A program made the position numbers and the translations under genes. This document shows, in pieces, positions 1-63,389 of a DNA stretch of 63,389 bases (positions are counted from its first letter, which is position 1; each line of letters opens with the position of its first letter). Source of the DNA: a virus; the IMG/VR virus record IMGVR_UViG_3300045921_000040, positions 1-63,389 of that record; one strand, 5' to 3'. Below the pieces are notes generated by a model. The model did no database searches. It was not told the origin of the DNA and saw nothing but the letters and a program-made list of their open reading frames with translations.

Positions 1-127
1 CATGCCCTGTGCTTGGAACTGCAGAGCCTGATTATTCACCCTAGCCTGCTGCTCATTGGACAAGTTGGCAAGTGCCGTCTGAAGCCCAGTCTGCGTACCG
101 AGCTGCTGCACGCCAAGCGCAGCCTGC
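1..127. repeat. Terminal redundancy of the contig (circular join)
   Basis: Bases 1-127 are identical to 63263-63389. The length is exactly 127, a common largest k-mer of short-read assemblers, so this is most simply the overlap of a circular assembly and not a biological terminal repeat. It lies inside a 198-bp tandem repeat of a structural gene, which is a natural place for a graph to be cut. A circularly permuted or circular replicating genome of 63,262 bp is implied. The number of 198-bp copies at the join may be underestimated. Confidence 0.93.
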
Positions 128-1029
128 AAGTTGGCCTGATCTGCGGTCATACGCGATGCACGGTCGCGCTCAAACTGCTGCTGTGCATTCTCAAACGCAC
201 TCTGATACCCACGTGCGCGGATATCGTTCATAAGCTGACCAAGGTTGCTCTCACGCTCCATGGCAGCAAGAAGTTGCCGACTACCGCCATATGTGCCCTG
301 ACGCGCAGCTCCTAGGTCCTGAGCAAGCTGTCCTCGCCTAGCATCATGCACAGCCTCGCGCAGCTGCGGCTCTATTGCAGCCTCGATATAAGGTGACATG
401 TACTGCTGCGCTTGGTTTGACCCGAACATTTGCGGGCTTTGCATCTGGAAGTAATTAAGGTTGGGATTATAGCTAGTCTGCGCAGCCTGCATCGTAGGCG
501 CATTTATCTGTTGTGCACTGACGTCACGAGCAGGACCCATCCGGAACGCCGTCAGATTTGGCGTGTAATCAGTTTGCGAAGCCTGCATCGTAGGCGCATT
601 TATCTGTTGTGCACTGACGTCACGAGCAGGACCCATCTGGAACGCCGTCAGATTTGGCGTGTAATCAGTTTGCGAAGCCTGCATACTGGGCGAAGCATAC
701 TGCTGGCCCATGATTTGTTGCGCATTAAACTGCCCCGGAACGTAGTTTCGCCCCATCCCGAGTGCAGCCAACCCAGCCTGTTGTGCAAGAGCGGAACCCA
801 CAGAGAACTGCATCGGGTTCTGCAGTCCCAGAACACTCTGCTGAACCTGCTCTTGAGCAGGGGTAAACCCAGCGATGCGCTGCGCCTGATAAGGGATATA
901 CTCTTGGGTAAGGTTGCCTTCGGCACGTTGCAGCAGTCGCTCAAAATACGGGCGTGCGTATTCTGGCAGGTTGGACGTTGTCGTCGTTACGTTCTGTTGC
1001 GACGGGGCGCTGCTACCTCCACCACTCAT
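1..1029 (-). CDS. Gln/Ala-rich repeat virion protein, N-terminal 343 residues (continues at 63262)
   Basis: The ATG at 1029-1027 overlaps the TGA of the upstream gene (ATGA). The frame stays open to base 1, and after the circular join it continues in phase from 63262 to a stop at 62426, giving about 621 residues. The start reads MSGGGSSAPSQQN, followed by a segment with PEYARPYFERLL and QRIAGFTPAQEQ of a type seen in structural proteins of uncultured podoviruses. Two 32-residue repeats occupy about residues 118-182, and 66-residue Gln/Ala repeats begin near residue 300. Strong helical and coiled-coil character and its place beside the transglycosylase and the giant internal protein suggest an internal or ejected virion protein. 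The exact role is unknown. Confidence 0.85.
   Translation of the reverse strand, partial: MSGGGSSAPSQQNVTTTTSNLPEYARPYFERLLQRAEGNLTQEYIPYQAQRIAGFTPAQEQVQQSVLGLQNPMQFSVGSALAQQAGLAALGMGRNYVPGQFNAQQIMGQQYASPSMQASQTDYTPNLTAFQMGPARDVSAQQINAPTMQASQTDYTPNLTAFRMGPARDVSAQQINAPTMQAAQTSYNPNLNYFQMQSPQMFGSNQAQQYMSPYIEAAIEPQLREAVHDARRGQLAQDLGAARQGTYGGSRQLLAAMERESNLGQLMNDIRARGYQSAFENAQQQFERDRASRMTADQANLQAALGVQQLGTQTGLQTALANLSNEQQARVNNQALQFQAQGM
485..676 (-). repeat. Two tandem 96-bp units in the structural gene
   Basis: Units at 485-580 and 581-676 differ by about one base, and a third partial copy starts at 677. The period is 32 codons and encodes a block with QASQTDYTPNLTAF and GPARDVSAQQINAPT. The near identity indicates a recent duplication within the gene. 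Confidence 0.93.
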
Positions 1030-1511
1030 TTCAGCTTCTCCCTGTACGCCTCAAGCGTCTCATGGTGGGTAAAAAAATGCCGCACTTCCATGCTGACCTC
1101 CCGCATGTAGTCGCGCCCACGCGCAAGATATATAACAAAGGAGACGAACTCCATATACCAGTCTCTAAGCACATAAGCAAAGACTTGGTCGTTCTCGCTG
1201 CCCTTCTCCAATTCATTAGCATCCAACCATGCGTTGATGCCGGTAATCAGGATCGGGATGAGCTGTGCTTTGAAGTGGTCGAAGAACGGGTTGAGCGGCA
1301 ACTCGGTCAAGAGCGAGAACAGCACGCGCACCGCATGGTCCTCCCCAATGGGCTTGTCCTTGTCGATAATGTCATCGAACAGTTCGCAAGCGTCCGCGAA
1401 GGCCAAAATAAAGTTTATGGCGTGCTGGTCGCCAATCCATTCCTGCAGCTTCTGGTTTCGCAGTTGCTGCCACTCGATGGTGTCGAACTCCAGTCCGTGC
1501 TCCCCGATCAT
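1026..1511 (-). CDS. Hypothetical late protein, 161 residues
   Basis: Not recognised. It is a predominantly helical, acidic protein rich in Asp, Glu and Phe, with no signal peptide or membrane segment. It is translationally coupled on both sides: its ATG overlaps the stop of the 566-residue protein upstream (ATGA), and its TGA overlaps the ATG of the Gln/Ala repeat protein downstream. Coupling between two virion-protein genes suggests a structural or assembly role (inference). Confidence 0.85.
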   Translation of the reverse strand: MIGEHGLEFDTIEWQQLRNQKLQEWIGDQHAINFILAFADACELFDDIIDKDKPIGEDHAVRVLFSLLTELPLNPFFDHFKAQLIPILITGINAWLDANELEKGSENDQVFAYVLRDWYMEFVSFVIYLARGRDYMREVSMEVRHFFTHHETLEAYREKLK

Positions 1512-3208
1512 ACCAGACCCTTACGTAGCTTGGTGTCCTGCCCACGTTCCGCTTTTTTGCGAGCCCTGTGCGCCTTCTCCATCATCGCATAGAGTTTCTG
1601 CGTGCCCTTGGCTGCATTGCCTCCACCAATACGGCGCACTGCTTCTGGCGAGAAGATGACTTCGTCGCGCGCAACTCGGGCCTCCTTGGCACCGTCAATG
1701 CTCGCCTTCACAGAGTCGCTAACACCATCACCGGGTCCATGCACAGGACGACCGCCCATACGCGAGAGCAGCTCGATACCAGCATTACTACTGCCGTTCC
1801 CAAGCTCCGACACAGTGCGTGCATCCACGACAAAAGAGCCGTTTCTCATGTCAACCGTGCCACCGTTAGCGTACAACTCCATACGCGGCGAGGAAATATC
1901 ACGCGATAGTGCTCTGGCAGTCCTTTTGGGGGCTTTAGAACTTTTGATAGAAGGCTGCTGCAGCGCCGTAAACGGAGCAGTTGGACTGCCAAACCCACTA
2001 AGTCCGCTAAGTGCACCAAGCCCGCCTATGGAGGTCGCAGGTGTGTTGCGCCTGAAGTCGTACATCACCTCACCAACATTGGAAGGGCGAATGCCTACTG
2101 GGGGTGCAGTGGGGGCTGACGTAGCCGTTGGTGTAGGCGTGGGATACATCGAGGCAGTAATAGGCCCGGGGTTTTGAGTCTGATACATAGCTACCAAGCT
2201 GTCAAAATCCATTTGCGAAGGTCTAACTTCCCCGCCCTCAGCGTACGGCACAGGGTCTGGATTGCTCGGAGTGAAGTAAGGAAACTCCGCTCCCCCTGAA
2301 TCACGCATTTGCTCGTAGGTCTGAAAGCGCACATCACGCCTGCCAGCTCGCATGGGGACGTAGTTGGACTTCTGCTCTTTCGGCAAACCGGGCATTTTGG
2401 GGGCAGTAGCGTCGGACACTGCACCAAGCACAGAAGCGCCGGCAGCGATGGGTAGGGCCTTGCCCAACATACCTTTCTGCCCAAGAGAGGTAGCATCTGC
2501 AAACTTGGTAAGGAAACCGGGACTCTTTGGTACCGCATTGGTAGCCGCCTTGATGGCAGTGTTGCCCACGCTATGCGCAGCGGGAGTTGCCGCAGCCACG
2601 CTCGGTGCAGCGTTCATAGCCGCAGGCATTGCAGCATTAGAAGCTCCATGTGCTAGGGCCGAAGTAGCACCAGATGCTCCCCCCTGCCCCCCTAACATCC
2701 CGAGAGCATTCTTCGAAACCGAACCTCCAAGCCCCGCAGCCTGCCCCAGCCCAGCACCGCCGAACGCTTCGAGCCCCGCCATAAGCCCTTTACTTAGGTC
2801 GCCGCTAATAGCGGCTTTACCTGCGCCTACGCCAAGACCTACAGCCCATGTGGGTAGGCCAAACGCGGCACCGGCAACCCCAAGAATAGTTGGCAACAGC
2901 CGACCCAGCCAACCAGCTTCGGGCAGCCCAGTATGCGGATTGATAGTCAAGGAGCCACCAGATGCCATAGCCAGCCCTTGGAGACTGTTCACTTCCTCCG
3001 GTGTCATGTGGACGAGCACCTTGTCCTCGCCACGCCCCATACTCTGCAACTGTTCTGCCAGCGGGTTCTGCGTAGTAGAAATCCCACCAAGAGCAGGGAG
3101 CCCGCCCGTAGTCCCCATCCGCTGCGGGCCTAGAACGGGAGGACTACCCAAGGTGGTATGGTTGCCGCCTACGGGAACATAAGGAGAGGGAGCTGCCTGC
3201 ACATTCAT
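1508..3208 (-). CDS. Putative virion protein with Ala/Gly-rich hydrophobic region, 566 residues
   Basis: The N-terminal part is Pro/Gly-rich. Residues about 60-100 contain KVLVHMTPEEVNSLQGLA followed by GGSLTINPHTGLPEAGWL, a signature I associate with structural proteins of uncultured podovirus-like phages. Next come long Ala/Gly hydrophobic stretches (about residues 105-260) that could insert in membrane. The C-terminal part is low complexity, with VFIS-type VIFSPEAVRRIGGG near the end. It sits between the nozzle-side genes and the internal virion proteins and could be ejected with the DNA. Function is inferred from context only. Confidence 0.75.
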   Translation of the reverse strand: MNVQAAPSPYVPVGGNHTTLGSPPVLGPQRMGTTGGLPALGGISTTQNPLAEQLQSMGRGEDKVLVHMTPEEVNSLQGLAMASGGSLTINPHTGLPEAGWLGRLLPTILGVAGAAFGLPTWAVGLGVGAGKAAISGDLSKGLMAGLEAFGGAGLGQAAGLGGSVSKNALGMLGGQGGASGATSALAHGASNAAMPAAMNAAPSVAAATPAAHSVGNTAIKAATNAVPKSPGFLTKFADATSLGQKGMLGKALPIAAGASVLGAVSDATAPKMPGLPKEQKSNYVPMRAGRRDVRFQTYEQMRDSGGAEFPYFTPSNPDPVPYAEGGEVRPSQMDFDSLVAMYQTQNPGPITASMYPTPTPTATSAPTAPPVGIRPSNVGEVMYDFRRNTPATSIGGLGALSGLSGFGSPTAPFTALQQPSIKSSKAPKRTARALSRDISSPRMELYANGGTVDMRNGSFVVDARTVSELGNGSSNAGIELLSRMGGRPVHGPGDGVSDSVKASIDGAKEARVARDEVIFSPEAVRRIGGGNAAKGTQKLYAMMEKAHRARKKAERGQDTKLRKGLV

Positions 3209-3226
3209 AACCGATTTCCCAAGGCA

Positions 3227-3529
3227 TCACACAGAAGTGATGGTTTCCCACGTTGTGCCGTTATACACCGAAAGCTTGTTTAGCGTAGTATCAAAAACTA
3301 CCCACCCGGCCTCTGCAGCAAGTGCCGTCTTCTGCGCGGTCGTCATACGCTTTGTAGCTGCAATACCATTAAAAGTCTCGGCAGTATACTTCTCAGCATT
3401 GTTCGGTGTGCGGGAATCCAACTGCGAGAAGTAAGTCTCCAGCACGCGGATAACCTGACGCATGTACTGCGCATCCCATTGCACCGGCGGTGTGGGAAGT
3501 GGGGCAGCTCGGAATTTGTCTAGGGCCAT
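3227..3529 (-). CDS. Small tail-associated structural protein, 100 residues
   Basis: I chose the ATG at 3529 (MALDKFRAAPLP) because the longer in-frame start would overlap the upstream gene and encode an Arg-rich, non-native-looking leader. The middle contains KYTAETFNGIAATKRM. The C-terminal half has AGWVVFDTTLNKLSVYNGTTWETI, a short beta-hairpin motif common near the ends of phage tail-fibre and baseplate proteins. It follows the nozzle-like gene directly. Likely a minor tail or fibre component. Confidence 0.75.
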   Translation of the reverse strand: MALDKFRAAPLPTPPVQWDAQYMRQVIRVLETYFSQLDSRTPNNAEKYTAETFNGIAATKRMTTAQKTALAAEAGWVVFDTTLNKLSVYNGTTWETITSV

Positions 3530-3531
3530 TG

Positions 3532-5454
3532 TTACCGCCTCGAATCTGGACGCACGTCTATGCGGGGCGCACCCAACTGCCATTGAGTGCCAAGCTTGTC
3601 CGACATGATTTTCAGCGCCATTTGTCTTGCACGTGCTCTAACGAACACTTGGTTAGTGTAGCGTCCTACTGAAGTTTCGATAACTTGTTGTGTATCGTTA
3701 GGGTCGTTGCCAATCGAACCGCCCGGAAAATTGCGGGGGCGCACCTGAAGCGTAACCTCTGGCGATGCTCCTTCAGACCCCTCAAATTGAATATCAGGGA
3801 TAATGCGGCGAGTCAGCATGAACTGATCCCCATCCTCAAGATCGAAGTCAGAAGACTGGATGAAGCTCTCCATAGGGAGGCCATCAGCATCTACAGTGTT
3901 CTCGTGGGTGTATAGAAACCCATTCCCTGTCGTCACATCGACACCATCCACAGCTATGGTGGTGTTAGCAGCTTGAGGGTGTGTGCGTAGCGGAGAGTCC
4001 AGCCATGCAGTCCTCTCGATATAGCCATAATACCATATGCGCTCCAAGTGGTTATATACGACATAGGCATTGTTGAAGTTGCTGTCTCCAGTGGGATAGA
4101 ACCACCAGATTTCGTTCCATTCCTCGTTGGTGCCACAGACGACTTGGTCCGCCTGAGCAAGGTTCAAATTCTTGAACACGTGGTTTCTAAGCGTGCAAGG
4201 GAGTGTCTCCACGCGGCCTGTATACGCATAGAACTTATCTCTACCCATCCAGTAAGTTATGTTGGCAGCGGTAGTTACTGCCCTAGGCGACATTATGGAT
4301 ATGTTGTCCGCGTATTCTTGCAGGCCAAATACGTCCAACGTCCCAAGAAACTGTAGCGCATAGAGCGCGGCGTCAGTCCAAATCAGAATTTCCTGTCTCG
4401 TGTTAAGCGCGCGGACGATCCGGGAACCGCGAGACACCCGCAGATCACCAGCGGAGTTAGTCTGTGAAGGGGTCCAGTCACCCGGCGTGTCCTGGTCAGC
4501 CCATCGGATAAGCAGCGGATCGAAGTCATCTGGGTTAGTAGAGCCGAACGGCACAGCGCCAAAAGCAATCAGGTGGCGATCCTGTTGCGACACCATCAGC
4601 TGCATGACCTTAACGGGCACGGCGCTGGCGCTGTACCCCTCTGCAGTAGCATAGTCCTGCAGAGTTACTGCATGGGTATCAAGCGCCGTTCCGGGAGTAG
4701 CTAGCACCCCTCGTGCCCACCAATACGGCGCCCCATTCCGGATATTCATCACAAGATCGTTGTCAAAGTTATCGAACCACCAATCCCGTTGTAGCAGGTT
4801 TACACCTCCAGACGTAGAGCCCAGCCCCCACGCATCCCGCCCCCAAGTGCCGGCCCCCCACCCCAAACCGGTTACTGTTATAGCTTCGCCCGGCCCAATC
4901 TCGGGTCTGACCGTATAGCCTGCCCCTGATACCGAAGTAGTCGATGTCGCCGCAGTTGCCACAACAAAGGTAAAAGAGTTAGCTCCAGTCTTGGTTATAG
5001 TATGCGCCTTGTTAAGCTCAGCAATAGGCACGCCGCCCAAAGGAGAAGCAAACCCAGCTACAAGCATTCTGTCGCCTGTAGCTACCCAAGAAGGCAAAGC
5101 AGTTGTGGTTGTAACAGAAACAGTCGTGGAACCATTCGTTACACTAAAGGTGTTAGACCCAGCCAAAGCTGTAGTAAACGGTGTGATATTGTAGAAATAC
5201 CCACCATACTCTATAAGCACTTTTCTATTGGTGCCGAGAGCCAAAAGATTTTCAGAATACGTAGTTACCCAATTATGCATCTGCCGACATACGCCAGCAA
5301 AAGGCGTTGGCACTGTTTTGGTCCAGCCCCCTATCTTTTCAGGGTACCCAGAACGAAACCGCACCTTATCACAAGCATACCAACCACCCTCATTAGAGTA
5401 GTCAGTCTGATCTCGGTTAATGCCCGGTTTGAACTGTAGCTTGATGAAAGCCAT
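3532..5454 (-). CDS. Tail nozzle / hub-like structural protein, 640 residues
   Basis: The N-terminus contains KPGINRDQTDYSNEGGW then CDKVRFRSGYPEKIGGW, a widespread signature of short-tailed phage structural proteins. The rest is beta-rich, with repeating Trp/Tyr blades such as IWTDAALYALQF and YNHLERIWYYGYIER. This resembles the beta-propeller organisation of P22 gp10 or T7 gp12 nozzle proteins. Residues about 85-165 look like an inserted immunoglobulin-like repeat (NTFSVTNGSTTVSVT). Position beside the adaptor-type proteins and fibre supports a tail-tube tip role. The family assignment is by pattern, not by alignment. Confidence 0.75.
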   Translation of the reverse strand: MAFIKLQFKPGINRDQTDYSNEGGWYACDKVRFRSGYPEKIGGWTKTVPTPFAGVCRQMHNWVTTYSENLLALGTNRKVLIEYGGYFYNITPFTTALAGSNTFSVTNGSTTVSVTTTTALPSWVATGDRMLVAGFASPLGGVPIAELNKAHTITKTGANSFTFVVATAATSTTSVSGAGYTVRPEIGPGEAITVTGLGWGAGTWGRDAWGLGSTSGGVNLLQRDWWFDNFDNDLVMNIRNGAPYWWARGVLATPGTALDTHAVTLQDYATAEGYSASAVPVKVMQLMVSQQDRHLIAFGAVPFGSTNPDDFDPLLIRWADQDTPGDWTPSQTNSAGDLRVSRGSRIVRALNTRQEILIWTDAALYALQFLGTLDVFGLQEYADNISIMSPRAVTTAANITYWMGRDKFYAYTGRVETLPCTLRNHVFKNLNLAQADQVVCGTNEEWNEIWWFYPTGDSNFNNAYVVYNHLERIWYYGYIERTAWLDSPLRTHPQAANTTIAVDGVDVTTGNGFLYTHENTVDADGLPMESFIQSSDFDLEDGDQFMLTRRIIPDIQFEGSEGASPEVTLQVRPRNFPGGSIGNDPNDTQQVIETSVGRYTNQVFVRARARQMALKIMSDKLGTQWQLGAPRIDVRPDSRR

Positions 5455-5468
5455 TGTGGTTACCGTAT

Positions 5469-5816
5469 TTAATTATTACTTGCCCAAGTCAAAGTCACAG
5501 TGATTGTTGCCGTTGCGGTCGACCCTACGGAATCCGTCACCGTAACTTGCCAGGTAGACACACTAGGGAAGCCCTCACATACCGTGTCTGTCCATATTGG
5601 GTTTGCTGTATTCGCATCGTTTATTGACGGTGTGTTGCCGCTAATGCGCACCCACGAGTAGGTATAACCTGGCACTCCGCCTGTTGCTGTAGCAGTCGTC
5701 TCGGCAGTTACAGTACCGCAATTAGAAAAACCGGAGTCGCTACCTGACGCATCTGGAGCAGAAACAGATAACGGAATACCACCAACCCCCATCAAAGCCA
5801 TCTGAATACCGCTCAT
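5469..5816 (-). CDS. Ig/PKD-like small structural protein, 115 residues
   Basis: After a short N-terminus (MSGIQMALMGVGG) the protein is a single beta-sandwich-like domain with TATATGGVPGYTYSW and STWQVTVTDSVG, the pattern of PKD or Ig-like folds. Such domains decorate phage tails or capsids and bind carbohydrate weakly. The ATG overlaps the stop of the fibre gene by one base, so it is coupled to the fibre. Likely a fibre-associated or decoration protein. Confidence 0.75.
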   Translation of the reverse strand: MSGIQMALMGVGGIPLSVSAPDASGSDSGFSNCGTVTAETTATATGGVPGYTYSWVRISGNTPSINDANTANPIWTDTVCEGFPSVSTWQVTVTDSVGSTATATITVTLTWASNN

Positions 5817-7318
5817 CAGGACAGCCCCGAGCCTGAAATGATCGCCTCGTTAGCACTGTTAAACCAGATCGTAGCCATCCCTCTTTGCGCTAGAGTGCGG
5901 TTGCCGGTGTTAGCTGTGCCAGCCAAACGAAGCGTCAAGCCAGAACCTTGCGTAATCGTGATAGAGCTGGCGCTATCGTTGTAGATAGAAACCGCGTCAC
6001 CAGCGGCAAAAGTGCCACTAGGAATAGTGATGCCCGCCGTAGCGGCAATGTACTTACCAACATCTCCAGTCGTTGCCGTTCCGCTAGTGGTTGAGCGCGG
6101 GATGTTGCGGAACCCGATAGTTACCCCGTCGATGGTCGCGTTGGAAGCAACCGAGGTGACTGAACCCGACAGCGTAATATTGCCAGACCCGGTAACCGTA
6201 CCAGAAAGGCTAAGGCCGTTGGCGCTCCCGGTACCACTGACTGAGGTGACTGTCCCGTTCCCTGTACCTGCGCCGATATCCGAGCGGAAATCAGCAGCGG
6301 AGCGAGCCGTAACCGTGTTATCTGCGTTGACGCGCAGAAAGCTGACAGCCGACGGGTTAGCCAGAGTGAAGATATTGGCGCCGACCGTAGTAGCACCGAG
6401 ATTAGTACGCGCAGCAGAAGCAGTCGTGGCACCAGTGCCGCCGTTAGCTACAGAGAGAGCTGTTCCCAGTGTGAGAGAACCTGAGATGTTGGCGTTGCCG
6501 GATACGGTAAGTCTTTCGCTCGGATTGGTAGTGCCAATGCCGACATTACCGGCGGTAGTGATGCGCATCCGCTCTATATCGTTCGTCAGCAAAATGAAGG
6601 GGTGGTCGGTCCCGGTGCCAGAAGCAGCTACCCCGGAAGCGCAGAGGCCGACCCGCTGCGCCACAACGCCGTCGGTAGCGCCAATCTGCACCGTGTTGGA
6701 CGCTTGCACAGATAGCCGTTCGCCGGGGCTTACGCCCCCGATACCGACGTTATTAGAGGCGTCGATATGGATAGCCTCAGTAGTGCTTTGGTCAAAAACA
6801 CCAGAAGGTTGAAGCGCACCTGTGCCGTTACCTCGGAGCAGTCGATTAGCAGTGAATGAAGTCGCGCCAGTGCCACCGTTAGCTACGGAGAGAGCTGTTC
6901 CCAGTGTGAGGCTGGGTAGATGCGTAATAACATCTACGACATTGGTGCCATCCGAGTACACCCACATGGTCTTGCCCGGAGGGACGGTTACACCCGATCC
7001 CGCAGACGTTTTGACTACGATGTTATCCGCACAGTTATTCTGGACTATGTATGGCTTCTCGATGTCCGGCACCACTAAATTGCGGGAAGCGCCGCCAGTA
7101 GAACCAACACACCGCAAACGCAGGTTGCGCGCAGTCTGAGAAGCATTTGTATTGGTTAGAGTCAGCGTAACATTGGCACCAGCAAATGTGACGTCCACAG
7201 AGCCAGCAATTGCCTCCTCAATTGCGTTCAGGTTAGTATTGGTGATTTGGCCCCATGTAGTATTGTTCTCACCAGTGGCCATCAACTCTATTTTGAGATT
7301 GCTGTAAGTGCTAGGCAT
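5816..7318 (-). CDS. Tail fibre protein, 500 residues
   Basis: The N-terminal 130 residues start MPSTYSNLKIELMATGENN, followed by TTWGQITNTNLNAIEEAI. That is the typical opening of phage tail fibres that attach to the virion, with a jelly-roll segment ending in GKTMWVYSDGTNVVDV. The central part has two near-identical LGTALSVANGGTGAT copies, a fibre-shaft repeat. The C-terminus is Gly/Thr/Ser-rich beta. Receptor binding is expected in the distal part. The start is coupled to the stop of the upstream gene. Confidence 0.88.
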   Translation of the reverse strand: MPSTYSNLKIELMATGENNTTWGQITNTNLNAIEEAIAGSVDVTFAGANVTLTLTNTNASQTARNLRLRCVGSTGGASRNLVVPDIEKPYIVQNNCADNIVVKTSAGSGVTVPPGKTMWVYSDGTNVVDVITHLPSLTLGTALSVANGGTGATSFTANRLLRGNGTGALQPSGVFDQSTTEAIHIDASNNVGIGGVSPGERLSVQASNTVQIGATDGVVAQRVGLCASGVAASGTGTDHPFILLTNDIERMRITTAGNVGIGTTNPSERLTVSGNANISGSLTLGTALSVANGGTGATTASAARTNLGATTVGANIFTLANPSAVSFLRVNADNTVTARSAADFRSDIGAGTGNGTVTSVSGTGSANGLSLSGTVTGSGNITLSGSVTSVASNATIDGVTIGFRNIPRSTTSGTATTGDVGKYIAATAGITIPSGTFAAGDAVSIYNDSASSITITQGSGLTLRLAGTANTGNRTLAQRGMATIWFNSANEAIISGSGLS

Positions 7319-7773
7319 CAGGCGATCCTTACAATGGCATTGGAGGAGTTATTAGTTGGGAACGTAATTGTAAGGTTTCCTCCAATGACTACCTTGTCTT
7401 CCCCAAAATCCAATACGCAAACAGCGGGGTTGGTAAGCGGACTACCGTCCGCACCATTAGCCGATGGAGTGCTATTATAGATAAGAGCACCTCGTGTGGT
7501 AACAGTCACACCAGTAAACGTGGCGTTGGCGAAGGAAGCGAACCCCTTGCCGTCAGCAGCAGTTACGCCAGAATTGGTAAGGGCGATCCCACCAGCAGTA
7601 TACCCAGAACCCGCGCACTCTCCTACTGTCGTGTAACTAGCCGTATCCGGGCCAAGGTCTGCCGAAGCCGTGTAGAGGGCAATCTTGAATGTATCCCCAC
7701 CAGAAGCGCGCATGTCATGCACGCCGAGAAGGACCTCGGCTTTGAAGGAAGTGCAGAGGGCTTGGCGGATCAT
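7318..7773 (-). CDS. Conserved phage structural protein, 151 residues
   Basis: Starts MIRQALCTSFKAEVLLG, followed by an FKIALYTASADLG segment, a recognisable opening of a small structural protein that accompanies fibre genes in many podovirus-like phages. It is beta-rich and Gly/Ala/Thr-rich. It overlaps the fibre start by one base. It probably belongs to the tail or fibre assembly; the exact role is not known to me. Confidence 0.75.
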   Translation of the reverse strand: MIRQALCTSFKAEVLLGVHDMRASGGDTFKIALYTASADLGPDTASYTTVGECAGSGYTAGGIALTNSGVTAADGKGFASFANATFTGVTVTTRGALIYNSTPSANGADGSPLTNPAVCVLDFGEDKVVIGGNLTITFPTNNSSNAIVRIA

Positions 7774-7774
7774 A

Positions 7775-8455
7775 TCACCTCACAGGCAGGCGAAGCCGAC
7801 CTGAACGGTAGGCGTCTTGGCGGTTCTTGCCCTCAGCCAGCTCCTTGAGTTGTGCGAGAGCTTCTTGGTAGCGTCCGTTGTAAAGCTCGATCATGTCAGG
7901 CTCGCCCTTCATGAACGTATAGGCTTCAAGCAGTGTGCCATAGAGCAGCACAGTGTCGAAACTGTCCCCAAGCCATGTGTTGCCAGCAGTCACAATGGAC
8001 TCCGGATACCTGTAGTAGAAGAGCTCGTACACGTAGTTCGAGTTAGGGGTAGGCCCCAGCAGAAACTGATCTTCGTCGAAGTGTGCGTAGTGCACGGGGA
8101 GAGCTTGGTACGTTGGGTCAGGATATGCAGCCCGGATGAAATCCGCGTCCTTGTTCAGGAGGTACTCATACCTACCCGAGGAGTTCACCACAGCAAAAGA
8201 GAGCGTAGCCAGCCAACCAGAGGGAACCGTGAGGAACTTGTTGCCTGCAGTAAGGTTGCCAGTAGTCGCAGCGCGCGACGCAAGTACCTCCACAGCGTTG
8301 TAGATGCGCTGCTCAGCTTGCTTGATGAAGGTATTGATCTGTTCCGTCGAAGTGAATGTAATCGTGCCCGAACCAGACACGTCCGTGAACTGGGTGTTCG
8401 GGAAATCGTTTTCTACATACCCCTTAACGGTTTCAAAAAGGCTTTGGTAATCCAT
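7775..8455 (-). CDS. Tail adaptor / tubular protein-like, 226 residues
   Basis: The N-terminus (YQSLFETVKGYVENDFPN) and the IKQAEQRIYNAVEVLASRA helix, followed by a beta segment and a C-terminal helical region with LLYGTLLEAYTFMKGE, match the pattern of head-to-tail adaptor proteins (T7 gp11 / P22 gp4 group). These form a ring under the portal. A second adaptor-like protein lies at 9031-9711. Assignment is by pattern and context. Confidence 0.7.
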   Translation of the reverse strand: MDYQSLFETVKGYVENDFPNTQFTDVSGSGTITFTSTEQINTFIKQAEQRIYNAVEVLASRAATTGNLTAGNKFLTVPSGWLATLSFAVVNSSGRYEYLLNKDADFIRAAYPDPTYQALPVHYAHFDEDQFLLGPTPNSNYVYELFYYRYPESIVTAGNTWLGDSFDTVLLYGTLLEAYTFMKGEPDMIELYNGRYQEALAQLKELAEGKNRQDAYRSGRLRLPVR

Positions 8456-8458
8456 GGG

Positions 8459-8620
8459 TTACCCCATCTTGGTGCTGGCACGAGTACCCTTAGCCGCCGC
8501 GCCTGTTCCACGGACTTTCATCGTCTGGGTATTGGCGACCTTATTCGGGTATCCACAGCAGTTGGGCACCGACACGGTCTTGGGTTGGCCGTATTTGCCA
8601 ATATCCTTAGTGTGTTCCAT
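8459..8620 (-). CDS. Small basic Cys-containing protein, 53 residues
   Basis: Read directly from the sequence. ATG at 8620-8618 has an AGGAG eight bases upstream, and TAA is at 8461-8459. The protein starts MEHTKDIGKYGQ and ends in an Ala/Gly/Lys-rich tail with RGTGAAAKGT. A CC pair lies near residue 21. The Gly/Lys-rich tail recalls the other small KGG-type proteins of this late operon. Likely a minor virion component. Function unknown. Confidence 0.65.
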   Translation of the reverse strand: MEHTKDIGKYGQPKTVSVPNCCGYPNKVANTQTMKVRGTGAAAKGTRASTKMG

Positions 8621-8637
8621 TCTCTACGCTCCTAGAC

Positions 8638-9018
8638 TTACACCGTAACGGTGCCAACTTCGCCTTTTGCTTCTAGCATATTAACCAGCCCCGGCAAACC
8701 TAGTGCATTAGCAAAGCCGACGGGGTTCCACCCCCACTGAATGTCTCGGCTCCCCTGACCGGGGTTGCCCCTTACATTCAAACCTGACTGGTCGTAGCTA
8801 TTGTCTGGGCGGGGGTTGCGGAGTGCCTGAGGGTCGTAGACAGGGTACATACCCACCTTGAGCTGTGGATGATCCGGGCTCCAACATTCAGAACAGGCTA
8901 GGATGTTAGTGACCTTCCCTTTGACGACGAGCTTCTTGAGCTGTTTCAGAAGGAACCGCTGGCCGCACACGTCGCACTCGGCTATTGCCTTCTTGCCGGA
9001 AGCAAATTTGGTGCCCAT
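8638..9018 (-). CDS. Zinc-ribbon phage protein, 126 residues
   Basis: Cysteines in the order CDVCGQRF (about residue 15) and CSECW (about residue 42) form a two-CxxC zinc-ribbon pattern. The C-terminal part has SRDIQWGWNPVGFANALG. Such proteins occur between the adaptor genes of podovirus-like phages and are thought to be virion or assembly factors. It sits between two adaptor-type genes here. Function beyond zinc binding is inference. Confidence 0.75.
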   Translation of the reverse strand: MGTKFASGKKAIAECDVCGQRFLLKQLKKLVVKGKVTNILACSECWSPDHPQLKVGMYPVYDPQALRNPRPDNSYDQSGLNVRGNPGQGSRDIQWGWNPVGFANALGLPGLVNMLEAKGEVGTVTV

Positions 9019-9030
9019 AAGCTCCTCCTG

Positions 9031-9711
9031 CTATCGTGCGATACGCGGTGGGATGTACAACGACGCTTTTTCGCGGTCTTCGTCTGCGGCCTGCTGCCAT
9101 GCTTCGTCATACATGGCTTTGAGCATCTGTGTGCGCTCAAGCGCATTGGGTATCTTCAAGGACAGGTAGTACGCCAATCCAGCTACCATAGCTGGCAGAA
9201 AACGGAATGGGATATCCTGAGTGTTGACCCCATCGCCCGCATCTTGGATGCGACGAAGTCTCCAATACACTAGTGTATAGAAATTATTCTTATCTGGCAC
9301 TGGCCAGATCACCGCTTGGGGGGCGTCTACTTGGCGGTTAACCCATAGCTGTATGGGTCGTCCTCTGGTATTCTTATTGGGGATAGAAGAGTAGGTATCT
9401 ACGCTTATACGGCTGATACTGATATCAGACTGTGTCTGCCCCGTGCCAGTGCGCACAACATAATCAATTAGGTCAATAGTATCAGAGGGCAATGTGTAAG
9501 AGCTTTGCCCCTGCAATAGTGGGATTGAGCCTTGTTCAATAGTCCAAAGATTGATGCCCCGTGAGGCCCACTCTATGGTAAGGAGGTTGAGGCTACGCCG
9601 CGCGGTGCGCAGGTCATAGCCGGTACGGAGCTCAGCACCGCAGCGCTCAAAGGCTTCTTCGACTACCTCGTTGAGGTTCAAATTGAAGTTTGTAGTTCCG
9701 CTGGTAGCCAT
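9031..9711 (-). CDS. Head-tail adaptor-like structural protein, 226 residues
   Basis: Contains NLNEVVEEAFERCG and TARRSLNLLTIEWASRG near the N-terminus, a characteristic signature of head-tail connector proteins of short-tailed phages. A beta segment follows (QGQSSYTLPSDTIDLIDYVV) and then a C-terminal helical region with ALERTQMLKAMYDEAWQQA. It probably docks to the portal ring. It is upstream of a holin-like gene and downstream in the operon of capsid and portal genes. Confidence 0.78.
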   Translation of the reverse strand: MATSGTTNFNLNLNEVVEEAFERCGAELRTGYDLRTARRSLNLLTIEWASRGINLWTIEQGSIPLLQGQSSYTLPSDTIDLIDYVVRTGTGQTQSDISISRISVDTYSSIPNKNTRGRPIQLWVNRQVDAPQAVIWPVPDKNNFYTLVYWRLRRIQDAGDGVNTQDIPFRFLPAMVAGLAYYLSLKIPNALERTQMLKAMYDEAWQQAADEDREKASLYIPPRIAR

Positions 9712-9780
9712 ACCGTATACCCTAACCCCTAACCGCGCGAGGGGCCATCCCCCTTAAGGGTTTTACAAATAGTCTATATC

Positions 9781-10044
9781 TCAAAACAAAAGCATAGAAG
9801 CAACCACGCCACCAAACGCCCAGAAACAGATATCCACCCACGGGTCGAGTTTGCTGAAATGCGACTTGATCTCGCCAAGCGCGATGCGCGACCCACCAGC
9901 TTCGGTCAACTCGCGTATGAGACCGAGAGCAGCGCCAGACAGCAGACTACCCCACCAGCCCTGAAAGAACAAAGTGAAAATAGCCACAGCGGCTGTAAAA
10001 TGCAGAACTTGATCCGTCACGCGAGGATAGATTACATTTGCCAT
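9781..10044 (-). CDS. Small membrane protein, holin candidate, 87 residues
   Basis: Two hydrophobic stretches: about residues 13-42 (FTAAVAIFTLFFQGWWGSLL) and 71-87 (DICFWAFGGVVASMLLF). A short charged loop contains LTEAGGSRIALGEIKSHF. The fold and size fit a small phage holin or related lysis protein. An AAGGAG lies about ten bases before the ATG. It is separated from the main lysis cassette by two small basic proteins. At least three membrane proteins here could be the holin. Confidence 0.7.
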   Translation of the reverse strand: MANVIYPRVTDQVLHFTAAVAIFTLFFQGWWGSLLSGAALGLIRELTEAGGSRIALGEIKSHFSKLDPWVDICFWAFGGVVASMLLF

Positions 10045-10045
10045 G

Positions 10046-10174
10046 TCAGTCTAACTCCTTAGGCCATCTACGAGGCTTAAGCTTTTTGAGTGGAGGGCCT
10101 AGTCTAGGTCCGCTCGGCTTTTTGGGCGGAAGCTGCTCCTCCTTTAGCCGAATGGTCTTACGCTTCCTACGCAT
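10046..10174 (-). CDS. Very small basic protein, 42 residues
   Basis: Read directly from the sequence: ATG at 10174-10172 and TGA at 10048-10046. The peptide starts MRRKRKTIRLKEEQLPP, is rich in Lys, Arg and Pro, and resembles the opening of the next gene upstream (KTIRRRDN). It packs tightly between two genes, its ATG one base after the upstream stop. Function unknown; nucleic-acid binding is plausible from charge alone. Confidence 0.6.
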   Translation of the reverse strand: MRRKRKTIRLKEEQLPPKKPSGPRLGPPLKKLKPRRWPKELD

Positions 10175-10175
10175 A

Positions 10176-10430
10176 TCACTTCTTCCGCAACTTGGCGAGG
10201 GTCTGAGCAAATCTAGCGCGTTGCCCCAACTTACCCGGCGCTTTGGCCGCTCTTGCCAGCTTCGCTGCAGGGATCGTTTCCCCCTCCTTCACGCCAAGTT
10301 GAGCTCGAAGTGCACCGGGCTTCTTGATTGCCTTGGAGATGTCCAACTTTTTGGTCTTGCCGCCCTTTGCGTAGACCGAGACCATATTGGGATTATCCCT
10401 CCTACGGATGGTCTTTCTGCCACTGCCCAT
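10176..10430 (-). CDS. Small basic protein with KGG motif, 84 residues
   Basis: Starts MGSGRKTIRRRDNPN, with YAKGGKTKKLDISKAIKK in the middle and an Arg/Lys/Ala helical C-terminus (QRARFAQTLAKLRKK). It belongs with the series of small, highly basic KGG-containing proteins in the late operon. A virion or DNA-condensing role is possible but not shown. Confidence 0.7.
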   Translation of the reverse strand: MGSGRKTIRRRDNPNMVSVYAKGGKTKKLDISKAIKKPGALRAQLGVKEGETIPAAKLARAAKAPGKLGQRARFAQTLAKLRKK

Positions 10431-10440
10431 AGTTTACCCC

Positions 10441-10776
10441 CTAGAAAATACCAAGAAACTTGCGACGAGACTTCTTCACGGCCTGTCGATCACGCGCTTC
10501 ACAACGTTCAATAATGCCCACTGCTTCAGCATAGCGGGCGTTTGCCTTGTCTAGCTGCCCTGTCTGCGCGTCTGCGAATGCGATCCACTCTCCAACGGTG
10601 GAACCTTGCGGCAAGGGCGCGCCCGGAACCCCCTCGCGCCATTCAGGGGGCAGGAGCGTGCTGCAAGCAGTCGGGGTGCTTAGTATAGGCGGCGCGCCTA
10701 CACAGCCGCTCACGAGCAATAGCGTCAAGCTCAGGAGAAATTGGCGTGTCCGCACCGGGGGCTGAACGTATCGCAT
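10441..10776 (-). CDS. Outer-membrane spanin-like lipoprotein (o-spanin), 111 residues
   Basis: The ATG at 10776 gives an N-terminus with positive charges and a hydrophobic core ending in a lipobox (FLLSLTLLLVSGC), so Cys is the predicted lipidated residue. The mature part is Pro-rich then helical, with Cys residues. The gene starts inside the upstream i-spanin gene in another frame and overlaps it by 134 bases, the usual architecture of phage Rz/Rz1 pairs. It acts in the last lysis step by fusing inner and outer membranes. Confidence 0.8.
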   Translation of the reverse strand: MRYVQPPVRTRQFLLSLTLLLVSGCVGAPPILSTPTACSTLLPPEWREGVPGAPLPQGSTVGEWIAFADAQTGQLDKANARYAEAVGIIERCEARDRQAVKKSRRKFLGIF

Positions 10777-11029
10777 TGGTATTATCCCTCGTAGTGGCGT
10801 CGATAGCCTCTTCACGCTTCATCTGCTTACCTACCGTAGCTACTGCATCTGTACCGCTTGCAACTGCTGCTTCGGCCTGATTGCGCGAGAGCCGAACCTC
10901 ATCCTTGGCGCTCCCTACGAATATACCACGAATAGCGAAGAACGCCAGAACAAGCAGTAGCACAAGCCCCAACGCGAAGGTAACTTTGCCTAGCGGGGTA
11001 AGGGACCGGAGGAACTTCAAAATGCTCAT
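10643..11029 (-). CDS. Inner-membrane spanin-like protein (i-spanin), 128 residues
   Basis: The ATG at 11029 overlaps the endolysin stop (ATGA). An N-terminal membrane anchor occupies about residues 15-35 (VTFALGLVLLLVLAFFAI). A periplasmic helical domain with charged and Ala-rich segments follows (VRLSRNQAEAAVASG). Size, topology and overlap with a lipoprotein gene in another frame identify it as the Rz-like partner. The C-terminal Cys-containing tail lies in the region shared with the o-spanin gene. Confidence 0.8.
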   Translation of the reverse strand: MSILKFLRSLTPLGKVTFALGLVLLLVLAFFAIRGIFVGSAKDEVRLSRNQAEAAVASGTDAVATVGKQMKREEAIDATTRDNTNAIRSAPGADTPISPELDAIARERLCRRAAYTKHPDCLQHAPAP

Positions 11030-11412
11030 GCCGGATATTCCTTCCAAGGTAGCTGAAAGTGAGGTCCATCCTTAAATTTTCGCCAGTCCCCACCCCACTC
11101 AATAGGAATATTCAGCTCCTTCGCCGCCCGCTTCATGGCGTCAGCAATCTTGTAGTAGAGAGGCCAGTCCCAGCGAACTTGACCGCCAATCAGCGCACCC
11201 AAGTCAACCGCATGCCCGGTAAGGTGGCGAGAGCGCATAGTCCTACTGGCTCCCTGTGCCACAAGTTGCCGTTGCCGTGCCTCAGTGCGCAACCCTTCGA
11301 GGACAGTGAAATCCACTTCACTAATGCTGATAGCTCGTTGGACCACCTTGACTAGATCAGGATGGACACCTTGAAGACGCTGGCGTGACCGCGCCCCTAG
11401 AACGAAACTCAT
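11026..11412 (-). CDS. Endolysin, M15-type L-alanyl-D-glutamate peptidase, 128 residues
   Basis: The ATG at 11412 (MSFVLGARSRQRLQGVHPDL) is the usual opening of this family. The metal ligands are visible as SRHLTGHAVDL (His and Asp of SxHxxGxAxD) and WGGDWRKFKDGPHFQL (second His). M15C peptidases cut the peptide stem of peptidoglycan. There is no signal peptide, so it needs a holin to reach the cell wall. It forms a cassette with the spanin pair downstream and membrane proteins upstream. Confidence 0.92.
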   Translation of the reverse strand: MSFVLGARSRQRLQGVHPDLVKVVQRAISISEVDFTVLEGLRTEARQRQLVAQGASRTMRSRHLTGHAVDLGALIGGQVRWDWPLYYKIADAMKRAAKELNIPIEWGGDWRKFKDGPHFQLPWKEYPA

Positions 11413-11413
11413 G

Positions 11414-11692
11414 TTATTTCCCCTCTTCATGTGATGCACCGTCACTCAACGTCACACCATCCTTGGAACCACTGAAAACCATTCGCCTACCCATCGCCCA
11501 GCCAAGGGCGGTCATACCGACAAGCACCTGCACATGAGCAGCAAGTGCCAGCCAGAAAACGAAACCGGGCTGGTGGCGCAGCAGCCACAGACACCAAATG
11601 ATGATGAGCGTGAAAACCACCGAGCCGCCTATGATGGCGAGGAAACTCAAGGCACGCCTTCCATCATGTGTGCTTATGCTAGGAAATTTCAT
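11414..11692 (-). CDS. Membrane protein, holin candidate, 92 residues
   Basis: Two transmembrane segments are visible: about residues 15-37 (LSFLAIIGGSVVFTLIIIWC) and 44-66 (FVFWLALAAHVQVLVGMTAL). The charged C-terminus is SHEEGK. It lies directly upstream of the endolysin gene, the classical position of a holin. It competes with the genes at 9781 and 11696 for that role. Confidence 0.72.
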   Translation of the reverse strand: MKFPSISTHDGRRALSFLAIIGGSVVFTLIIIWCLWLLRHQPGFVFWLALAAHVQVLVGMTALGWAMGRRMVFSGSKDGVTLSDGASHEEGK

Positions 11693-11695
11693 TGT

Positions 11696-11953
11696 CTAAT
11701 CTTCCAGATCAGCGGCGCTGGCGCGGCAGTGGCCGGGGCCGAAAATGGCGTCCACTACCTTCTCGGCGATCAGCGCCCACCGCTTACCTGCAATCGCATT
11801 GCGGCCCACGCGCGATGAGAACGGCTCGTCGGGATCGGGCTCGCTGCCGCGCCCGGTCAGAACCCACCACAGGCCCGCAATCGTGGTGTTGACGATCCCC
11901 TGCGTCAGCGCCACCGCAAACAGGTAGAACCAGCGTTTGAACCGCGTCCACAT
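11696..11953 (-). CDS. Membrane protein of the GC-rich cassette, 85 residues
   Basis: One N-terminal hydrophobic stretch, about residues 7-33, contains FAVALTQGIVNTTIAGLWWV. A soluble part with DEPFSSRVGRNAIAGKRWALIAEKVVDAI follows. The gene is clearly GC-richer than its neighbours and resembles small proteins beside fibres in alphaproteobacterial phages and prophages. It marks the left end of a GC-rich cassette (11.7-13.5 kb). Possibly a lysis accessory or holin-like protein. Confidence 0.7.
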   Translation of the reverse strand: MWTRFKRWFYLFAVALTQGIVNTTIAGLWWVLTGRGSEPDPDEPFSSRVGRNAIAGKRWALIAEKVVDAIFGPGHCRASAADLED

Positions 11954-11955
11954 GG

Positions 11956-12333
11956 CTAAAGCCCCTCGGCGGCGCGGAACAGGTCATCGACCTGCTCATC
12001 GGTGAGGCCGAGCAGCGGCGCGAGCGCGGCGATCAACGGGCTGTCGCGCCGGATTTCGAGCGCATATTCCCACTCGATCTGCGCTGCCCGGCGCGAGAGC
12101 GGATCAGGGATCGCGGCAAGCGCGCCTTCGACATTGTCAAGCAGCCCTGCGCCCAGCAGCGCGAGCCGCGCCTGCCGTGCCGTCACCGCCTCGGGCGGCG
12201 GCGGGGGTGGGGCTTCCTGCCCGAGGCACAGGTAATCGCCCTGCCACCAGGTCTGCTCGCCGAGCGACTGCGCCAGCGCTTCGGCCTCGGCGATCTGGGC
12301 GGGGGTGGGGTTAAGCCATCTGAGAACCGCCAT
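11956..12333 (-). CDS. Fibre-cassette protein, 125 residues
   Basis: The ATG at 12333 (MAVLRWLNPTPAQIAEAEAL) follows the fibre stop. The C-terminal half has ARLALLGAGLLDNVEGALAA, then QIEWEYALEIRRDSPL and LLGLTDEQVDDLF. This arrangement is known from proteins encoded next to tail-fibre genes in alphaproteobacterial phages and prophages. It may be a fibre chaperone or a distal fibre component. GC-rich codon use sets it apart from the rest of the late operon. Confidence 0.72.
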   Translation of the reverse strand: MAVLRWLNPTPAQIAEAEALAQSLGEQTWWQGDYLCLGQEAPPPPPPEAVTARQARLALLGAGLLDNVEGALAAIPDPLSRRAAQIEWEYALEIRRDSPLIAALAPLLGLTDEQVDDLFRAAEGL

Positions 12334-12334
12334 G

Positions 12335-13297
12335 TCAGTAATCCGTTTCCGCGTAGACCGAGACAAAGTCGATGGCGACTGCCGCCGCCGTGGTATTGTT
12401 TGACACAATCGCGTTGAACGGGGTGAGCAGCACATCTGCCGCTGGCAACACCGCCGCCCCGCCGGTGAGTGTTCCGCTGGCGACGTGCCCAGTGTTGAGC
12501 CGCGTCACCTGCCAGTGCACCGTCTCGGCCACTTCGGGCGGAGCAAACAGCGCCAACTCATAGAGATCGACATTCTCGGTGTTGGCCGGGAAATTGGCTC
12601 CCAGCGGGATCGGCGTCTGCGCCGCCGTGCCACCGTAGAAAATCGAGAGGTTGGCATCTGCGCCTCCCTTGCCGACACCGATAGAGCCGGTCAGCGTTGG
12701 CGGCTCGACATTTCCACCGGCACCGGCATTGTTACGCGCCCCGACAAAGGCGCGCATGTCAGACACCACCGCAGAAAATCCGAACCGAATGACCGCGAAA
12801 AATCCACCCAAGCCTGCCCCATTGCCAAGGGTTAATTGCAGCAAATTGTGCCGCGCGCCAGCGGTCGAGCCTGCAGCGGTCGCAGAAACATAGCCAATCC
12901 GCCGCGTTCGGGTAAACAGGTTGGTCGTGGCGACGGTGCGAGTAGTTGCAGTGCCGGTGGACTGAAATGTCGCACCATCGGTTAAAATTGCGGTGCCATT
13001 GCCGGTAGGGTTGACGCGCAGCACCTTGTTGCGCGCGAGCAGCGGTTGCAGCGCGCTGTTCATCCCGCTTGGTCCTATGAATGCAGGCATCTGCCGCCCG
13101 GCGATCTCGCGGCGGAACAGCCGCACAGTCCCGGCAGGAGGCGCGGCGGGGTCGGTTTGTGCAAGGTCTACAGGATCAGGTCTGAATGCAGACGCCGGAG
13201 CCCGCCGCGTCTCGCCGCCTTGCACCAGCGCAACCGGCTCAGTGCCCACCAGCGGCATCGTCGCCTCAGGTAGCTGGGTTATTTTTTGGTCGGACAT
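12335..13297 (-). CDS. Second tail fibre/spike protein, 320 residues
   Basis: The N-terminus (MSDQKITQLPEATMPLVGTE, then PVALVQGGETRRAP) is a virion-attachment module of phage fibres. FIGPSGMNSALQPLLARNK near residue 75 is a recurrent linker. The rest is beta-rich, Gly/Ala/Thr-rich and probably a receptor-binding lectin-like domain. GC-rich codon use differs from the fibre at 5816-7318, suggesting a host-adapted module gained by recombination. The start overlaps the stop of the upstream small gene (TAATG). Confidence 0.82.
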   Translation of the reverse strand: MSDQKITQLPEATMPLVGTEPVALVQGGETRRAPASAFRPDPVDLAQTDPAAPPAGTVRLFRREIAGRQMPAFIGPSGMNSALQPLLARNKVLRVNPTGNGTAILTDGATFQSTGTATTRTVATTNLFTRTRRIGYVSATAAGSTAGARHNLLQLTLGNGAGLGGFFAVIRFGFSAVVSDMRAFVGARNNAGAGGNVEPPTLTGSIGVGKGGADANLSIFYGGTAAQTPIPLGANFPANTENVDLYELALFAPPEVAETVHWQVTRLNTGHVASGTLTGGAAVLPAADVLLTPFNAIVSNNTTAAAVAIDFVSVYAETDY

Positions 13298-13476
13298 TAT
13301 GCATTCTCCAGCAAGAGTTTGTCACCACTTTCAAGCAACAAAAAGTCCCCGCTTTCCAAAAGTATTGCGCCGGTCGGGCTAGTAGTCCCGCCGCTCTGAA
13401 ACCCGCTCGCGCCGCTCCAGAGGCCGGAAGCGCCCCTCCATAGCCCAGAGGCGCCGCTGTAGAGCCCAGAAGGCAT
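13297..13476 (-). CDS. Small repeat protein of the fibre cassette, 59 residues
   Basis: Read directly: ATG 13476-13474, TAA 13299-13297, overlapping start and stop codons on both sides (TAATG). It is built of short repeats: GASGLW/GASGFQ blocks in the N-terminal half and LLLESGD blocks in the C-terminal half. Such LLLE-D/E-G(D) repeats occur in small phage proteins beside fibres. It probably forms a short beta-solenoid or linker in the tail. Function unknown. Confidence 0.72.
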   Translation of the reverse strand: MPSGLYSGASGLWRGASGLWSGASGFQSGGTTSPTGAILLESGDFLLLESGDKLLLENA

Positions 13477-13805
13477 TACGGATGCAGCCCAGCCTGAAGC
13501 GCCGTCAGAGTAACGCTTCCAGTGCCAGCAGTTTGCCGAACACGTACCGCAACTGGGACAAACGCATAGCTGCCTTGGCGATTTACAGTCTGCGCAACAA
13601 GATTGCTATCCGGGTGGTCGAACCACGTAGGGATCACGTCTTCTTCAAGAGGGTTATCCAGAGTCTGCTGCACCGTATAAGTGGCTGTGCCAGTAACTAC
13701 CACCTGCAGAGACACCTCCGGGCGACCGTAGTAGTCCAACACAATAGGGCGAGAGTTCTTGGCCCCGCCGCTTGCATCGGACACAGATGCCTTAAGCGGA
13801 CGCAT
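13476..13805 (-). CDS. Small structural protein, 109 residues
   Basis: Beta-rich protein with IVLDYYGRPEVSLQVVVTG and a mid-region PLEEDVIPTWFDHPDSNL. This resembles small minor virion proteins that occur beside fibre or capsid genes. It has no signal or membrane segment. It is coupled downstream to the 59-residue repeat protein. Confidence 0.72.
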   Translation of the reverse strand: MRPLKASVSDASGGAKNSRPIVLDYYGRPEVSLQVVVTGTATYTVQQTLDNPLEEDVIPTWFDHPDSNLVAQTVNRQGSYAFVPVAVRVRQTAGTGSVTLTALQAGLHP

Positions 13806-13806
13806 A

Positions 13807-14163
13807 TTACTTACCCTTCTTCATCCCGCAGCTGCCGCCGCGCTTGAACGTTGCACGAGCGGGACCGCCATAGTTCTGCGAACGCACCATGGCACCCATA
13901 GCGTTACGCCCTGCGAGCCCGCCCATAGCCATCTTGACCATCTTGCCCTTGGTCTTGCCCTTCTTGGCGACACCGTCGATCTTGCCGCCCTTGGCATAGT
14001 TACTCATCGGCTTCTTCTTCATGTTCATTCTCCGCAGGTCTTGAGCTTCACGAGCTTGTTCACGATTGCCGCGTTCAACCGCACCTTTCTGGAGGTCTTC
14101 TACAGTAAGAGAGCGGGGCTTCTTCGGGGCCGCAGTGGGCTTGGGTGCAGGAGGCTTAGCCAT
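13807..14163 (-). CDS. Basic KGG-motif late protein, 118 residues
   Basis: The ATG at 14163 (MAKPPAPKPTAAPKKPRSL) has GGAAGAAG upstream. A Pro/Lys-rich N-terminus and a helical middle are followed by YAKGGKIDGVAKKGKTKGK and a Gly/Met-rich C-terminus ending MKKGK. The KGGKIDG-x-A-x-KGKT motif is shared with the next gene upstream and with the 53-residue gene at 16037. Likely a virion-associated protein; the motif's function is unknown. Confidence 0.75.
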   Translation of the reverse strand: MAKPPAPKPTAAPKKPRSLTVEDLQKGAVERGNREQAREAQDLRRMNMKKKPMSNYAKGGKIDGVAKKGKTKGKMVKMAMGGLAGRNAMGAMVRSQNYGGPARATFKRGGSCGMKKGK

Positions 14164-14164
14164 A

Positions 14165-15025
14165 TCACTTCTTCCTTTTCGCTCTGGTTTTTCCGCGAAC
14201 GGCAATGCCGTCGATCTTACCGCCTTTTGCTTTGTTTAGAGTGGGGTCTGAAGCTCGGCCTCGTTCTTGGATATGTCTATACAGCCGCACAAGCGGACTA
14301 GGCTTAGGGACTTTAAAAGGGGTGTCCGGTATATACCTAGGCCCACTACCTGTAAGTCGGCGAAACTCACCTACGGGGTTTTCTGCAGTGTTGCCAGGTT
14401 TTTGGGGCGGCGTGCTTGAACTCTTGGGAGGGACACGTACCTGCCGACCCATGAGCAGCATGTTGTCAACCATGGCCCCAATCGGTCCGCGCCCATCACC
14501 TGTCTTGGTCGAGGTTGAAGGAGGCTGCTTGGCGGTAGAAGGGGCTACAGATTTTTTCTCTCCCTCCAACTCAGTAGTATAGCGCCCGCCATTCCACATG
14601 AAAGTCTTGGCCCCGCTCTTGCGCGCTGCGGCAAAAGCCTTAGAGAACGACTGCCTAGTAGGTTTGTCTTCACCGACCTTGGGGGTCTTTACCTTGGGGA
14701 GGTCGATCTTGGGGGTCTCAATCGGCTTATCGCCGCCCTGAATGATGCTTACCGGCTTGGAGTACTTATCGGGCGAACGGCGCGCGGCTTTCAGGCGCGC
14801 TTCGGCGTCTCTCTCAGCGGCGCGAGTTTGGGTACGGTCCGCACCTGTGCGCTTGGCATAGTCGTCATAGGCGTCCGCAAGGCGCTGCTCACGTTTGGCA
14901 CGCGCCACCTTGTCCGGCTTTCCCCTAGCGAGGGCACGTTGGTAGTCCTTCTCGATATCGGCAAGGCGACGGTCACGCATACGCTCTGCGCGGCCACCTT
15001 CCGAAAACTTCATACGCTTACGCAT
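14165..15025 (-). CDS. Basic structural protein with WNGGRYTTE motif, 286 residues
   Basis: The N-terminal half is a charged helical or coiled region. Residues about 130-155 contain SFSKAFAAARKSGAKTFMWN followed by GGRYTTE, a short motif I know from virion proteins of uncultured podovirus-like phages. A Pro/Ser/Thr-rich linker leads to a C-terminal KGGKIDGIAVRGKTRAKR tail. It is probably a virion component; the shared tail hints at a common partner. Confidence 0.72.
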   Translation of the reverse strand: MRKRMKFSEGGRAERMRDRRLADIEKDYQRALARGKPDKVARAKREQRLADAYDDYAKRTGADRTQTRAAERDAEARLKAARRSPDKYSKPVSIIQGGDKPIETPKIDLPKVKTPKVGEDKPTRQSFSKAFAAARKSGAKTFMWNGGRYTTELEGEKKSVAPSTAKQPPSTSTKTGDGRGPIGAMVDNMLLMGRQVRVPPKSSSTPPQKPGNTAENPVGEFRRLTGSGPRYIPDTPFKVPKPSPLVRLYRHIQERGRASDPTLNKAKGGKIDGIAVRGKTRAKRKK

Positions 15026-15026
15026 A

Positions 15027-15275
15027 TCACGTATCCTTGCGAAGTTTATCTATTTCGCCCTCAAGGTGTGAAACAGCATTTTCTATACGCGAACAAAACT
15101 TGTCCAACATATCGTTGACCTCTTTACGAGTTATGCTGTCTCGGGCGACTTCCTCACGGGTCTTGTTTAGCAAAATAGCGATTCTATCCAGTTCGTCGAA
15201 CTTGGCCTTGGCAAAGAAGCCGATAACCCCGACAATTCCTGTCAGAATGATATTCCAAACTACCATATCCTGCAT
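15027..15275 (-). CDS. Membrane-anchored coiled-coil protein, 82 residues
   Basis: An N-terminal hydrophobic helix (residues about 5-22, VWNIILTGIVGVIGFFAK) is followed by a charged coiled coil with DELDRIAILLNKTREEV and SHLEGEIDKLRKD. Topology resembles inner-membrane spanins or small phage membrane proteins of the DUF1640/holin-like type. Its stop is one base from the endonuclease VII region. Function not assigned. Confidence 0.7.
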   Translation of the reverse strand: MQDMVVWNIILTGIVGVIGFFAKAKFDELDRIAILLNKTREEVARDSITRKEVNDMLDKFCSRIENAVSHLEGEIDKLRKDT

Positions 15276-15276
15276 G

Positions 15277-15786
15277 TCAGCAGTCCCACTTTCTGAGTGA
15301 CAGAGCCTTACGAGTGGGGCGACCCTTCTCGTCTTTCATGTCCTCGTCTGTCATGTCCTGAACATACTCGGGTTCTTCTGGACGCCCGCCCCAATACACT
15401 TCACATTCACCGCAAGCACATTCCCCCCTAATATACATAGCGGCTAGCTCCAACAGCTCAGGGTCGTCTCGGAACTGCCCTAAACCCATATTACACCTCT
15501 GACATAGCGCGCCCCGAACACGCCCCGTGCGGTGATCGTGGTCTACTACAACTTTGCCCGCCTCCCCACAAATAACGCACACTCCCGTGGCCCTAGCCTC
15601 AAATACACGGTGCTGCTGATCCGGCCTAACCCCTACAGGGACTCTATACTCCTTACGGTACTCGTTGCGGCACGCACGACACCAGCTGTCAAACCCAGAA
15701 CGTTTCTGATTGTGCAGCGGAAAATATTCCCGATTAAGCGGTTTGGTCTCTTTACAGCGAGAACAACGGGCTTCTAGCAGTCCCAT
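15277..15786 (-). CDS. Recombination endonuclease VII-like (HNH), 169 residues
   Basis: An N-terminal zinc-binding CSRCKETK ... CRACRNEYRKEY motif resembles that of phage HNH proteins. The catalytic core is CVICGEAGKVVVDHDHRTG then RGALCQRCNMGLGQFRDD, the Endonuclease VII family signature (His in DHDH, paired CxxC). In T4 this family resolves branched DNA before packaging. A late-operon position among virion genes fits that role; homing activity is an alternative. It ends in RKWDC, like the protein upstream. Confidence 0.88.
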   Translation of the reverse strand: MGLLEARCSRCKETKPLNREYFPLHNQKRSGFDSWCRACRNEYRKEYRVPVGVRPDQQHRVFEARATGVCVICGEAGKVVVDHDHRTGRVRGALCQRCNMGLGQFRDDPELLELAAMYIRGECACGECEVYWGGRPEEPEYVQDMTDEDMKDEKGRPTRKALSLRKWDC

Positions 15787-16037
15787 ACGCGCCTCGCTTT
15801 GTTAAGGCGGCTGTTGGGGTCTTTGGCCGCTTTAGGGAACATTTTAGCTTGTCCCGCCGAACGGGCACAGAAACTCTTGCGGCGCGCAGCAGCTTTAGGC
15901 GACTTCTTGGCCTGTTTGGCGCTAACCGGAGGTTTCAGGTTCATGCCTTGAGCCTTGGCAGATGCGCGGCCCTTGGCGTTTAGTCCGCCTGCAGGGTTTT
16001 TCCCAGCCTTACGGGTCCAAGCGGGGGTCTTGGCCAT
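15774..16037 (-). CDS. DUF6321-like basic protein, 87 residues
   Basis: Starts MAKTPAWTRKAGKNPAGGLN and contains AKGRASAKAQGMNLKPPVS, the signature of the DUF6321 family found in phage genomes. It is strongly basic and ends RRVWDC. Its last 13 bases overlap the start of the endonuclease VII gene. Function of the family is unknown; linkage to virion genes suggests a packaging or virion role. Confidence 0.82.
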   Translation of the reverse strand: MAKTPAWTRKAGKNPAGGLNAKGRASAKAQGMNLKPPVSAKQAKKSPKAAARRKSFCARSAGQAKMFPKAAKDPNSRLNKARRVWDC

Positions 16038-16198
16038 TACCGCATCTTTCCTCTGGTATGGCCCTTCTTGGCGATACCATCAGCACGTCGAGCAGGCCCG
16101 CCTTTGGAAAGCTTGGTCAGAGGCTTACCCTTGTGCATATTGCGCTCATGCTTGTGGACGGCGGCTTTGATGGAACCGACCTTGTCATCATTAGCCAT
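16037..16198 (-). CDS. Small KGG-motif protein, 53 residues
   Basis: Read directly: ATG at 16198-16196; TAA at 16039-16037 overlaps the ATG of the DUF6321-like gene (TAATG). The peptide starts MANDDKVGSIKAAVHKHER. It ends in SKGGPARRADGIAKKGHTRG plus KMR, a third copy of the KGG ... DGIA ... KG-T-(R/K)GK tail. Small phage proteins with this tail commonly sit near capsid genes. Confidence 0.72.
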   Translation of the reverse strand: MANDDKVGSIKAAVHKHERNMHKGKPLTKLSKGGPARRADGIAKKGHTRGKMR

Positions 16199-16210
16199 AA
16201 CCAGCCCTCC

Positions 16211-16444
16211 TTATGCAGCGGTGGTCACTGACGTCCAAGTGCTAGCGCCATCCGTATTAATATACGCACGAGTCGAGGTCGAGCTACCATCAGTGCGGAG
16301 GTAAAGCGAACCCTTGGCCGCAGTGAAAGAGGGGGCACCAGCGCCAGAATATACACCGGGGGAGGTGGCGGTCACATCGTTATTAGCGCCGACGATGAAA
16401 CCATTCTTCGTCCTTACCGGACCGGAAAATGTGGAATTAGCCAT
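16211..16444 (-). CDS. Small decoration-type structural protein, 77 residues
   Basis: The ATG at 16444 (MANSTFSGPVRTKNGF) is chosen over the upstream ATG, whose extra residues (Cys/Tyr-rich) look unlike phage proteins. SFTAAKGSLYLRTDGSSTST and a C-terminal AYINTDGASTWTSV give a short beta-structured module frequently seen beside capsid genes. A head-fibre or decoration role is likely. A terminator separates it from the capsid gene. Confidence 0.75.
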   Translation of the reverse strand: MANSTFSGPVRTKNGFIVGANNDVTATSPGVYSGAGAPSFTAAKGSLYLRTDGSSTSTRAYINTDGASTWTSVTTAA

Positions 16445-16550
16445 AGCTTTCTCCGTGTAGTAGCACTCGCTGCACAATCCCTACTATGTCTGCCGGACCA
16501 GTCTGTGCAGCTAAAATATTCCGGTTGCTCGCATATACCATTGTAGCAGG

Positions 16551-16580
16551 CAAAAAGAAAGGGGGCAGAAGCCCCCTTTC
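16551..16580 (-). terminator. Rho-independent terminator after the capsid gene
   Basis: A perfect 10-bp stem (16557-16566 with 16571-16580, AGAA in the plus-strand loop) is followed on the minus strand by TTTCTTTTTG (16560-16551). It lies 12 bases after the capsid stop. It should lower expression of genes downstream of the capsid, giving capsid protein in excess. Confidence 0.88.
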
Positions 16581-16592
16581 ATATGGTCGGTC

Positions 16593-17504
16593 TTAAGTCC
16601 CGCCGGGCGAGCCGTAAATGCCGAGAGGATCGCTCCACGAAAAGCTGTAACGTTCCCGAGCCTTATAGCGAACATTGCCCGTCTCGAAGTCACCATCCAT
16701 CGAGGTGCTCATCGGAGTGCGGACGAAGTGCTTCAGGCCATTCGGCACGTCAGTAGTCAAGTACCACGCATCAGTGTCGGTCAGGAAGTGGTTAACCGCG
16801 TAACCTTCCGGAATCGAACCATTGGTCTTGATGGCGTTGATGTCATTGTCGGCAGTGCCAACACGCAGCTCGGTTTCGAGCAGGCGGGTAGCCGTGAACA
16901 TCAGGCTCGGCGGCACGATGAGCTTACGCGGCTTTGCCGCAATAAGCAGGCCGCGCTCGTCAGTCCAACCAGCAATCTGGATGACTGCAGCCTCAAGCGA
17001 AGTTTCGTTGAGGTCAGCCGCAGTAGCTGGCCTGTTCGAGTTGGTGCCACCACTGACCAGAGGGTGCGCGGTCGAGAACAGCGAAACGCCATCACCGCCG
17101 GGATAGGACGAGTTGAACCCATTGTTCAGGATCGAAGCGGCCTTGGTCTGCTTGGTATAGGCCATGGCGCGAGCCAGAGCCTTGGTATACCGCGAAGACA
17201 GCGAGTCATACAGGTTGTCTTCGATAGCTTCTTCCGTAATCGAGAAACCAAGGGCAATCGTCTCATGGACGTAGCGCGAAGTGTAGACTTCTTGCGCGTT
17301 GTCATAAGTGATGGCCGACCCTTCATTCTTGACCGGGGCTGCGCCGAAGCCGGACAGCTTGGTTTCTTCTTCGAAGGAACGTTCGGAAGTTTCTACTTCG
17401 AAAATCTCCTTATGCTCCTCGCCATACCGCTTGTATTCCAGACCGAACAGAGCGTTCAGTCCCGGCAGGAGCTCCTTGAGGAGTTGTGCGCGTGAAATTG
17501 CCAT
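16593..17504 (-). CDS. Major capsid protein (Mu gpT-like), 303 residues
   Basis: Contains LLKELLPGLNALFGLEYKRY at the N-terminus, then LSGFGAAPVKNEGSAITYDN and HETIALGFSITEEAIEDNLY. This pattern is characteristic of capsid proteins related to the Mu gpT head subunit in metagenomic podovirus-like phages. Size is normal for the family. The order scaffold, decoration, capsid, then a strong terminator supports the call. Confidence 0.9.
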   Translation of the reverse strand: MAISRAQLLKELLPGLNALFGLEYKRYGEEHKEIFEVETSERSFEEETKLSGFGAAPVKNEGSAITYDNAQEVYTSRYVHETIALGFSITEEAIEDNLYDSLSSRYTKALARAMAYTKQTKAASILNNGFNSSYPGGDGVSLFSTAHPLVSGGTNSNRPATAADLNETSLEAAVIQIAGWTDERGLLIAAKPRKLIVPPSLMFTATRLLETELRVGTADNDINAIKTNGSIPEGYAVNHFLTDTDAWYLTTDVPNGLKHFVRTPMSTSMDGDFETGNVRYKARERYSFSWSDPLGIYGSPGGT

Positions 17505-17516
17505 TGTTCAGTCTCC

Positions 17517-18110
17517 TTAGACGCCGGTAGCACGCTCGTAGAGGTGCATCCCGAAGTTCCACTTGACGATAACCTCGGTGAAGTTACCGGAAGCATTGAC
17601 GGTTTCCGGCACCACGTCGATGATGCGGAGCGGAAGAGTGTTGGTAGTCGCCGTAGTCTGACTGGCAGCGACACGCGAATTGCCAGTAGCAGTGTTACCT
17701 GCGTTCTGAACCAGCGAGGTGTTTTCACCGACAGCTGCACGAGTGACCGAACCAATGGTAGTGCCGGACGAAACGACCGCTACCTTGAACAGCGTATCCG
17801 GATCGTCAACCACATAGGCAACGATGTCGGAAGCAACCGTGTTGGCCGGGTAGTACTGGCGGAAGGTCTTGCCGTACACCGAGTCAGTGAACGAGCACCC
17901 AAGGAACACACCAATCGGCGTAGCCGAGTTAGTGCCAGTTTCCTTGACGAGAGTGCCAGTGGTGGTGAGGGTGACCACATCACCGAAAAAGAGCGACGTG
18001 TTATATCCCGACGCAATCGGGATTTGGCGGGTAGAACCGGCAAAGACCTGACCACCGATCAGGTTAACCGGGAGAAGCCCGTACGGGGCCTCAACTGCGG
18101 GGTATGCCAT
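17517..18110 (-). CDS. Capsid decoration/structural protein, 197 residues
   Basis: Beta-rich, Thr/Val/Gly-rich protein starting MAYPAVEAPYGLLPVNLIGG, with FAGSTRQIPIASGYNTSLFF. This is a familiar head-associated protein found immediately before the capsid gene in related phages. No membrane or enzymatic motif. It probably stabilises the capsid lattice. Confidence 0.8.
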   Translation of the reverse strand: MAYPAVEAPYGLLPVNLIGGQVFAGSTRQIPIASGYNTSLFFGDVVTLTTTGTLVKETGTNSATPIGVFLGCSFTDSVYGKTFRQYYPANTVASDIVAYVVDDPDTLFKVAVVSSGTTIGSVTRAAVGENTSLVQNAGNTATGNSRVAASQTTATTNTLPLRIIDVVPETVNASGNFTEVIVKWNFGMHLYERATGV

Positions 18111-18125
18111 GATAAAGCTCCTAGC

Positions 18126-18608
18126 TTATCTGCCTGAACCGAACGTCACCCTCGAACTCCGCTCACTGAAGAGCGGCATCTTCGGGTGGCTTTCGCGCAT
18201 GAAATTGTGGTCCACGGACATAATCTGGTCCTGATTTTTCCGCGTAAAGTATTCGTTACGCTGATCCATCAGCTCTTTCGGGGCCTTGCAAAGCAGCAAG
18301 CCACCGACCTCGATATTGTCCTTGAAGCGGCTGTCAGGATCGACCATCATCTGGAACTTGGGTTGTTCCTCGATGCGAACCGGCTCCCAACCTTCTCTCA
18401 GCTTGGCCGAGATATTGCTGGGGTCGTTCTGGCCGCGAGTAGTAACACGCACCCAACGGTAGACGTATCCGCGTTGCTTATCCGGCTCCGGGAGAAGCGA
18501 GGCGGGCTGCCAAGACTTCACACGTTCCGACTGCTCACGAGTCTTACGTGGGGCACGAGTACTGCCCAGTTCCTCTTCGATGTCGTCCAAAATGCTATTC
18601 TGTGTCAT
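18126..18608 (-). CDS. Conserved head-module protein, 160 residues
   Basis: Contains WQPASLLPEPDKQRGYVYRW and REGWEPVRIEEQPKFQMMVD, a conserved pattern of proteins encoded between scaffold and decoration genes in similar phages. The C-terminus (HNFMRESHPKMPLFSERSS) is basic. The role in the head is not established. It is tightly packed: the next gene upstream stops two bases before its start. Confidence 0.75.
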   Translation of the reverse strand: MTQNSILDDIEEELGSTRAPRKTREQSERVKSWQPASLLPEPDKQRGYVYRWVRVTTRGQNDPSNISAKLREGWEPVRIEEQPKFQMMVDPDSRFKDNIEVGGLLLCKAPKELMDQRNEYFTRKNQDQIMSVDHNFMRESHPKMPLFSERSSRVTFGSGR

Positions 18609-18609
18609 G

Positions 18610-19545
18610 TCAGTTCTCGATCTTCATAAGTTCACGAGCATATTGCTCAGGTGTCAGACCCAGCTTCTTGGCAATTGCCAGCTGCGACTGCTTGAGTACG
18701 ATCTTTTTGGAGGACCGACTGCGAGAAGCGGGGGCTACAACCGTGGCAGCTTTGGACTCACGGGAAGCGGGCTTAGTTTCTGCCACTTCTTCTTCCCCGA
18801 AATATTCGGGGAAACGACGGCGCATCGTCTTGTCGATGGTCGCCCAATATTCGTCGGTACCCGCAAACTGCGGGCCACGTTCCTGAATGAGCTTCTGATG
18901 AAGCCCAAGCGCAGAGGCCGTCATCTCCGCGTCCGTCCCGTACCACGTATTGCGCTCTTGCCACGCAACGGTCTTTGGGTCGAGTTGCGGAGCCTTAACC
19001 GGCTCTTGGTAAGTTTCTACCTCACGCTCTTCAGCTTGTAAAGTAGGCTTATAAGAGTTGAGCTGGTTAAGCTTGTAAGTTGCTTGAGCGAGCTTTTCTT
19101 GGGCTTCTACGATTTTATCCGTATCGCCAAGTTCGTATGCTTCACGGTAAGCCCGTTTGGCAGCCTCAACCTCGTAACTGGCAGACTGCTTGTAGCTATC
19201 AAGCAGGCTCATCTCACCTGAGCTAAGTGTGGCCTTAAGTCTCCGGTTCTCCTCCAGCAGTCGCTGCGCAGTAGCCAGAGCCTCAGCTTTCTCACGGGCT
19301 TCGCGTTCTTTCTCGCGGCGCTCGTCATGCCAGAGCTTCTTAGCCTGCTTGAGACGGATTTTAACCTTCTCAGAGTAGTCTTCGAGCTCGTCCTTCTCGA
19401 ACTCTTCGACAATCTCCTTGGGCATGGGTTCGCGCCCACGGTCCTCTTCAGGCGTATCGTCAATGATCTCGATCTCAGGTTTGCCTTCGGTTTCTTCTTC
19501 CTTCTCGACTTCATATTCGAAGTCGTCTTCCGGTTTCGTAGCCAT
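18610..19545 (-). CDS. Scaffolding-like protein, 311 residues
   Basis: The ATG at 19545 is preferred (AGGAG about eight bases upstream) over the GTG one codon earlier. A very acidic N-terminus (DDFEYEVEKEEETEG) is followed by a long charged coiled coil (about residues 55-165) and a basic C-terminus ending in KKLGLTPEQYARELMKIE. Acidic/coiled-coil/basic order, and position upstream of capsid, are typical of scaffolding proteins that guide procapsid assembly. Confidence 0.8.
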   Translation of the reverse strand: MATKPEDDFEYEVEKEEETEGKPEIEIIDDTPEEDRGREPMPKEIVEEFEKDELEDYSEKVKIRLKQAKKLWHDERREKEREAREKAEALATAQRLLEENRRLKATLSSGEMSLLDSYKQSASYEVEAAKRAYREAYELGDTDKIVEAQEKLAQATYKLNQLNSYKPTLQAEEREVETYQEPVKAPQLDPKTVAWQERNTWYGTDAEMTASALGLHQKLIQERGPQFAGTDEYWATIDKTMRRRFPEYFGEEEVAETKPASRESKAATVVAPASRSRSSKKIVLKQSQLAIAKKLGLTPEQYARELMKIEN

Positions 19546-19576
19546 CACTCTTCTCCTTTGTACGGGTTAGCGCCCG

Positions 19577-19960
19577 TTACGCTCTGCTCACTCCACGAGG
19601 GTCCTCGATAACAGCTTCCACTGCATCGTCGTTTATCAGACGGAACTCCTTACCGTGAATCCTAACACGGCTCCCTGCCATAGGGCGGGTAAGGATGAAG
19701 TCCCCTTCTTTGCACCAAGGGCCACTGGGGAACCGCTTTGGGTCCTTATAGGCATCAGGGCCAAGCTTGATTACGAAAAGGACTGGGGTAGTCAGCTCCT
19801 CGTTCCGCATCGTGATATCAGCTTTGTAGATACCACCTGCAGTCTTTTCCTCGATTTCCGGAACTGCGCACAGGATGCGGTATCCGCTTGGGTCAGGTAG
19901 CTGCTTTGCCTTTTGCCCTTCAGTATCAGGCAGAGTCTTGTCCTCTGCTTCAGTCAGCAT
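19577..19960 (-). CDS. GroES-like co-chaperonin, 127 residues
   Basis: After a 20-residue leader the body LPDPSGYRILCAVPEIEEKT ... GGIYKADITMRNEEL matches the GroES beta-barrel: RILCAVPEIEEKTAGGIY aligns with the RVLV.....EEKTKGGI region. The mobile loop is present (about residues 40-55). The C-terminal part (GDFILTRPMAGSRVRIHG, EFRLINDDAVEAVI) matches the GroES core. Phage co-chaperonins (T4 gp31, RB49 CocO) work with host GroEL to fold the capsid protein. Position among head genes supports that. Confidence 0.88.
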   Translation of the reverse strand: MLTEAEDKTLPDTEGQKAKQLPDPSGYRILCAVPEIEEKTAGGIYKADITMRNEELTTPVLFVIKLGPDAYKDPKRFPSGPWCKEGDFILTRPMAGSRVRIHGKEFRLINDDAVEAVIEDPRGVSRA

Positions 19961-20150
19961 CTTCTTCCTCCTTCATACGTTGTGCGGTTTCGACGATAAT
20001 AGTGTTGGCCATCGTCAAGCCACGAATAATGCCGCAGACCCACTTGTAATCACCATGGTCCTTGGCACCTCCCAGCATGAGATCATTACCCATGCGGGAA
20101 ATCTCCTCATTGACCTTATCAGACAGATATTTCAGCAACTCACTGCTCAT
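19950..20150 (-). CDS. Small conserved head-module protein, 66 residues
   Basis: Contains NEEISRMGNDLMLGGAKDHG and YKWVCGIIRGLTMANTII, a conserved small helical protein encoded beside portal genes. It overlaps the GroES-like gene by 11 bases and its ATG overlaps the portal stop (ATGA), so translation of portal, this protein and co-chaperonin is coupled. Function unknown. Confidence 0.78.
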   Translation of the reverse strand: MSSELLKYLSDKVNEEISRMGNDLMLGGAKDHGDYKWVCGIIRGLTMANTIIVETAQRMKEEEDAD

Positions 20151-22630
20151 TTGCCCTCCTTAGGTGGTTTGTTAGGTTGTTGGGGTTGCTGAGGGGCACC
20201 AGCCTCCTTTGCCACCTGCACGCCGATGCGCAGCCCCTCGATCTGCTCCTTGGACGACAGGTTTGCCTTGTCGGTAGCGAGCTTGGCTCCAACCTGCAGC
20301 CCGGCAATCTCCTTCTGAGAGGCGATGCGCTCGCGCTCGATGTCTGCCTTGTCGGCCTTTTCTGCGGCAGTTACAGCAAGCTGCTTCTCCTTGAGAATAA
20401 GCTCGCGCTCCTTGAGCTCAAGCTCCTTCTGCTGCATCTGCACCAGCGGGTCTTGGGCAGCCTGTTGCGCCTGCTGTTGCTGCGCCTCTGCTTGGTTCTT
20501 CTGGAAGAGCTGCGCTGCAGCGGCTGCAGCGAGACGGGAGACAGCAATCTCGGTATCCTCGTCCATCTCGGCACCGGGGGGCGGTAGCGGCACACCAGCC
20601 ATGTCCTCGATCTGCTTGCGGTAAGCGAAGGCCAAGTGCTCCTGAATGTGTGCTGCAGCGGCAGCGGCAATAGCCGAGGCGTTGGGGCTCTGCCCCACCA
20701 TCTGCATGAGCTTGGGGTCCTGCATCGCTGCCATATGCACAGCGATATGCGCCTCGTGGTCTTGGTATATAAACGCCTTGACCGGTTTGCCGTTGAGCAT
20801 GTCCATGTTCTCACTCACCGGGTCGCGTGGCTTGCGTGTAGCATCATCCGGCAGTGGCACGAGCTTCTCGGCGTTCTTGATCCCCAACACCTCCAGCATC
20901 TGCCTATGAAGATAAGGCATGTCGTAAATCTGAGGTGCACTCTGCGCCAACTGTATGACCGCCTGATACTGGACGATCTTCTGCGCCATAGTCGCAGCGT
21001 TAGGGTCGCTGACCGGGATGACCTCGACCATGTCGTAGTCACCCTTCTTGGCCTTCCGCCCGCCTTCCTCCGGCTCGTAAGGATACTCGTCAGGGGTGTA
21101 GTCGCGTATAATGCCCTTCAGCAGTTTGAATTCCTGCCGCATCGAGTAGTGTATCCGCGCCTGCACCGCAGACATCATCTTCAACGTACGCTCAAGAATG
21201 GCCAGCGTTGTGCCGACCGGAGCCTGAGCTGACATATCGGAAACTTTGAGGTCCGCAGCCCCCGCGAACTTGCGCCCTTCCTCAACGATGGTGTTCAGCA
21301 GGTTATAGAGGGTCGCGCTGGGCTCCTTGTACGGCAGCGGCATGATATTGTCGCGCATCGTGCCAGAGGCGACATCCACGTCACGCCACTCTGCGGGACC
21401 GATGGGTGTGTCATCTCCCTTGACCCTGAGGCCCTTGGTCTTGAACCCACCGGGCAGGTTGCTCAACGTGCCCGCGTCCACCAACTGGCGAATGATGCTT
21501 GTGCCCGATTTAGCGAAGGCACCGATGAGGTGGATGAGCCCGAAGGCATAGAACCCGAACCCCGGCACGTAAGCATAATGCACGAAGTGGCTGCGCTTGG
21601 CCTTCCTGTCATCCTCAGGCTGCCAGTTGCGCCGAATAGCCAAGACCTGTCTGGTGCCTTTCTCGATGGTGACTACGTAAGGGACGGCCACCTCATTTTT
21701 CGTTTCTTCCTCAGCAAAGGTATCTTCCTCGATGACAAGGTTGGCGTGCATCTCCAGCAGCTTGAACCTGTCGTCGGTCGAAGCCCTGAACCCCATACGC
21801 TCGGCAATGGCCTTCTCGACATCATCAAGCGTATCCTGAGGATCACCCAGCTCGATATTGCGGTAGAACCCGCTGGCCTGAAGTTTCTTGACCTCGTTGG
21901 GGGTCTTGCGCATGACGTGCGTCACGCGCTCGGCTGTCTCCAGATTGCTGGCGCCATAAGGCACCACAACATCTTCCGCAGGGACAAACATGCTGACTTG
22001 CCGCTGCAGGTTAGGGTCGTAATAGACCTTCTTGAATGCGTTACCCGAAAGACCAAGCCCCCACAGCATCCGCTCATGCTCGGCGCGATATTCGGTCATC
22101 ACATCCGTGAGCTGGTAGTTCATATCATCCTGCACGCGCTTGGCGGCTTCAAGCTTTACGGGTGTCTCCTTACCAATAACCTGTGTGCGCACCGGACCTT
22201 GAGCCGGAAAGGTCTCCATCATGGTCTCGGCCTGAAACTTGACAAGCGCCTCGCTCATCAGAGGATGATACACCCCACATGCGCCTTCCCAAGGCTCGCT
22301 ACGGTCCTCAACCTTCATTCCGAGCAGCTCTAGTCCGTCAACAAAGGCAGTTATCCAGTCCTTGCGGCTCCTCTCATCCTCCTCATAGTCCTCAAGCAGG
22401 TCAGAAGCGATCTGGTCCAGTTTGCTATCGTCGAGAATCTCGGCAAGGTTCTCGTTGAACTCGGCATTAGCCTCCTCTTCTTCAGGAGACTCATCGTCGC
22501 CAATCTCCAGCTCGATCTCGACCTCCACTTCAGGATCGGGCTCAGGAATGTTTACCCCCGGCACAACGCCGGATTGGAATGTGGCATCCAGACCAAGAGG
22601 GGCTTGGTTGATTGACTTGTCAACACCCAT
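20147..22630 (-). CDS. Portal protein, 827 residues
   Basis: Long acidic N-terminus (about residues 30-80). The portal core has ERSRKDWITAFVDGLELLGM and EPWEGACGVYHPLMSEALVK, followed by AHMLWGLGLSGNAFKKVYYD-type segments. GFYAFGLIHLIGAFAKSGTS leads into the channel region. The C-terminal 150 residues are a Gln/Ala-rich coiled coil (barrel/crown). Size suits large portals of P22-type phages. It forms the dodecameric DNA gate and binds TerL, encoded just upstream. Confidence 0.9.
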   Translation of the reverse strand: MGVDKSINQAPLGLDATFQSGVVPGVNIPEPDPEVEVEIELEIGDDESPEEEEANAEFNENLAEILDDSKLDQIASDLLEDYEEDERSRKDWITAFVDGLELLGMKVEDRSEPWEGACGVYHPLMSEALVKFQAETMMETFPAQGPVRTQVIGKETPVKLEAAKRVQDDMNYQLTDVMTEYRAEHERMLWGLGLSGNAFKKVYYDPNLQRQVSMFVPAEDVVVPYGASNLETAERVTHVMRKTPNEVKKLQASGFYRNIELGDPQDTLDDVEKAIAERMGFRASTDDRFKLLEMHANLVIEEDTFAEEETKNEVAVPYVVTIEKGTRQVLAIRRNWQPEDDRKAKRSHFVHYAYVPGFGFYAFGLIHLIGAFAKSGTSIIRQLVDAGTLSNLPGGFKTKGLRVKGDDTPIGPAEWRDVDVASGTMRDNIMPLPYKEPSATLYNLLNTIVEEGRKFAGAADLKVSDMSAQAPVGTTLAILERTLKMMSAVQARIHYSMRQEFKLLKGIIRDYTPDEYPYEPEEGGRKAKKGDYDMVEVIPVSDPNAATMAQKIVQYQAVIQLAQSAPQIYDMPYLHRQMLEVLGIKNAEKLVPLPDDATRKPRDPVSENMDMLNGKPVKAFIYQDHEAHIAVHMAAMQDPKLMQMVGQSPNASAIAAAAAAHIQEHLAFAYRKQIEDMAGVPLPPPGAEMDEDTEIAVSRLAAAAAAQLFQKNQAEAQQQQAQQAAQDPLVQMQQKELELKERELILKEKQLAVTAAEKADKADIERERIASQKEIAGLQVGAKLATDKANLSSKEQIEGLRIGVQVAKEAGAPQQPQQPNKPPKEGK

Positions 22631-22641
22631 CGTATTTTCCT

Positions 22642-24165
22642 CTAATAATACCCTCTACCGCGACTGGACTTGAAGTAAACTGGCTCATCCGGTTCATCCA
22701 GATCGGTAGTAACATAACCGCCCTGACGAAAACGATGCAAAGCCATGCTTACGGTGTCGGTATAGTCATCATGCGATCCGGCGGGAAACTCCGCCACTTC
22801 ATCAATCACTTCTTCTGCCCAACGAGTAGCAGGAGCCCATACTCTGCCGGAAGCAAAGATATCCGCGACTGCGTTTAAGCGGCTAATCTTGTCATTTCCA
22901 CGTGTCGGAGTAAAGCCCTGCACAGGAATGCCCATCGAACGCAGCTCGTAGAGCAACGGTGAGCCACTTGCCTTCTTTTCGATAATCACCGAGTCCGGCT
23001 TCCACTCACGATACTCCTCAATGGCAACCCTTTTGAGTTCAGGAAACTCCATACGGTCGCGGAAGGCGTTGAGAAGAATAATATTGGCCTGTGTAACACC
23101 ACTTTCGTCGGGATAATAGAACACACCCCACGTCGTGCAGGCTGAATAGTCGGCTCGTTGGGTCTTTTCGAAGGCTGTATCCCACGCCATGAGCAGAAAT
23201 TCGCACTCGGGAGGGTCGTCGTGGGGCCATTCACGCCACCATTCGCGTTTTATAATGGCTGCAGACTCGGAAATCGGGTTTTGTTGGTACTGCGCCATCC
23301 ATTTCGAGTTCGGGACGTCCCGTTTTACCTTGAGAAGCTCCTCAAGCGACCAAAATTCAGGCCACAAAGGGTTCCCGGATGGCAAAATCGCGGGAAATTC
23401 GATGACTTCCCACTCATCCAAGCTGTCATTGTTGGCAGCGTCCTGCAAAATACGCCCACAAAGGTCTCGCTTCGACCACCGAGTCATGACGATGATGATC
23501 GCGCCGCCTGGCTGAAGGCGCTGGCGCGGCCCAGAAGTATACCATTCGTAAGCTTTATCGTAAATTTCGGGGTTCGATTCAGCAATAGCGGCCTCTTGCT
23601 CGCTATGGGGGTCGTCGATTATTAAAATATCAGCGCCTTTACCAGTAACAGCACCGCCTACACCGATAGCGAAGTAGTCACCGCCCTTGCTTGTATTCCA
23701 ACGCCCTGCTGCTTTACTGTCCGAAGCGAGCTCCAAATCAGGAAAAATCTGTTTGTATACTTCTGTATCGACGAGGTTACGCACTTTACGACCAAAACCC
23801 ACAGCTAGTTCAGCTGTGTGGGAGCATTGAATTACTTTTTTGCTTGGAAACTTCCCCAAAAACCACGCGGGAAGCAAGTAAGAAGCAAATTCAGACTTTG
23901 TGTGCCTCGGCGGGAGGTTAAGTATAAGTCTCTTACACTCGCCCCTAGCAACGCGCTCGAACGCATCTGCCATCCTCGCATGATGCCGACCAGCAATGAA
24001 CGAAGGCCAGACCTCCTTGACGAAGGGTAGGAACCTATCCTGTGCAGCCTTGCGCTTCTTGAGCTCGACCAGCTTGTCCAACTCCGCCAGCAGGCGCTCC
24101 TGCTCGTGCACAGGGAGCTTGTGCAATACCTTCGGGATGTCCTTGAGGGAGATGTCTTTGGACAT
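22642..24165 (-). CDS. terL: Terminase large subunit, 507 residues
   Basis: The ATG at 24165 (MSKDISLKDIPKVLHKLP) is chosen. The ATPase has a Walker A variant LNLPPRHTKSE near residue 85, Walker B ILIIDDPHSE near residue 150 and a coupling motif around IIIVMTRWSKRD. The nuclease domain starts with LMAWDTAFEK (first Asp), and its later acidic residues include the pair in SHDDYTDTVSMAL. It cuts concatemers and pumps DNA into the procapsid together with TerS and portal. Confidence 0.93.
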   Translation of the reverse strand: MSKDISLKDIPKVLHKLPVHEQERLLAELDKLVELKKRKAAQDRFLPFVKEVWPSFIAGRHHARMADAFERVARGECKRLILNLPPRHTKSEFASYLLPAWFLGKFPSKKVIQCSHTAELAVGFGRKVRNLVDTEVYKQIFPDLELASDSKAAGRWNTSKGGDYFAIGVGGAVTGKGADILIIDDPHSEQEAAIAESNPEIYDKAYEWYTSGPRQRLQPGGAIIIVMTRWSKRDLCGRILQDAANNDSLDEWEVIEFPAILPSGNPLWPEFWSLEELLKVKRDVPNSKWMAQYQQNPISESAAIIKREWWREWPHDDPPECEFLLMAWDTAFEKTQRADYSACTTWGVFYYPDESGVTQANIILLNAFRDRMEFPELKRVAIEEYREWKPDSVIIEKKASGSPLLYELRSMGIPVQGFTPTRGNDKISRLNAVADIFASGRVWAPATRWAEEVIDEVAEFPAGSHDDYTDTVSMALHRFRQGGYVTTDLDEPDEPVYFKSSRGRGYY

Positions 24166-24166
24166 A

Positions 24167-24391
24167 TCAGTTGCGGTGCAACGCGCTCTTGGCGTACTCA
24201 AGCGCCCCAAGCAGCCGCCAGCGGTCGTCAAAATGTCCGAAGGATTCGAAACAGCTATTCTCGCGGTCGTTGAACACGATTACCGCCTCACTTATCCCCC
24301 CTTTTTCGAAGCGGTCCGCAAGGTTGCGTAGGTAATTAGCCGCGCTAGCCCACTCCTCAGCGCGGCCATCCTTGAGGTCAACCAGCTTCAT
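24167..24391 (-). CDS. Small conserved late protein, 74 residues
   Basis: The ATG at 24391 has AGGAGG at suitable distance; an ATG one codon earlier is also possible. Sequence starts MKLVDLKDGRAEEWASAANY and contains AVIVFNDRENSCFESFGHFD. The start overlaps the end of terS. Small proteins of this pattern occur between terminase subunits; the function is unknown. Confidence 0.72.
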   Translation of the reverse strand: MKLVDLKDGRAEEWASAANYLRNLADRFEKGGISEAVIVFNDRENSCFESFGHFDDRWRLLGALEYAKSALHRN

Positions 24392-24992
24392 CATCTTCCT
24401 CCTCTTCTTCCATGTCTTCGAACTCACCATCCTCAACGAGACGCAGCTCCTCTTCGAGGTCCATATTGAGAGGCTTGATGTCTACCACGTCAGCATTAAG
24501 CAGGCGTTTGACGCGCTCCTTGATAGCCTCTTCGAGGCTCTCCGGACTGGTATGCCTGACCGTGATCTCACTGCGCTCGGTGAACAGGCCAATATCCGAG
24601 TGCTTGCCCAGCAGCTCGATGGCCTTCAGTTCGTACTTGGTATCGCCGCAATCCGCGATCTCCAGCAGCTTGTTGGTTAGCGCAGTACGCACCTGCTCAA
24701 TATCCAGTGCCATCGACTGCCCATACGCCTTCAGGAAGGCCGCTGCACCAAGTGCTGCAGGGAGAGACGACTTGAGAGGAGTAATCGTCTGCTGCTCTAT
24801 AGCCTTATCAAGCAGCTTTGCTTCTTCCGAAAGGGTTCCTTTGGTCACCTCTATTGGCGCACCAAGTTGTTCGAGCAGTTCTGCTGTATTGGCAATAGAC
24901 GCCAACCGGTCCTCAAAAGTGTCCAGCTCCTCATCCGACGTATCGTAGGGAACGGGGTGCTCGTCGGTGGGCTCAATTCTTACGGTTGGCAT
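24378..24992 (-). CDS. Terminase small subunit-like protein, 204 residues
   Basis: The ATG at 24992 (MPTVRIEPTDEHPVPYDTSD) is the last credible start: in-frame sequence further upstream runs through the G-rich repeat and encodes Pro/His low-complexity peptide. It has a helical middle with LDIEQVRTALTNKLLEIA and YELKAIELLGKHSDIGLF, then a very acidic C-terminus. Position directly before terL at the head of the late operon fits TerS, which recognises the packaging site. Sequence similarity to TerS families is inferred from pattern only. Confidence 0.75.
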   Translation of the reverse strand: MPTVRIEPTDEHPVPYDTSDEELDTFEDRLASIANTAELLEQLGAPIEVTKGTLSEEAKLLDKAIEQQTITPLKSSLPAALGAAAFLKAYGQSMALDIEQVRTALTNKLLEIADCGDTKYELKAIELLGKHSDIGLFTERSEITVRHTSPESLEEAIKERVKRLLNADVVDIKPLNMDLEEELRLVEDGEFEDMEEEEEDDEAG

Positions 24993-25127
24993 GTGCGCAG
25001 CATCCGGTTTGTGGGAAGCAGGATGCCTAAGTATCAGTGTGCAGAGGTGGAGTAAAGGGGGACGACGAAAAGGCTGGGTCCGTGTCGTCCCCCAAACGCT
25101 AGCAGTACGGGAGTTTTCCCACAAATA

Positions 25128-25156
25128 GATATACCGTGGAACAGCAGGGTGGTCAA
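25128..25156 (-). promoter_or_regulatory. Leftward late promoter
   Basis: On the minus strand TTGACC (25156-25151), a 17-bp spacer, then TATATC (25133-25128). Close to the sigma-70 consensus with ideal spacing. Transcription would start near 25121 and run into terS after about 130 bases of leader. No other strong promoter was noticed before the late genes, so this may serve the whole leftward block. Confidence 0.72.
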
Positions 25157-25215
25157 GGAGTCCCAAGGGGCGGCTTCTATATATTAGGGGGTAGGGGGTC
25201 GAGCAGGTGTTTTTA

Positions 25216-25346
25216 TGACGGGGGTGGGGGGTGTGGTTGGGGGGTGGTGGTGTAAATTGACGGGGGTGGGGGTGTGTTGGTGAGTGGTGGTGAGTGGGGT
25301 AAATTGACGGGGGTGGGGGGTGTGTTTGGGGGGTGGTGGTGTAATG
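25216..25346. repeat. G-rich minisatellite, three units
   Basis: Units start at 25216, 25258 and 25305, each opening with TGACGGGGGTGGGGG, continuing in GT/GGTGG tracts and, in the first two, ending in TAAATT. Almost every G is on the plus strand, giving strong G/C skew and many runs of four to six G, suitable for G-quadruplexes. It sits at the point where the two transcription directions diverge. Confidence 0.9.
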
Positions 25347-25601
25347 TGTAAAATAGTAAGTATAGAGTGAGCCGAGAGTCCCAACATATCCTAGGGGGGT
25401 ACCCTCCCGGTACGGTCGAGAAATCACTAAGTCTCCAACCCTCCCCCCCTCTATTTTTGTAACTACGTTCCAACATAATTCCAACCTACTAAACCTTTTT
25501 CGCTCCACGGAGCGAAAAGCGCGCCATTTTTCCAGTCCAGCTACTGCTGCACTACATCCCTAACTAGGTTAAGCCCTAGTCTATTAATTCCCTAGGCCGA
25601 T

Positions 25602-25630
25602 TTGGTCTAAGCGGGGGTTAGTGCTATAGT
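25602..25630 (+). promoter_or_regulatory. Rightward promoter of the first early gene
   Basis: TTGGTC, 17-bp spacer, TATAGT. The sequence after the -35 (TAAGCGG) is the same as in the promoters at 30444 and 32555, so it belongs to that family although its -35 is weaker. It lies 56 bases before the ATG at 25686. Confidence 0.65.
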
Positions 25631-25685
25631 CAATCTGTCGTTAGGGAATAGTTCCCTTCGACTAGTGCAACTAGAGGAAAGTATC

Positions 25686-26579
25686 ATGCAACATCTTAAC
25701 TCAAACGCCTCGCTTATCACGATTGGGCTGCAAGAATATCGGCGCGGCTCTGATATCGCTGAGGGCGGTATTGTCCAGATTGCTGAAGGTATCCTGCAAT
25801 CTTGGGATACGGTGCTACGCTGGTCGTATAAGGGCGAGGGCGGCAAAGAGGTTTACGGGCTGTGCAAGCTCGGGGAGCTTTATAAGCCGATCTTGAAGCC
25901 TGACGGTGAAGTCGATGGCAAGGCCAAGTCGGCCAAGTGGCGCGCGGTCGGCGAGTTGTATAACCCTGACGGCGGCGATATGGAAGCCCGCGACAAGGTG
26001 GCGCTGCAACGCGGTTTCACCATTGCGGCGGCCTGCAAGGCTGGCGCTGAAGTCGAATTCGAAACAGTCACGGTTGAGCGCGGCGGCAAGCGGCGCAAGG
26101 TTAGGGCTGCTATCGTCCCGGCTGAAGTCGCCTTCGACTTCGTGGACAGTGAGGGGAAAACTACCCCCTTCGGTCGCGGCGCTATCAAGCGGCACAAAGA
26201 GGCTCTCAAGGCACTGCGTATGGCAGTCCCGGAAAGTGAATCTGAAGTGCTGGAAAAGCTGGCGGGGATGCCGGTTGAGTGCGTCGGCGGCAATCACCCA
26301 ACGTTTGGTAAGGTGCCGTCGGCGTCCAGTCTCGCCAACATTCTGCGGCCCTACGCGGTCGCCGCTGGGTTCATGCCTCCTGCCAAGCCGCGCAATACGG
26401 ATAGCAAGGTGGAAGATACGGGGCGCGAGGCGCTGGAGTCGCTCGATTTCCTCACGTCCAGCCTAGATGTCATGCTCACCAGCGACGAGGCGGATTTCGC
26501 GCCCAGTGCGGAATTCGACGCCAAGCTGCAAACGCTGATTGCCAAGGCGCAGGCGTATCTGGCGCGGTTCGCCGATTGA
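25686..26579 (+). CDS. Hypothetical first early protein, 297 residues
   Basis: The ATG at 25686 (MQHLNSNASLITIGLQEYRR) has AGAGGAAA upstream. Not recognised. The middle is charged, with TVERGGKRRKVRAAIVPAEV and AIKRHKEALKALRMAVPESE. The C-terminus is helical and acidic. The gene is distinctly GC-richer than the flanking control regions and is first in the early direction, the usual place of host-takeover or anti-defence genes (inference). Confidence 0.75.
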   Translation: MQHLNSNASLITIGLQEYRRGSDIAEGGIVQIAEGILQSWDTVLRWSYKGEGGKEVYGLCKLGELYKPILKPDGEVDGKAKSAKWRAVGELYNPDGGDMEARDKVALQRGFTIAAACKAGAEVEFETVTVERGGKRRKVRAAIVPAEVAFDFVDSEGKTTPFGRGAIKRHKEALKALRMAVPESESEVLEKLAGMPVECVGGNHPTFGKVPSASSLANILRPYAVAAGFMPPAKPRNTDSKVEDTGREALESLDFLTSSLDVMLTSDEADFAPSAEFDAKLQTLIAKAQAYLARFAD

Positions 26580-26631
26580 TTGTCAACCTAGGGCGGGGCT
26601 GCGGTCCCGCCCGCTTTTCAAGGGATATGAT

Positions 26632-26853
26632 ATGGACAAAAAATTGAATGGCTGGAAAGACGGTCTCGTAAGTGCGCAAGAAATAGTGGCGGAATTGGAA
26701 TGCAACATTGTGCAATTTTTAGACACTTTGGCGCGCGACGCGTGCCGTGACAATTGCCCGCTTGATGTGCATTTCTATGTTGAAGCGGAGCGGAAAGTCT
26801 CGCGCATCTTGCGTCAGGTCGAGCACCGCTTGCCCCGCCAGCATCGCTTTTAA
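26632..26853 (+). CDS. Hypothetical early protein, 73 residues
   Basis: The ATG at 26632 has AAGGG about nine bases upstream. It is helical, charged and Cys-containing (ARDACRDNCPLDVHFYVEAE), with a basic C-terminus RQVEHRLPRQHRF. A strong terminator follows at once, so genes 25686 and 26632 form a small separate transcription unit. Function unknown. Confidence 0.7.
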   Translation: MDKKLNGWKDGLVSAQEIVAELECNIVQFLDTLARDACRDNCPLDVHFYVEAERKVSRILRQVEHRLPRQHRF

Positions 26854-26868
26854 GCGGCTTCCACTTTA

Positions 26869-26901
26869 CCCCGTCCGGCTTTGCGCTGGACGGGGTTTTT
26901 T
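26869..26901 (+). terminator. Rho-independent terminator
   Basis: CCCCGTCC (26869-26876) pairs with GGACGGGG (26888-26895), an 11-base loop between them, followed by six T. It ends the first rightward transcript. Confidence 0.92.
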
Positions 26902-26916
26902 CGTGTCTGCGTCTGG

Positions 26917-26965
26917 GGCAGGGCGCGGCGGCGAGGCAGGGCGCGGCGGCGAGGCAGGGCGCGGC
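26917..26965. repeat. 18-bp GC-rich tandem repeat
   Basis: Units GGCAGGGCGCGGCGGCGA at 26917-26934 and 26935-26952, with a 13-base partial third copy to 26965 that runs into a hairpin. It lies in a gene-free 319-bp stretch (26902-27220). Confidence 0.9.
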
Positions 26966-26997
26966 GCAGCCGCGCCGTGTGTTGCGAAGCAACACAC
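26958..26997. other. Two contiguous perfect hairpins
   Basis: Hairpin one: arms GGCGCGGC / GCCGCGCC, loop GCA (26958-26976). Hairpin two, directly adjacent: arms GTGTGTTGC / GCAACACAC, loop GAA (26977-26997). The second has a GCGAAGC apex, known as an exceptionally stable DNA mini-hairpin. There is no T run, so these are not simple terminators. They could be a processing site, a replication structure or a protein-binding site. Confidence 0.85.
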
Positions 26998-27056
26998 CTA
27001 AAACAAACTAACGCCAAGCGAAGCTTGTCTTTATTGGATGATAGTAAGCATAGAAA

Positions 27057-27091
27057 CCACGTGATAGTATCAGTAAAGCCACGTGATAGTA
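27057..27091. repeat. CCACGTGATAGTA direct repeat
   Basis: Two exact 13-base copies at 27057-27069 and 27079-27091, 22 bp apart (about two helical turns), each containing the palindrome CACGTG. Spacing on one face of the helix suggests a regulator-binding site. Confidence 0.75.
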
Positions 27092-27187
27092 AAAAGTAGC
27101 CTGACTGGTTGGATGAGCGCCTAGGCACCGATTGCTTGCCGCCTCGTGTGCCTAGGTTAGCCCCGGCTTCCTTAGTTACCTACTAGC

Positions 27188-27215
27188 CATGATAGTTGAC
27201 TGGTTGGATGAGCGC
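27188..27215. repeat. 28-bp direct repeat, copy downstream of the RHH-like gene
   Basis: Identical to 27542-27569. The core TGACTGGTTGGATGAGCGC also occurs at 27102-27120, where together with the following CTAGG the match to this copy is 24 bases. This copy ends five bases before the stop codon of the leftward gene at 27221. Confidence 0.92.
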
Positions 27216-27220
27216 CTAGG

Positions 27221-27529
27221 TTACTTGTCCTCACCCGGCCAGTATTCTTCGTCATCTTCGTCTACGTTGCTCACCAACTCTTCGGGGTCGTACCAAGCAG
27301 CGAGTGTAGCCCTAAGCTTGGCTTGGTCCGCTTTGTAGTCATACTCCTCCGCAGGTGCGGGCGCTGGCTCAGGCTTAACTGAGTTAGCGAACCCTTCCAG
27401 ATACCTCATAATTGCCAGGCGAACCAAAGAGGACACACTACGGCAATCCTCCTTAGCCTTTTTGGACAGGGTTACATAATGTTTGAGTGGAATCACGGTG
27501 GTTACAGAAACAGACTGTTTGGTGGACAT
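27221..27529 (-). CDS. Ribbon-helix-helix-like DNA-binding protein, 102 residues
   Basis: The ATG at 27529 (MSTKQSVSVTTVIPLKHYVT) is chosen; an ATG five codons upstream is also possible. A short beta strand (SVTTVIPL) then two helices with KKAKEDCRSVSSLVRLAIMR fits the RHH/CopG-Arc pattern. The C-terminus is Pro-rich then very acidic (NVDEDDEEYWPGED). It is the only leftward gene in the early region, and identical 28-bp repeats bracket it, so autoregulation or control of the early promoters is likely. Confidence 0.7.
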   Translation of the reverse strand: MSTKQSVSVTTVIPLKHYVTLSKKAKEDCRSVSSLVRLAIMRYLEGFANSVKPEPAPAPAEEYDYKADQAKLRATLAAWYDPEELVSNVDEDDEEYWPGEDK

Positions 27530-27541
27530 CTCGCTAAACCT

Positions 27542-27569
27542 CATGATAGTTGACTGGTTGGATGAGCGC
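27542..27569. repeat. 28-bp direct repeat, copy upstream of the RHH-like gene
   Basis: Exact copy of 27188-27215, lying 12 bases before the ATG at 27529, i.e. in the promoter/leader position of that gene. Probable operator. Confidence 0.92.
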
Positions 27570-28254
27570 TTACTCAATCCACGCAAAACATAAGTTACTA
27601 GGAACGGGGTGTCAAGCCCAAATTCGACATTGGCGCGACCAATCACAACCTCTGTGGTATGGCGTGGTAATACGCTAACCGAGTTACAATACCCTAACAA
27701 ACTTATGAGGTACGCTTATATCGATATAGCGGCGTGTTGTGTAGCCCTTACGGCTCCACAGTAGGGCTTCAAAAACTAATATTGTATGAACAAACCGTAA
27801 CTCGGAAAAGCTAACCACACAGCGCCATTTCTATACGCCTAAGAATTACAATAACCGACCGTAACACAGTATATATATATTGGCATAAGCTAATAGGCAC
27901 ACTGGTGAGCACGCAGCTATGCAGTAGAACCAAGAGGCAAAAATGATAAATCGGCCCCAAAAATGACGAATAAGTTGATACGCAAGTAGCTGAAAAAGCT
28001 ACATTTTTACGAAAATGATAAAATTATGCGGTTTTTATAATGACCCCCCACCTTACGCACGTGTTTAATCTGCATCAGATATCTTAGGCATTCCTAAGGG
28101 GGCGCACATGAGGTCCCTATATTTTCACCCCATCATAATATCATATTATCATAATATATATATAAGTTATTGAAAAATAAGCGTTTCTTTTCTGATATTC
28201 TTTCTGACGTTGTGATATTCCCCACTTTCGCCTGCATAATCAAACACTTACTTG

Positions 28255-28374
28255 GTTGCACAAAATCGAACAACTTTCCCCTACAAAAACAAGCAGTTAC
28301 CACACAGCCACTGCCTACCTCCGGCCCCAATTAGCCTAAGCCTTTGATTTATCTGAGTTGCACAAAATCGAACA
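28255..28374. repeat. 18-base direct repeat before the early promoter
   Basis: GTTGCACAAAATCGAACA at 28255-28272 and 28357-28374, 102 bp apart. The second copy ends 12 bases before the -35 box at 28387, a good site for a regulator. Confidence 0.85.
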
Positions 28375-28386
28375 CCAGACCTCCAT

Positions 28387-28415
28387 TTGACCTAAGTCCT
28401 TGTTTTTGCTATACT
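28387..28415 (+). promoter_or_regulatory. Strong early promoter
   Basis: TTGACC, 17-bp spacer, TATACT. Near-perfect sigma-70 type. It shares TTGACCTAAG with the promoter at 30444. Transcript would start near 28422, about 75 bases before the first ATG. Confidence 0.85.
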
Positions 28416-28495
28416 TGCAAAATGGGAGAGCAACTTTTTTGCTCACCCATGCGGGCCTCGCTCGCCAATCGCTAACCCAGTTAAGGAACAAACCG

Positions 28496-28657
28496 ATGTA
28501 TATCGTGAACATCGTCGAGCTCACTTCCAAGCAGACTGCTTCCATGCTCGCTAACCGGCGTATTCGTCCGGCCACCCACTACGACGTGCAGTCTGCCTAC
28601 AACCGGGGGCGGCTCATTTTCCGGGACATCCCCACCTTCACCCTTTTCGTGGAATGA
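28496..28657 (+). CDS. Small early protein, 53 residues, paralogue of the next gene
   Basis: ATG 28496 with AAGGA upstream. Its sequence ELTSKQTASMLANRRIRPA followed by THYDVQSAYNRGRLIFRDIP aligns with the first half of the next protein (PTKEISKLLTRKRIQPA, EEGDVESAYWRRIPLFRNP). Small basic fold, perhaps nucleic-acid or protein binding. A tandem duplication directly behind a strong promoter is typical of early host-interaction proteins (inference). Confidence 0.78.
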   Translation: MYIVNIVELTSKQTASMLANRRIRPATHYDVQSAYNRGRLIFRDIPTFTLFVE

Positions 28658-28670
28658 GGAGCAAGCCATC

Positions 28671-29009
28671 ATGCGTGTCCACAACCTGCCCACCAAGGAA
28701 ATCTCGAAGCTCTTAACCCGGAAACGCATTCAGCCTGCGGAGGAAGGGGACGTGGAGAGTGCCTATTGGCGCCGTATCCCGCTATTCCGTAACCCGGATA
28801 GCGGGGAGCTCTACATCTTCACCGACTACGGCCTCGGTTACGCGCATAGCTACCTTCACCCCAAGGTGCGCCGCTACCCTCGCAGTGATATGCTGTTCAA
28901 CGCGAGGTATATGTCTGGCTATATGGAGGGCCAGAAGCAGTGGCGCGAGGAGCACATGGGCCGCACCGAGGATATGGGCTCGTTCAAGGTCTGGAAGCGC
29001 CAGCGCTAG
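28671..29009 (+). CDS. Early protein, 112 residues, N-terminal half duplicated upstream
   Basis: ATG 28671 with GAGGAG upstream. The N-terminal 50 residues are homologous to the 53-residue neighbour. The C-terminal half has SYLHPKVRRYPRSDMLFNAR and YMEGQKQWREEHMG. Basic, Arg/Tyr-rich. No family recognised. Confidence 0.78.
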   Translation: MRVHNLPTKEISKLLTRKRIQPAEEGDVESAYWRRIPLFRNPDSGELYIFTDYGLGYAHSYLHPKVRRYPRSDMLFNARYMSGYMEGQKQWREEHMGRTEDMGSFKVWKRQR

Positions 29010-29032
29010 GCGCAAGCAAGAGGAGCAAGCTG

Positions 29033-29560
29033 ATGGTGGACGGTCCTGTTTTCCCACTGAGCACCGTAGCCGAAGCATTCTGGGGGACCCCTGCCATGAC
29101 CCACCACAAGTGGGTTCAGTGGGCCTGTGACTGCGTTGAGAGGGTGCTGCCTGTGTACGATGCCTGCTTGGCAAACGTGCCTCATGTGGGGGTTTTGACA
29201 GAAGCCAGAATATGGCTGTTTGGTCCCACCCAAGAGGAGGCCAAGAGAGTTAACTGGGTCCACCCTGCAAAAGCCTTGGCGGCAGTCAAGCGGTGGCTAG
29301 CCGACCCTAACCCGGATAACGCCGAAGCAGCTGAGCGCCTTATAAGGCATATATCTCACCCCGAACTTGAAGACACACAGTCCGTGTTCGTCGAAAGCGC
29401 TGTTGGGTACGCTGCCCACTCAATAACCTACCCGCGCTATGCCTATCTCGCTGCAGACGCAGCTCGTATGGCGTTGGGTGAGGACGCTGGCATAGAAGAG
29501 GAGAAGTGGCAGACTATCCACCTGCTGCAGATTTACCACGATGGAGAGAGCGATGCCTGA
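29033..29560 (+). CDS. Hypothetical helical early protein, 175 residues
   Basis: ATG 29033 (MVDGPVFPLSTVAEAFWG), AGGAGCAAGCTG leader. Helical, with ALAAVKRWLADPNPDNAEAA and a region rich in Ala/Tyr (YPRYAYLAADAARMALGE), somewhat like Imm-type or HEAT-like helical repeats. Not assigned. It overlaps the next gene by eight bases. Confidence 0.72.
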   Translation: MVDGPVFPLSTVAEAFWGTPAMTHHKWVQWACDCVERVLPVYDACLANVPHVGVLTEARIWLFGPTQEEAKRVNWVHPAKALAAVKRWLADPNPDNAEAAERLIRHISHPELEDTQSVFVESAVGYAAHSITYPRYAYLAADAARMALGEDAGIEEEKWQTIHLLQIYHDGESDA

Positions 29561-29813
29561 GCTTGAACCCGAAGAGATAACCGTGGTTAGCGTGACGGAG
29601 GTAGGTAGTGACCATTGGGTAGTAGAGTTTTCTCACCCTGTATGGGTGGGCGTCGCCCCATTTCCACCACAGCGTCGCCGCTTCTGGGCACCTCGTGAAG
29701 ACAGCTCATACAAGCACATGCGTACAGATGCCCTAGGTGCGTACATGTGGGGTCTCAAGGTGATTGAGCGCAACAAGAAGATGGGGAAGGACGATGAACC
29801 ACAACGAACCTGA
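29553..29813 (+). CDS. Hypothetical early protein, 86 residues
   Basis: ATG 29553 with GGAGAG four bases upstream. A beta-rich first half (EEITVVSVTEVGSDHWVVEF) and basic second half with PPQRRRFWAPRED and LKVIERNKKMG. It overlaps both neighbours. No family recognised. Confidence 0.68.
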   Translation: MPELEPEEITVVSVTEVGSDHWVVEFSHPVWVGVAPFPPQRRRFWAPREDSSYKHMRTDALGAYMWGLKVIERNKKMGKDDEPQRT

Positions 29814-29949
29814 TTTCCCGGTTAACCACTTTCGTAGTCCAGTCTACGGGCGACGTATGGCCGAGGCTTCGGAGAAGTTTCTCGCTGCCTTGTGGCGCGA
29901 GCATCCTACTATCATGCAGTGCCTGACGGCGAACAGAAAGAGGATGTAA
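29794..29949 (+). CDS. Small early protein, 51 residues
   Basis: ATG 29794 with GGGGAAGG upstream, overlapping the end of the previous gene by 20 bases. Sequence opens MNHNEPDFPVNHFRSPVYG and ends in NRKRM. Good ribosome site and compact packing support a real gene. Function unknown. Confidence 0.62.
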   Translation: MNHNEPDFPVNHFRSPVYGRRMAEASEKFLAALWREHPTIMQCLTANRKRM

Positions 29950-29953
29950 GTAA

Positions 29954-30178
29954 ATGGGTGTAATGCTGGTTAGGGTATTCAACAGGCGCTGCACTACCGG
30001 AAGTGTAACGGTCTGGAACGATGAGTGGCCTATAGCCAAAGCCATGAAGGATTGGCTGGTCGATGGGGTATGGTTCGAGATACTCGGCTATTACCCTGAT
30101 GCGAACAATTGGGGGTCAATCGCGACAAGCTTTGTCGAAGCCGAGGAGAAGGCCAATGACTATGTCAATAGAAGATAA
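29954..30178 (+). CDS. Hypothetical early protein, 74 residues
   Basis: ATG 29954, four bases after the previous stop. It contains SVTVWNDEWPIAKAMKDWLV and a C-terminal helix EAEEKANDYVNRR. Trp-rich, small, soluble. Not recognised. Overlaps the next gene by 23 bases. Confidence 0.68.
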   Translation: MGVMLVRVFNRRCTTGSVTVWNDEWPIAKAMKDWLVDGVWFEILGYYPDANNWGSIATSFVEAEEKANDYVNRR

Positions 30179-30452
30179 AATCGAGCTGCTTAGCAAAGTC
30201 GTTTATGTTCTGGGCTGGGAAAAGTTAATAGATGAGATGCACAAAGTCCATGAATACCTTGCGACCATACTTGACGATGATGATATGCTTGAAGAGAACA
30301 ATAAATTTTACCGAGAAAAATGGCCAGAAACGCTGGTTCGGTACTACCAAGAAGGTCGCATTACACAGGACACCATTGAGAGATATTACTATCTCGCCCT
30401 GCTGGAGGGATTGCATAACAAGGTTAGCGAAGCAGAGCCTGATTTGACCTAA
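30156..30452 (+). CDS. Hypothetical acidic early protein, 98 residues
   Basis: ATG 30156 with GGAGAAGG upstream. A helical, charged protein with KIELLSKVVYVLGWEKLIDE and DDDDMLEENNKFYREKWPE. Its last codons (GAT TTG ACC TAA) form the -35 box of the promoter at 30444. Function unknown. Confidence 0.72.
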   Translation: MTMSIEDKIELLSKVVYVLGWEKLIDEMHKVHEYLATILDDDDMLEENNKFYREKWPETLVRYYQEGRITQDTIERYYYLALLEGLHNKVSEAEPDLT

Positions 30453-30472
30453 GCGGCAAATAGCCGTATACT
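30444..30472 (+). promoter_or_regulatory. Early promoter overlapping a gene end
   Basis: TTGACC, 17-bp spacer, TATACT. The -35 box is within the last codons of the preceding gene. About 45 bases around this site are repeated nearly unchanged at 32553-32599, so it is a mobile or duplicated promoter cassette. Confidence 0.88.
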
Positions 30473-30501
30473 ACGTAAATAATCAGAGAAGGAGCAGACC
30501 A

Positions 30502-30717
30502 ATGAAGAAGCATGTCATTTACGACGGGCAGGTTTTTCGTATTACCAGTTACGGTAACGGCGTTAGCTACGTGTTCGAGAACGTGCCCCAAGGCAGGTTA
30601 GTCTACTTTCAAGGTGACGACGCTGCGCATTTCGCAGACGAGCTGGAGGCTCTCGCTGACTGGCGGTCGCTAACCGAGTTATGGGACGACTACGCGGAGG
30701 TCAGCCAATGCGTCTGA
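30502..30717 (+). CDS. Hypothetical early protein, 71 residues
   Basis: ATG 30502 with GAAGGAGCAGACCA leader, 30 bases after the promoter. Beta-rich start (HVIYDGQVFRITSYGNGVSY) and acidic helical end (ADELEALADWRSLTELWDDY). Small, soluble. Not recognised. Confidence 0.75.
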   Translation: MKKHVIYDGQVFRITSYGNGVSYVFENVPQGRLVYFQGDDAAHFADELEALADWRSLTELWDDYAEVSQCV

Positions 30718-30848
30718 GAATATCCATCTTGTTCGGGCTCATTATCCTTTCGGTAGGCGTGCTGAAGTCCCCTCTGGGAGCGCATATGCTCTTCAACGTT
30801 ACCATCTGGAAAGCGGGGTTTGGCTTCTCTCTTTCAGCGTTCGACTAG
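30708..30848 (+). CDS. Small membrane peptide, 46 residues
   Basis: Read directly: ATG at 30708, TAG at 30846-30848. Hydrophobic N-terminal stretch ISILFGLIILSVGVL, followed by SPLGAHMLFNVTIWKAG. It overlaps the previous gene by ten bases. It may be a secreted or membrane-inserted early peptide, for example for superinfection exclusion (speculative). Confidence 0.62.
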   Translation: MRLRISILFGLIILSVGVLKSPLGAHMLFNVTIWKAGFGFSLSAFD

Positions 30849-30859
30849 GAGCGAGACAC

Positions 30860-31075
30860 ATGACCAAGAAACAAACCAAGAAGCAGGCCGCAACTGCCCT
30901 GTTGCGGGAGTACGACCGCCTGTATGCGCGGATGCGTGTGCTTGAGCGTGAAACACAGAAAGCCGTCACCGCCTACGGTGTCGAGAGTGGCGTCTGGGGG
31001 CTGAGCATCGACAAGTTCCGCTTGCAGCTACGGATGGAGGCGGAGCGCAGGGAGAAGGAGCGAGCAGATGGCTAA
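30860..31075 (+). CDS. Small basic helical early protein, 71 residues
   Basis: ATG 30860 with AGGAG upstream. Starts MTKKQTKKQAATALLREYDR; highly charged helices suggest a coiled coil or nucleic-acid binder. Overlaps the next gene by eight bases. Function unknown. Confidence 0.7.
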   Translation: MTKKQTKKQAATALLREYDRLYARMRVLERETQKAVTAYGVESGVWGLSIDKFRLQLRMEAERREKERADG

Positions 31076-31214
31076 CTGGGTTAAGAACCGCAACGACTAT
31101 CGCACCATGACCGGCAAAGAGCTCTACGAGGAAGCCGTGCGTGGTGCCAACGTGGACTATAAGGAGCTGGCTATCGCCTTGGCCGAGCGTGTCAGGTTCA
31201 CAGGACTTTTGTAA
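31068..31214 (+). CDS. Small early protein, 48 residues
   Basis: Read directly: ATG 31068 with GGAGAAGGAGCG upstream and TAA at 31212-31214. MANWVKNRNDYRTMTGKELY, then ANVDYKELAIALAERV. Compact helical peptide. Function unknown. Confidence 0.65.
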   Translation: MANWVKNRNDYRTMTGKELYEEAVRGANVDYKELAIALAERVRFTGLL

Positions 31215-31227
31215 GAGGAGCAAACCA

Positions 31228-31602
31228 ATGGGCTACCGTAGTGACGTAGGGTTGATGTTCTACACTACCAATCAGCAGGAAGTTCCTTTTCCGGCTATCA
31301 AACTCTGGTTTGATGAGAACTTCCCGAAGAGGGAAGCAGAAGGTGAATGGGCTGCCTGGATTGATTACGGAGACGATTATGTTTACGTATTTTACTCAAG
31401 CGTGAAGTGGTATGATGACTACGACCACCCACAAAAAGTCCAGAACGATATAACTAACTTTTACCACGCCTTCAAAGGTAAAAGTGAATATGTTGCCTAT
31501 GACTTTATACGTATAGGCGAAGACGACAACGACATAGAATTTGATTACTCCGAATACTCGGAATATCGCTTGGGTTGCCGCCGAGAAATCGTAATCAATT
31601 AG
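31228..31602 (+). CDS. Conserved phage protein (MGYRSDVG family), 124 residues
   Basis: ATG 31228 (MGYRSDVGLMFYTTNQ), standard GAGGAGCAAACCA leader. The opening, the VKWYDDYDHPQKVQ segment and the acidic end (IRIGEDDNDIEFDYSEY) define a conserved small family found in many phages of diverse hosts. Function unknown. Confidence 0.8.
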   Translation: MGYRSDVGLMFYTTNQQEVPFPAIKLWFDENFPKREAEGEWAAWIDYGDDYVYVFYSSVKWYDDYDHPQKVQNDITNFYHAFKGKSEYVAYDFIRIGEDDNDIEFDYSEYSEYRLGCRREIVIN

Positions 31603-31615
31603 AAGGAGCAAACCA

Positions 31616-32563
31616 ATGGCACTTTCATGGAACACACTTAGGGCCCTTCCGCGCCTGACATCCTATGAGGATGCAGCCAAGTATGAAGCAGAGGTCAAGC
31701 CTATCAGGGGCCGCGCGCCCGAGACCAAGCCTGTAGGAAAACGCAACCAGTGGTGGAACACCATCAAGCGCGAGGACAACGGCGATATCGTGATTAGTAC
31801 GTATTGTGGTCCCATTCTGCGTTACCGTGAGAATGGTGACTTGGTAATCTATGACCCTGCAGGATGGCGCAAAGCATCCCAAAACGAAATGATAACCGAG
31901 ATTACCGGCATACCCACGGATACCATTGATGGTAAGGCTTGGGTCGAGGTATCAAACGGTACTTTTTACCTGCGCAGCTACCAACATAAGGTTTGGGACA
32001 GGGATAAGCGGGAGTATGTCAATAATCCAGAGCCCGTGGCAGAGAACATTTTTCGTCGTGTCGAGCACCTGCAAAGCAGTGCGTATTACGAGAGCCGCAG
32101 TTGGGTCTTCATGAACCCACCCACTAACGCGGTTTACTATATTCGCCGCAAGGAGATGAACAAGGTGATGAAACGTTACGCCACGTTCATTAACTACGCC
32201 AAGGCAGTAGACGCCCTACGCAATGGAGAGCTATTTTGGCCTAAAGAAATAGCGAGTATTTTCGACGCTTCCGCTGACGACGGTGGTGCATACTATTGGG
32301 GCAATGCCGGTATGCCTAGGCGCATCTTTCACGACGACAAGTTCGACCATAACGACGCCGAGGCGCTGTGTAATCTCATGCTGTCTGATGACCCGGCGGA
32401 TAACTACAAGGCATATGCGTGGCTCAAGGCGGGCGACGATAGGTCAGTAGAGGAATCAATCAAGCGCGTTCTCATCATTCACCACCACGACGAGGTGCTG
32501 GAGCGCGTCGACATGACCGGCGTCCAAGCCAAGAACAGGTACGCATGGGTCGATTTGACTTAA
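31616..32563 (+). CDS. Hypothetical early protein, 315 residues
   Basis: ATG 31616 with GAAGGAGCAAACCA leader. Contains NQWWNTIKREDNGDIVISTY and LRYRENGDLVIYDPAGWR in a beta-rich N-terminal half, and a helical half ending RVDMTGVQAKNRYAWVDLT. Not recognised. Its last codons (GAT TTG ACT TAA) provide the -35 of the next promoter, a copy of the arrangement at 30444. Confidence 0.75.
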   Translation: MALSWNTLRALPRLTSYEDAAKYEAEVKPIRGRAPETKPVGKRNQWWNTIKREDNGDIVISTYCGPILRYRENGDLVIYDPAGWRKASQNEMITEITGIPTDTIDGKAWVEVSNGTFYLRSYQHKVWDRDKREYVNNPEPVAENIFRRVEHLQSSAYYESRSWVFMNPPTNAVYYIRRKEMNKVMKRYATFINYAKAVDALRNGELFWPKEIASIFDASADDGGAYYWGNAGMPRRIFHDDKFDHNDAEALCNLMLSDDPADNYKAYAWLKAGDDRSVEESIKRVLIIHHHDEVLERVDMTGVQAKNRYAWVDLT

Positions 32564-32583
32564 GCGGCAAATAGTCGTATACT
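32555..32583 (+). promoter_or_regulatory. Early promoter before the MoxR/VWA module
   Basis: TTGACT, 17-bp spacer, TATACT, near-identical to the promoter cassette at 30444. The leader before the ATG at 32659 is about 70 bases long. Confidence 0.88.
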
Positions 32584-32658
32584 ACGTAAATAATCAAAGA
32601 GCACCTCAAGGCGCCCCAAGCAACCGATAACTACGTTATCAACCAAGGAGCAAACCTC

Positions 32659-33741
32659 ATGACTGCAGTTACCTTCGGCACTACCGTTTCTCTCGAAGAA
32701 GCAGCTACCCTCATCCGCACCTGTCAGAACAATCGGTTCTTCCTGCGGGGGGAACCCGGCATCGGCAAGTCGAGCATCATGGGGGCCTTAGAGAAGCACT
32801 TCGGTAACGCCTATGCCTACGCCTACTTCGACTGTGCGCAGAAGGACCTTGGCGACATCGCCATGCCGAGCCTCAATCGGGAGAAGCGCGTAATCGAGTA
32901 TTTTCCTAACGCAGTTCTCCAGTTGCAGACTGGCAAGCCGGTCGTCATCATGCTGGATGAGTTCACCAAGGCACCGCAGCCGGTGCAGAATATGCTGCAT
33001 CCGCTGCTCGAAGCGCGCAACCCGCGCTTGGGTGACATCCCCCTGCCCGACGGCAGCATCGTGTTCCTGACTGGCAACATGGCGACCGATGGTGTGGGCG
33101 ATAACATCAAGGCCCACACTCTTAACCGGGTTACGGTCGTAACGGTGCGCAAGCCGACTGCCGAAGAGTGGCTCAAGTGGGCTGTCAGTAACGATATTGA
33201 CCCTGTCGTCATGGCGTGGGTCAACCAGTTCCCGCACGCGCTGGAATCCTATCTGGACGGTGACCAAGACGGCAGTCAAGACAACAACCCTTACATCTTC
33301 AACCCCAAGAAGATGCAGGGCGCCTTCGTATCGCCTCGCTCGCTCCAGCTGGCCAGCAACATCCTCAAGCACCGTGAGCACCTCACGTCCAACGCTCTGC
33401 TTGCAGCCATCATCGGCACCATCGGCGAGGCCGGTGCGCGTGACCTTCACGCCTTCATCCAGTATCAGGACCAGCTCCCTGCGTGGGAGACCATCACCAC
33501 CAAGCCGAAGGAAGCTCGCCTTCCGCAGTCGCCAGGAGCCTGCTCAGTGCTCGTGTTCGGTGCCATTGCGCGTGTGGACATCACGACAATCACGCCGTTT
33601 GTGGAGTATCTCACACGCATGGAGCCCGAGTGGCAGGCGGCGTTCTTTATCAACATGGCCAAGAACCCGGCTAAGCAACAAGTCGCTTTCGCCAGCCGCG
33701 CATTCGGGGAATGGATCGAGCAGAACGCGGATATGCTGTAA
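32659..33741 (+). CDS. MoxR-type AAA+ ATPase, 360 residues
   Basis: Walker A GEPGIGKS (residues 31-38), Walker B VVIMLDEF (about 95-102), sensor region VFLTGNMATDGVGDN and a conserved SPRSLQLASNIL near residue 235. MoxR ATPases remodel proteins together with a VWA partner, which is encoded next. ATG 32659 has AAGGAGCAAACCTC. In phages such pairs have no firmly established role; host takeover or virion assembly are possible. Confidence 0.88.
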   Translation: MTAVTFGTTVSLEEAATLIRTCQNNRFFLRGEPGIGKSSIMGALEKHFGNAYAYAYFDCAQKDLGDIAMPSLNREKRVIEYFPNAVLQLQTGKPVVIMLDEFTKAPQPVQNMLHPLLEARNPRLGDIPLPDGSIVFLTGNMATDGVGDNIKAHTLNRVTVVTVRKPTAEEWLKWAVSNDIDPVVMAWVNQFPHALESYLDGDQDGSQDNNPYIFNPKKMQGAFVSPRSLQLASNILKHREHLTSNALLAAIIGTIGEAGARDLHAFIQYQDQLPAWETITTKPKEARLPQSPGACSVLVFGAIARVDITTITPFVEYLTRMEPEWQAAFFINMAKNPAKQQVAFASRAFGEWIEQNADML

Positions 33742-33756
33742 GAAAGGAGCAAACTA

Positions 33757-34980
33757 ATGCCCAAGATTAGTCCCGAACGTAGGCTGAAGAAGATTGTTAT
33801 TGGCCTTATGCGTGACCCACTGTTCGCCGACCTGTCAGGCATCATGATGCTTGGTAGGAAAGAAGTGGTGGACGACATACCCACAGCCTGCACTGATGGG
33901 CGAGACGAGCTGTACGGCAGGAAGTTCATCGAGAAGTTGGACGACAAGAGCCTTGCCTTTGTCATAGTCCACGAAGCCTTACACAAGGCTGGCAGGCACC
34001 TGCATACGTGGGAGAAGCTTCACAAGGAAGACCCACAGCTCGCCAATCAGGCGATGGATTACTGGGTTAATCTCACCATCATCAACCGCGACCCGATTGG
34101 TGACATGGTAACCATGCCCAAGGAGGGTGGAAAGGAGATTGGCCTCTACGACCGCCGCTTTGCCAATATGAACATCAAGCAAATCTTCGACATTCTCAAG
34201 CAAGAGAGCCGTATGCGCGGCGGGATAGGACGTGGAGACGGGGGCAACGAGGAAGGACGCGCATACGGAGTCGGCGGCTTCGACGAGCACGATTGGGAAG
34301 GTGCCAAGAGCCTCTCGAAAGAAGAAGTCGATGAGCTGGCCAAGGAGGTAGACCAAGCTCTCCGACAAGGTAAGATTGCTGCCGCCAAGATGCACGGCAA
34401 GGGGGCCGGTAGCGCGCATCGAGACCTCGATGAGCTGCTCAACCCGAAGGTTGACTGGCGTCAAGAGCTGCGGGAGTTTGTGTCTGCCACTTGTGCAGGA
34501 CGCGACTTCTCCTCGTGGCGCAAGCCCAACCGGCGGTTTCTGTCGCATGACATCATCATGCCCAGCCTCGTGTCTGAGCGCGTAGACCGCATGGTGATTG
34601 GTGTGGATACGTCAGGGTCCATTGGTGGACCGGAGCTTACCCGGTTCCTTTCCGAGGTCGTGGCAATCGCCGAAACTGTTAACCCGGATAAAGTTGACCT
34701 CATCTACTGGGATGCAGAGGTGGCAGGCCATGAGGTCTATAACAGCGGCACACTTGCTACGCTCGTAAACAGCACCAAACCCAAGGGTGGTGGGGGGACT
34801 AACGTGAGCTGCCTGTCGAACTACCTCAACAAACACGCCATCAAACCCGAGTGCGTGGTGGTGTTCACCGACGGTTACCTAGGCGGTGATTGGGGTGAGT
34901 GGGACGTGCCAGTCCTATGGGCTATCCACGACAATAACAGCACTACCGCGCCTGTTGGGAAAACTATTCACGTAGACTAA
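33757..34980 (+). CDS. VWA-domain protein with metallopeptidase-like N-terminus, 407 residues
   Basis: The N-terminal half is DUF2201-like with a zinc-peptidase motif VHEALHKAGRH (HEALH at residues 72-76). The C-terminal half is a von Willebrand A domain with MIDAS residues in VDTSGSIGG (about residue 285) and VVVFTDGYLGG (about 370). A Gly/Asp-rich linker lies between. It pairs with the MoxR ATPase upstream. Intact HExxH suggests metal binding; peptidase activity is untested. Confidence 0.88.
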   Translation: MPKISPERRLKKIVIGLMRDPLFADLSGIMMLGRKEVVDDIPTACTDGRDELYGRKFIEKLDDKSLAFVIVHEALHKAGRHLHTWEKLHKEDPQLANQAMDYWVNLTIINRDPIGDMVTMPKEGGKEIGLYDRRFANMNIKQIFDILKQESRMRGGIGRGDGGNEEGRAYGVGGFDEHDWEGAKSLSKEEVDELAKEVDQALRQGKIAAAKMHGKGAGSAHRDLDELLNPKVDWRQELREFVSATCAGRDFSSWRKPNRRFLSHDIIMPSLVSERVDRMVIGVDTSGSIGGPELTRFLSEVVAIAETVNPDKVDLIYWDAEVAGHEVYNSGTLATLVNSTKPKGGGGTNVSCLSNYLNKHAIKPECVVVFTDGYLGGDWGEWDVPVLWAIHDNNSTTAPVGKTIHVD

Positions 34981-35004
34981 GCAAGCCAAGAAAGGAGCAA
35001 ACCA

Positions 35005-35862
35005 ATGAGCATTTCCAATTCCGCACTTCTGGTCGAGCTGAATATCAGCGTATGGACAGGCCAGCGCGTAGACCGAGTTGTAACCGATAAGGTTACCAGC
35101 GACGCCAAGGCGTCCGCAGATGCCGGGCAGTTCAAGAAGAACCTCACCGCAGGCACAACCTTGCGCAAGGAGATTGCCGACTACGCCGCCCTGTGCCGCA
35201 CGTGGCATAACAGTCGAACCATGCCGTGGTCTGACCGTGGCCCGCGCCTGCTGCCCACTTCGATGTTCCTAGACTACAAGCATGAAGTTAACGCGCGTGA
35301 AGCTATGTTCATGTCCAAGGTCGATGCGTTCTGCGACGCTTATCCGCAGCTGCTGCGCGACGCTCCGCTCCATTTGGGAGACCTGTTCGACCCCTCGGAC
35401 TACCCGAGTGTAGACGAGGTGCGCAACAAGTTCGGCTTCAATCTGGTGTTTTCCCCTGTACCCGAGGCCGGTGACTTCCGTATCCAAGCAGGTGATGCGG
35501 AGCTTCAAGAGCTGCGTGCGCAATATGAAGTTGCCTACGAAAATAGGGTCAAGGACGCAATGCAGTCGGCATGGGACAAGGTCCACGATATGCTGACCAA
35601 GATGTCCGAGAAGCTGACCGAGCCGGAAGGGGATGGTGCCAAACCCAAGCTGTTTCACAGCACTTTCCTGACCAACGTCGAAGAGCTGTGCGAGTTGCTC
35701 ACGCACTTCAATGTCACCAAGGACCCGAAGCTCGAAGCGGCGCGCCGCTCGCTTGAGCGAATGATTGCTAACGTCGATATTGACGACGTGCGCAAGGATG
35801 TCGGCACACGCATGGACCTCAAGGCGCAGGTCGATGCCGCGTTGTCCCAGTTCGATTGGTAA
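35005..35862 (+). CDS. DUF3150-like partner of the MoxR/VWA pair, 285 residues
   Basis: ATG 35005 with AAAGGAGCAAACCA. Contains TMPWSDRGPRLLPTSMFLDY, then RDAPLHLGDLFDPSDYPSVD and VRNKFGFNLVFSPVPEAGDF, the DUF3150 pattern, with helical C-terminus. In phages this family is often next to MoxR and VWA genes. It is the third member of an apparent complex. Confidence 0.78.
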   Translation: MSISNSALLVELNISVWTGQRVDRVVTDKVTSDAKASADAGQFKKNLTAGTTLRKEIADYAALCRTWHNSRTMPWSDRGPRLLPTSMFLDYKHEVNAREAMFMSKVDAFCDAYPQLLRDAPLHLGDLFDPSDYPSVDEVRNKFGFNLVFSPVPEAGDFRIQAGDAELQELRAQYEVAYENRVKDAMQSAWDKVHDMLTKMSEKLTEPEGDGAKPKLFHSTFLTNVEELCELLTHFNVTKDPKLEAARRSLERMIANVDIDDVRKDVGTRMDLKAQVDAALSQFDW

Positions 35863-35876
35863 AGAGGAGCAAACAG

Positions 35877-36758
35877 ATGCGCAAAGTTCTAATCCCTATG
35901 GACGTTCACAACGCATTCCGTGAGTGTGATGAAGACCGACAAGGAGATGCACCCAACATCAACCCCAAAGTAGACCCGTTTCTTCACCCACTGCTGACCA
36001 AGCTGAGCAAGAAGCGCCCAACATGGACCTTTGTGTTCAGCCATTCTCCTAACATCGACAGCAACGGCACAGGGTATGTGCACAGCCCATTTACTATCAT
36101 GGACGGCGACGAAGCGCTAGGGCGTGTAGGTAAAGATTGGCGGTACAGAAGAGGCAGTAAAGTCTACACCTACGAAATCTACTGCGACCGCCTGAAAGCA
36201 AAACTAAGGCGTCACAGTACCGCCATTACAAGTGACACAAATAAGGCTGTCAACCTGATTTTGGGTAATATGTATCGTGTGACGACGGGTGAATTTATCC
36301 AGAAAGTCAGCGATGATGCTTACCAAAACCTGAGAAATAAACTGTATGGTTATGAGCGCAAATACACTAATACTAGTTACAGCGTTTACCATCAGGCTAT
36401 GAGCTTTCTGGTTAGCAACTCTGACATGTTCAAGGCCCAATACCCATCACTGGCAAGCAAGGTCGATGACTTAATCGAGGCGAGTAGAAACAAAGATATA
36501 GCGTCTAAGCTGCGGGGGTTTATCGACAACGATGAAATTACACTTTTCGCCGAGCGAGACGGTAAGATTTACACATTCCGTAAAGACGCCAAGAACTACG
36601 ACAATGGACTTTATATCGACGAGCTTTCAAGTCGCTATAAGCAGGCTATCGGTATGCTCAAGCTGGTGGAGAACGATACGCTCATACCCTACGTAGGGTA
36701 TCGAGCAGACGACAACGTCTTTATTGTTTTTGGCGAAAAACCTCTTGACACTGTATAA
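35877..36758 (+). CDS. Hypothetical early protein, 293 residues
   Basis: ATG 35877 with GAGGAGCAAACAG. Basic, Tyr-rich, with KLSKKRPTWTFVFSHSPNID and KLRGFIDNDEITLFAERDGK. No domain recognised. The sequence is AT-richer than its neighbours. Its last codons carry the -35 box of the promoter at 36745. Confidence 0.75.
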   Translation: MRKVLIPMDVHNAFRECDEDRQGDAPNINPKVDPFLHPLLTKLSKKRPTWTFVFSHSPNIDSNGTGYVHSPFTIMDGDEALGRVGKDWRYRRGSKVYTYEIYCDRLKAKLRRHSTAITSDTNKAVNLILGNMYRVTTGEFIQKVSDDAYQNLRNKLYGYERKYTNTSYSVYHQAMSFLVSNSDMFKAQYPSLASKVDDLIEASRNKDIASKLRGFIDNDEITLFAERDGKIYTFRKDAKNYDNGLYIDELSSRYKQAIGMLKLVENDTLIPYVGYRADDNVFIVFGEKPLDTV

Positions 36759-36772
36759 GCGGAGTGTATACT
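36745..36772 (+). promoter_or_regulatory. Early promoter, TTGACACTGTATAA subtype
   Basis: TTGACA, 16-bp spacer, TATACT. The 15 bases CTTGACACTGTATAA recur at the promoter at 48903. The -35 overlaps the end of the previous coding region. Confidence 0.85.
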
Positions 36773-36797
36773 CAACCATCAACCAAGGAGCAAACTG

Positions 36798-37103
36798 GTG
36801 GCAGCTACACCTGAGAAACGCGTCAAGGGCAAGGTGGTGAGCATCCTCAAGGATGAGGGTGTATACTATTTCTTCCCTGCTACCCATGGCTACGGTCGTA
36901 GTGGCATTCCGGACATCATTGTTTGCGTTAATGGGGTATTCCTAGCCATCGAGTGCAAAGCGGGAAACAACAAACCCACAGCGCTACAAATCCGTGAGCT
37001 GGAGAACATCCGCCGCAGCGGAGGCGTAGCTATTGTCGTGAACGAGCAAAACTGGGACGCAGTGCGTAACCTAGTTAGGAGCTTGAAAGGAGCAAACCAA
37101 TGA
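36798..37103 (+). CDS. VRR-NUC family nuclease, 101 residues
   Basis: GTG start at 36798 after AAGGAGCAAACTG. The PD-(D/E)XK core is SGIPDIIVCVNGVFLAIECK (Asp, Glu and Lys of the active site). VRR-NUC proteins are structure-specific or Holliday-junction-type nucleases (FAN1-related); small stand-alone phage forms are common and probably act in recombination or replication. The stop overlaps the next ATG. Confidence 0.88.
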   Translation: MAATPEKRVKGKVVSILKDEGVYYFFPATHGYGRSGIPDIIVCVNGVFLAIECKAGNNKPTALQIRELENIRRSGGVAIVVNEQNWDAVRNLVRSLKGANQ

Positions 37104-37417
37104 ACGACTTCGACAAGCAACGGCGCGCCGCCAACATCGAGCGGGCTATTGAACGGACTGGCAAGCTGCAAAAGTTGATGGACTGGCTGGATGAAGTGCG
37201 CGTTTGTGATCTCGCCCATGCCCGCACCGAGCGCACTGTCGACCTGCTTGACCTTCTCATGGCTCAACATGAAGCCAGCCGCCTCATCGACGACGTGCTC
37301 GGCTGCGACCTGTCCAGTTTCCGCGAAGACCTGGAATACGAGGCCCTGCGCGAGTGCCGCTTTGATATCAAAGGATGCACCTTTGTCGATGAAAACGGCG
37401 AGTCGGTTGAGGATTGA
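37100..37417 (+). CDS. Hypothetical protein, 105 residues
   Basis: ATG 37100 (MNDFDKQRRAANIERAIERT) with AAAGGAGCAAACCA, ATGA overlap with the nuclease. Helical, acidic, with RTVDLLDLLMAQHEASRLID. From here the GC content rises, at the left edge of the accessory island. Function unknown. Confidence 0.72.
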   Translation: MNDFDKQRRAANIERAIERTGKLQKLMDWLDEVRVCDLAHARTERTVDLLDLLMAQHEASRLIDDVLGCDLSSFREDLEYEALRECRFDIKGCTFVDENGESVED

Positions 37418-37421
37418 AGCC

Positions 37422-37610
37422 ATGCACAAAACCCGCACCCTTGCCGCACTTCTCGCGCAGCCCACTGACACCCGTCAAGCATCGCTTGAGGCAATCGCGC
37501 TCTGGCGCGCCGCCGGACAGCTTCAAGACGCAGGCCCGCGTGGCATTGACATCGGGCTGCTCATGGTCGTGCGGGACAAGATCGACGCAATGCTGGGAGA
37601 AAAGGCATGA
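37422..37610 (+). CDS. Small helical protein of the accessory island, 62 residues
   Basis: ATG 37422 (MHKTRTLAALLAQPTDTRQA). Ala/Leu-rich helices, GC-rich codons. Four-base overlap (ATGA) with the next gene. No family recognised. Confidence 0.65.
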   Translation: MHKTRTLAALLAQPTDTRQASLEAIALWRAAGQLQDAGPRGIDIGLLMVVRDKIDAMLGEKA

Positions 37611-37708
37611 CTGACAGTGCACCCGCGACCGCCCTTATCGCCGCAGCCATCTCCGGCTTCATCATGGGTGTGCTGGCGTGGTGGCTGCTCGATAGCCTGT
37701 TCGGCTGA
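37607..37708 (+). CDS. Membrane peptide, 33 residues
   Basis: Read directly: ATG 37607, TGA 37706-37708. Nearly the whole peptide is one hydrophobic helix (ALIAAAISGFIMGVLAWWLL). It is coupled to the previous gene and lies just before the Tas-like gene. Role unknown. Confidence 0.62.
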   Translation: MTDSAPATALIAAAISGFIMGVLAWWLLDSLFG

Positions 37709-37730
37709 ATGAATTGAGAGGAGAAAACCG

Positions 37731-38591
37731 ATGATCGAAGCAGTAACCGAAGCGATCCGCAAGATGTCCAAGGACGAGCGGGCCGCGAGCAAAACCCTCG
37801 GCAAGGACGAGGCCCGCTTTCTGGTAAATGCCTACTATCAGATGCAGGAGAACCGCATCCGCGCTGACGGGCAAGTGCGAGAGATGGCCAAGGGCGGCGA
37901 ACCGCATGAAGTGCTGGCGTGGCTGGGAGACATGAACCGGGTGCTGGAGAACCAGATCAGGGGCGCGCTCGATGCCTATTCGCTTTCCACGCCGGTCGGC
38001 CAGTGGATGCGCGCGCAGCACGGGATCGGCCCTGTGATTGCCGCCGGGTTTCTCGCCCATCTCGACATCACTAAGGCACCCGTCGCAGGTGCGTTCTGGT
38101 CGTTCGCTGGCCTCGATCCCGCTAAGTCGTGGGAGAAGGGGCAGAAGCGCCCGTGGAATGCGCAGTTGAAAACGCTGTGCTGGAAGCTGGGGGAGAGTTT
38201 CGTCAAGGTCTCGGGCAACCCCGATGCCTTCTACGGCCAGCTTTACAAGCAGCGCAAGGACTACGAGACGCGGCAGAATGACGCGGGGGCCTATGCCGAG
38301 CAGGCGAAGGCGAAACTGGACAAGTTCAAGATTGGCAAGGGGACAGACGCCTACGCCTGTTATAGCGCTGGAAAACTGCCGCCCGCCCACATCCATGCGC
38401 GCGCAAAGCGCTACGCGGTCAAGATTTTCCTCTCGCACCTGCATGAGGTGATGTATCGAGACCACTACGGCTGCCCGCCGCCCAAACCGTTTGCGGTGGA
38501 GCATCTCGGCCACGCGCACATCATCTCGGTTCCGCCGGGCAAGCCATGGAAGCTGATTGGAACAGGCCCACAGAGCGAGCCAAAGGATTAG
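37731..38591 (+). CDS. Tas-like (IS110/Nop-type core, no nuclease domain) protein, 286 residues
   Basis: A helical N-terminal region (about residues 20-85, with coiled-coil segments such as NAYYQMQENRIRADGQVREM) leads to MRAQHGIGPVIAAGFLAHLD (GIGP at 98-101) and FWSFAGLDP. That is the core seen in the C-terminal Transposase_20 part of IS110 transposases and, structurally, in Nop-domain RNA-guided Tas proteins. The IS110 DEDD/RuvC domain is missing and I see no HNH motif. The C-terminus is basic with His-rich HLGHAHIISVPPG. Ten 36-bp array units start within its last 19 bases and follow on. The gene-array pairing suggests a TIGR-Tas system of the nuclease-less (TasA) kind. An orphan IS110-derived protein is the main alternative. 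Confidence 0.75.
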   Translation: MIEAVTEAIRKMSKDERAASKTLGKDEARFLVNAYYQMQENRIRADGQVREMAKGGEPHEVLAWLGDMNRVLENQIRGALDAYSLSTPVGQWMRAQHGIGPVIAAGFLAHLDITKAPVAGAFWSFAGLDPAKSWEKGQKRPWNAQLKTLCWKLGESFVKVSGNPDAFYGQLYKQRKDYETRQNDAGAYAEQAKAKLDKFKIGKGTDAYACYSAGKLPPAHIHARAKRYAVKIFLSHLHEVMYRDHYGCPPPKPFAVEHLGHAHIISVPPGKPWKLIGTGPQSEPKD

Positions 38592-38942
38592 AAAGTAACA
38601 AGCCATGTGAGCGAGCCATGAGGCCGGAAAGAAACAGAATATCTGAGCGAGCCAAGAGGATTGACTGAAACAAGGCAAGTGAGCGAGCCATGATTTCGGA
38701 ATGAAACACGCGGTTTGAGCGAGCTATGTAGGCTGAAAGTAACAGACGATCAGAGCGAGCCATTCACACCGACCGAAACACGAAAGGAGAGCGAGCCAAA
38801 GAAAGCGACCGAAACAAGACAAGCGAGCGAGCCATACCGCATGACGGAAACTTGATGGACGAGCGAGCCAATTCTTGAGACTGAAACATACCATTCGAGC
38901 GAGCCATAATTTTGGAAAGCAACAATGCTTACGAGCGCCATT
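38573..38942 (+). repeat. 36-bp tandem array, TIGR-like (ten units)
   Basis: Ten units of exactly 36 bp start at 38573, 38609, 38645 and so on to 38897. Consensus: GAGCGAGCCA, eight variable bases, GANN, G(A/T/C)AACA, eight variable bases. The two variable 8-mers differ in every unit, e.g. AAGGATTA/AGCCATGT, TGAGGCCG/GAATATCT, TTCACACC/CGAAAGGA, TACCGCAT/TGATGGAC. A truncated GAGCG ends the array at 38933. Fixed period with two conserved and two variable blocks matches published TIGR arrays (36-nt tigRNAs with two spacers). The strand given assumes co-transcription with the upstream gene. Confidence 0.85.
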
Positions 38943-38956
38943 TACAGGAGACACAG

Positions 38957-39085
38957 ATGACCAATCCCTATCTCGAAATCCTCGGTGGCGCGCTGGTGCT
39001 GCTCGGCGGGTTCATGCTGCTCGGCCTGCTTTCGCTTGTCCCCGACGGGGGCGTGTGGGCTGAAATGATGGAGGTGCTGTCATGA
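38957..39085 (+). CDS. Small membrane protein, 42 residues
   Basis: Read directly: ATG 38957 with CAGGAGACACAG leader, TGA 39083-39085. One transmembrane helix (LGGALVLLGGFMLLGLLSLV) and a short acidic tail. GC-rich. Its stop overlaps the next ATG. It lies 15 bases after the array. Confidence 0.65.
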   Translation: MTNPYLEILGGALVLLGGFMLLGLLSLVPDGGVWAEMMEVLS

Positions 39086-39627
39086 CACGAGAAGAATTGC
39101 TTCGCGCGCTATATGAGCCGTGGGGATACGACGAGCCTTATGATTTAATTGAAAGCGCTCGTGAACAAATCGAGGCTGATGGCAAACGCATCGCGGAGCT
39201 TGAGCAATGGAAGACGGCAATCGACGAAGCCTTGGTCTGCAATCACCTTGGCACTGCCGACGATTTTCCGAACGCGAAGGCCGCATTGCAGCGGCTGATC
39301 GGTTGGGAGATTTCGATGGCTCTCGATCCTGAGATTTCCGTAGACGCGCGGTCGTTGCAGGCGGAAGCTACTGCCAAGCTTGAAGCCGAAAATGCCCGGC
39401 TTCGTGAGGCGCTAGTTAAAGAGCGGGAGGAAAACCTCTGGCGCGCCTATGGCACAGGCTACCAAAGCTACGGACGCTGGACGCATATGCGCATGGCAGA
39501 GGGAGAGTGGCTTGCTCGTGAGTGCGGCTTTGATCCCACTTTGCCCGATTATGATGCGGGCGAAATCAAGGCAGCGATCCCAAAGGCGGCTCGCAAGGTT
39601 CTTGAAATCAATGAAGAACAACAATGA
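39082..39627 (+). CDS. Conserved phage accessory protein, 181 residues
   Basis: A coiled-coil region (LIESAREQIEADGKRIAELE and a second around LQAEATAKLEAENARLREAL) precedes a C-terminal NLWRAYGTGYQSYGRWTHMR and GEWLARECGFDP. I know this C-terminal motif from small accessory proteins of alphaproteobacterial phages. Function unknown. ATGA overlaps on both sides. Confidence 0.72.
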   Translation: MTREELLRALYEPWGYDEPYDLIESAREQIEADGKRIAELEQWKTAIDEALVCNHLGTADDFPNAKAALQRLIGWEISMALDPEISVDARSLQAEATAKLEAENARLREALVKEREENLWRAYGTGYQSYGRWTHMRMAEGEWLARECGFDPTLPDYDAGEIKAAIPKAARKVLEINEEQQ

Positions 39628-39782
39628 GCAATAATCACCACCGCCTGCGCAAATACCAGCGCAAGAAGGATCGGGCGCGTTGGAAGCCCGAGAAGTGGAA
39701 CCGGCTGGCGGCGCTTTACTGGCGCTACTGGCACAAGGTCTATAGCCCGCATCAAGGGCTGTGGGCGCAGGAAGGAGACTGA
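39624..39782 (+). CDS. Small basic protein, 52 residues
   Basis: Read directly: ATG 39624, TGA 39780-39782. Very basic and Trp/Tyr-rich (RLRKYQRKKDRARWKPEKWN). It ends in GLWAQEGD, encoded by the same GCAGGAAGGAGACTGA junction that recurs at 40778. Nucleic-acid binding is plausible. Function unknown. Confidence 0.65.
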   Translation: MSNNHHRLRKYQRKKDRARWKPEKWNRLAALYWRYWHKVYSPHQGLWAQEGD

Positions 39783-39784
39783 CA

Positions 39785-40165
39785 ATGCTTATTATCATTC
39801 GCGGAATTCCGGGTTCCGGAAAATCGACACTTGGAGGGGCTCTTGTTCGAGCCGGTGTGGTGCACCTCAGCATTTCCGCCGACGATTGGATGGTGGACAA
39901 TAACGGGAATTATCGTTTCGACGCCTCCAGACTTCCCGAATGTCACAGAGCCTGTTTCGAAACAGCGCGCAAAGCTCTGGCAAATGGTCAATCGGTTGCG
40001 GTGTGCAACACGTTCACGCGTCGTTGGGAAGTTGAACCCTACATCGACCTTGCCAAAGAGCACGGAGTAGATGTGCAAGAAATCATCGTCAAAGGTCCGT
40101 GGCAAAGCATCCACAATCTCACCAAGCGCACTATCGAAAATATGCGCGCCAGATTTGAGATTTGA
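39785..40165 (+). CDS. P-loop kinase (AAA_33 / polynucleotide kinase-like), 126 residues
   Basis: ATG 39785. Walker A RGIPGSGKST at residues about 5-14, followed by SISADDWMVDN (Asp-containing) and CNTFTRRWEVEPYIDLAKEH. This is the pattern of small zeta-toxin/PNK-type P-loop kinases found in phages. Substrate could be nucleic-acid 5' ends or nucleotides. Confidence 0.82.
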   Translation: MLIIIRGIPGSGKSTLGGALVRAGVVHLSISADDWMVDNNGNYRFDASRLPECHRACFETARKALANGQSVAVCNTFTRRWEVEPYIDLAKEHGVDVQEIIVKGPWQSIHNLTKRTIENMRARFEI

Positions 40166-40176
40166 GGAGACTGACT

Positions 40177-40488
40177 ATGCAACCAATCGAACTGCCCGAC
40201 GACGGCCTGCGCGTGAATGATGGAGGTGATGCCGTGAGTGAATACGTGACGCAAGCAGATCGTGATGCGGCACAGGCACTGTGCGCGAGCGGATGGACAT
40301 ACGCGATAGAGGCCTTTGCCGCCCACCGCCGCTCCAGTGTTTCTGCTGTCGAAGCTGAAAGTGGAGTCATCCTGAAAAAGCTGCGCTCCGATGTGTTCGA
40401 GATACTGCGTCGGCACGACGTCAGCGACGAATGTTTCGCCGAGGTTGCCGCAGTTACCCACGCAGCCATTGTGGGCAAAGAGCAATAA
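40177..40488 (+). CDS. Hypothetical protein, 103 residues
   Basis: ATG 40177 with GAGGAGACTGACT leader. Begins MQPIELPDDGLRV, a sequence repeated at the start of the 55-residue protein at 40795. The remainder (ADRDAAQALCASGWTYAIEA) is helical. No family recognised. Confidence 0.68.
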   Translation: MQPIELPDDGLRVNDGGDAVSEYVTQADRDAAQALCASGWTYAIEAFAAHRRSSVSAVEAESGVILKKLRSDVFEILRRHDVSDECFAEVAAVTHAAIVGKEQ

Positions 40489-40501
40489 TGGAGCTGCTGC
40501 C

Positions 40502-40792
40502 ATGACGTCGCGCTGGGATTACATCAAACCGGGCGGCCCTAGCCAGGCAGATTTGGACTATGCGCAGTCGCTGATCGACGCGACTGGCGTCGATTTTTCA
40601 AGCGACAGCGAGCCGCATATCGTCGCGACGATAGCAAGGATTGTCGAGGCCGACATCCGCACCCTGCTTGAGCGATATGCCACCGAGGTCGAGCAGTATC
40701 ATGCCGTCGGGCCGGGCTATGTGCGCTTCGCTGCCGATTTGATCGAGCAAGGTGAGCACCGCCAGCCTGCTGGGCCGCAGGAAGGAGACTGA
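40502..40792 (+). CDS. Hypothetical protein, 96 residues
   Basis: ATG 40502 (MTSRWDYIKPGGPSQADLDY). Helical, acidic, with IVATIARIVEADIRTLLERY. Ends QPAGPQEGD, the same C-terminal EGD-TGA junction as the 52-residue gene at 39624. It shows mosaic exchange at gene borders. Function unknown. Confidence 0.68.
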   Translation: MTSRWDYIKPGGPSQADLDYAQSLIDATGVDFSSDSEPHIVATIARIVEADIRTLLERYATEVEQYHAVGPGYVRFAADLIEQGEHRQPAGPQEGD

Positions 40793-40794
40793 CA

Positions 40795-40962
40795 ATGCAA
40801 CCGATTGAACTTTCCGATGACGGCCTGCGCGTGACGCGCACCGGCAACGTGCATGGCTACCTCATGGTGTGCCTGCACAATCCCGCCCTCATTGCCGAGG
40901 CTATCGCCGCCAAGGCTGTCCGCCGCATGATCCGGCAAGCTAACGAGCGGGTGTTTTCATGA
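40795..40962 (+). CDS. Small protein sharing the MQPIEL start, 55 residues
   Basis: Read directly: ATG 40795, TGA 40960-40962. MQPIELSDDGLRVTRTG is nearly the same as in the protein at 40177; the rest differs. The upstream leader AGGAGACTGACA is shared too. This suggests recombination using a common 5' segment. Function unknown. Confidence 0.65.
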   Translation: MQPIELSDDGLRVTRTGNVHGYLMVCLHNPALIAEAIAAKAVRRMIRQANERVFS

Positions 40963-40973
40963 AAGGAGAAACT

Positions 40974-41213
40974 ATGACTGATATTCCAGAAATCGCCGCC
41001 AAGTTGACCAAGGCACAGCGTCAAGCGCTTCCTTTGTTTGAGGAAAACGTTCGGTATGGCCCGTGTTTTCCTCCAAACACCTCTTGGGTCAAAACGCATC
41101 TGTATAAGTTGGGCCTGTTAGAGCGGAACCCATATGGTGCAGTTTTCGAGTTCCGGCTCACGCCACTTGGCGTTGTCGTCCGCGACCACATCAAAGGGGA
41201 AACCACGTCATGA
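40974..41213 (+). CDS. Hypothetical protein, 79 residues
   Basis: The ATG at 40974 is preferred over 40959 because AAAGGAG lies six to nine bases before it. Contains AKLTKAQRQALPLFEENVRY and LLERNPYGAVFEFRLTPLGV, compatible with a small winged-helix-like fold (inference). ATGA overlap with the next gene. Confidence 0.7.
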   Translation: MTDIPEIAAKLTKAQRQALPLFEENVRYGPCFPPNTSWVKTHLYKLGLLERNPYGAVFEFRLTPLGVVVRDHIKGETTS

Positions 41214-41476
41214 CTGACACCCCCATACAGATAGACAAGGGGATACCCATCCCGCCTAGACGGCGGTTAACCCCTGTAGGTGCCGAGCAGCTTGCAGCGC
41301 TGGAGGTGGGAGATAGCTTTGCTATACCTATCCCACCTGAATATGCAACTAAACCTACGGTTTGGGCGGGTATAAACAGGCTGCGAAATTCAGTTTACCA
41401 CTACCAAAAGCGTTTCGGACGAAAGTTCACCGTCCGGTGCTTGGAGAGCGAAGTTCGAGTTTGGAGGATTAGCTGA
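41210..41476 (+). CDS. Hypothetical protein, 88 residues
   Basis: ATG 41210. Pro-rich start (GIPIPPRRRLTPVGAEQLAA) then a region like SFAIPIPPEYATKPTVWAGI and basic YQKRFGRKFTVRCLESEVRV. This resembles small phage DNA-binding accessory proteins. Not assigned. Its stop overlaps the next ATG (TGATG). Confidence 0.68.
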   Translation: MTDTPIQIDKGIPIPPRRRLTPVGAEQLAALEVGDSFAIPIPPEYATKPTVWAGINRLRNSVYHYQKRFGRKFTVRCLESEVRVWRIS

Positions 41477-41685
41477 TGAACAGGATTGCTATTGCCGTAA
41501 CCCTTATCGGGCTTGGTCTGACCCTTCTCGTACAGACTGTGCCAACCGCTGCACAGCAGCGTGAGTATTACCTCGTAGCGCAGTGGGTTGGCGACTACGG
41601 TCAGCGGTTTTGCAGGTATAGTAACGGCACTGTGCTGAATGTCGGTGTGAATGTGTGCCCGCTCAGCATCAAGGCTTGGATGTGA
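41476..41685 (+). CDS. Small secreted protein, 69 residues
   Basis: An N-terminal signal peptide is apparent: MNRIAIAVTLIGLGLTLLVQ then a likely cut after TAA in VPTAAQQ. The mature part has two Cys (about residues 46 and 61) that could form a disulphide in the periplasm. An early periplasmic phage protein suggests superinfection exclusion or envelope modification (inference). The stop codon overlaps the polymerase ATG. Confidence 0.72.
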   Translation: MNRIAIAVTLIGLGLTLLVQTVPTAAQQREYYLVAQWVGDYGQRFCRYSNGTVLNVGVNVCPLSIKAWM

Positions 41686-42977
41686 TGACAAACCTTATCG
41701 TTTGCGATGCAGAGACCTTTTACGACCGCACGTTCAGTTTATCCAAGCTTACTACGGAAGAATATATCCGCCACGAGCTTTTTGAGACCATCGGTTGGGC
41801 AGTGAAGGTCAATGACGAGCCTGCACAGTGGTTCTCAGGGCCGAAGCGTGAAGTCAAGCAGTGGCTAGACCAGTTCCCGTGGGGTGACAGCATCGCTGTG
41901 GCGCACAATGCCGCATTCGATATGGCTATCCTTAACTGGCACTTCGATATCCGTCCCAAGAGGATTGCAGATACCCTCTCCATGCTGCGAGCCATTGACG
42001 GGCCGGATGCAGGTAACAGCCTAGCTAAAGCTGCAGAACGCTATGGGGTGGGAAAGAAGGGCGACGAGGTCGTCAATGCGCTTGGCAAGAGGCGGCTGGA
42101 TTTCACCCCACAAGAGCTTGCTCGGTATGGTGAGTATTGCATCAACGACGTCGAGCTTACCTACAAGCTCTTTGAACATATAGCTCCGCTACTGCCCGCC
42201 AGCGAGCTTCGCCTAATTGACCTTACCATACGTATGTTTACGGAGCCCACTTTGGAGCTGGATAGGGACGTATTGGAAGAGCACCTGACCGAGGTTAGGG
42301 AGAAGAAGCAGAAGCTCATGGATGCGATCACCGCAGATAAGAGCGTGCTCATGTCCAACCCGAAGCTGGCCGAGCTCCTTATGAGCCTCAAGGTGGCGCC
42401 GCCGACAAAGGTTAGCCCAAGAACCGGGAAGACCACATGGGCTTTTGGTAAGACTGATGAGGCGTTTAAAGAGTTGTTGGACCACCCTGACCCTCGGGTG
42501 CAGACTATTGTCGCTGCTCGCATTGGAGTGAAATCGACTCTTCAAGAAACCCGCACGGAACGGTTTATTTCCATCGCCAATCGTGGGACGCTCCCTGTTC
42601 CTTTGCGCTACTATGCTGCACACACAGGGCGCTTTGGGGGTTGCTTAGTTGACGATACCCAGGTTACGGTGTATGACCCATTCTGGGGCGTTTGCAACAA
42701 ACGCATTGTTGATGTGCTGCTAGACGACCTTGTGTGGGACGGAGAAGAGTTCGTTTCGCACGATGGTGTAGTTTTTAGCGGGTTTGCAGAAGTCATTGAG
42801 TGGGATGGCGTAAAAGGGACCGAAGACCATGTCGTATTCACGGACGCCGGAGAGATGTCGCTACGAGAGGCAATGCAGGGAAATCACCGCATCAAAACTG
42901 GTGGCGACATTTCCGAAGACGCTGTGGACGCCGCTAGAAAGTTGCTACGTAACTACAAAAACCAAGATAAAGTGTAA
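41685..42977 (+). CDS. DNA polymerase I (PolA), N-extein with N-part of intein 1, 430 residues
   Basis: ATG 41685. The 3'-5' exonuclease domain shows CDAETFYD (Exo I), HNAAFDMAILNW (Exo II) and YCINDVELTYKL (Exo III). The thumb follows, then YYAAHTGRFGG, just before motif A. After that Gly, Cys at 42642 starts an intein: CLVDDTQVTV (block A) and KGTEDHVVFT (block B), 111 residues to the TAA at 42977. The rest of the polymerase is encoded separately from 43580. Frame differs from the following HNH and C-terminal reading frames. Confidence 0.9.
   Translation: MTNLIVCDAETFYDRTFSLSKLTTEEYIRHELFETIGWAVKVNDEPAQWFSGPKREVKQWLDQFPWGDSIAVAHNAAFDMAILNWHFDIRPKRIADTLSMLRAIDGPDAGNSLAKAAERYGVGKKGDEVVNALGKRRLDFTPQELARYGEYCINDVELTYKLFEHIAPLLPASELRLIDLTIRMFTEPTLELDRDVLEEHLTEVREKKQKLMDAITADKSVLMSNPKLAELLMSLKVAPPTKVSPRTGKTTWAFGKTDEAFKELLDHPDPRVQTIVAARIGVKSTLQETRTERFISIANRGTLPVPLRYYAAHTGRFGGCLVDDTQVTVYDPFWGVCNKRIVDVLLDDLVWDGEEFVSHDGVVFSGFAEVIEWDGVKGTEDHVVFTDAGEMSLREAMQGNHRIKTGGDISEDAVDAARKLLRNYKNQDKV
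42642..42974 (+). other. Intein 1, N-terminal splicing part
   Basis: Begins with nucleophile Cys after FGG and has typical N-terminal motifs (CLVDDTQVTV, GTEDHVVFTDAGE). It ends at a stop right where an HNH zinc finger begins in another frame. Length (111 residues) is like that of natural split-intein N parts. Its partner is at 43580-43657. Confidence 0.85.
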
Positions 42978-43599
42978 ATGTCAATGCGGCGCAGAGAAAG
43001 AGATTAGGGTAAAAGATATACTTAGCGGAAGAAGTAAGTCGTGCCGGTCTTGTGCGTTTCGCCTAAGAGCCGCAAAAATGCCTAAGGCCGAAAGGGTAGC
43101 TAGAGCTAAAAAAGCTTCTACCGCCGCCGCTGCAGCGCTTGCTGCTAGGATGGTCAATCACCCATATAGGTTGAAGTATGGCGATGCGTACGATTATTTG
43201 CTGGAATTAGCTTCCAGCGCAAAGAGCAGATGCTGTAACCCTAACCATAACGCATATGTTAATTATGGGGCACGGGGTGTAACTTTTGGGTTCCCATCTG
43301 TAAGCGCTTTCGCCGAATGGGTATTGGATAATATAGGCCCAAAGTCGGATGCTTCGTACTCTATAGATCGTATAGACAACAACAGAGGCTACGAGCCCGG
43401 TAATCTACGGTGGGCAACTCGTCTTGAGCAAGCGCGCAACAGAAGGGCTTACAAAAGAACCAAAAATGGAGAACGTATACGTTATCTAAAAGACCTACGG
43501 CCAGACTTAACATACGAAACAATCCGCATATGGATTGCTAAGGGCATGGACGACGAAGAAATACTTGGGAGAAAAAAGTATGCTCGTTCCAGTATATGA
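42829..43599 (+). CDS. HNH homing endonuclease inside intein 1, 256 residues (start uncertain)
   Basis: The recognisable part starts near 42955: zinc finger KCKCQCGAEKEIRVKDILSG with a second CxxC (SCRSC). The HNH core YSIDRIDNNRGYEPGNLRWA lies near residue 180. No good start is near the finger; ATG 42829 lies within the intein coding region, and its first 45 codons are probably out-of-frame noise. It ends with TGA at 43597 inside the C-part gene. One base fewer in the A5 run at 42957 would fuse it to the N-intein; one fewer in the A6 run at 43572 would fuse it to the C-intein. Confidence 0.75.
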   Translation: MSYSRTPERCRYERQCREITASKLVATFPKTLWTPLESCYVTTKTKIKCKCQCGAEKEIRVKDILSGRSKSCRSCAFRLRAAKMPKAERVARAKKASTAAAAALAARMVNHPYRLKYGDAYDYLLELASSAKSRCCNPNHNAYVNYGARGVTFGFPSVSAFAEWVLDNIGPKSDASYSIDRIDNNRGYEPGNLRWATRLEQARNRRAYKRTKNGERIRYLKDLRPDLTYETIRIWIAKGMDDEEILGRKKYARSSI

Positions 43600-43657
43600 C
43601 ATTAGGAATTGTGGGCCTAGACGTAGGTTTGTGGCCAATGGAAAGTTAGTACACAAT
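43580..43657 (+). other. Intein 1, C-terminal splicing part
   Basis: Block F/G motifs VYDIRNCG ... RFVANGKLVHN, final Asn at 43655-43657, +1 residue Ser (TCA) resuming polymerase at SESINLQNLPR. 26 residues is short for a split C-intein (usually 35 or more). Confidence 0.82.
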
Positions 43658-45352
43658 TCAGAGTCCATTAACCTTCAAAACCTTCCTCGCAAAAGTCCGT
43701 TAAGGAAAGCCATCAAGGCCCCGGAAGGCTACGTAATTATTGACTGTGACTCCTCGCAGATTGAAGCGCGCACCCTTGCGTGGCTGGCTGAACAGAATGA
43801 CCTTGTTGAAGCCTTTGGTCGTGGAGATGACGTTTACAAGATTATGGCTTCGGCCATATACGACGTGCCAGTCGAGGAAGTAACCGCTGAACAACGGTTT
43901 GTAGGAAAAACAACAATTCTTGGTTGTCTTGCCGAGGGAACTTTGGTATTAACCGATAGAGGTTGGGTAGCAATTGAACACGTTACCCTCGATGACCGTC
44001 TTTGGGATGGGGAAGAGTGGGTATGCCATCAAGGATTAGTGAAGAAAGGCATCAAAGAAACATTGAATCTTTGCGGGCTTTGGTTGACGCCAGATCACAA
44101 AATATTGTGCGGGACGCAGTGGTTGGAGGCGCAATCAGTGGTGCAAGACAGCGCTACCCTCTCCCTAGCATTGGACACCGGAGCGGTAACTTGGTTGTCA
44201 CCGGATATGTTAAAGGGCCACGTGGAGGTGTGGCCTCGCTTATCGTGCAGTGCGATTGCGGACGCCCTGAGTACACCGTTGACCGCCACAACTTTAAGGA
44301 CTTCAAAAGCACACGTTGCCCCCTCTGCGGCAGGCGGGAAGGCCACCGCAAGCGGTATTGGAATTACATCTCTGCACTCCCCGACGAGCAGCACAGGGTG
44401 CGACTCCTTAACCGGCTTTCCGCCGCAATCAATCGGTGTCACGTCCCCAGTAGCAGGGCGTACGCCGACTACGGGGGTAGAGGTATTACTGTACACAAAC
44501 AGTGGTGAGAAGACCGGGCGGCTTTCCTCAGGTACGTCCAGACGGTGCCCGGATGGGATGACCCAAACCTCGAAATGGACCGCGAGGACAACGACCGAGG
44601 ATACGAACCCGGCAACATCAGGTTTGTCACACGCGCCGTCAACCATGCAAATAAGAGAAAAGTTAAAATCCTTCAGACGGAACTTGATGACCTACGACAT
44701 CGCCTACGCAGGGCCGAGGAACAGATACACAGTTGCGACAAATGCCGGGCCAATTATCGTACATAATTGCGGTTATGGCATGGGGGCGGAAAGGTTCCAG
44801 ACACAACTGAAAGCCTTTGGTGTAAACCTTTCATTAGAAGAATGCCGCCACATTATTCGTACATACCGGCAAACCTATCCACAAATTGTCAAGCTATGGT
44901 CTAACGCTGACCGCGCATTAGATGCTCTGCGCTCACAACGCACTTGTGAGCTTGGGCGTGAAGGGGTGCTACAATTAGACCTGTTCGGTATAAAGCTACC
45001 CAACGGTATGTACCTACGCTATAACAACTTGCGTGTTGACAATGACGGCGAACTTGTTTATGATACAAAGCAAGGGAAGAGCGTTGTACCTACGAAAATA
45101 TACGGGGGGAAATCTGTTGAGAATATTACCCAAGCCTTAGCCCGCATAATCATAGCCGAGCAAATGCTGATGATATCGCGCAGGCTGCGCGTGGTTCTGA
45201 CTGTGCACGACAGCGTTGTAGCTTTGGCTCCTGAGGAGCAAGCTGGAGAGGCTAGGGCATTTGTAGAGCAGTGTATGCGAACACGCCCAAAGTGGGCACC
45301 AGGGTTGCCGTTGGGTTGCGAAAGTAAGGTGGGAGTGTGCTATGGAGGATAA
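43580..45352 (+). CDS. PolA C-part: C-intein 1, polymerase palm/fingers, intein 2, 590 residues
   Basis: ATG 43580 with GGGAG upstream. The first 26 residues are a C-intein (VPVYDIRNCG, FVANGKLVHN) ending before Ser. Then polymerase motif A IIDCDSSQIEAR and the O-helix start QRFVGKTTILG, split by intein 2 (43925-44767), then CGYGMGAERFQTQL and motif C VLTVHDSVV. Together with the N-part this is a full PolA-family phage replicase. A working enzyme requires trans-splicing of intein 1 (or frameshifting) and cis-splicing of intein 2. Confidence 0.87.
   Translation: MLVPVYDIRNCGPRRRFVANGKLVHNSESINLQNLPRKSPLRKAIKAPEGYVIIDCDSSQIEARTLAWLAEQNDLVEAFGRGDDVYKIMASAIYDVPVEEVTAEQRFVGKTTILGCLAEGTLVLTDRGWVAIEHVTLDDRLWDGEEWVCHQGLVKKGIKETLNLCGLWLTPDHKILCGTQWLEAQSVVQDSATLSLALDTGAVTWLSPDMLKGHVEVWPRLSCSAIADALSTPLTATTLRTSKAHVAPSAAGGKATASGIGITSLHSPTSSTGCDSLTGFPPQSIGVTSPVAGRTPTTGVEVLLYTNSGEKTGRLSSGTSRRCPDGMTQTSKWTARTTTEDTNPATSGLSHAPSTMQIREKLKSFRRNLMTYDIAYAGPRNRYTVATNAGPIIVHNCGYGMGAERFQTQLKAFGVNLSLEECRHIIRTYRQTYPQIVKLWSNADRALDALRSQRTCELGREGVLQLDLFGIKLPNGMYLRYNNLRVDNDGELVYDTKQGKSVVPTKIYGGKSVENITQALARIIIAEQMLMISRRLRVVLTVHDSVVALAPEEQAGEARAFVEQCMRTRPKWAPGLPLGCESKVGVCYGG
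43925..44767 (+). other. Intein 2, in polymerase motif B
   Basis: 281 residues in frame with the polymerase. It starts at Cys (CLAEGTLVLTDRGWVAIEHV), block B LWLTPDHKIL, and ends TYDIAYAGPRNRYT and IIVHN before Cys of CGYGMG. Extein junction ILG/CGYGMG is the conserved O-helix site. Residues about 75-245 are Ser/Thr/Ala-rich, low complexity, and read as an out-of-frame image of the HNH gene at 44023. Confidence 0.88.
44023..44766 (+). pseudogene. HNH endonuclease overprinted in intein 2, one internal TGA
   Basis: In the frame offset from the intein, ATG 44023 (MPSRISEERHQRNIESLRAL, GGAAGAG upstream) opens a protein with zinc finger VQCDCGRPEYT ... CPLCGR, HNH start YADYGGRGITVHKQW, then TGA at 44506-44508. 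The same frame continues EDRAAFLRYVQTVPGW and LEMDREDNDRGYEPGNIRFV to a stop at 44764. The core matches the intein-1 HNH. The TGA splits the active domain, so it is either decaying, read through, or a base error. The intein frame stays open across all of it. Confidence 0.8.
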
Positions 45353-45746
45353 TGAACTACACCCGTTGGTGACATTGCTTCTCAAACGGATGGATAGCCA
45401 TCCAGAGGAATTCCAAGTCTCTCGCCCCCGTTGGGATTACGCTATTAATGCAATCAAACAAAACGGTAGCGAAGCCGATATAGACGCACTCGACACAAAA
45501 TTACGCCTTGTACGTCTTAACGCCGCGCATGAGTGGGCGCTTGACGAGCTTCTCAATGGTGAGGAGCGCCGTAAGGAGCAAGCCAAAGAACGAGAACAAA
45601 AAGTGATCCGTCAGGCGGCTTCGCTTATACAAAACATCGAGCCGCGAATAGTTGCTAGCGAGACTGGGACCGCCCTTTTGGGGGACATCGCGCTTGCCTC
45701 ACCTCAAGCGGCTGCAAACATTTTAGGTAAGTTGTGGAAGGAGTAA
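45342..45746 (+). CDS. Hypothetical protein, 134 residues
   Basis: ATG 45342 overlaps the polymerase end by 11 bases. Helical and charged: HPLVTLLLKRMDSHPEEFQV, then ERRKEQAKEREQKVIRQAAS. No family recognised; linked to replication genes by coupling. Confidence 0.72.
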   Translation: MEDNELHPLVTLLLKRMDSHPEEFQVSRPRWDYAINAIKQNGSEADIDALDTKLRLVRLNAAHEWALDELLNGEERRKEQAKEREQKVIRQAASLIQNIEPRIVASETGTALLGDIALASPQAAANILGKLWKE

Positions 45747-45751
45747 TGAAA

Positions 45752-46210
45752 ATGCCTAAGACCAAGAATACCACCCGTGACGCTATTCTGAAGTATCTGA
45801 GCAAGAACCCCGATGCTACCAACAAGCAGGTTGCCGAGAAACTGGGGTGCACTGTCAGCTATGTGTCGATGCTCCGCAAGCAGATGGGGGGAGCCACGCA
45901 GGGAGAAAAGAAGGTTCAGGAAGCTCCAAAGCTCGACGTGGACGCTCTTCTCGATGAGCGCGGTTTGCGCTATGGTGCGTTCAGCACCCATGCCGAGCTT
46001 ACGCAACGCCTGAAGCAGCTAACTAACAAATTTCTGCACAATAATGGCAAGGAGCTCGACTTTGACCAGCAGGAGGCTCTGGACATGATTTTCCATAAGG
46101 TCGGACGCATCGTTAACGGTGACCCTGATTACGTAGACAGCTGGGCAGATATCGCGGGTTATGCTACTCTCGTCGCAGACCGTCTGAAAGGGGTACGCCA
46201 CAGCGCCTAG
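45752..46210 (+). CDS. HTH + DUF6378-like protein, 152 residues
   Basis: The ATG at 45752 fits the AAGGAG eight bases upstream better than 45746. N-terminal helix-turn-helix (DATNKQVAEKLGCTVSYVSM, about residues 23-42). C-terminal DUF6378 pattern: RGLRYGAFSTHAELTQRLK, EALDMIFHKVGRIVNGDPDY and DSWADIAGYATLVADRL. DUF6378 is common in phages, function unknown. The HTH fusion suggests DNA targeting. Confidence 0.85.
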   Translation: MPKTKNTTRDAILKYLSKNPDATNKQVAEKLGCTVSYVSMLRKQMGGATQGEKKVQEAPKLDVDALLDERGLRYGAFSTHAELTQRLKQLTNKFLHNNGKELDFDQQEALDMIFHKVGRIVNGDPDYVDSWADIAGYATLVADRLKGVRHSA

Positions 46211-46240
46211 TGGTCCCCCTGTAAAAGAAGGAGAGGTAGT

Positions 46241-46423
46241 ATGGTTGACGCATTTGTCCTCGTTGCAGCCCTCATCGCCGGAGCTGGGCTTGGCCTTATG
46301 CTAGGCCGATGGTATGGCTTCCTCGACGCGAAAAAGGACTTCGACGCCAAGGCCGAGAAGCTCAAGAAGGACACGTGTAAACCGCCGCGTGACGCACGTG
46401 GGAGGTTCGTGAAGAGAAGCTGA
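46241..46423 (+). CDS. Small membrane protein, 60 residues
   Basis: ATG 46241 with AAGGAGAGG upstream. N-terminal transmembrane helix (AFVLVAALIAGAGLGLMLGR) and a basic cytoplasmic tail ending RDARGRFVKRS. Function unknown. Confidence 0.7.
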   Translation: MVDAFVLVAALIAGAGLGLMLGRWYGFLDAKKDFDAKAEKLKKDTCKPPRDARGRFVKRS

Positions 46424-46425
46424 GA

Positions 46426-47088
46426 ATGACTCCGTGGAGCTACTCCTCGATAAAGACCTTCGAGCAATGCCCGAAGAAGTACTACCACCTTAGGGTAGCC
46501 AAGGATGTTGAGGATGAGCCGGGTGAGGCGGCGGAATATGGCACCGCCGTCCACCTCGCCGCCGAGGAGTTCATCCGTGATGGGAAACCCATCCCTGAGA
46601 AGTTCGCATTCATCCGCCCTGTAGTGGAGCAGCTGTCAGCACTGCCGGGGGAGAAGTATCCTGAGCTCAAACTGGGTATGCGTGAGGACGGCACACCCTG
46701 TGGTTTCTCCGACGAAGCTGTGTGGTGGAGGGGTATCGCTGACTTGCTGGTTATCGACGGTCAGCGCGCATGGTGCGTGGACTACAAGACGGGCAAAAGC
46801 GCTCGTTACGCTGATACCAAGCAGCTAGACCTGCTGGCTTCGGCTGTGTTCGCACATTACCCACAAGTGGATAAAGTCAAGTCCGCCTTGGTTTTCGTGG
46901 TTAGCGGCGAGCTTGTGACGAAGACCCACAGAGCTTCCGAGCGCAGCACCTATATGTCCGTGTTCGACGAGCAGTTGGACCAGTTGGAAGCAGCCATGGA
47001 CAGCGGCATATTCAATCCGAAGGCTAGTGGTTTGTGTTCATACTGCCCTGTGGTAGACTGCGCACATTGGAAACCTAGGAGGCGATAA
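46426..47088 (+). CDS. Cas4/RecB-like PD-(D/E)XK exonuclease, 220 residues
   Basis: WSYSSIKTFEQCPKKYYHLR at the N-terminus is the usual start of this family. A conserved His lies in GTAVHLAAEEFI. Catalytic GIADLLVID and AWCVDYKTGK give the Asp, Asp and Lys. C-terminal CSYCPVVDC together with the first Cys can hold a 4Fe-4S cluster, as in Cas4. Role in replication or recombination of phage DNA. Between DUF6378 and HNH-like genes, coupled at both ends. Confidence 0.9.
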   Translation: MTPWSYSSIKTFEQCPKKYYHLRVAKDVEDEPGEAAEYGTAVHLAAEEFIRDGKPIPEKFAFIRPVVEQLSALPGEKYPELKLGMREDGTPCGFSDEAVWWRGIADLLVIDGQRAWCVDYKTGKSARYADTKQLDLLASAVFAHYPQVDKVKSALVFVVSGELVTKTHRASERSTYMSVFDEQLDQLEAAMDSGIFNPKASGLCSYCPVVDCAHWKPRRR

Positions 47089-47336
47089 TGGCCAGAGACT
47101 ATCGGTCGGAGTACGCTAACTACCAAGGCAAGCCTGAGCAGAAGAAGAAGCGCGCCATGCGCAATGCGGCCCGTGCCAAGCTGATGCGTGAAGGCAAGGT
47201 TAAGAAGGGTGACGGAATGGACGTTGACCACGTGAAGCCACTCAGCAAGGGCGGCACTAACACTGATGGGTTGAGGGTAAAGCCCAAGTCCAAGAACCGG
47301 TCGTTCAAGCGCACAAGCAGTGGTGCTATGAAGTAA
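47088..47336 (+). CDS. Small HNH-like protein, 82 residues
   Basis: ATG 47088 (TAATG overlap). Basic N-terminus, then KGDGMDVDHVKPLSKGGTNT with DH followed by a KGG ... N pattern typical of HNH folds. The last part is NRSFKRTSS. The usual CxxC zinc knuckles are absent. Small proteins of this type are frequent in phages; nicking activity has not been established. Confidence 0.78.
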   Translation: MARDYRSEYANYQGKPEQKKKRAMRNAARAKLMREGKVKKGDGMDVDHVKPLSKGGTNTDGLRVKPKSKNRSFKRTSSGAMK

Positions 47337-47354
47337 GAGACCCGAGGGGCAAAC

Positions 47355-48899
47355 GTGCAGATCATTGACAACAAGGCGCTCCTACTGGAGCTGGAAGACC
47401 CGTCGCACGTAACGCATGCCGTGAAGAAGAGCATGATAGTAGATGGCGGTAACGGTGTATTGGTGCATTGGGGACACAAGGAAGCCGAAGCGCTCGCTAA
47501 CTTCAGACTAGATGTGCCTTCCCCCATCCTGCGTGACTATAAGTGGACCGGGAAGTTTACTCCTTTCGAGCACCAGAAGAAGACCGCCTCATTTCTGTCT
47601 ATTCGTAGGCGCGCCTTTTGTTTTAACGAGCAAGGGCTTGGGAAAACGGCCAGTGTCATATGGGCAGCCGACTACCTGATGAAGTTAGGGCTGGTTAAGC
47701 GTGTACTTGTGCTGTGCCCGCTTTCCATCATGAATGCCGCTTGGCAGAAAGACCTATTCACCTTTGCCATGCATCGCTCATGCGGAGTAGCTTATGGCAC
47801 TCTTGCACAGCGGAAGAAGGTTATTGCCACCGGCGCTGAGTTCATTATCCTGAACTACGACGGCCTTAACGTAGTCAAGAATGAAATCGTCGCTGGCGGT
47901 TTTGACTTGATTGTCGTCGATGAGGCCAATGCCTACAAGAACGCGCAGACCAAACGCTGGAAAGTGCTCAACCAGATAATCAAAGTTACAGACCCGCGTT
48001 TGTGGATGCTGACTGGCACTCCTGCAGCGCAGTCTCCCGTAGATGCTTACGGTCTGGCGAAGCTTGTCAACCCCGAAGGTTGCCCACGATTTTTCACCGA
48101 GTTCAAGACTGCGGTTATGACCAAGGTTACGACATTCAAGTGGGTACCTAAGTCAAGCGCCTCTGCGTATGTGCACAAAATATTGCAGCCTGCAATTCGG
48201 TTCGAGAAGAAGGATTGTCTCGACCTGCCTGAGGTTACCTACACCGAGCGTGAAGCGCCGCTTACCCCGCAACAGATGAAATATTACAAGCTGCTCAAGG
48301 ACGAGATGCTTATGGAAGTAGCAGGGGAGGAAGTCAGCGCAGTCAATGCCGCCGCCAAGATAAACAAGCTCCTGCAGATTAGCGGAGGTGCAGTCTATAC
48401 GGACACCGGAGAGGTGCTGCAGTTCGACATCAGCAACAGGCTTAATGTCGTATTGGAGGCAATAGAAGAGACTAGCAATAAGGTGCTGGTGTTTGTCCCC
48501 TTCACCCATACCATCGAGCTTCTGCAGGCGAGGCTGGAGAAGGAAGGTATCAGTTGCGGCATCATCAATGGAGCAGTGCCAGCCAACAAGCGCGGCGACA
48601 TTGTGCATAGGTTCCAAACAGCTAAAGACCCTCACGTGCTGTTGATACAGCCTCAGGCTGCCAGCCATGGGCTTACTCTGACAGCTGCGGATACGATTAT
48701 CTGGTATGCGCCGGTAACCTCGGTGGAGACCTACCTACAGGCGAATGCGCGTATCGACCGTCCGGGGCAGAAGAACGCCATGACCATCGTGCATATCAAA
48801 GGTAGTCCAGTGGAGGCGAAGCTGTATAAGATGCTACAGGACAATATCGGCAACCACAACAAGTTGATTGACCTCTATCGAGAGGTGCTCGACGAATAG
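47355..48899 (+). CDS. SNF2/DEAD-type helicase, 514 residues
   Basis: GTG start at 47355. HQKKTASFL (Q-like motif), Walker A FNEQGLGKTASV near residue 92, motif Ia VLCPLSIMNAAW, motif II VVDEANAYKN (DEAN instead of DEAH), motif III LTGTPAAQ, motif V QAASHGLTLTAADTIIW, motif VI NARIDRPGQK. This is the SNF2-like branch of superfamily 2 helicases often found in phage replication modules. The start follows a GAGGGGC leader. Confidence 0.9.
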   Translation: MQIIDNKALLLELEDPSHVTHAVKKSMIVDGGNGVLVHWGHKEAEALANFRLDVPSPILRDYKWTGKFTPFEHQKKTASFLSIRRRAFCFNEQGLGKTASVIWAADYLMKLGLVKRVLVLCPLSIMNAAWQKDLFTFAMHRSCGVAYGTLAQRKKVIATGAEFIILNYDGLNVVKNEIVAGGFDLIVVDEANAYKNAQTKRWKVLNQIIKVTDPRLWMLTGTPAAQSPVDAYGLAKLVNPEGCPRFFTEFKTAVMTKVTTFKWVPKSSASAYVHKILQPAIRFEKKDCLDLPEVTYTEREAPLTPQQMKYYKLLKDEMLMEVAGEEVSAVNAAAKINKLLQISGGAVYTDTGEVLQFDISNRLNVVLEAIEETSNKVLVFVPFTHTIELLQARLEKEGISCGIINGAVPANKRGDIVHRFQTAKDPHVLLIQPQAASHGLTLTAADTIIWYAPVTSVETYLQANARIDRPGQKNAMTIVHIKGSPVEAKLYKMLQDNIGNHNKLIDLYREVLDE

Positions 48900-48902
48900 C
48901 AC

Positions 48903-48931
48903 TTGACACTGTATAAAAATGGGGGTATAAC
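48903..48931 (+). promoter_or_regulatory. Promoter of the SSB/primase unit
   Basis: TTGACA, 17-bp spacer, TATAAC, three bases after the helicase stop. It shares CTTGACACTGTATAA with the promoter at 36745. It drives genes 48957-53666. Confidence 0.85.
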
Positions 48932-48956
48932 CCCATCATCACATGAGGAGCAAACT

Positions 48957-49364
48957 ATGGACCTGACGAATGTACCTGCTGACAAGCTAGTCCGTGTCTA
49001 CCGCAAAATCCGTGCGGCCATGGACGAGAAAGAGGCTGCGCATAAAGAGGAGATGGCTGCGCTCAAGGAGCATCTTGACCTCATCAGCGCCAGAATCCTC
49101 GAAATCTGCAATGAGCAAAATGTGGACAGCTTGCGGACGCCGAATGGCACCGTCATCCGCCGTACCGTCACGCGCTATTGGACGAGTGATTGGCAGGCGA
49201 TGTATGACTTCATTCTAGAGAACCAAGCGCCGCATCTGCTTGAACAGCGCATCCACAGCAGCAACATGAAACAGTATATCGAGGAAAACCCCGACAAGCT
49301 GCCGATTGGGCTTAACGCCGATACCAAGTACGCAATCACTGTTCGCAAACCCACCAACAAGTGA
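48957..49364 (+). CDS. Conserved phage protein, 135 residues
   Basis: ATG 48957 with GAGGAGCAAACT leader. N-terminal coiled coil (VYRKIRAAMDEKEAAHKEEM) then RTPNGTVIRRTVTRYWTSDW and a C-terminal LLEQRIHSSNMKQYIEENPD with PIGLNADTKYAITVRK. This pattern recurs in phage replication modules beside SSB-like genes. Function unknown. Confidence 0.78.
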   Translation: MDLTNVPADKLVRVYRKIRAAMDEKEAAHKEEMAALKEHLDLISARILEICNEQNVDSLRTPNGTVIRRTVTRYWTSDWQAMYDFILENQAPHLLEQRIHSSNMKQYIEENPDKLPIGLNADTKYAITVRKPTNK

Positions 49365-49374
49365 GGACCTACCA

Positions 49375-50349
49375 ATGAGCAACATCGCTATTTTCAAGCA
49401 ACCAGGTGCGGTATCCAATATCCGTCGCCCGCTTTCCGAGCTTACCAAGTCGGTAGCTTCTGGCGCTACCATCAACCGTATCCAGACCAACACCACCGGC
49501 ACGTTTAGGCGACTGGTGAATGGGGAGCGGATTGGTAAGGCTATCAGGGGCGAGTTCAACGCCATCATCGTCGCCATGCTGCCGAAGGTCAGCCGCGTCT
49601 TCTACGCAGATAAGTATGACCCCGATGCCAGCACCCCCCATCTGCCGGATTGTTGGTCGAACGATGGGACTACGCCGGAGACCAATGTCCCCAACCGTCA
49701 GGCAGCTAACTGCGCTACTTGTAAGAACAACATCGACGGCTCCGGTAAGAATGGTAGGGGCAAAGCCTGCCGCTTCCAGCGTCGCGTAGCACTTCTGCTT
49801 GAGGGTGATGTGTCTGGCGATGTCTACCAGTTCAATATCCCCGCCAAATCGCTGTTCGGCAAGGGTAGTGGCAACACTCACCCGTTCGAGAGCTATGTGA
49901 GGTTCTTGGCGGCTAATGGTGAGTCGATTGATTACGTCGTTACCAACATTGCCTATAACCTTGACGCTGACACCATGGAACTTCAGTTCACCCCGGTCCG
50001 TCCGATTACCGATGAAGAATATGAGCTCGTCATGGCTGTGCAGGCTAACCCTGCTACGCAGCGCCTTACTCAGTTGACCGTATCGGAGGCTGATGGCGCT
50101 GTTGCGAGCAAACCGAGCTCTGTGGTCATCGAGCAGGAAGAGCCGAAAGAAGCTCCTGCACCCAAGAAGGCCAAGTCCGCCCCCAAAAAGCCCGCGTGGT
50201 TAGATGACGAGGAGGAAGACGAGGAGGTTGACGAGCCCGTTGTCGTCAAGAAAGCGCCCGCCAAGCAAGCAGCGGTGCGCACTCCGAAGAGCGATTTGGC
50301 TGCGACCCTCGCCGCTTGGGCCGATGAGGACGAGGATGGGGACGACTAA
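49375..50349 (+). CDS. Single-stranded DNA-binding-like protein, 324 residues
   Basis: ATG 49375 (MSNIAIFKQPGAVSNIRRPL). The middle has four Cys in a zinc-binding order (PDCWSNDG, NCATCKNN, ACRFQRR) and an OB-like beta segment. The C-terminus is Lys/Pro/Ala-rich linker and a very acidic tail (WADEDEDGDD), as in SSB proteins where the tail recruits partners. Located between the conserved 135-residue gene and primase. Call based on layout, not alignment. Confidence 0.75.
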   Translation: MSNIAIFKQPGAVSNIRRPLSELTKSVASGATINRIQTNTTGTFRRLVNGERIGKAIRGEFNAIIVAMLPKVSRVFYADKYDPDASTPHLPDCWSNDGTTPETNVPNRQAANCATCKNNIDGSGKNGRGKACRFQRRVALLLEGDVSGDVYQFNIPAKSLFGKGSGNTHPFESYVRFLAANGESIDYVVTNIAYNLDADTMELQFTPVRPITDEEYELVMAVQANPATQRLTQLTVSEADGAVASKPSSVVIEQEEPKEAPAPKKAKSAPKKPAWLDDEEEDEEVDEPVVVKKAPAKQAAVRTPKSDLAATLAAWADEDEDGDD

Positions 50350-50591
50350 TGAGCCGTGGATATAGCCTGCGCATTCGTGACTTGAACGCGAAAGCAGATA
50401 AGCGCAAGCTAGGCGTCCGCCTTGGCCGAATGTGCATCAAGAAGGGTGTGCCGGTCTTGGTTATCGCTAAGCGTATGGGCGTGACACGAGCTACGGTATA
50501 TAACTGGTTCTGCGGGGCTTCGTCCCCGCAGGCTAGCCTCACTTCTCGTATCGAAGCCTATATCGCCGAGCTGGAAAGCACGGCTGACTGA
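50349..50591 (+). CDS. HTH DNA-binding protein, 80 residues
   Basis: ATG 50349, TAATG overlap. A clear helix-turn-helix in VLVIAKRMGVTRATVYNWFC (about residues 36-55) of XRE type, with a basic N-terminus. It may control the replication genes or help initiate replication. Confidence 0.82.
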   Translation: MSRGYSLRIRDLNAKADKRKLGVRLGRMCIKKGVPVLVIAKRMGVTRATVYNWFCGASSPQASLTSRIEAYIAELESTAD

Positions 50592-50656
50592 CCTAGCCAG
50601 CTAGATAGAGACGTAGAGGGGTGCTGCTGGCACCCCCATTGGGTGGTGTCTACGGC

Positions 50657-53482
50657 ATGGATGATTTTGACCTTTTGACAACAGTGCAGCCAGAGCAAGG
50701 CTGGTACGCTGTTGTCGGCATACAAGGAGACCAGCGGCGACAGGAGATTGTAGAGACACGGGAAGAGTTCGACCACTTCGTAGAGCTCTTCAAACGCCGC
50801 AAGTGGAACGTGTTCTATGGGGTCGCCAAGCTCAGCGGGGAACTAGACACAGACGGGAAGCGGCACCGGAGGAAGCAAGATGTCGTCGCGCTCAAGGCTT
50901 TCTGGGTCGATATCGACTGTGGGGCTGGCAAAAGCTATCCTACACAAAACGATGGCGCTGCTGCACTGCACGAGTTCTGTAGTAACGTAGGGCTGGCTAG
51001 GCCCTTCATTATTAATTCCGGCAGTGGACTTCACGCATACTGGCCGCTCAAAGAGGCGGTAACCCGCGAAGAGTGGGAGCCGGTAGCCAAGCGGCTTAAA
51101 GAGGTCTGTGCGTTTCAGGGACTGCACGTAGATAACAGCTGCTTTGAAGTGGCTCGTATCCTGCGAGTACCCGGCACCTTCAATTACAAGGGCAATGAAC
51201 CGCTTCCGGTAAGCGTTGCTGCCATAGGCAAGGTCACCACACTGGAGGCCATGCGCGAAGCCCTTGGGGTAAAAGAGTGCTCTACCTTCCCGTTCAAGCG
51301 CTCGGGGCGCCCGCTTAGCGCGTTAGCGCAGCAGATACAGAACAGCATAGAGAACGAGTTCTCACGCATACTAGAGAAAGGAGAAAGAGGCTGTAGACAG
51401 CTTATGGCAGCCTACGAAGAGAGGGAGCACCTCTCCGAACCGCGTTGGTTCGATGCCTTGTCCATTGCCAAGTTCTGCAAGGACAGGGATACGGCTATAC
51501 ACAAGTTATCCGCAGGCCATCCTGACTATGACCCTAATACCACCGAGCAAAAAATCCAGCATATACTGGGGCCTCATAGCTGCGAGCAGTTCGAGAACAA
51601 CAACCCCGGCGGATGTGCTGGATGTCCGCATGCGGGTAAAATCAAGTCTCCTATTGTCCTAGGTAGCGTTGTTGTTGAAGCTCCGAAGAACGACGCCATC
51701 ACCGAGGTAGACGAGTTTGGCAGGGAAATCCGCTACAATGTCCCCGAGTACCCTTTTCCCTATTTCCGCCATGAGAGCGGGGGCGTGTGGCGCAAGTCGG
51801 AAGTAGAAGAGGAAAAACCTACACTAATTTATCCCTACGACCTCTATGTGGTTAAGCGTATGCGTGACCCGAACGAGGGCGGCGCAATACTTATTCGCTC
51901 ACATACACCCAAGGACGGCGTTGAGGAGTTCACGATAACCAACGCTAAACTTGCTGACCCCATAGAGGTGCGCAAAGAACTTGCGCGTAGGGATATTCTA
52001 CTGAACAAGAAGAATTTCGACTTGCTTGTAGACTACATTATCCGCTCCGCTCAGGAGCTCAGACATATCAGGAGGGCAGAAAAGATGCGCACCCAGTTTG
52101 GATGGGCAGACGGGGACAGCAAGTTCATCGTAGGTGACCGCGAGATTGGTGTAGAAGGCACATTCCACAGCCCACCGTCATCGGTTACACGCGCACTGAC
52201 CGACTATATGCACCCTGCAGGCACACTGGAGAAGTGGAAAGAGGTGTTCGCCCTCTATGGGCGCAAGGGGTTGGAGAGCGCAGCGTTTGCGGCTGGTACC
52301 GCCTTCGGCGCCCCTTTGCTCAAGTTCTCCGGCCAGCGGGGCGCAATCATTAACCTAGTTAGCTCCCACTCCGGCACGGGTAAGACTACCGCCCTGTATA
52401 TGTGCAACAGCGTGTGGGGGCATCCCGAGCGGCTATGCGCTAAGAAGGACGACACCTTCAACTCGAAGGTGTTTAAGATTGGCGTATTCAATAACCTACC
52501 TATCACATTCGACGAGATGTCGAACACCGAGCCAAGGCAGCTCAGCGAGCTGGTGTATCTCATGACGCAAGGCACCGGGAAGGACCGTATGAAGGCGAGC
52601 AGCAACGAGCTGCGCCTGAACCTCACGACGTGGCAAACAATCGCACTATGCTCGTCCAACCACTCCTTCTACGAGAAACTGGAGTCCATCAAGGAGACCC
52701 CGCAAGGCGAGATGATGCGCATCATCGAGTATCCTTTCCCCTATAGTGACGCAATCGACACAGAACTCGGCAAGGAGATGTTCGACCATCAGCTGATGGA
52801 AAACTACGGGCATGCAGGGGACATCTACGCCCGCTTCCTTATAGAGCACTACGAAGAGGTGAAGGACGCATACCTAACTGTGCAGGCTATGGTGGACAGG
52901 GACCTCAAACTCACGCAGCGGGAGCGCTTCTGGTCTGCTGTCATCGCGGCAAACATCACGGGCCTGCGCATCGCCAAGCGGTTGGAGCTTATCAATTGGA
53001 ACATAGCCCGCATCTACGATTGGGCCTGCAAGATGATTGACGAGCTCCGCAACACCACAGTGCCGCCAATCGACGTAGACGAGAACATCATCGGGCATTT
53101 CCTGCTCAGCCGGATAGACCACATTCTTGTCGTCAATGACTCCGTAGACAAGCGCACCAAGCTGCAGACAGTCCCGCTCATGGAGCCAAAGCAGGAAGTG
53201 ATGGTGAGGTATGAGCCTGACACAGAGAAGGTCTTCATCGCCATCCCCGCCTTCCGGCAATACTGCAGCCAGCGCAATATCGGCTACAACGAGACCACCA
53301 AGAAGCTTAAAGCCAAAGGCATCCTCGTTGGTACTGGCAACAAGGCCATGACCAAGGGGATGAAGATTAACATCCCGCCAGTACGCGCCATGGAGCTGGA
53401 TGCTACTCATAGCGACTTGTCCACGCTCATAGACATAGCGCAGAACGCAGAGAGCAAAAGCGATGAAGGTAGCGGGAGTTAG
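50657..53482 (+). CDS. Primase-polymerase / DUF927 helicase fusion, 941 residues
   Basis: The ATG at 50657 (MDDFDLLTTVQPEQGWYAVV) has no strong ribosome site. AEP-type primase: FWVDIDCGAGKSY (DxD) near residue 85, NSGSGLHAYWPL, and RILRVPGTFNYKG. A Zn-binding GGCAGCPHAG lies near residue 328. The helicase half (DUF927-like) has Walker A SSHSGTGKTTALY near residue 572, PITFDEMSN and ALCSSNHSFY. It probably primes and unwinds for PolA. Large size matches primase-helicase fusions. Confidence 0.88.
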   Translation: MDDFDLLTTVQPEQGWYAVVGIQGDQRRQEIVETREEFDHFVELFKRRKWNVFYGVAKLSGELDTDGKRHRRKQDVVALKAFWVDIDCGAGKSYPTQNDGAAALHEFCSNVGLARPFIINSGSGLHAYWPLKEAVTREEWEPVAKRLKEVCAFQGLHVDNSCFEVARILRVPGTFNYKGNEPLPVSVAAIGKVTTLEAMREALGVKECSTFPFKRSGRPLSALAQQIQNSIENEFSRILEKGERGCRQLMAAYEEREHLSEPRWFDALSIAKFCKDRDTAIHKLSAGHPDYDPNTTEQKIQHILGPHSCEQFENNNPGGCAGCPHAGKIKSPIVLGSVVVEAPKNDAITEVDEFGREIRYNVPEYPFPYFRHESGGVWRKSEVEEEKPTLIYPYDLYVVKRMRDPNEGGAILIRSHTPKDGVEEFTITNAKLADPIEVRKELARRDILLNKKNFDLLVDYIIRSAQELRHIRRAEKMRTQFGWADGDSKFIVGDREIGVEGTFHSPPSSVTRALTDYMHPAGTLEKWKEVFALYGRKGLESAAFAAGTAFGAPLLKFSGQRGAIINLVSSHSGTGKTTALYMCNSVWGHPERLCAKKDDTFNSKVFKIGVFNNLPITFDEMSNTEPRQLSELVYLMTQGTGKDRMKASSNELRLNLTTWQTIALCSSNHSFYEKLESIKETPQGEMMRIIEYPFPYSDAIDTELGKEMFDHQLMENYGHAGDIYARFLIEHYEEVKDAYLTVQAMVDRDLKLTQRERFWSAVIAANITGLRIAKRLELINWNIARIYDWACKMIDELRNTTVPPIDVDENIIGHFLLSRIDHILVVNDSVDKRTKLQTVPLMEPKQEVMVRYEPDTEKVFIAIPAFRQYCSQRNIGYNETTKKLKAKGILVGTGNKAMTKGMKINIPPVRAMELDATHSDLSTLIDIAQNAESKSDEGSGS

Positions 53483-53666
53483 CTACGACATTAATTGGAA
53501 AGCCTTTACCAAGGGTAAGTCTATAACCTTCGTCTGTCTCGATCCAGACAAGGCGTGGCAGGAAGACATTCGCCCAGTCATGCGCAGGCTTAAGCTAGAT
53601 GTAGTCCACAAAGGGGTAGTAGACGAAAAAACTGGAATTAGGGGTTTACGCGTCTGGAGATTGTGA
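53463..53666 (+). CDS. Small protein at the end of the early block, 67 residues
   Basis: ATG 53463 overlaps the primase end by 20 bases. Beta/alpha mix, with GVSYDINWKAFTKGKSITFV and RLKLDVVHKGVVDEKTGIRG. Good packing and terminator behind support a real gene. Not recognised. Confidence 0.72.
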   Translation: MKVAGVSYDINWKAFTKGKSITFVCLDPDKAWQEDIRPVMRRLKLDVVHKGVVDEKTGIRGLRVWRL

Positions 53667-53677
53667 CTATAAGGGTG

Positions 53678-53742
53678 CCGAGAGTTTGCTCCTCTCGGTT
53701 GCACTACCCTACCCCCGCTGGCCCACCCCAGCGGGGGTTTTT
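53678..53742 (+). terminator. Double hairpin terminator at the convergence point
   Basis: First hairpin CCGAGAG/CTCTCGG (53678-53698). Second, strong: CCCCCGCTGG (53712-53721) with CCAGCGGGGG (53728-53737) and TTTTT (53738-53742). It ends rightward transcription just before the stop codon of the leftward giant gene. Confidence 0.92.
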
Positions 53743-56700
53743 CTATTTCGGCCTGAACATTTCCTGCGAGCGCAGGATACGTTCTGCATCCTTCTTGTTA
53801 ATCTCCCTACCTTCCAAAGTGCGAGAGCTACGCTCGTCGCGGCTGGTGAGCGACCTAAGAATGCTTTCCTCTGTGATGAGGAACCTCTCGTTCGGGTAAG
53901 TCCGGTTAAACGGTATGACAACCTCCTTGATATACTCGCGGAAGTCCTCCACAGTGCGGAACTCCCCATCGCGTCGCTTCTGAGCGATCTCGTCGAGAAT
54001 CTCTTTCTTCTCTTGCTCAATACGCTTTTCGTTCTTGAGTGCTGTAATGTAGTAGTCTTGCCACTTCGCAAGGCGAAGAGAACGTGCACCGACAATAGAG
54101 CGGAACGTATCCGATTCCGTAATATGCTCTTTGGGGATGATGGTATCCCCCTTGCGGTTGAGCACGCCTTCGGTCGAGTTGTAGTATGCATTTACCCATG
54201 AGCGGAAGAACGCCGGGGAAATCTTCTTGAGCGCTTCGCGCGTGTTGCCATCCATGAAGTCGTCGATACCGCGCATAATCTGAGACGCGGTGCTGAACCC
54301 GGCGACGTTAGCGATGAGAGCGGCAATCGTCGTACTTTCAAGGTTATCACCCGCAATAGGTTCACGATACCACATCTTGACCAGGTCCATGGTCGTGGTG
54401 CTGGAGATTTCGGTATCAGTGAGAACTCCAAGAGGACCATCAATCAGTATATTGGCCAGAGTGCTCTGACCGCGCTCGTCAACACCAAGGTAGTTCGACA
54501 ACCAACGCCGGAAGGCGATGTCCGCGTCATAGACAGTGGCTGCATCCTCCTGCATCATCTTGAGGACGTCGTCGTCATCATCCGGGTCTGGACCAAACGC
54601 ATAAGCCAGCGCTTCGACCATGATAGTGTAGAGCGGAAGTCCGGCAATGCCGCCCAAGAGCCCAGCCATCATAAGGACACCGGAGAGCTCCTTGAGTGCA
54701 CCTGCTACCTCAGCAGTGTCCTGCTTGGACAGTTTACCTCTACCAGTAGCTTGCCGTGCCACACCCCGCAGCGGAGCCGCGATAATATCGCGGAACGCAC
54801 CAACCATGAATTTGGTCTGCAGAATGGGGTGCATCTTGAACAGGAAGAAGCCACGAGACAGCTCACCCTTCGTGAGGCTGGGGCGCTCCCAGTTAGCAAA
54901 GTTGCCAATGGTATCGTCCACAATCTCCATAGCCTTGAACAGCGCCTGCCGTCGCCCACGCTCAACGAAGTCCTTATCGCTTTCCCCCTCATCCGGCTTG
55001 TTATTCTTGCGGAACTTGTTGAGCTCCAACTCAAATGCCATGTAGAAAGTAGCCTGACGCGAGATGTTTTCTGTCCCCGTGAACATGAAGGTCATGGCCT
55101 TGAGCGTGTTCGCTGTGATGTCATTGGCTTTAGCCAACACACCAGATTGAGGCATGAGCGTATTCGCCCGCTCATTCTGAGCAATAGTCTCAGCTGTAGT
55201 AACGAGGACACCACGCTCCATTGCGGCCTTCTTTGCCCACTGCAGGTCTGCGCTATTCTTGACAAAGCGCGATGCGTTAACGCTCGGCATTATCGCGTCG
55301 ATGTAATCACCAAAACTCGCGTTGGTGCGCTCGATCTGCACCCTCCCGAGGCTATCCCACATCTGCATATACTTCAGCCACATGCGGGTGCCTTCAGTGT
55401 AGCCATACTCGCGCCAGAACCTCGGCACGACCCGCATAGGGATGTTCGCGAAGTTGGTCAGCGCAGTCTTGGCTGATGTCAGGAAATACAGAAAGGACAC
55501 GCGGTTAAGCACGTTGATAGATGCGGCCAAAGAGCCCGGAGGGGGAGGATTGATCTCCTGCTCCGCACGCTCCTCAAGTTCACGTGCAAAGTCGTAAAGC
55601 ATAACGGCTTCTGCATCAGGCCGCTCAGGGTCGTTGATGACATCCTTCATGGCCGAGACAGCCGTGCGAATCCTACCGGCAAAAGCCAGTTTGGTCAGTT
55701 CGTTGGCGTTGGTGACGACTTGCTTGTTGAAGTCATCCACCACGTTAAGGGAGAAGCCAGCGATCTCCTTCGCGTGCAGGAACCGACGGCGTGTAGAGCG
55801 CTCAGGAGTGGTCATGAGATATGTCTGGAATATGCCGTCGAGCAATTCGTCGATATTTGCTGAACCACGTTCCTTAGCTTGATCCCTGGCTTTGTTCACG
55901 AGGTCAAACACCCGCTTCATGAGTGCGTCCTCGCTCTTGATAACTTCCTGCAGGTCGGCGATGTCGTTACCACTACGGAACACAGTACGGTCGTTAGGAT
56001 CGACGCCCAACTGCTTAGCTAGCATGCGCTTGGCCTTGGCCAGATCGCGCGCGCTTTCGAACGTATAGAAAGCTTCTTCGCGCCGCTGCTTGGCGTCCTC
56101 GGAGACACGCAACCAGTACTTCCCCGTACGCATCATGGGGAAGTAGTCCTTGGGGAACAGGTCAGGGTCCAAATCCCAGAACAGGTCGCCGCTTTTCTTG
56201 CGCTCTTCGGCATCATTTGCCTCACGCATGAGCTCTGCCCGCAATTCGCGGATACGCTTTTTCTGTTCGCTGTCTAGATTCGGCTCAGTTTCGAGACGCT
56301 CGTCAAGAAGTGCGAGACGCGCTTCGAATACGTCCTTATGGTAGTCACGCTCGGCCTTGTACAGCTCCAGACCGCCATTCTGCTTGGCTAGTCTCTCCTT
56401 GGCAGCGTATGTATCTCTTACCGCCTGCACCCTACCGGCAAGTTGCCTGACCTTGAGTTCGGTTCTGGCCTTGTTGATAGCTGTGCCCCTAAGGGCCGCA
56501 AGTTTGCCTTGCACGGGGGCAGACAGGTCAACCTTATCCTTGAATACACTCGTAGTGTCAGATGGCTTGCGCACTTCTGCCTTGATCTCGTCGATAAGCT
56601 TACGCGCCATAGCCTTGTCGTTTGAGTTATTGATTAGAGCATCTTCAATCGCTTTAATATCCTCGCCACCTTTAAGTGCTTCCTCGACTGTCTCAAACGC

Positions 56701-59700
56701 AAACGGGTCTACGCGGTTAATGCGGGCGGAAAAACGAAGCTCAGCCAGAGCCTCACTGCCGTACTTGCGCACGAAATCCTGCATAGCCCGCTTGATAGGG
56801 TTAGCAGCCTCGATGAGGTTGTTGCGGGTCGCACCCATTCTTCGCACGTAGTCAGCCACTTCTACAGCAGCTGAGTGGACGGCTGGGGACTTACGCTTAA
56901 GCCAGTTGAGAATGCCGGATGTTGGCATACCCTTGAGCGCCTTCACTCGCACTGGGCTAGCCGTATCCTCTGCAAAGACGAGCGCGTCACGGAGCTTGCT
57001 GTTTGCTTCCGTAGCCTCATTGATGCCGTCCTCGATGCCATAGACGCTTACGGTATCCCTGACCCTGCGGGCACCGGCACTTGCGCCCTGAATGGCGTCT
57101 TTGACTTCTTTCGGTTGGTCGGCTTTTCGCTTTTTCTGGGCGGCGGCATAGTTGAGTTTGTAATTCGGATCGCCGCTCAGCACGCGAGCTGCCTCAATGT
57201 CCCCCGTGTAAAGCAACTGGTTGCCGATGCGAAGAACTTCAGCGAGCGCGGAGTCGCTCTTGACAGACAGCCCAAGGATATTGCGCACCACCTCAATGAA
57301 GCGCTGGAAGATGGTCTGCTTACCCTTGTACGGTACCGTGTTGAGGTACTCCATCACATCCGGGTTAGAGAGGGTCCAAGCCAGCAGCTCCTGCTCGTTT
57401 TCGAAAGCATTGTTAGAGTCGTAGATAGACTGAATTTCCAAAGCCGTAAGGGCTTCGCCCGACTGCTTACGCTGGTCTATATGGTTAGTAATCGAGGCCA
57501 ACACATCTCGTAGATCGTTGCTAAGGCGCGCAGTGCGTGTGCCTTTCAGACTAGCGTTTTGCCCAAGCTCCAGATATGGGATGGTTGCTACATGCACAAA
57601 CTCGTGCAGTAGCGTCTCGTAACTCATGCCGGTATTCGTACCAGCACTAGCGGGGTTGACATACACCGTGATGCTGAAGCCTTCAGCAACGGCTACAGCA
57701 TTGGCAGCATCTGCGAACGCTTCTTTAGCAAGTTGTGGAAGACTCCCGACATCGTCCGCAATCTGGAAGTCTATATCCACTCCAAATCGCTGTAGCCGCT
57801 TTATCGCATTTCGCACCCCTCGTGCGATGGTTGCAAAGGCTTGGTTGGGAGCGGTGTCCACCAACCAGTCAACTACTTCGCTAGTCAGCTTACCACGAAG
57901 ATCAGCTTCAATCTGCTGTGGCGTACGCTGGTCACTCTTTGCGCCCTTGCCTTGGTGCAGCCGCTGAACTCTGAGTTGCTCACGGTCGATCTTGGCATCG
58001 CGCGCTTCACGGGTATCACCGGCTTTTTCCGCTTCCTTCTGGCGAATGCGGGCACCAAGTTTCTCGTCTTGGCGCATCTCCACCATCGACTTGAGTGCAG
58101 CGCGAGCGGGGTTTAGCAGGCTGTTCTTGACGGCGGCGACAAGTCGATTGTTGGCTTCTTCGGCAGCGGCAGTAGCGGCGGCGCGCTCTTCTGCAGAGGC
58201 ATTGTTGGCCACGCTTGCAGCTTCGATTGCAGCTTTCTCCAGTTTAGCGATGGCGTCGTTCGGCACCATCCGATCTCCTTTCGGAGATAGGCGGTAGGCA
58301 TTAGGACGCTCAAGCCTTCTAAGCAGCTCTGCGCGCTGAAGATTGTCGATGAGCCCCGCTTTACGAGCTGCGTCTACCTCAGCAGTGAAATCCTGTATCA
58401 TCCGCGTAGCCACAGTGGGGTATGGCTGCTCGTTGGACTCTCGCTCTTCTAGTTGCTCAAGGGCGGGAGGAGTCGGCGGTATATAGGGGGTAAGCTCATC
58501 CATACGACCGTAGACCTGATCGGAAAAATCCTGCAGTGTCTTGGCCTTGAGAACTTCTTCCGGCTTCTTACCCAACTGGGTTTCAGCTACGAGCTTATAC
58601 GGGTTAGCATCTTCCGGATCGTAGACGACCTTATAGGCAGCGTTCTCAGGGGCCTGAGCACGCAGCGCGTATTCGATGTCGCCGAGAGTTTCTTCGCGTT
58701 CAGCTTCTTCGCGCTGGCGCTGTTCCTTGGCGCGCTCTTGCGATGCACCCAATCCAGCAAAAACCTGTTCCTGCCTAGCTATGCGCTCCTCATACGGGCT
58801 AAGCTGCTGCGCAGCCAACTCTTCGCGCTTCAGCTCTTCTCCCGGCGCTTCCTGCAGAGGCAGAGCGCCGAACATGTCCATGGTTTGAGTGTCTTTAGGT
58901 CGCCGACCCCGCTGGGGGAAAGCACGACCTGACAAAGAGCCCGGAGGGGGGCCATAAGCAATTTCTTCAAGAAGCTCTACATCCCCACCAGCGGCTTCAT
59001 AGTCGCTGAGAGCAACGGGGTTGTTTAGGATGGTATATGCCGCACCGGGGGTTAATTTTGCGGGGTTTTCGGCAGAATAATAAGCCTGTTCAGTAGGGTT
59101 GGTGACCTTGTAATTTGGCTTTGGTCCCGATTCTGGGGCGGCTTCCTGTCGCTTCGTTGCCCGCGCTTTATTGGTAGCCGCTTCGTTTAGTGACGCGGCC
59201 TCATTGGCGAAGAACTGTTGAGCTGCAGGAGCAAGCGCCCCCTGCATGAGCGCGTCCATACTCGGCGTGCCCTGCATGTCTATGAACTTGCTAGCAAGAG
59301 ACTTGACCAATGGAGCGGGTGGTGTCACCCCTGCGCCCACCAGCTTATCATACATAGATAGGCTACTTCCAAAGCTGGCCTCATCGAGCGGCTGCACCCC
59401 GACTTCCGCAAGCTGTTCCGCAACTTTTGCCTGCGGCGAGACAGTTTCAACGGGCGGAATAATAACAGACGGGGCTTCAGCCTCGTACGCACGCCACAGA
59501 GCCTCCCTTTCCTCAGGGTCCACAGGGGGAGGTGTAGGTTCAGGACTAGGCTGCAGTTCTGGTTCTGGTCCCGGTTGTTCGCCAACCGCGCCCCCCTGCT
59601 CCATCTGGGCAGCCTGCTGTTCGATAGCGGCCTTCCTGGCTCGCATAATCTCTGCGATAGTGCGCGAGGTCTCTTCATCGAACCCACGTTGCTGGAACCG

Positions 59701-60855
59701 CTGTGCAGCGGCATCCATGGTTTCGTCATCCGCATCGGGCGGCATAGCCGAAAACTCTGCAGCCGTATAATCAAGCAGCTTGCGCTCAATATTAGCCGAA
59801 CGGGCACCGCCGTAACCGCCGAGAACAAGCGAAGCGATACCCTCGAACGCAGCCTGACCAGCCACCCCCTTCCACGTATCGACATCGAACCCTTCACGCC
59901 GCAGTGCAAGGTTGGTAGCATAACGCTCCTGTCCGGCTTGAACCGCCTCGGGAACAGCTTCTTCAAGGGCCCCTGTGGCTGCGCCACGAATAGCACCGGG
60001 TGCCTTCTTCCCGGCAGCGCGCATCGCTGCGCGTTCTGCTATGCGATCAGCTGCTTTCCTACCTATGGTACCAGCAATCTGACGCGAAAAACCCGTAGCC
60101 CCTGCGGCTGCACCAATAAGCGCTGCGATGGCGATCTGGTCGGTGTTCTCGCCGCCATATTCCTGCGCTCGTTGCGCAGTCTCTTCAGCTTTGGCCTTGG
60201 ATGTGCGCTCGTCAAGACCTGCTTCCAGTGCTGTTTTGTAGGTAGCTTCGTAGACAGCATCGTAGATTTCACCCTTTACCCCACCGGCGGCGGAAACAGC
60301 ACCTAAACCGGCCATAGAAGCAATAGGGATAAGACTGGCACCGCCAGTTGCGGGAGCAAGAGCACTACCCGCTACCCCAGCAGCGATGAAGGGGACTGCA
60401 GAGCCAGCGACGTTAGCCGTTGTATCCAACGGAGAACGAAGAAACGAGCGCCCGGCAGCTTTGATTTCTTCCCACGTCCCCTTTCCTTCAGCTCGTTGTT
60501 GGTCAATGGCGTTGATAAGCGAGTCCCTACGTGCTTCAGAGGAGCGTAGGTCCTGAGCGCCCTCAGCGACATTCTTGAGGAAATTGGACGCAGGGTTACC
60601 TGCACCGAAGGCATCAGTAACAGTCTTGGTTGTGCTAGCCAACCCACTGACAGCCTCCAACGGAATGTCGGCAAGCCAAGCGGCTGCATCGCCGATAATC
60701 GGGACCTTCTCAAGCGCGTTTTCTTCTTGCGGCGGGACACCAGCTTCGGGGAACTTACTTAGGATGTCGGCTACGACTTGCGCCTTAGTCAGCCCCTCAG
60801 GCCCATTCACCCGATAGACGACGCCGTTCTTGCCGGTAATCTGGTAGATCGGCAT
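53743..60855 (-). CDS. Giant internal virion (polyvalent) protein with metallopeptidase motif, 2370 residues
   Basis: N-terminus MPIYQITGKNGVVYRVNGPE then GLTKAQVVADIL is the usual cap of large phage ejected proteins. Ala/Gly hydrophobic segments (about residues 150-260) could form membrane channels. YETLLHEFVHVATIPYLEL near residue 1083 carries HExxH. Long coiled coils follow, and the C-terminal third (TGTENISRQATFYMAFELEL; FFRSWVNAYYNSTEGVLNRK) matches the PLxRFG-type phage polyvalent proteins. It is probably injected with DNA. It is the last gene of the leftward block. Confidence 0.85.
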   Translation of the reverse strand: MPIYQITGKNGVVYRVNGPEGLTKAQVVADILSKFPEAGVPPQEENALEKVPIIGDAAAWLADIPLEAVSGLASTTKTVTDAFGAGNPASNFLKNVAEGAQDLRSSEARRDSLINAIDQQRAEGKGTWEEIKAAGRSFLRSPLDTTANVAGSAVPFIAAGVAGSALAPATGGASLIPIASMAGLGAVSAAGGVKGEIYDAVYEATYKTALEAGLDERTSKAKAEETAQRAQEYGGENTDQIAIAALIGAAAGATGFSRQIAGTIGRKAADRIAERAAMRAAGKKAPGAIRGAATGALEEAVPEAVQAGQERYATNLALRREGFDVDTWKGVAGQAAFEGIASLVLGGYGGARSANIERKLLDYTAAEFSAMPPDADDETMDAAAQRFQQRGFDEETSRTIAEIMRARKAAIEQQAAQMEQGGAVGEQPGPEPELQPSPEPTPPPVDPEEREALWRAYEAEAPSVIIPPVETVSPQAKVAEQLAEVGVQPLDEASFGSSLSMYDKLVGAGVTPPAPLVKSLASKFIDMQGTPSMDALMQGALAPAAQQFFANEAASLNEAATNKARATKRQEAAPESGPKPNYKVTNPTEQAYYSAENPAKLTPGAAYTILNNPVALSDYEAAGGDVELLEEIAYGPPPGSLSGRAFPQRGRRPKDTQTMDMFGALPLQEAPGEELKREELAAQQLSPYEERIARQEQVFAGLGASQERAKEQRQREEAEREETLGDIEYALRAQAPENAAYKVVYDPEDANPYKLVAETQLGKKPEEVLKAKTLQDFSDQVYGRMDELTPYIPPTPPALEQLEERESNEQPYPTVATRMIQDFTAEVDAARKAGLIDNLQRAELLRRLERPNAYRLSPKGDRMVPNDAIAKLEKAAIEAASVANNASAEERAAATAAAEEANNRLVAAVKNSLLNPARAALKSMVEMRQDEKLGARIRQKEAEKAGDTREARDAKIDREQLRVQRLHQGKGAKSDQRTPQQIEADLRGKLTSEVVDWLVDTAPNQAFATIARGVRNAIKRLQRFGVDIDFQIADDVGSLPQLAKEAFADAANAVAVAEGFSITVYVNPASAGTNTGMSYETLLHEFVHVATIPYLELGQNASLKGTRTARLSNDLRDVLASITNHIDQRKQSGEALTALEIQSIYDSNNAFENEQELLAWTLSNPDVMEYLNTVPYKGKQTIFQRFIEVVRNILGLSVKSDSALAEVLRIGNQLLYTGDIEAARVLSGDPNYKLNYAAAQKKRKADQPKEVKDAIQGASAGARRVRDTVSVYGIEDGINEATEANSKLRDALVFAEDTASPVRVKALKGMPTSGILNWLKRKSPAVHSAAVEVADYVRRMGATRNNLIEAANPIKRAMQDFVRKYGSEALAELRFSARINRVDPFAFETVEEALKGGEDIKAIEDALINNSNDKAMARKLIDEIKAEVRKPSDTTSVFKDKVDLSAPVQGKLAALRGTAINKARTELKVRQLAGRVQAVRDTYAAKERLAKQNGGLELYKAERDYHKDVFEARLALLDERLETEPNLDSEQKKRIRELRAELMREANDAEERKKSGDLFWDLDPDLFPKDYFPMMRTGKYWLRVSEDAKQRREEAFYTFESARDLAKAKRMLAKQLGVDPNDRTVFRSGNDIADLQEVIKSEDALMKRVFDLVNKARDQAKERGSANIDELLDGIFQTYLMTTPERSTRRRFLHAKEIAGFSLNVVDDFNKQVVTNANELTKLAFAGRIRTAVSAMKDVINDPERPDAEAVMLYDFARELEERAEQEINPPPPGSLAASINVLNRVSFLYFLTSAKTALTNFANIPMRVVPRFWREYGYTEGTRMWLKYMQMWDSLGRVQIERTNASFGDYIDAIMPSVNASRFVKNSADLQWAKKAAMERGVLVTTAETIAQNERANTLMPQSGVLAKANDITANTLKAMTFMFTGTENISRQATFYMAFELELNKFRKNNKPDEGESDKDFVERGRRQALFKAMEIVDDTIGNFANWERPSLTKGELSRGFFLFKMHPILQTKFMVGAFRDIIAAPLRGVARQATGRGKLSKQDTAEVAGALKELSGVLMMAGLLGGIAGLPLYTIMVEALAYAFGPDPDDDDDVLKMMQEDAATVYDADIAFRRWLSNYLGVDERGQSTLANILIDGPLGVLTDTEISSTTTMDLVKMWYREPIAGDNLESTTIAALIANVAGFSTASQIMRGIDDFMDGNTREALKKISPAFFRSWVNAYYNSTEGVLNRKGDTIIPKEHITESDTFRSIVGARSLRLAKWQDYYITALKNEKRIEQEKKEILDEIAQKRRDGEFRTVEDFREYIKEVVIPFNRTYPNERFLITEESILRSLTSRDERSSRTLEGREINKKDAERILRSQEMFRPK

Positions 60856-60867
60856 TTGCCTGTCCTA

Positions 60868-62415
60868 TCACATAGAGCCGTAATCAGTGTTTACCACAGT
60901 GGGTTGGACTGCGCCACCGGCAGGATTAGGGAGCCCGAAGGGGTTATTTCCAGCACCCGCCGTGGCAATGCGTGCTCCAGCTGCAGTCTGTGCATTCGCT
61001 ACGCTTGTGAGGTTGTTCTGCATACTGATCGCCTTCTTCGCCTCGATTTCCATGATGGCGAGCTGCCGCTGCTGTTCCCTATCCAACTTAGATATAATGT
61101 ACTGCAGCTCCATCTTACGTTCTTCAGAGACGGGCATGACCTCAGCTTTAGCGAGTTCAAACGCAAGCAGCTCCATCTGCTGCTTCTCCTCGTTCGACTT
61201 GTCCTCAAGCGCCATAAGTGCGTTCAGATCGGCACGCAGCTCCTTACGAGCCTGTTCATCGCCTTCACGCAGCATCGGCAGCGTGTTAAGGGCAGCCGCG
61301 CTAGCAGCCTGCAACAGACTGCCCGGAGATTGGGCAAGCTGGAACCCAAACTGCGCCAGCGCTTCCCAACGGCGTTTCTCCCGTTCAGCTTTGCGCGCTT
61401 CAGGGTCGATTGCTGCTTCAAGCTCAGCAGCCACAGCCTTGCGGCGCTTCGTGTCGGGCGTTACATTGTCGGCCACCATACCACGCGTCCTGCTCATCAT
61501 CTCAAGGATGCTAGGAGTGGACCCGCTGAGTACGTTGTTCATGCTGGTCGGCTTCTCTGTGGCAGTCCTCCCGCCAGTATCCTTGCTCCCACTATAGCGG
61601 CGCGCGAGCTGGGCTTGGTACTTCCTAGTGGCATCACCCCAGAGTCTCTTGTTGGGTCCGGCGAAGTGGTACGCTGCCGCACGCTCGATATCCCCCCCGC
61701 TGAACGCAAGTATGTCTTCAAGCTGCGCATCCATGAGCTTCTCTTGGTAAGCAATACCTTCTTTGGAGCGCCCCTTATCCCCAAACATAAGATCGGGGCG
61801 GTATTCCATACCTAGCCGCTTAGCCAACGCCTTGGCAGTGGCGGGCATAAACTGATACGCCCCCATAGCTCCGCTGCCCTGCCTGTTCAGCACGCCGTAA
61901 TCGCCAGAGCTTTCCTGCTCTCGGAAGGCCGCGCGCAAGCGCTCGCGGTCGATTTCTCCGCCCCCGCCAAAAGCAACAATGCCACCACCTGCATAACTGC
62001 CGTTATCAGGTTCACCAAACATCGCATCAGGCACTGGGAGCGCAGCCAACCCACCATCAGCCATAGCCATAGGGGGAGTAGGAGGGGCACCAACCTCGGG
62101 CATGGGGGCGTTACCCATAGGGGGCGCCATGGGCGGCAAGCCTGCGGGAGAGGAGCTACCGACTCCACCGGCAGGGAGGGGAGGTACCGGAGGAGGGGGA
62201 GGCAAGCCGCCCATGACCTGTTGTGCAACCGTCGGAGGGTTACGCCCTTCCTGCGCCTGTGCAGAGCGCATACGGTCGATAAACATACCAGCAAGGACAC
62301 CGGCAGTGGGGTCAACAATACCCATCTGCATCGCTTCCGCGATCTTCTGCTTGTCCCCGTTGTAAGCCTTGGCAATTTCTTCGGGAGGCTGAATGGTGCT
62401 AAACGGCTTAGTCAT
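60868..62415 (-). CDS. Internal virion transglycosylase, 515 residues
   Basis: An SLT-type lysozyme domain at about residues 155-230: LRAAFREQESSGDYGVLNRQ (catalytic Glu in the E-S pair) and GAMGAYQFMPATAKALAKRL. N-terminal Pro/Gly linker, C-terminal coiled coil with Ala-rich helices. T7 gp16-type proteins digest the cell wall as DNA is ejected. It lies next to the giant internal protein, its probable ejection partner. Confidence 0.88.
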   Translation of the reverse strand: MTKPFSTIQPPEEIAKAYNGDKQKIAEAMQMGIVDPTAGVLAGMFIDRMRSAQAQEGRNPPTVAQQVMGGLPPPPPVPPLPAGGVGSSSPAGLPPMAPPMGNAPMPEVGAPPTPPMAMADGGLAALPVPDAMFGEPDNGSYAGGGIVAFGGGGEIDRERLRAAFREQESSGDYGVLNRQGSGAMGAYQFMPATAKALAKRLGMEYRPDLMFGDKGRSKEGIAYQEKLMDAQLEDILAFSGGDIERAAAYHFAGPNKRLWGDATRKYQAQLARRYSGSKDTGGRTATEKPTSMNNVLSGSTPSILEMMSRTRGMVADNVTPDTKRRKAVAAELEAAIDPEARKAEREKRRWEALAQFGFQLAQSPGSLLQAASAAALNTLPMLREGDEQARKELRADLNALMALEDKSNEEKQQMELLAFELAKAEVMPVSEERKMELQYIISKLDREQQRQLAIMEIEAKKAISMQNNLTSVANAQTAAGARIATAGAGNNPFGLPNPAGGAVQPTVVNTDYGSM

Positions 62416-62425
62416 CTACCACTCC

Positions 62426-63389
62426 TTACCCACCCATAGTCCGATAGAGCCCCAACGCCCCAAGGCCGGTACCAAGTATCTGAGAAGCCATAGACGGGGG
62501 AGGTGCGTACGTAGTCTGCGTAGAGTTAAGTTGCATCGGAAGGCCCCGCAGCAAGTTGCTGTATTGGCCCAGCACTTCCATCGGATAGTCCCGCTGGCGT
62601 AGGAAGTCTGCGTATGCCTGATCGAAATACTGCTGCTGTAGAGCCCGCTGCTCAGCCGCCGCTGCGCCCTGCGCCTGAAGACGTTGAAGGTTAGCGATTT
62701 GCTGGAACTGACCGAGGTTACCTAATGTCTGACCCATCTGACCAGCGAGTTCCAGACCAGCCAGCCCCTGCTGCGCACCAAACTGGCGCGATTGTTCACC
62801 GAGACGCTGCGCTTCCAAGCCGAACTGTTGATTGGCGAGGGCCGCACGAAGTGCTTGGTCTGCGTTAAGACCTTGCGTCTGCAGTTGTGCAGCAAGATTC
62901 TGCGCTCTAGCCTGCTGCTCAGCATCAAGATTAGCCAACGCCGCTTGGAGACCGGTTTGGGTGCCCAGTTGCTGCACACCAAGCGCAGCCTGCTGGTCTG
63001 CCTGAGCCCGTGCTACGTCCACACCTTGGTTGGCCAGCGCAGCGCGCAGAGCTTGTTCTTGATTCATGCCCTGTGCTTGGAACTGCAGAGCCTGATTATT
63101 CACCCTAGCCTGCTGCTCATTGGACAAGTTGGCAAGTGCCGTCTGAAGCCCAGTCTGCGTACCGAGCTGCTGCACGCCAAGCGCAGCCTGCTGGTCTGCC
63201 TGAGCCCGTGCTACGTCCACACCTTGGTTGGCCAGCGCAGCGCGCAGAGCTTGTTCTTGATTCATGCCCTGTGCTTGGAACTGCAGAGCCTGATTATTCA
63301 CCCTAGCCTGCTGCTCATTGGACAAGTTGGCAAGTGCCGTCTGAAGCCCAGTCTGCGTACCGAGCTGCTGCACGCCAAGCGCAGCCTGC
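62426..63389 (-). CDS. Gln/Ala-rich repeat virion protein, C-terminal part (continues from base 1)
   Basis: Stop at 62426-62428; the frame runs in phase through the join into bases 1-1029. It contributes 278 residues after base 63262 is joined to base 1. 66-residue repeats with ANQGVDVARAQADQQAALGV and TQTGLQTALANLSNEQQARV are followed by a diverged copy and a C-terminal region with NLLRGLPMQLNSTQTTYAPP. Likely helical, elongated virion protein. Bases 63263-63389 repeat the window start. Confidence 0.85.
   Translation of the reverse strand, partial: QAALGVQQLGTQTGLQTALANLSNEQQARVNNQALQFQAQGMNQEQALRAALANQGVDVARAQADQQAALGVQQLGTQTGLQTALANLSNEQQARVNNQALQFQAQGMNQEQALRAALANQGVDVARAQADQQAALGVQQLGTQTGLQAALANLDAEQQARAQNLAAQLQTQGLNADQALRAALANQQFGLEAQRLGEQSRQFGAQQGLAGLELAGQMGQTLGNLGQFQQIANLQRLQAQGAAAAEQRALQQQYFDQAYADFLRQRDYPMEVLGQYSNLLRGLPMQLNSTQTTYAPPPSMASQILGTGLGALGLYRTMGG
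62867..63389 (-). repeat. 198-bp tandem repeat
   Basis: Units begin at 62867 (diverged), 63065 and 63263 (identical as far as the contig goes), period 198 bp = 66 codons. Another partial copy is joined through base 1. Exact copies longer than 127 bp cannot be counted by a short-k assembly, so copy number is a minimum. Confidence 0.92.

What the first reader, a model, noticed from the sequence alone, without database searches (positions are those of the whole stretch)
37731..38942. Candidate TIGR-Tas system: IS110/Nop-like protein directly followed by ten 36-bp dual-spacer units
Seen directly: ten units of exactly 36 bp, each GAGCGAGCCA, 8 variable bases, GANN, G(A/T/C)AACA, 8 variable bases. 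The variable 8-mers are different in all units while the frame of 36 never slips. Coding drift or a simple satellite would not give this pattern. The gene ending in unit 1 encodes a 286-residue protein with the IS110-like core (GIGP ... FAGLDP) but no DEDD, HNH or RuvC part. Known: TIGR-Tas systems in phages use 36-nt tigRNAs with two spacers and Nop-domain Tas proteins structurally related to IS110 transposases; some lack a nuclease. Inference: this is a phage TasA-like system that binds rather than cuts DNA, perhaps repressing host or rival-phage genes.
Basis: partly seen in the sequence, partly recalled or inferred. Interest (0 to 1): 0.96.

Follow-up and report, generated by a model that had tools for sequence, protein, structure and literature searches.

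The report
Phage TIGR-TasA RNA-guided DNA-binding system
This phage carries a nuclease-free member of the recently described TIGR-Tas family, which uses an array of short two-part guide RNAs to find DNA; it is a real new member of a known kind, and what it targets is still unknown.

Summary
Window 38573-38937 holds ten 36-nt units (edge GAGCGAGCCA, 8-nt spacer A, loop GANNGAAACA, 8-nt spacer B). The 286-aa protein passes NCBI's TIGR-Tas model (216 bits, cutoff 100). Its profile finds solved TasR and TasH, and its predicted fold matches TasH and TasR first and IS110 recombinases second. It has no nuclease domain, so it is a TasA. A scan with TasA alone found over 200 phage relatives; 74 of 81 loci examined have a same-strand 36-nt array beside the gene. 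Close relatives keep gene, repeats and flanks but share no guide with this array, so it is not static. Between related phages spacer A and B stay together (91 of 100) while neighbouring units do not (48 of 101), so the A-loop-B pair is the inherited module. Edge repeats covary as a short stem. No target was found: none in this genome, only chance matches elsewhere. Most likely it makes tigRNAs that steer TasA to bind, not cut, DNA of host or competitors.

The parts
37731..38591 (+). tasA: 286-aa Nop/IS110-like RNA-binding protein without nuclease domain; conserved core ends near residue 267, the rest is encoded by array sequence
   Evidence: NCBIfam NF052498 216 bits, cutoff 100; PDB profile hits TasR 9mty E 2e-22, TasH 21kl E 8e-15; AlphaFold pLDDT 85, Foldseek top 11 hits all TasH/TasR
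38537..38572 (+).
   Evidence: Read from sequence; equivalent units in L001 and L018
38573..38932 (+). TIGR array: ten full 36-nt units (edge 10, spacer A 8, loop 10, spacer B 8)
38933..38937 (+). 3'-truncated edge repeat GAGCG that closes the array; predicted 3' end of the last tigRNA
   Evidence: same ending in L001 and L018
36745..36772 (+). Candidate promoter TTGACA-16-TATACT (11 of 12 consensus bases) about 1 kb upstream; could serve the gene cluster that includes tasA and the array
   Evidence: consensus match only, and the number of matches in the region is not above shuffles

Best explanation
This is a phage TIGR-TasA system. The array is probably co-transcribed with tasA (its first unit lies in the coding sequence and all arrays found lie on the gene's strand). 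The transcript would be cut in the middle of each edge repeat into 36-nt tigRNAs, predicted as AGCCA-A-GANNGAAACA-B-GAGCG. A TasA dimer would bind one tigRNA through the two repeats, and the two 8-nt spacers would pair with opposite strands of a 16-bp DNA target. With no nuclease, the complex would bind, open and bend the target, and so probably block transcription or replication of host genes or of competing mobile DNA during infection. Shown here: family membership, array anatomy, edge-stem covariation, A-B pairs inherited as modules, spacer turnover, absence of self-targets. Taken from published work on relatives: processing to 36 nt (shown there also for a TasA) and dual-strand targeting (shown for TasR and TasH). 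Inferred: binding without cutting by this protein, and its role.
For: Protein: NCBIfam TIGR-Tas 216 bits against a cutoff of 100; TasR 9mty and TasH 21kl by sequence; fold hits TasH/TasR E 3e-7 to 6e-4, then IS110 recombinases, then nothing with probability above 0.21. Array: 36-nt dual-repeat units with truncated edges at both ends, as Faure et al. describe (PMC12045711). Association: 74 of 81 TasA loci have such an array beside the gene, none detected on the other strand. Pair linkage A-B 91/100 against B-A 48/101. Edge pairs 1-9, 3-8 and 4-7 covary, 0 of 500 shuffles; loops much less. Spacers fully replaced between the window and L001, L018, L019 despite 75-83% DNA identity across the gene.
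Against: No expression or small-RNA data. No target found in its own genome, in TasA-bearing phages or in TerL relatives without tasA. The linkage counts are not fully independent, because phages in a group share history, and whole-unit gain and loss could keep A-B together without selection on the pair. No terminator follows this array, unlike typical published arrays.
Confidence: 0.9

Rival explanations
1. TIGR-TasA used as a regulator of the phage's own genes: tigRNAs direct TasA to sites in its own genome.
For: No nuclease, so self-binding would not cut the genome; the gene sits among DNA-metabolism genes.
Against: All 11 guides searched on both strands of the 63-kb record with 0-2 nt gaps: none with 0 or 1 mismatch, and 2-3 mismatch counts equal to mispaired controls. 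Pooled over all loci also chance.
Confidence: 0.05
2. The array is a satellite or static protein-binding array beside an IS110-like transposase remnant, not a guide RNA source.
For: Pfam knows the protein only as Transposase_20, just below cutoff; PHROG and UniProt relatives are named transposase.
Against: No DEDD domain seen; NCBIfam IS110 model 20 bits against a cutoff of 140, TIGR-Tas model 216 against 100. Variable spacers in a strict frame, A-B linkage and compensatory edge pairs are not expected of a satellite.
Confidence: 0.03
3. The guides act on RNA rather than DNA, as box C/D snoRNAs do.
For: Same Nop fold class and box C/D logic as snoRNPs, as published (PMC12045711).
Against: TasR had no activity on RNA in the published work; no conserved partner gene such as a methyltransferase next to tasA was apparent. 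Same-strand A-B matches are also at chance.
Confidence: 0.05

Closest known systems
TIGR-Tas, TasA branch with dual-repeat arrays (Faure et al. 2025, PMC12045711; e.g. Flavonifractor plautii TasA)
   Same: Solo Nop-type protein, adjacent array, 36-nt units, edge and loop repeats, truncated edges at both ends; many published loci are phage-borne
   Different: 8-nt rather than 9-nt spacers; first unit inside the coding sequence; array runs into the next gene without a terminator; repeats GA...CA in place of the UG...CCA described for TasR arrays
Salicola phage CGphi29 TasH (SpTIGR; L007; PDB 21kl, 9w04)
   Same: Best fold match; 16 nt of spacer per unit (published), as in this array
   Different: TasH has an N-terminal HNH domain; about 27% identity
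Thermoproteota TasR (PDB 9mty)
   Same: Nop domain homologous, profile E 2e-22
   Different: TasR has an N-terminal RuvC nuclease domain and 9-nt spacers
IS110-family recombinases (IS621, ISCro4)
   Same: RNA-binding core related in sequence and fold
   Different: They carry a DEDD domain and a bridge RNA; this protein does not reach the IS110 cutoff

Membership tests
TIGR-Tas | Tas protein with Nop-type domain | tested here: met
   NF052498 216 bits, cutoff 100; Foldseek TasH/TasR E down to 3e-7
TIGR-Tas | Adjacent array of alternating edge and loop repeats of 8-12 nt with two short spacers per unit | tested here: met
   10+8+10+8 nt, 11 units
TIGR-Tas | Array begins and ends with truncated edge repeats | tested here: met
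   5' AAGCCA inside the gene, 3' GAGCG
TIGR-Tas | Shared box motifs in edge and loop, with a box C/D pair | tested here: met
   GA...CA in both; G1-C9 in 17 of 18 distinct edges and 22 of 22 distinct loops; extra edge pairs covary
TIGR-Tas | Terminator after the array (typical, not universal) | tested here: not met
   None found; next gene follows directly. The paper calls it typical, so it is not taken as defining
TIGR-Tas | Transcripts processed to 36-nt tigRNAs bound by Tas | not testable with these tools
   Needs small-RNA sequencing
TIGR-Tas | Spacers A and B pair with opposite DNA strands | tested here: inconclusive
   A-B linkage supports a paired guide, but no natural target was found
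TasA subtype | No HNH or RuvC domain | tested here: met
   TIGR-Tas model starts at residue 28 of 286; Pfam gives only sub-cutoff Transposase_20 and DUF4160; the match to TasR starts after its nuclease domain
IS110 transposase | DEDD domain plus C-terminal Transposase_20 domain at family cutoff | tested here: not met
   NF033542 19.7 bits, cutoff 140; no N-terminal domain

The most novel reading that the evidence does not exclude
In tailed phages TIGR-TasA arrays are a fast-changing, heritable store of paired guides that evolves by gain, loss and shuffling of whole A-loop-B modules, without CRISPR-like adaptation genes or end polarity, and is used to silence rival phages or host genes without cutting.
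Probability: 0.35. Interest if true: 0.85.

Novelty: new member of a known kind. Interest (0 to 1): 0.55.

Why it matters
The role of TasA, described as the commonest Tas effector, and the origin of TIGR spacers are stated open questions (PMC12045711). This locus belongs to a large phage TasA family in which closely related phages carry different arrays. That supplies natural variants for finding targets and for working out how spacer pairs arise, and the A-B linkage is comparative support for paired-guide function in a nuclease-free branch.

Tried and rejected
Self-targets in this genome and in all array-bearing loci: chance. Cross-targets among 95 loci, four geometries and the wrong-phase pairs as controls: chance. 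Targets in phages with 75-85% TerL identity: chance. Three IMG/VR scans with conserved or near-duplicate spacer pairs gave 13, 77 and at least 120 stretches. The one cluster of 17 for GATCACGC/TGACGCGA lies in a conserved coding motif shared by many phages, and no other guide of the same arrays hits those loci, so it was rejected; the third scan showed no notable cluster. Seed-position test on orthologous spacers: too few substitutions. A conserved partner gene: none; PolA near tasA in 20 of 85 loci is the commonest real gene family, and a 51-locus 'family' is array sequence read on the minus strand. Rfam: no match. PADLOC: no match. Plasmids: none. Host identification: not achieved.

Full report
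OBSERVATION. The array is present as described. Ten units of exactly 36 nt run from 38573 to 38932, each edge GAGCGAGCCA, 8-nt spacer A, 10-nt loop GANNGAAACA, 8-nt spacer B. Mean pairwise identity is 98% (edge), 80% (loop), 25% (A) and 31% (B). Nine consecutive 36-nt steps of a conserved 10-mer compare with at most one at other periods in the window or in 20 simulated genomes. Two things were missed: an eleventh unit (38537-38572) wholly inside the gene, with a truncated edge AAGCCA, and a truncated edge GAGCG at 38933-38937 right before the ribosome-binding site of the next gene. Truncated edges at both ends are what Faure et al. report for TIGR arrays (PMC12045711).

PROTEIN. The 286-aa product scores 216 bits against NCBIfam's TIGR-Tas model (cutoff 100) and 20 against the IS110 model (cutoff 140). 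Alone it finds TasR 9mty (E 7.5e-13) and TasH 21kl (E 2.4e-11) in the PDB; a 56-member profile finds TasR (2e-22), TasH (8e-15) and IS110 recombinases (4e-6, 7e-5). That 9mty is TasR is shown by its title. The AlphaFold model (pLDDT 85, pTM 0.83) matches TasH and TasR chains in ranks 1-11 and IS110 recombinases in ranks 12-21, and nothing else convincingly. There is no HNH or RuvC domain, so it is a TasA. NCBI's family name says endonuclease, which does not suit this member. Residues 272-286 have pLDDT below 50 and are encoded by array sequence; the C-terminus differs in L001, L018 and L019.

FAMILY. A profile of the gene alone (no array information) found at least 212 relatives in IMG/VR. In 74 of 81 loci examined (80 plus the window), a dual-repeat array lies on the gene's strand, downstream, upstream or both, and none was detected on the other strand. 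The same kind of peptide-seeded search of 84,980 bacterial and archaeal genomes gave only four MAG contigs, and plasmids gave none, so this branch looks virus-borne; the genome search was seeded with short peptides and may miss members. Seventeen contigs with related TerL (several 60-63 kb) have no detectable tasA, which suggests an accessory module, although some are fragments. The window's TerL is nearest to pelagiphage HTVC027P (55%) and similar aquatic phages.

HOW THE RNA PROBABLY FOLDS. Across 18 distinct edge consensus sequences, G1-C9 is nearly fixed and positions 3-8 (GC, AU, UA) and 4-7 (CG, UA, UG, AU) covary; no shuffle of 500 reached the observed covariation score. Loops keep G1-C9 but mostly not 4-7. 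Faure et al. saw the box C/D pair plus one more covarying edge pair in TasR arrays; here two more are supported. In a processed RNA these pairs would join its two ends, predicted as AGCCA ... GAGCG. Some edge/loop assignments rest on resemblance to GAGCGAGCCA and could be wrong for a few arrays.

HOW THE ARRAYS CHANGE. The window's closest relatives share the gene (75-83% DNA identity), the repeats and, for L001 and L018, the downstream junction, but no spacer. In groups of closer phages many spacers are shared in short blocks. A shared spacer A keeps its B in 91 of 100 cases, whereas a shared B keeps the next A in 48 of 101 (Fisher p about 1e-11, but the counts are not independent events). 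Breaks therefore fall mostly in edges, not loops: the tigRNA unit is what is inherited. Shared units lie throughout the arrays and no single variable end was seen, unlike CRISPR; this is a visual reading.

TARGETS. None found. From the published cleavage pattern I derived the geometry A, gap 0-2, reverse complement of B (my derivation). Own genome, other TasA phages, and TerL relatives all gave chance levels. Database scans with selected conserved pairs gave nothing convincing. Self-regulation is thus unlikely; host or rival mobile DNA remains possible but undemonstrated.

VERDICT. A true TIGR-TasA system, already recognisable to current NCBI models, so a new member of a known kind. Its value lies in the size and variability of the phage TasA family around it. 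Searches found one primary paper in the library; whether this locus is in its supplementary table could not be checked.

Noticed in passing
window 41655-45352: The phage PolA gene looks split by an intein into two ORFs with a free-standing HNH-like ORF (42829-43599) between them (N-part continues into CLVDDTQVTVYDP..., C-part has ...LVHNSESINLQNLPR), and a second intein-like insert (CLAEGTLVLTDRGW ... VHNCGYG) follows. Read from the translations; no intein model was run.
   Followed up: no
window 32659-34980: AAA ATPase followed by a DUF2201 metallopeptidase-VWA protein, which PHROG and several phage records call HNH endonuclease; the Pfam domains do not support that name.
   Followed up: partly
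L064 (same contig as L004) around 9766 and 10812: One tasA with two arrays of different repeat sequence, one upstream (GAGTGAACCA) and one downstream (GATTGAAACA/GATAGTAACA) that ends in a terminator-like hairpin.
   Followed up: partly
L028 2326-4000: A 94-repeat array (about 47 units) upstream of tasA, with some units present twice in the same array.
   Followed up: partly
L020, L033, L080, L092 arrays: Near-duplicate units that keep or nearly keep spacer A and change two or three bases of spacer B, as if tracking variants of one target.
   Followed up: partly
window 25216-25344: G-rich near-repeat (GGGGGTGGGGGGTGTG...) inside an ORF of the minus strand.
   Followed up: no
window 62970-63389 and 475-684: Tandem repeats of 198 bp (2.1 copies) and 96 bp (2.2 copies); the first runs to the end of the record inside a coding sequence, so the contig end may be a repeat break.
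   Followed up: no

What the first reader, a model, noticed from the sequence alone, without database searches (positions are those of the whole stretch)
41685..45352. DNA polymerase broken by intein 1 over three reading frames: split intein or frameshifted gene
N-extein plus N-intein ends at TAA 42977, the HNH is in a second frame and C-intein plus C-extein in a third. The C-part has its own GGGAG site and ATG at 43580, as expected for a trans-splicing 'fractured gene' with nested endonuclease (an arrangement known from metagenomic split inteins). However, both frame changes coincide with A runs (A5 at 42957, A6 at 43572), and one fewer A in each would restore a single open frame. The C-intein would be only 26 residues.
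Basis: partly seen in the sequence, partly recalled or inferred. Interest (0 to 1): 0.78.

Follow-up and report, generated by a model that had tools for sequence, protein, structure and literature searches.

The report
Split phage polymerase intein with HNH
A phage DNA polymerase gene is truly made in two pieces that a split intein should join after translation, with a homing-endonuclease gene overlapping both pieces in a third reading frame; dozens of related viruses keep the same layout, so it is not a sequencing error.

Summary
In polA intein 1 (42642-43657) the N half is in frame 0, an HNH gene in frame 1 and the C half in frame 2. Thirty-four aligned sequences with an intein at this polA site (32 different, the window included; polymerase identity down to 38%) are all split: 29 use frames 0/+1/+2, and in 5 the halves share a frame closed by stops. 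All keep Cys1, GTxxH and C-terminal HN. In the 16 examined base by base, element length is 2 mod 3 and an ATG opens the 26-residue C-intein behind a purine-rich Shine-Dalgarno-like stretch; the nearest relative lacks the A-runs. Substitution periodicity switches frame along the element. Best reading: a naturally split, trans-splicing intein ('fractured gene') with an HNH gene overlapping both halves.

Beyond the finding, intein 2 of the same gene hides an HNH in the -1 frame while its own frame stays open (0 stops against about 155 expected in 55 relatives). Hidden HNHs also occur in cultured phages, about 160 of them Salmonella-type. Split inteins group with open inteins hiding an HNH in the same +1 frame. 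Splicing and homing are inferred, not tested.

The parts
41685..42641 (+). N-extein of family A DNA polymerase (3'-5' exonuclease domain and start of the polymerase domain), frame 0
   Evidence: PF01612 E 3e-7; PHROG DNA polymerase
42642..42977 (+). N-intein 1 (111 residues) with stop TAA 42975-42977
   Evidence: Cys1 and GTxxH conserved in 34 of 34; N-frame stop in 16 of 16
42829..43599 (+). HNH endonuclease ORF, frame 1, ATG 42829 to TGA 43597-43599; overlaps both intein halves
   Evidence: PHROG HNH E 8e-34; start conserved; third-position periodicity in frame 1
43567..43571 (+). GGGAG, Shine-Dalgarno-like site of the C part
   Evidence: Purine-rich stretch before the C-part ATG in the 16 elements; anti-SD energies
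43580..43657 (+). C-intein 1 (26 residues, MLVPVYDI...LVHN), own ATG, frame 2
   Evidence: ATG in 16 of 16; HN in 34 of 34
43658..43924 (+). Middle extein (SESINLQN...TTILG), polymerase domain
   Evidence: PF00476
43925..44767 (+). Intein 2, contiguous in the polymerase frame; splicing blocks at both ends, disordered middle
   Evidence: 0 stops in 55 of 55 representatives; AF2 and Foldseek to inteins
44023..44766 (+). HNH hidden in the -1 frame of intein 2, interrupted by TGA 44506-44508 in the window
   Evidence: Long hidden ORF in the other 54 representatives; shuffle test; Arg at the TGA site in the nine relatives inspected
44009..44017 (+). GGGGAAGAG, Shine-Dalgarno-like site before hidden HNH start ATG 44023
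   Evidence: Mean anti-SD energy -9.2 at this site in relatives
44768..45352 (+). C-extein of DNA polymerase
   Evidence: PF00476

Best explanation
The polA gene is genuinely fractured at intein 1. The ribosome makes two polypeptides: N-extein plus N-intein (ending at 42977) and C-intein plus C-extein (starting at ATG 43580 behind GGGAG). The two intein halves are inferred to associate and trans-splice, joining ...GRFGG to SESINLQN. Intein 2 is inferred to splice in cis from the C polypeptide, giving active polymerase. Between and across the two halves lies an independently initiated HNH gene (ATG 42829), inferred to be a homing endonuclease that cuts intein-free polA alleles and spreads the whole element. 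Because the halves are separate polypeptides, the polymerase frame need not stay open across the HNH. Shown: layout, conservation, selection on three frames, conserved start and Shine-Dalgarno-like sites, intact splicing motifs, many intein-free relatives. Inferred: trans-splicing, HNH cutting and homing.
For: In 16 of 16 distinct elements the length is 2 mod 3, the N-frame stop is at 315-336 nt, the C half is in frame +2 and an ATG behind a purine-rich stretch opens the C-intein; the HNH, present in 15 of 16, is in frame +1. Thirty-four aligned site-1 sequences, 32 different, are all split and keep Cys1, GTxxH and C-terminal HN. Substitutions peak at third positions of frame 0, then frame 1, then frame 2 along the element. 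In L086 the C frame is open only 12 nt upstream of the ATG, and in L160 a stop directly precedes the C-part ATG, so independent initiation is required. L102 has lost the HNH but keeps the N-stop, SD-like site, ATG and the two frames. Anti-SD energies at C-part ATGs are stronger than at other ATGs. The HNH start ATG is conserved and moves by one codon in L092 rather than vanishing. Most relatives lack intein 1, as expected for a mobile element.
Against: No splicing product, ribosome profile or endonuclease assay exists. The C-intein of 26 residues is shorter than the typical 35-40 of natural split inteins (PMC12707363). The SD-like site and ATG are partly dictated by HNH codons (RKKYA), except in L102, L089 and L092. 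All site-1 examples are metagenomic; no close match was found in cultured phages and none in genome contigs.
Confidence: 0.88

Rival explanations
1. Two programmed +1 ribosomal frameshifts (N to HNH, HNH to C) give one continuous polymerase-intein-HNH chain that splices in cis.
For: The frames step +1 and +1, and the HNH frame overlaps both halves, so shifts are geometrically possible.
Against: The A-runs are not conserved; ATG plus SD-like site at the C half in 16 of 16; in L160 a stop sits directly before the C-part ATG and the halves share a frame; L102 lacks the HNH but keeps the start site.
Confidence: 0.04
2. Gene in pieces without splicing: the two polypeptides fold together non-covalently, as reported for a phage ribonucleotide reductase split by an endonuclease (Friedrich 2007, cited in PMC10448857).
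For: Separate ORFs with separate starts.
Against: Splicing residues are invariant in 34 of 34 and intein parts are as conserved as or more conserved than the extein, which is not expected if they no longer splice.
Confidence: 0.05
3. Sequencing error or pseudogene: the true gene is one open frame, or the gene is decaying.
For: Both frame changes in the window fall at A-runs.
Against: The layout is kept across divergent contigs without the A-runs, with selection in each frame.
Confidence: 0.02
4. Self-splicing RNA intron carrying an HNH gene.
For: HNH genes are common in phage group I introns.
Against: No Rfam match; intein motifs at both ends.
Confidence: 0.01

Closest known systems
Fractured genes with split inteins and a nested endonuclease gene (Dassa et al. 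2009, NAR 37:2560; text not held, known here from citations and memory)
   Same: Host gene broken at an intein; N- and C-inteins in separate ORFs; endonuclease gene between them; phage and metagenomic source.
   Different: Host gene is a family A DNA polymerase; the endonuclease is of HNH type (from memory, theirs is a Vsr-like family); the HNH ORF overlaps coding sequence of both halves; the layout is followed here across 34 aligned sequences, including an HNH-free derivative.
Hidden out-of-frame HNH insertions in phage methylases (ShiLan domain, PMC11855218, 2025)
   Same: HNH in a reading frame overlapping an open host frame in phages; same idea as intein 2.
   Different: ShiLan is reported as neither intein nor intron and not spliced out; here the hidden HNH sits inside a real intein (intein 2) or overlaps two split halves (intein 1). 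That paper cites a preprint on actinobacteriophage inteins with non-canonical architecture (bioRxiv 2025.01.02.630785), which I could not read and which may describe such inteins.
Jerseyvirus polA intein (Salmonella phage vB_SenS-Ent1)
   Same: PolA intein with an intact HNH hidden in the -1 frame, like intein 2.
   Different: Contiguous, not split; annotated as splicing domains only, with no endonuclease.
Natural split inteins of PolB phages (Aes, CP21 and LCGC14 PolB; PMC12707363)
   Same: Phage polymerase interrupted by a typically split intein with a long N half of about 110-120 residues.
   Different: PolB instead of PolA; Cys-less there, Cys1 here; shorter C-intein here.

Membership tests
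Intein (Hint splicing domain) | Nucleophile at position 1, block B TxxH, C-terminal HN, and Ser/Cys/Thr at +1 | tested here: met
   34 of 34 aligned with Cys1, GTxxH and HN; +1 residue Ser at site 1 wherever the junction was matched
Intein (Hint splicing domain) | Hint fold | tested here: inconclusive
   Shown for intein 2 of the same gene (Foldseek prob 1.00 to inteins); intein 1 halves could not be folded together with the tool
Split intein / fractured gene | N and C halves on separate ORFs with their own translation signals | tested here: met
Split intein / fractured gene | Endonuclease gene between the halves | tested here: met
   HNH ORF 42829-43599, PHROG HNH E 8e-34; HNH in all but one (L102) of the 16 inspected
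Split intein / fractured gene | Protein trans-splicing | not testable with these tools
   Needs expression
HNH homing endonuclease | HNH sequence family | tested here: met
   PHROG matches; no Pfam or NCBIfam match
HNH homing endonuclease | HNH fold of solved homing enzymes | tested here: inconclusive
   Weak alignment of residues about 111-213 to I-HmuI, Cas8-HNH and Gme HNH, Z 2-3
HNH homing endonuclease | Cuts intein-free polA allele | not testable with these tools
   Needs biochemistry
Group I intron | Conserved intron RNA structure | tested here: not met
   No Rfam match up to E 1

The most novel reading that the evidence does not exclude
Out-of-frame HNH genes hidden inside open inteins are a common but overlooked phage architecture and the intermediate from which split inteins arise. 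Holding the intein frame open across an unrelated gene is costly; gaining a start site at the C-intein lets the gene fracture and frees both frames. Both stages occur in this one polA gene.
Probability: 0.5. Interest if true: 0.8.

Novelty: new variant of a known kind. Interest (0 to 1): 0.72.

Why it matters
It supplies a large family of new natural split inteins in a replicative polymerase (34 aligned sequences, short 26-residue C halves), which could be useful for protein ligation. It also gives a comparative case for how split inteins evolve. The hidden HNH genes in polA of easily grown Jerseyvirus phages, not annotated as endonucleases in the records listed, make out-of-frame endonuclease expression and homing directly testable. 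Overlapping-gene detection in phages would need to account for them.

Tried and rejected
Sequencing error: rejected on relatives. RNA intron: no Rfam match. PDB sequence search of HNH and N-intein profiles: nothing. Foldseek of the HNH model: no significant match; VIA-align gave only weak HNH alignments. Genome contigs: no relative of the N-intein confirmed. Cultured phages: no close match to intein 1. Papers: Dassa 2009 and the actinobacteriophage intein preprint are not held. Pairwise dS was saturated, so codon-position periodicity was used instead. The tree is midpoint-rooted with few columns, so the direction from open to split is inference. Synonymous-shuffle codon usage came from the same dual-coding sequences, and related representatives are not independent. 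The 1013-nt group includes L092, which has an indel, and its weaker periodicity was not relied on.

Full report
What is there. The window is a viral contig of 63,389 bases. Its polA gene is interrupted twice. Intein 1 (42642-43657, 1016 nt) has an N half in frame 0 ending at TAA 42975-42977, an HNH ORF in frame 1 (42829-43599) and a C half in frame 2 starting at ATG 43580. The polymerase parts match the exonuclease domain PF01612 and polymerase domain PF00476, and the HNH matches PHROG HNH families at E 8e-34 and 1e-27.

Not an error. IMG/VR relatives were collected with the C part, the HNH and the N-intein. In 16 distinct elements compared base by base, the element is always 2 mod 3 long, the N frame always stops 315-336 nt in, the C half is always frame +2, and the C-intein always begins with ATG behind a purine-rich stretch; the HNH, present in 15 of the 16, is always frame +1. 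The relative L083/L003 (61-88% identical by part) has the same 1016 nt length but no A5 and only A4 at the two places. A wider set gives 34 aligned sequences at this polA site counting the window (32 different), all split: 29 with halves in frames 0 and +2, and 5 (L150, L152, L156, L159, L160) with halves in the same frame but closed by stops. One of the 34, L162, inserts two residues upstream; at that neighbouring position L165 and L166 look contiguous (no stop within the 1500 nt read, C end not located). All 34 keep Cys1, GTxxH and C-terminal HN.

Three frames under selection. In elements of equal length (groups of 1010 and 1016 nt), substitutions peak at offset 2 mod 3 in the N-intein (64-69%), at offset 0 in the HNH-only stretch (52-56%), and at offset 1 in the C-intein (72-74%): the third codon positions of frames 0, 1 and 2.

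How it is expressed. C-part ATGs have stronger anti-Shine-Dalgarno pairing than 742 other ATGs nearby (mean -6.4 against -3.1 kcal/mol, p 7e-7). In L086 the C frame is open only 12 nt upstream of the ATG, and in L160 a stop sits directly before it. L102 has lost the HNH (407 nt element) yet keeps N-stop, SD-like site, ATG and different frames, so these serve the C half and not the HNH. The HNH start ATG at offset 187 is conserved in the set; where it is lost (L092) another ATG appears one codon later. So the likely order is N part, overlapping HNH, overlapping C part on one message.

Intein 2 and hidden HNHs. Intein 2 (43925-44767) is open in the polymerase frame. In 55 representatives (95% clustering) that frame has 0 stops, one alternative frame is packed with stops, and a long HNH ORF (222-289 codons) lies out of frame in 54: -1 in 52 and +1 in two, L085 and L106, at another site. 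The window is the exception, with TGA at 44506 where the nine relatives inspected have Arg. Shuffling synonymous HNH codons predicts about 155 polymerase-frame stops in the middle; none is seen. In the middle, HNH-frame amino-acid identity is 65% against 33% for the polymerase frame, and changes concentrate at polymerase codon position 2, the HNH third position. AlphaFold of the polymerase-frame protein folds residues 1-90 and 249-281 with pLDDT about 80-94 and leaves 96-248 disordered; the best Foldseek hits are inteins and Hint domains. A strong SD-like site precedes ATG 44023.

Cultured phages. Salmonella phage Ent1, Vibrio phage 97.13 and Pseudomonas phage MR14 have the -1 hidden HNH in polA inteins. 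About 160 records match the Ent1 hidden HNH at 80% identity or more, and those listed are annotated only as polymerase or hypothetical protein. Streptococcus phage Javan107, Gardnerella phage AB1, Caulobacter phage GB2A and APSE-7 have +1 versions.

Origin. A tree of splicing domains groups the split inteins with open inteins hiding an HNH in the same +1 frame (support 100/98), apart from the -1 group. With midpoint rooting and few columns this suggests, but does not prove, that fracture followed an overlapping state.

Known and new. Split inteins with nested endonuclease genes are known as fractured genes (Dassa 2009, not held); out-of-frame HNHs are known from phage methylases (PMC11855218), whose authors cite an unread preprint on non-canonical inteins. 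What appears new here is the PolA family of split inteins with an HNH overlapping both halves, its breadth, the HNH-free derivative, and the two architectures in one gene. Trans-splicing and homing remain untested.

Noticed in passing
window 44506-44508: In-frame TGA in the HNH hidden in intein 2, where the nine relatives inspected have Arg codons; this copy of the endonuclease is probably dead (or the base is an error), while intein 1's HNH is intact.
   Followed up: yes
L161:5255-6172 (also L163, L167): Split PolA intein near the same site with a nested GIY-YIG endonuclease (PF01541 E 1.4e-5 in L161) instead of an HNH. I found no report of this in the few papers matched, which is not a thorough check.
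   Followed up: partly
L102:5001-5407: HNH-free split intein that keeps separate frames, N-stop, Shine-Dalgarno-like site and C-part ATG.
   Followed up: yes
L131:4233-5595: N-extein plus N-intein with neither HNH nor C half in the following 1.3 kb; the C half may lie elsewhere in the genome or be lost.
   Followed up: no
L109:3229-4125 (Salmonella phage Ent1): Intact HNH in the -1 frame of the polA intein, annotated only as splicing domains; about 160 phage records have a close match.
   Followed up: yes
L118:2731-3663 (Moraxella phage Mcat21): A small gene resembling ThyX carries an HNH-free mini-intein that falls, on a long branch, inside the split-intein group of the tree.
   Followed up: partly
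L169:5001-6600: Split intein at the polA site with the C half about 540 nt in and no HNH between, followed by another intein with a hidden HNH.
   Followed up: no
window 46426-48899: Downstream genes encode a PD-(D/E)XK nuclease (PF12705) and an SNF2-type helicase (PF00176, PF00271).
   Followed up: no
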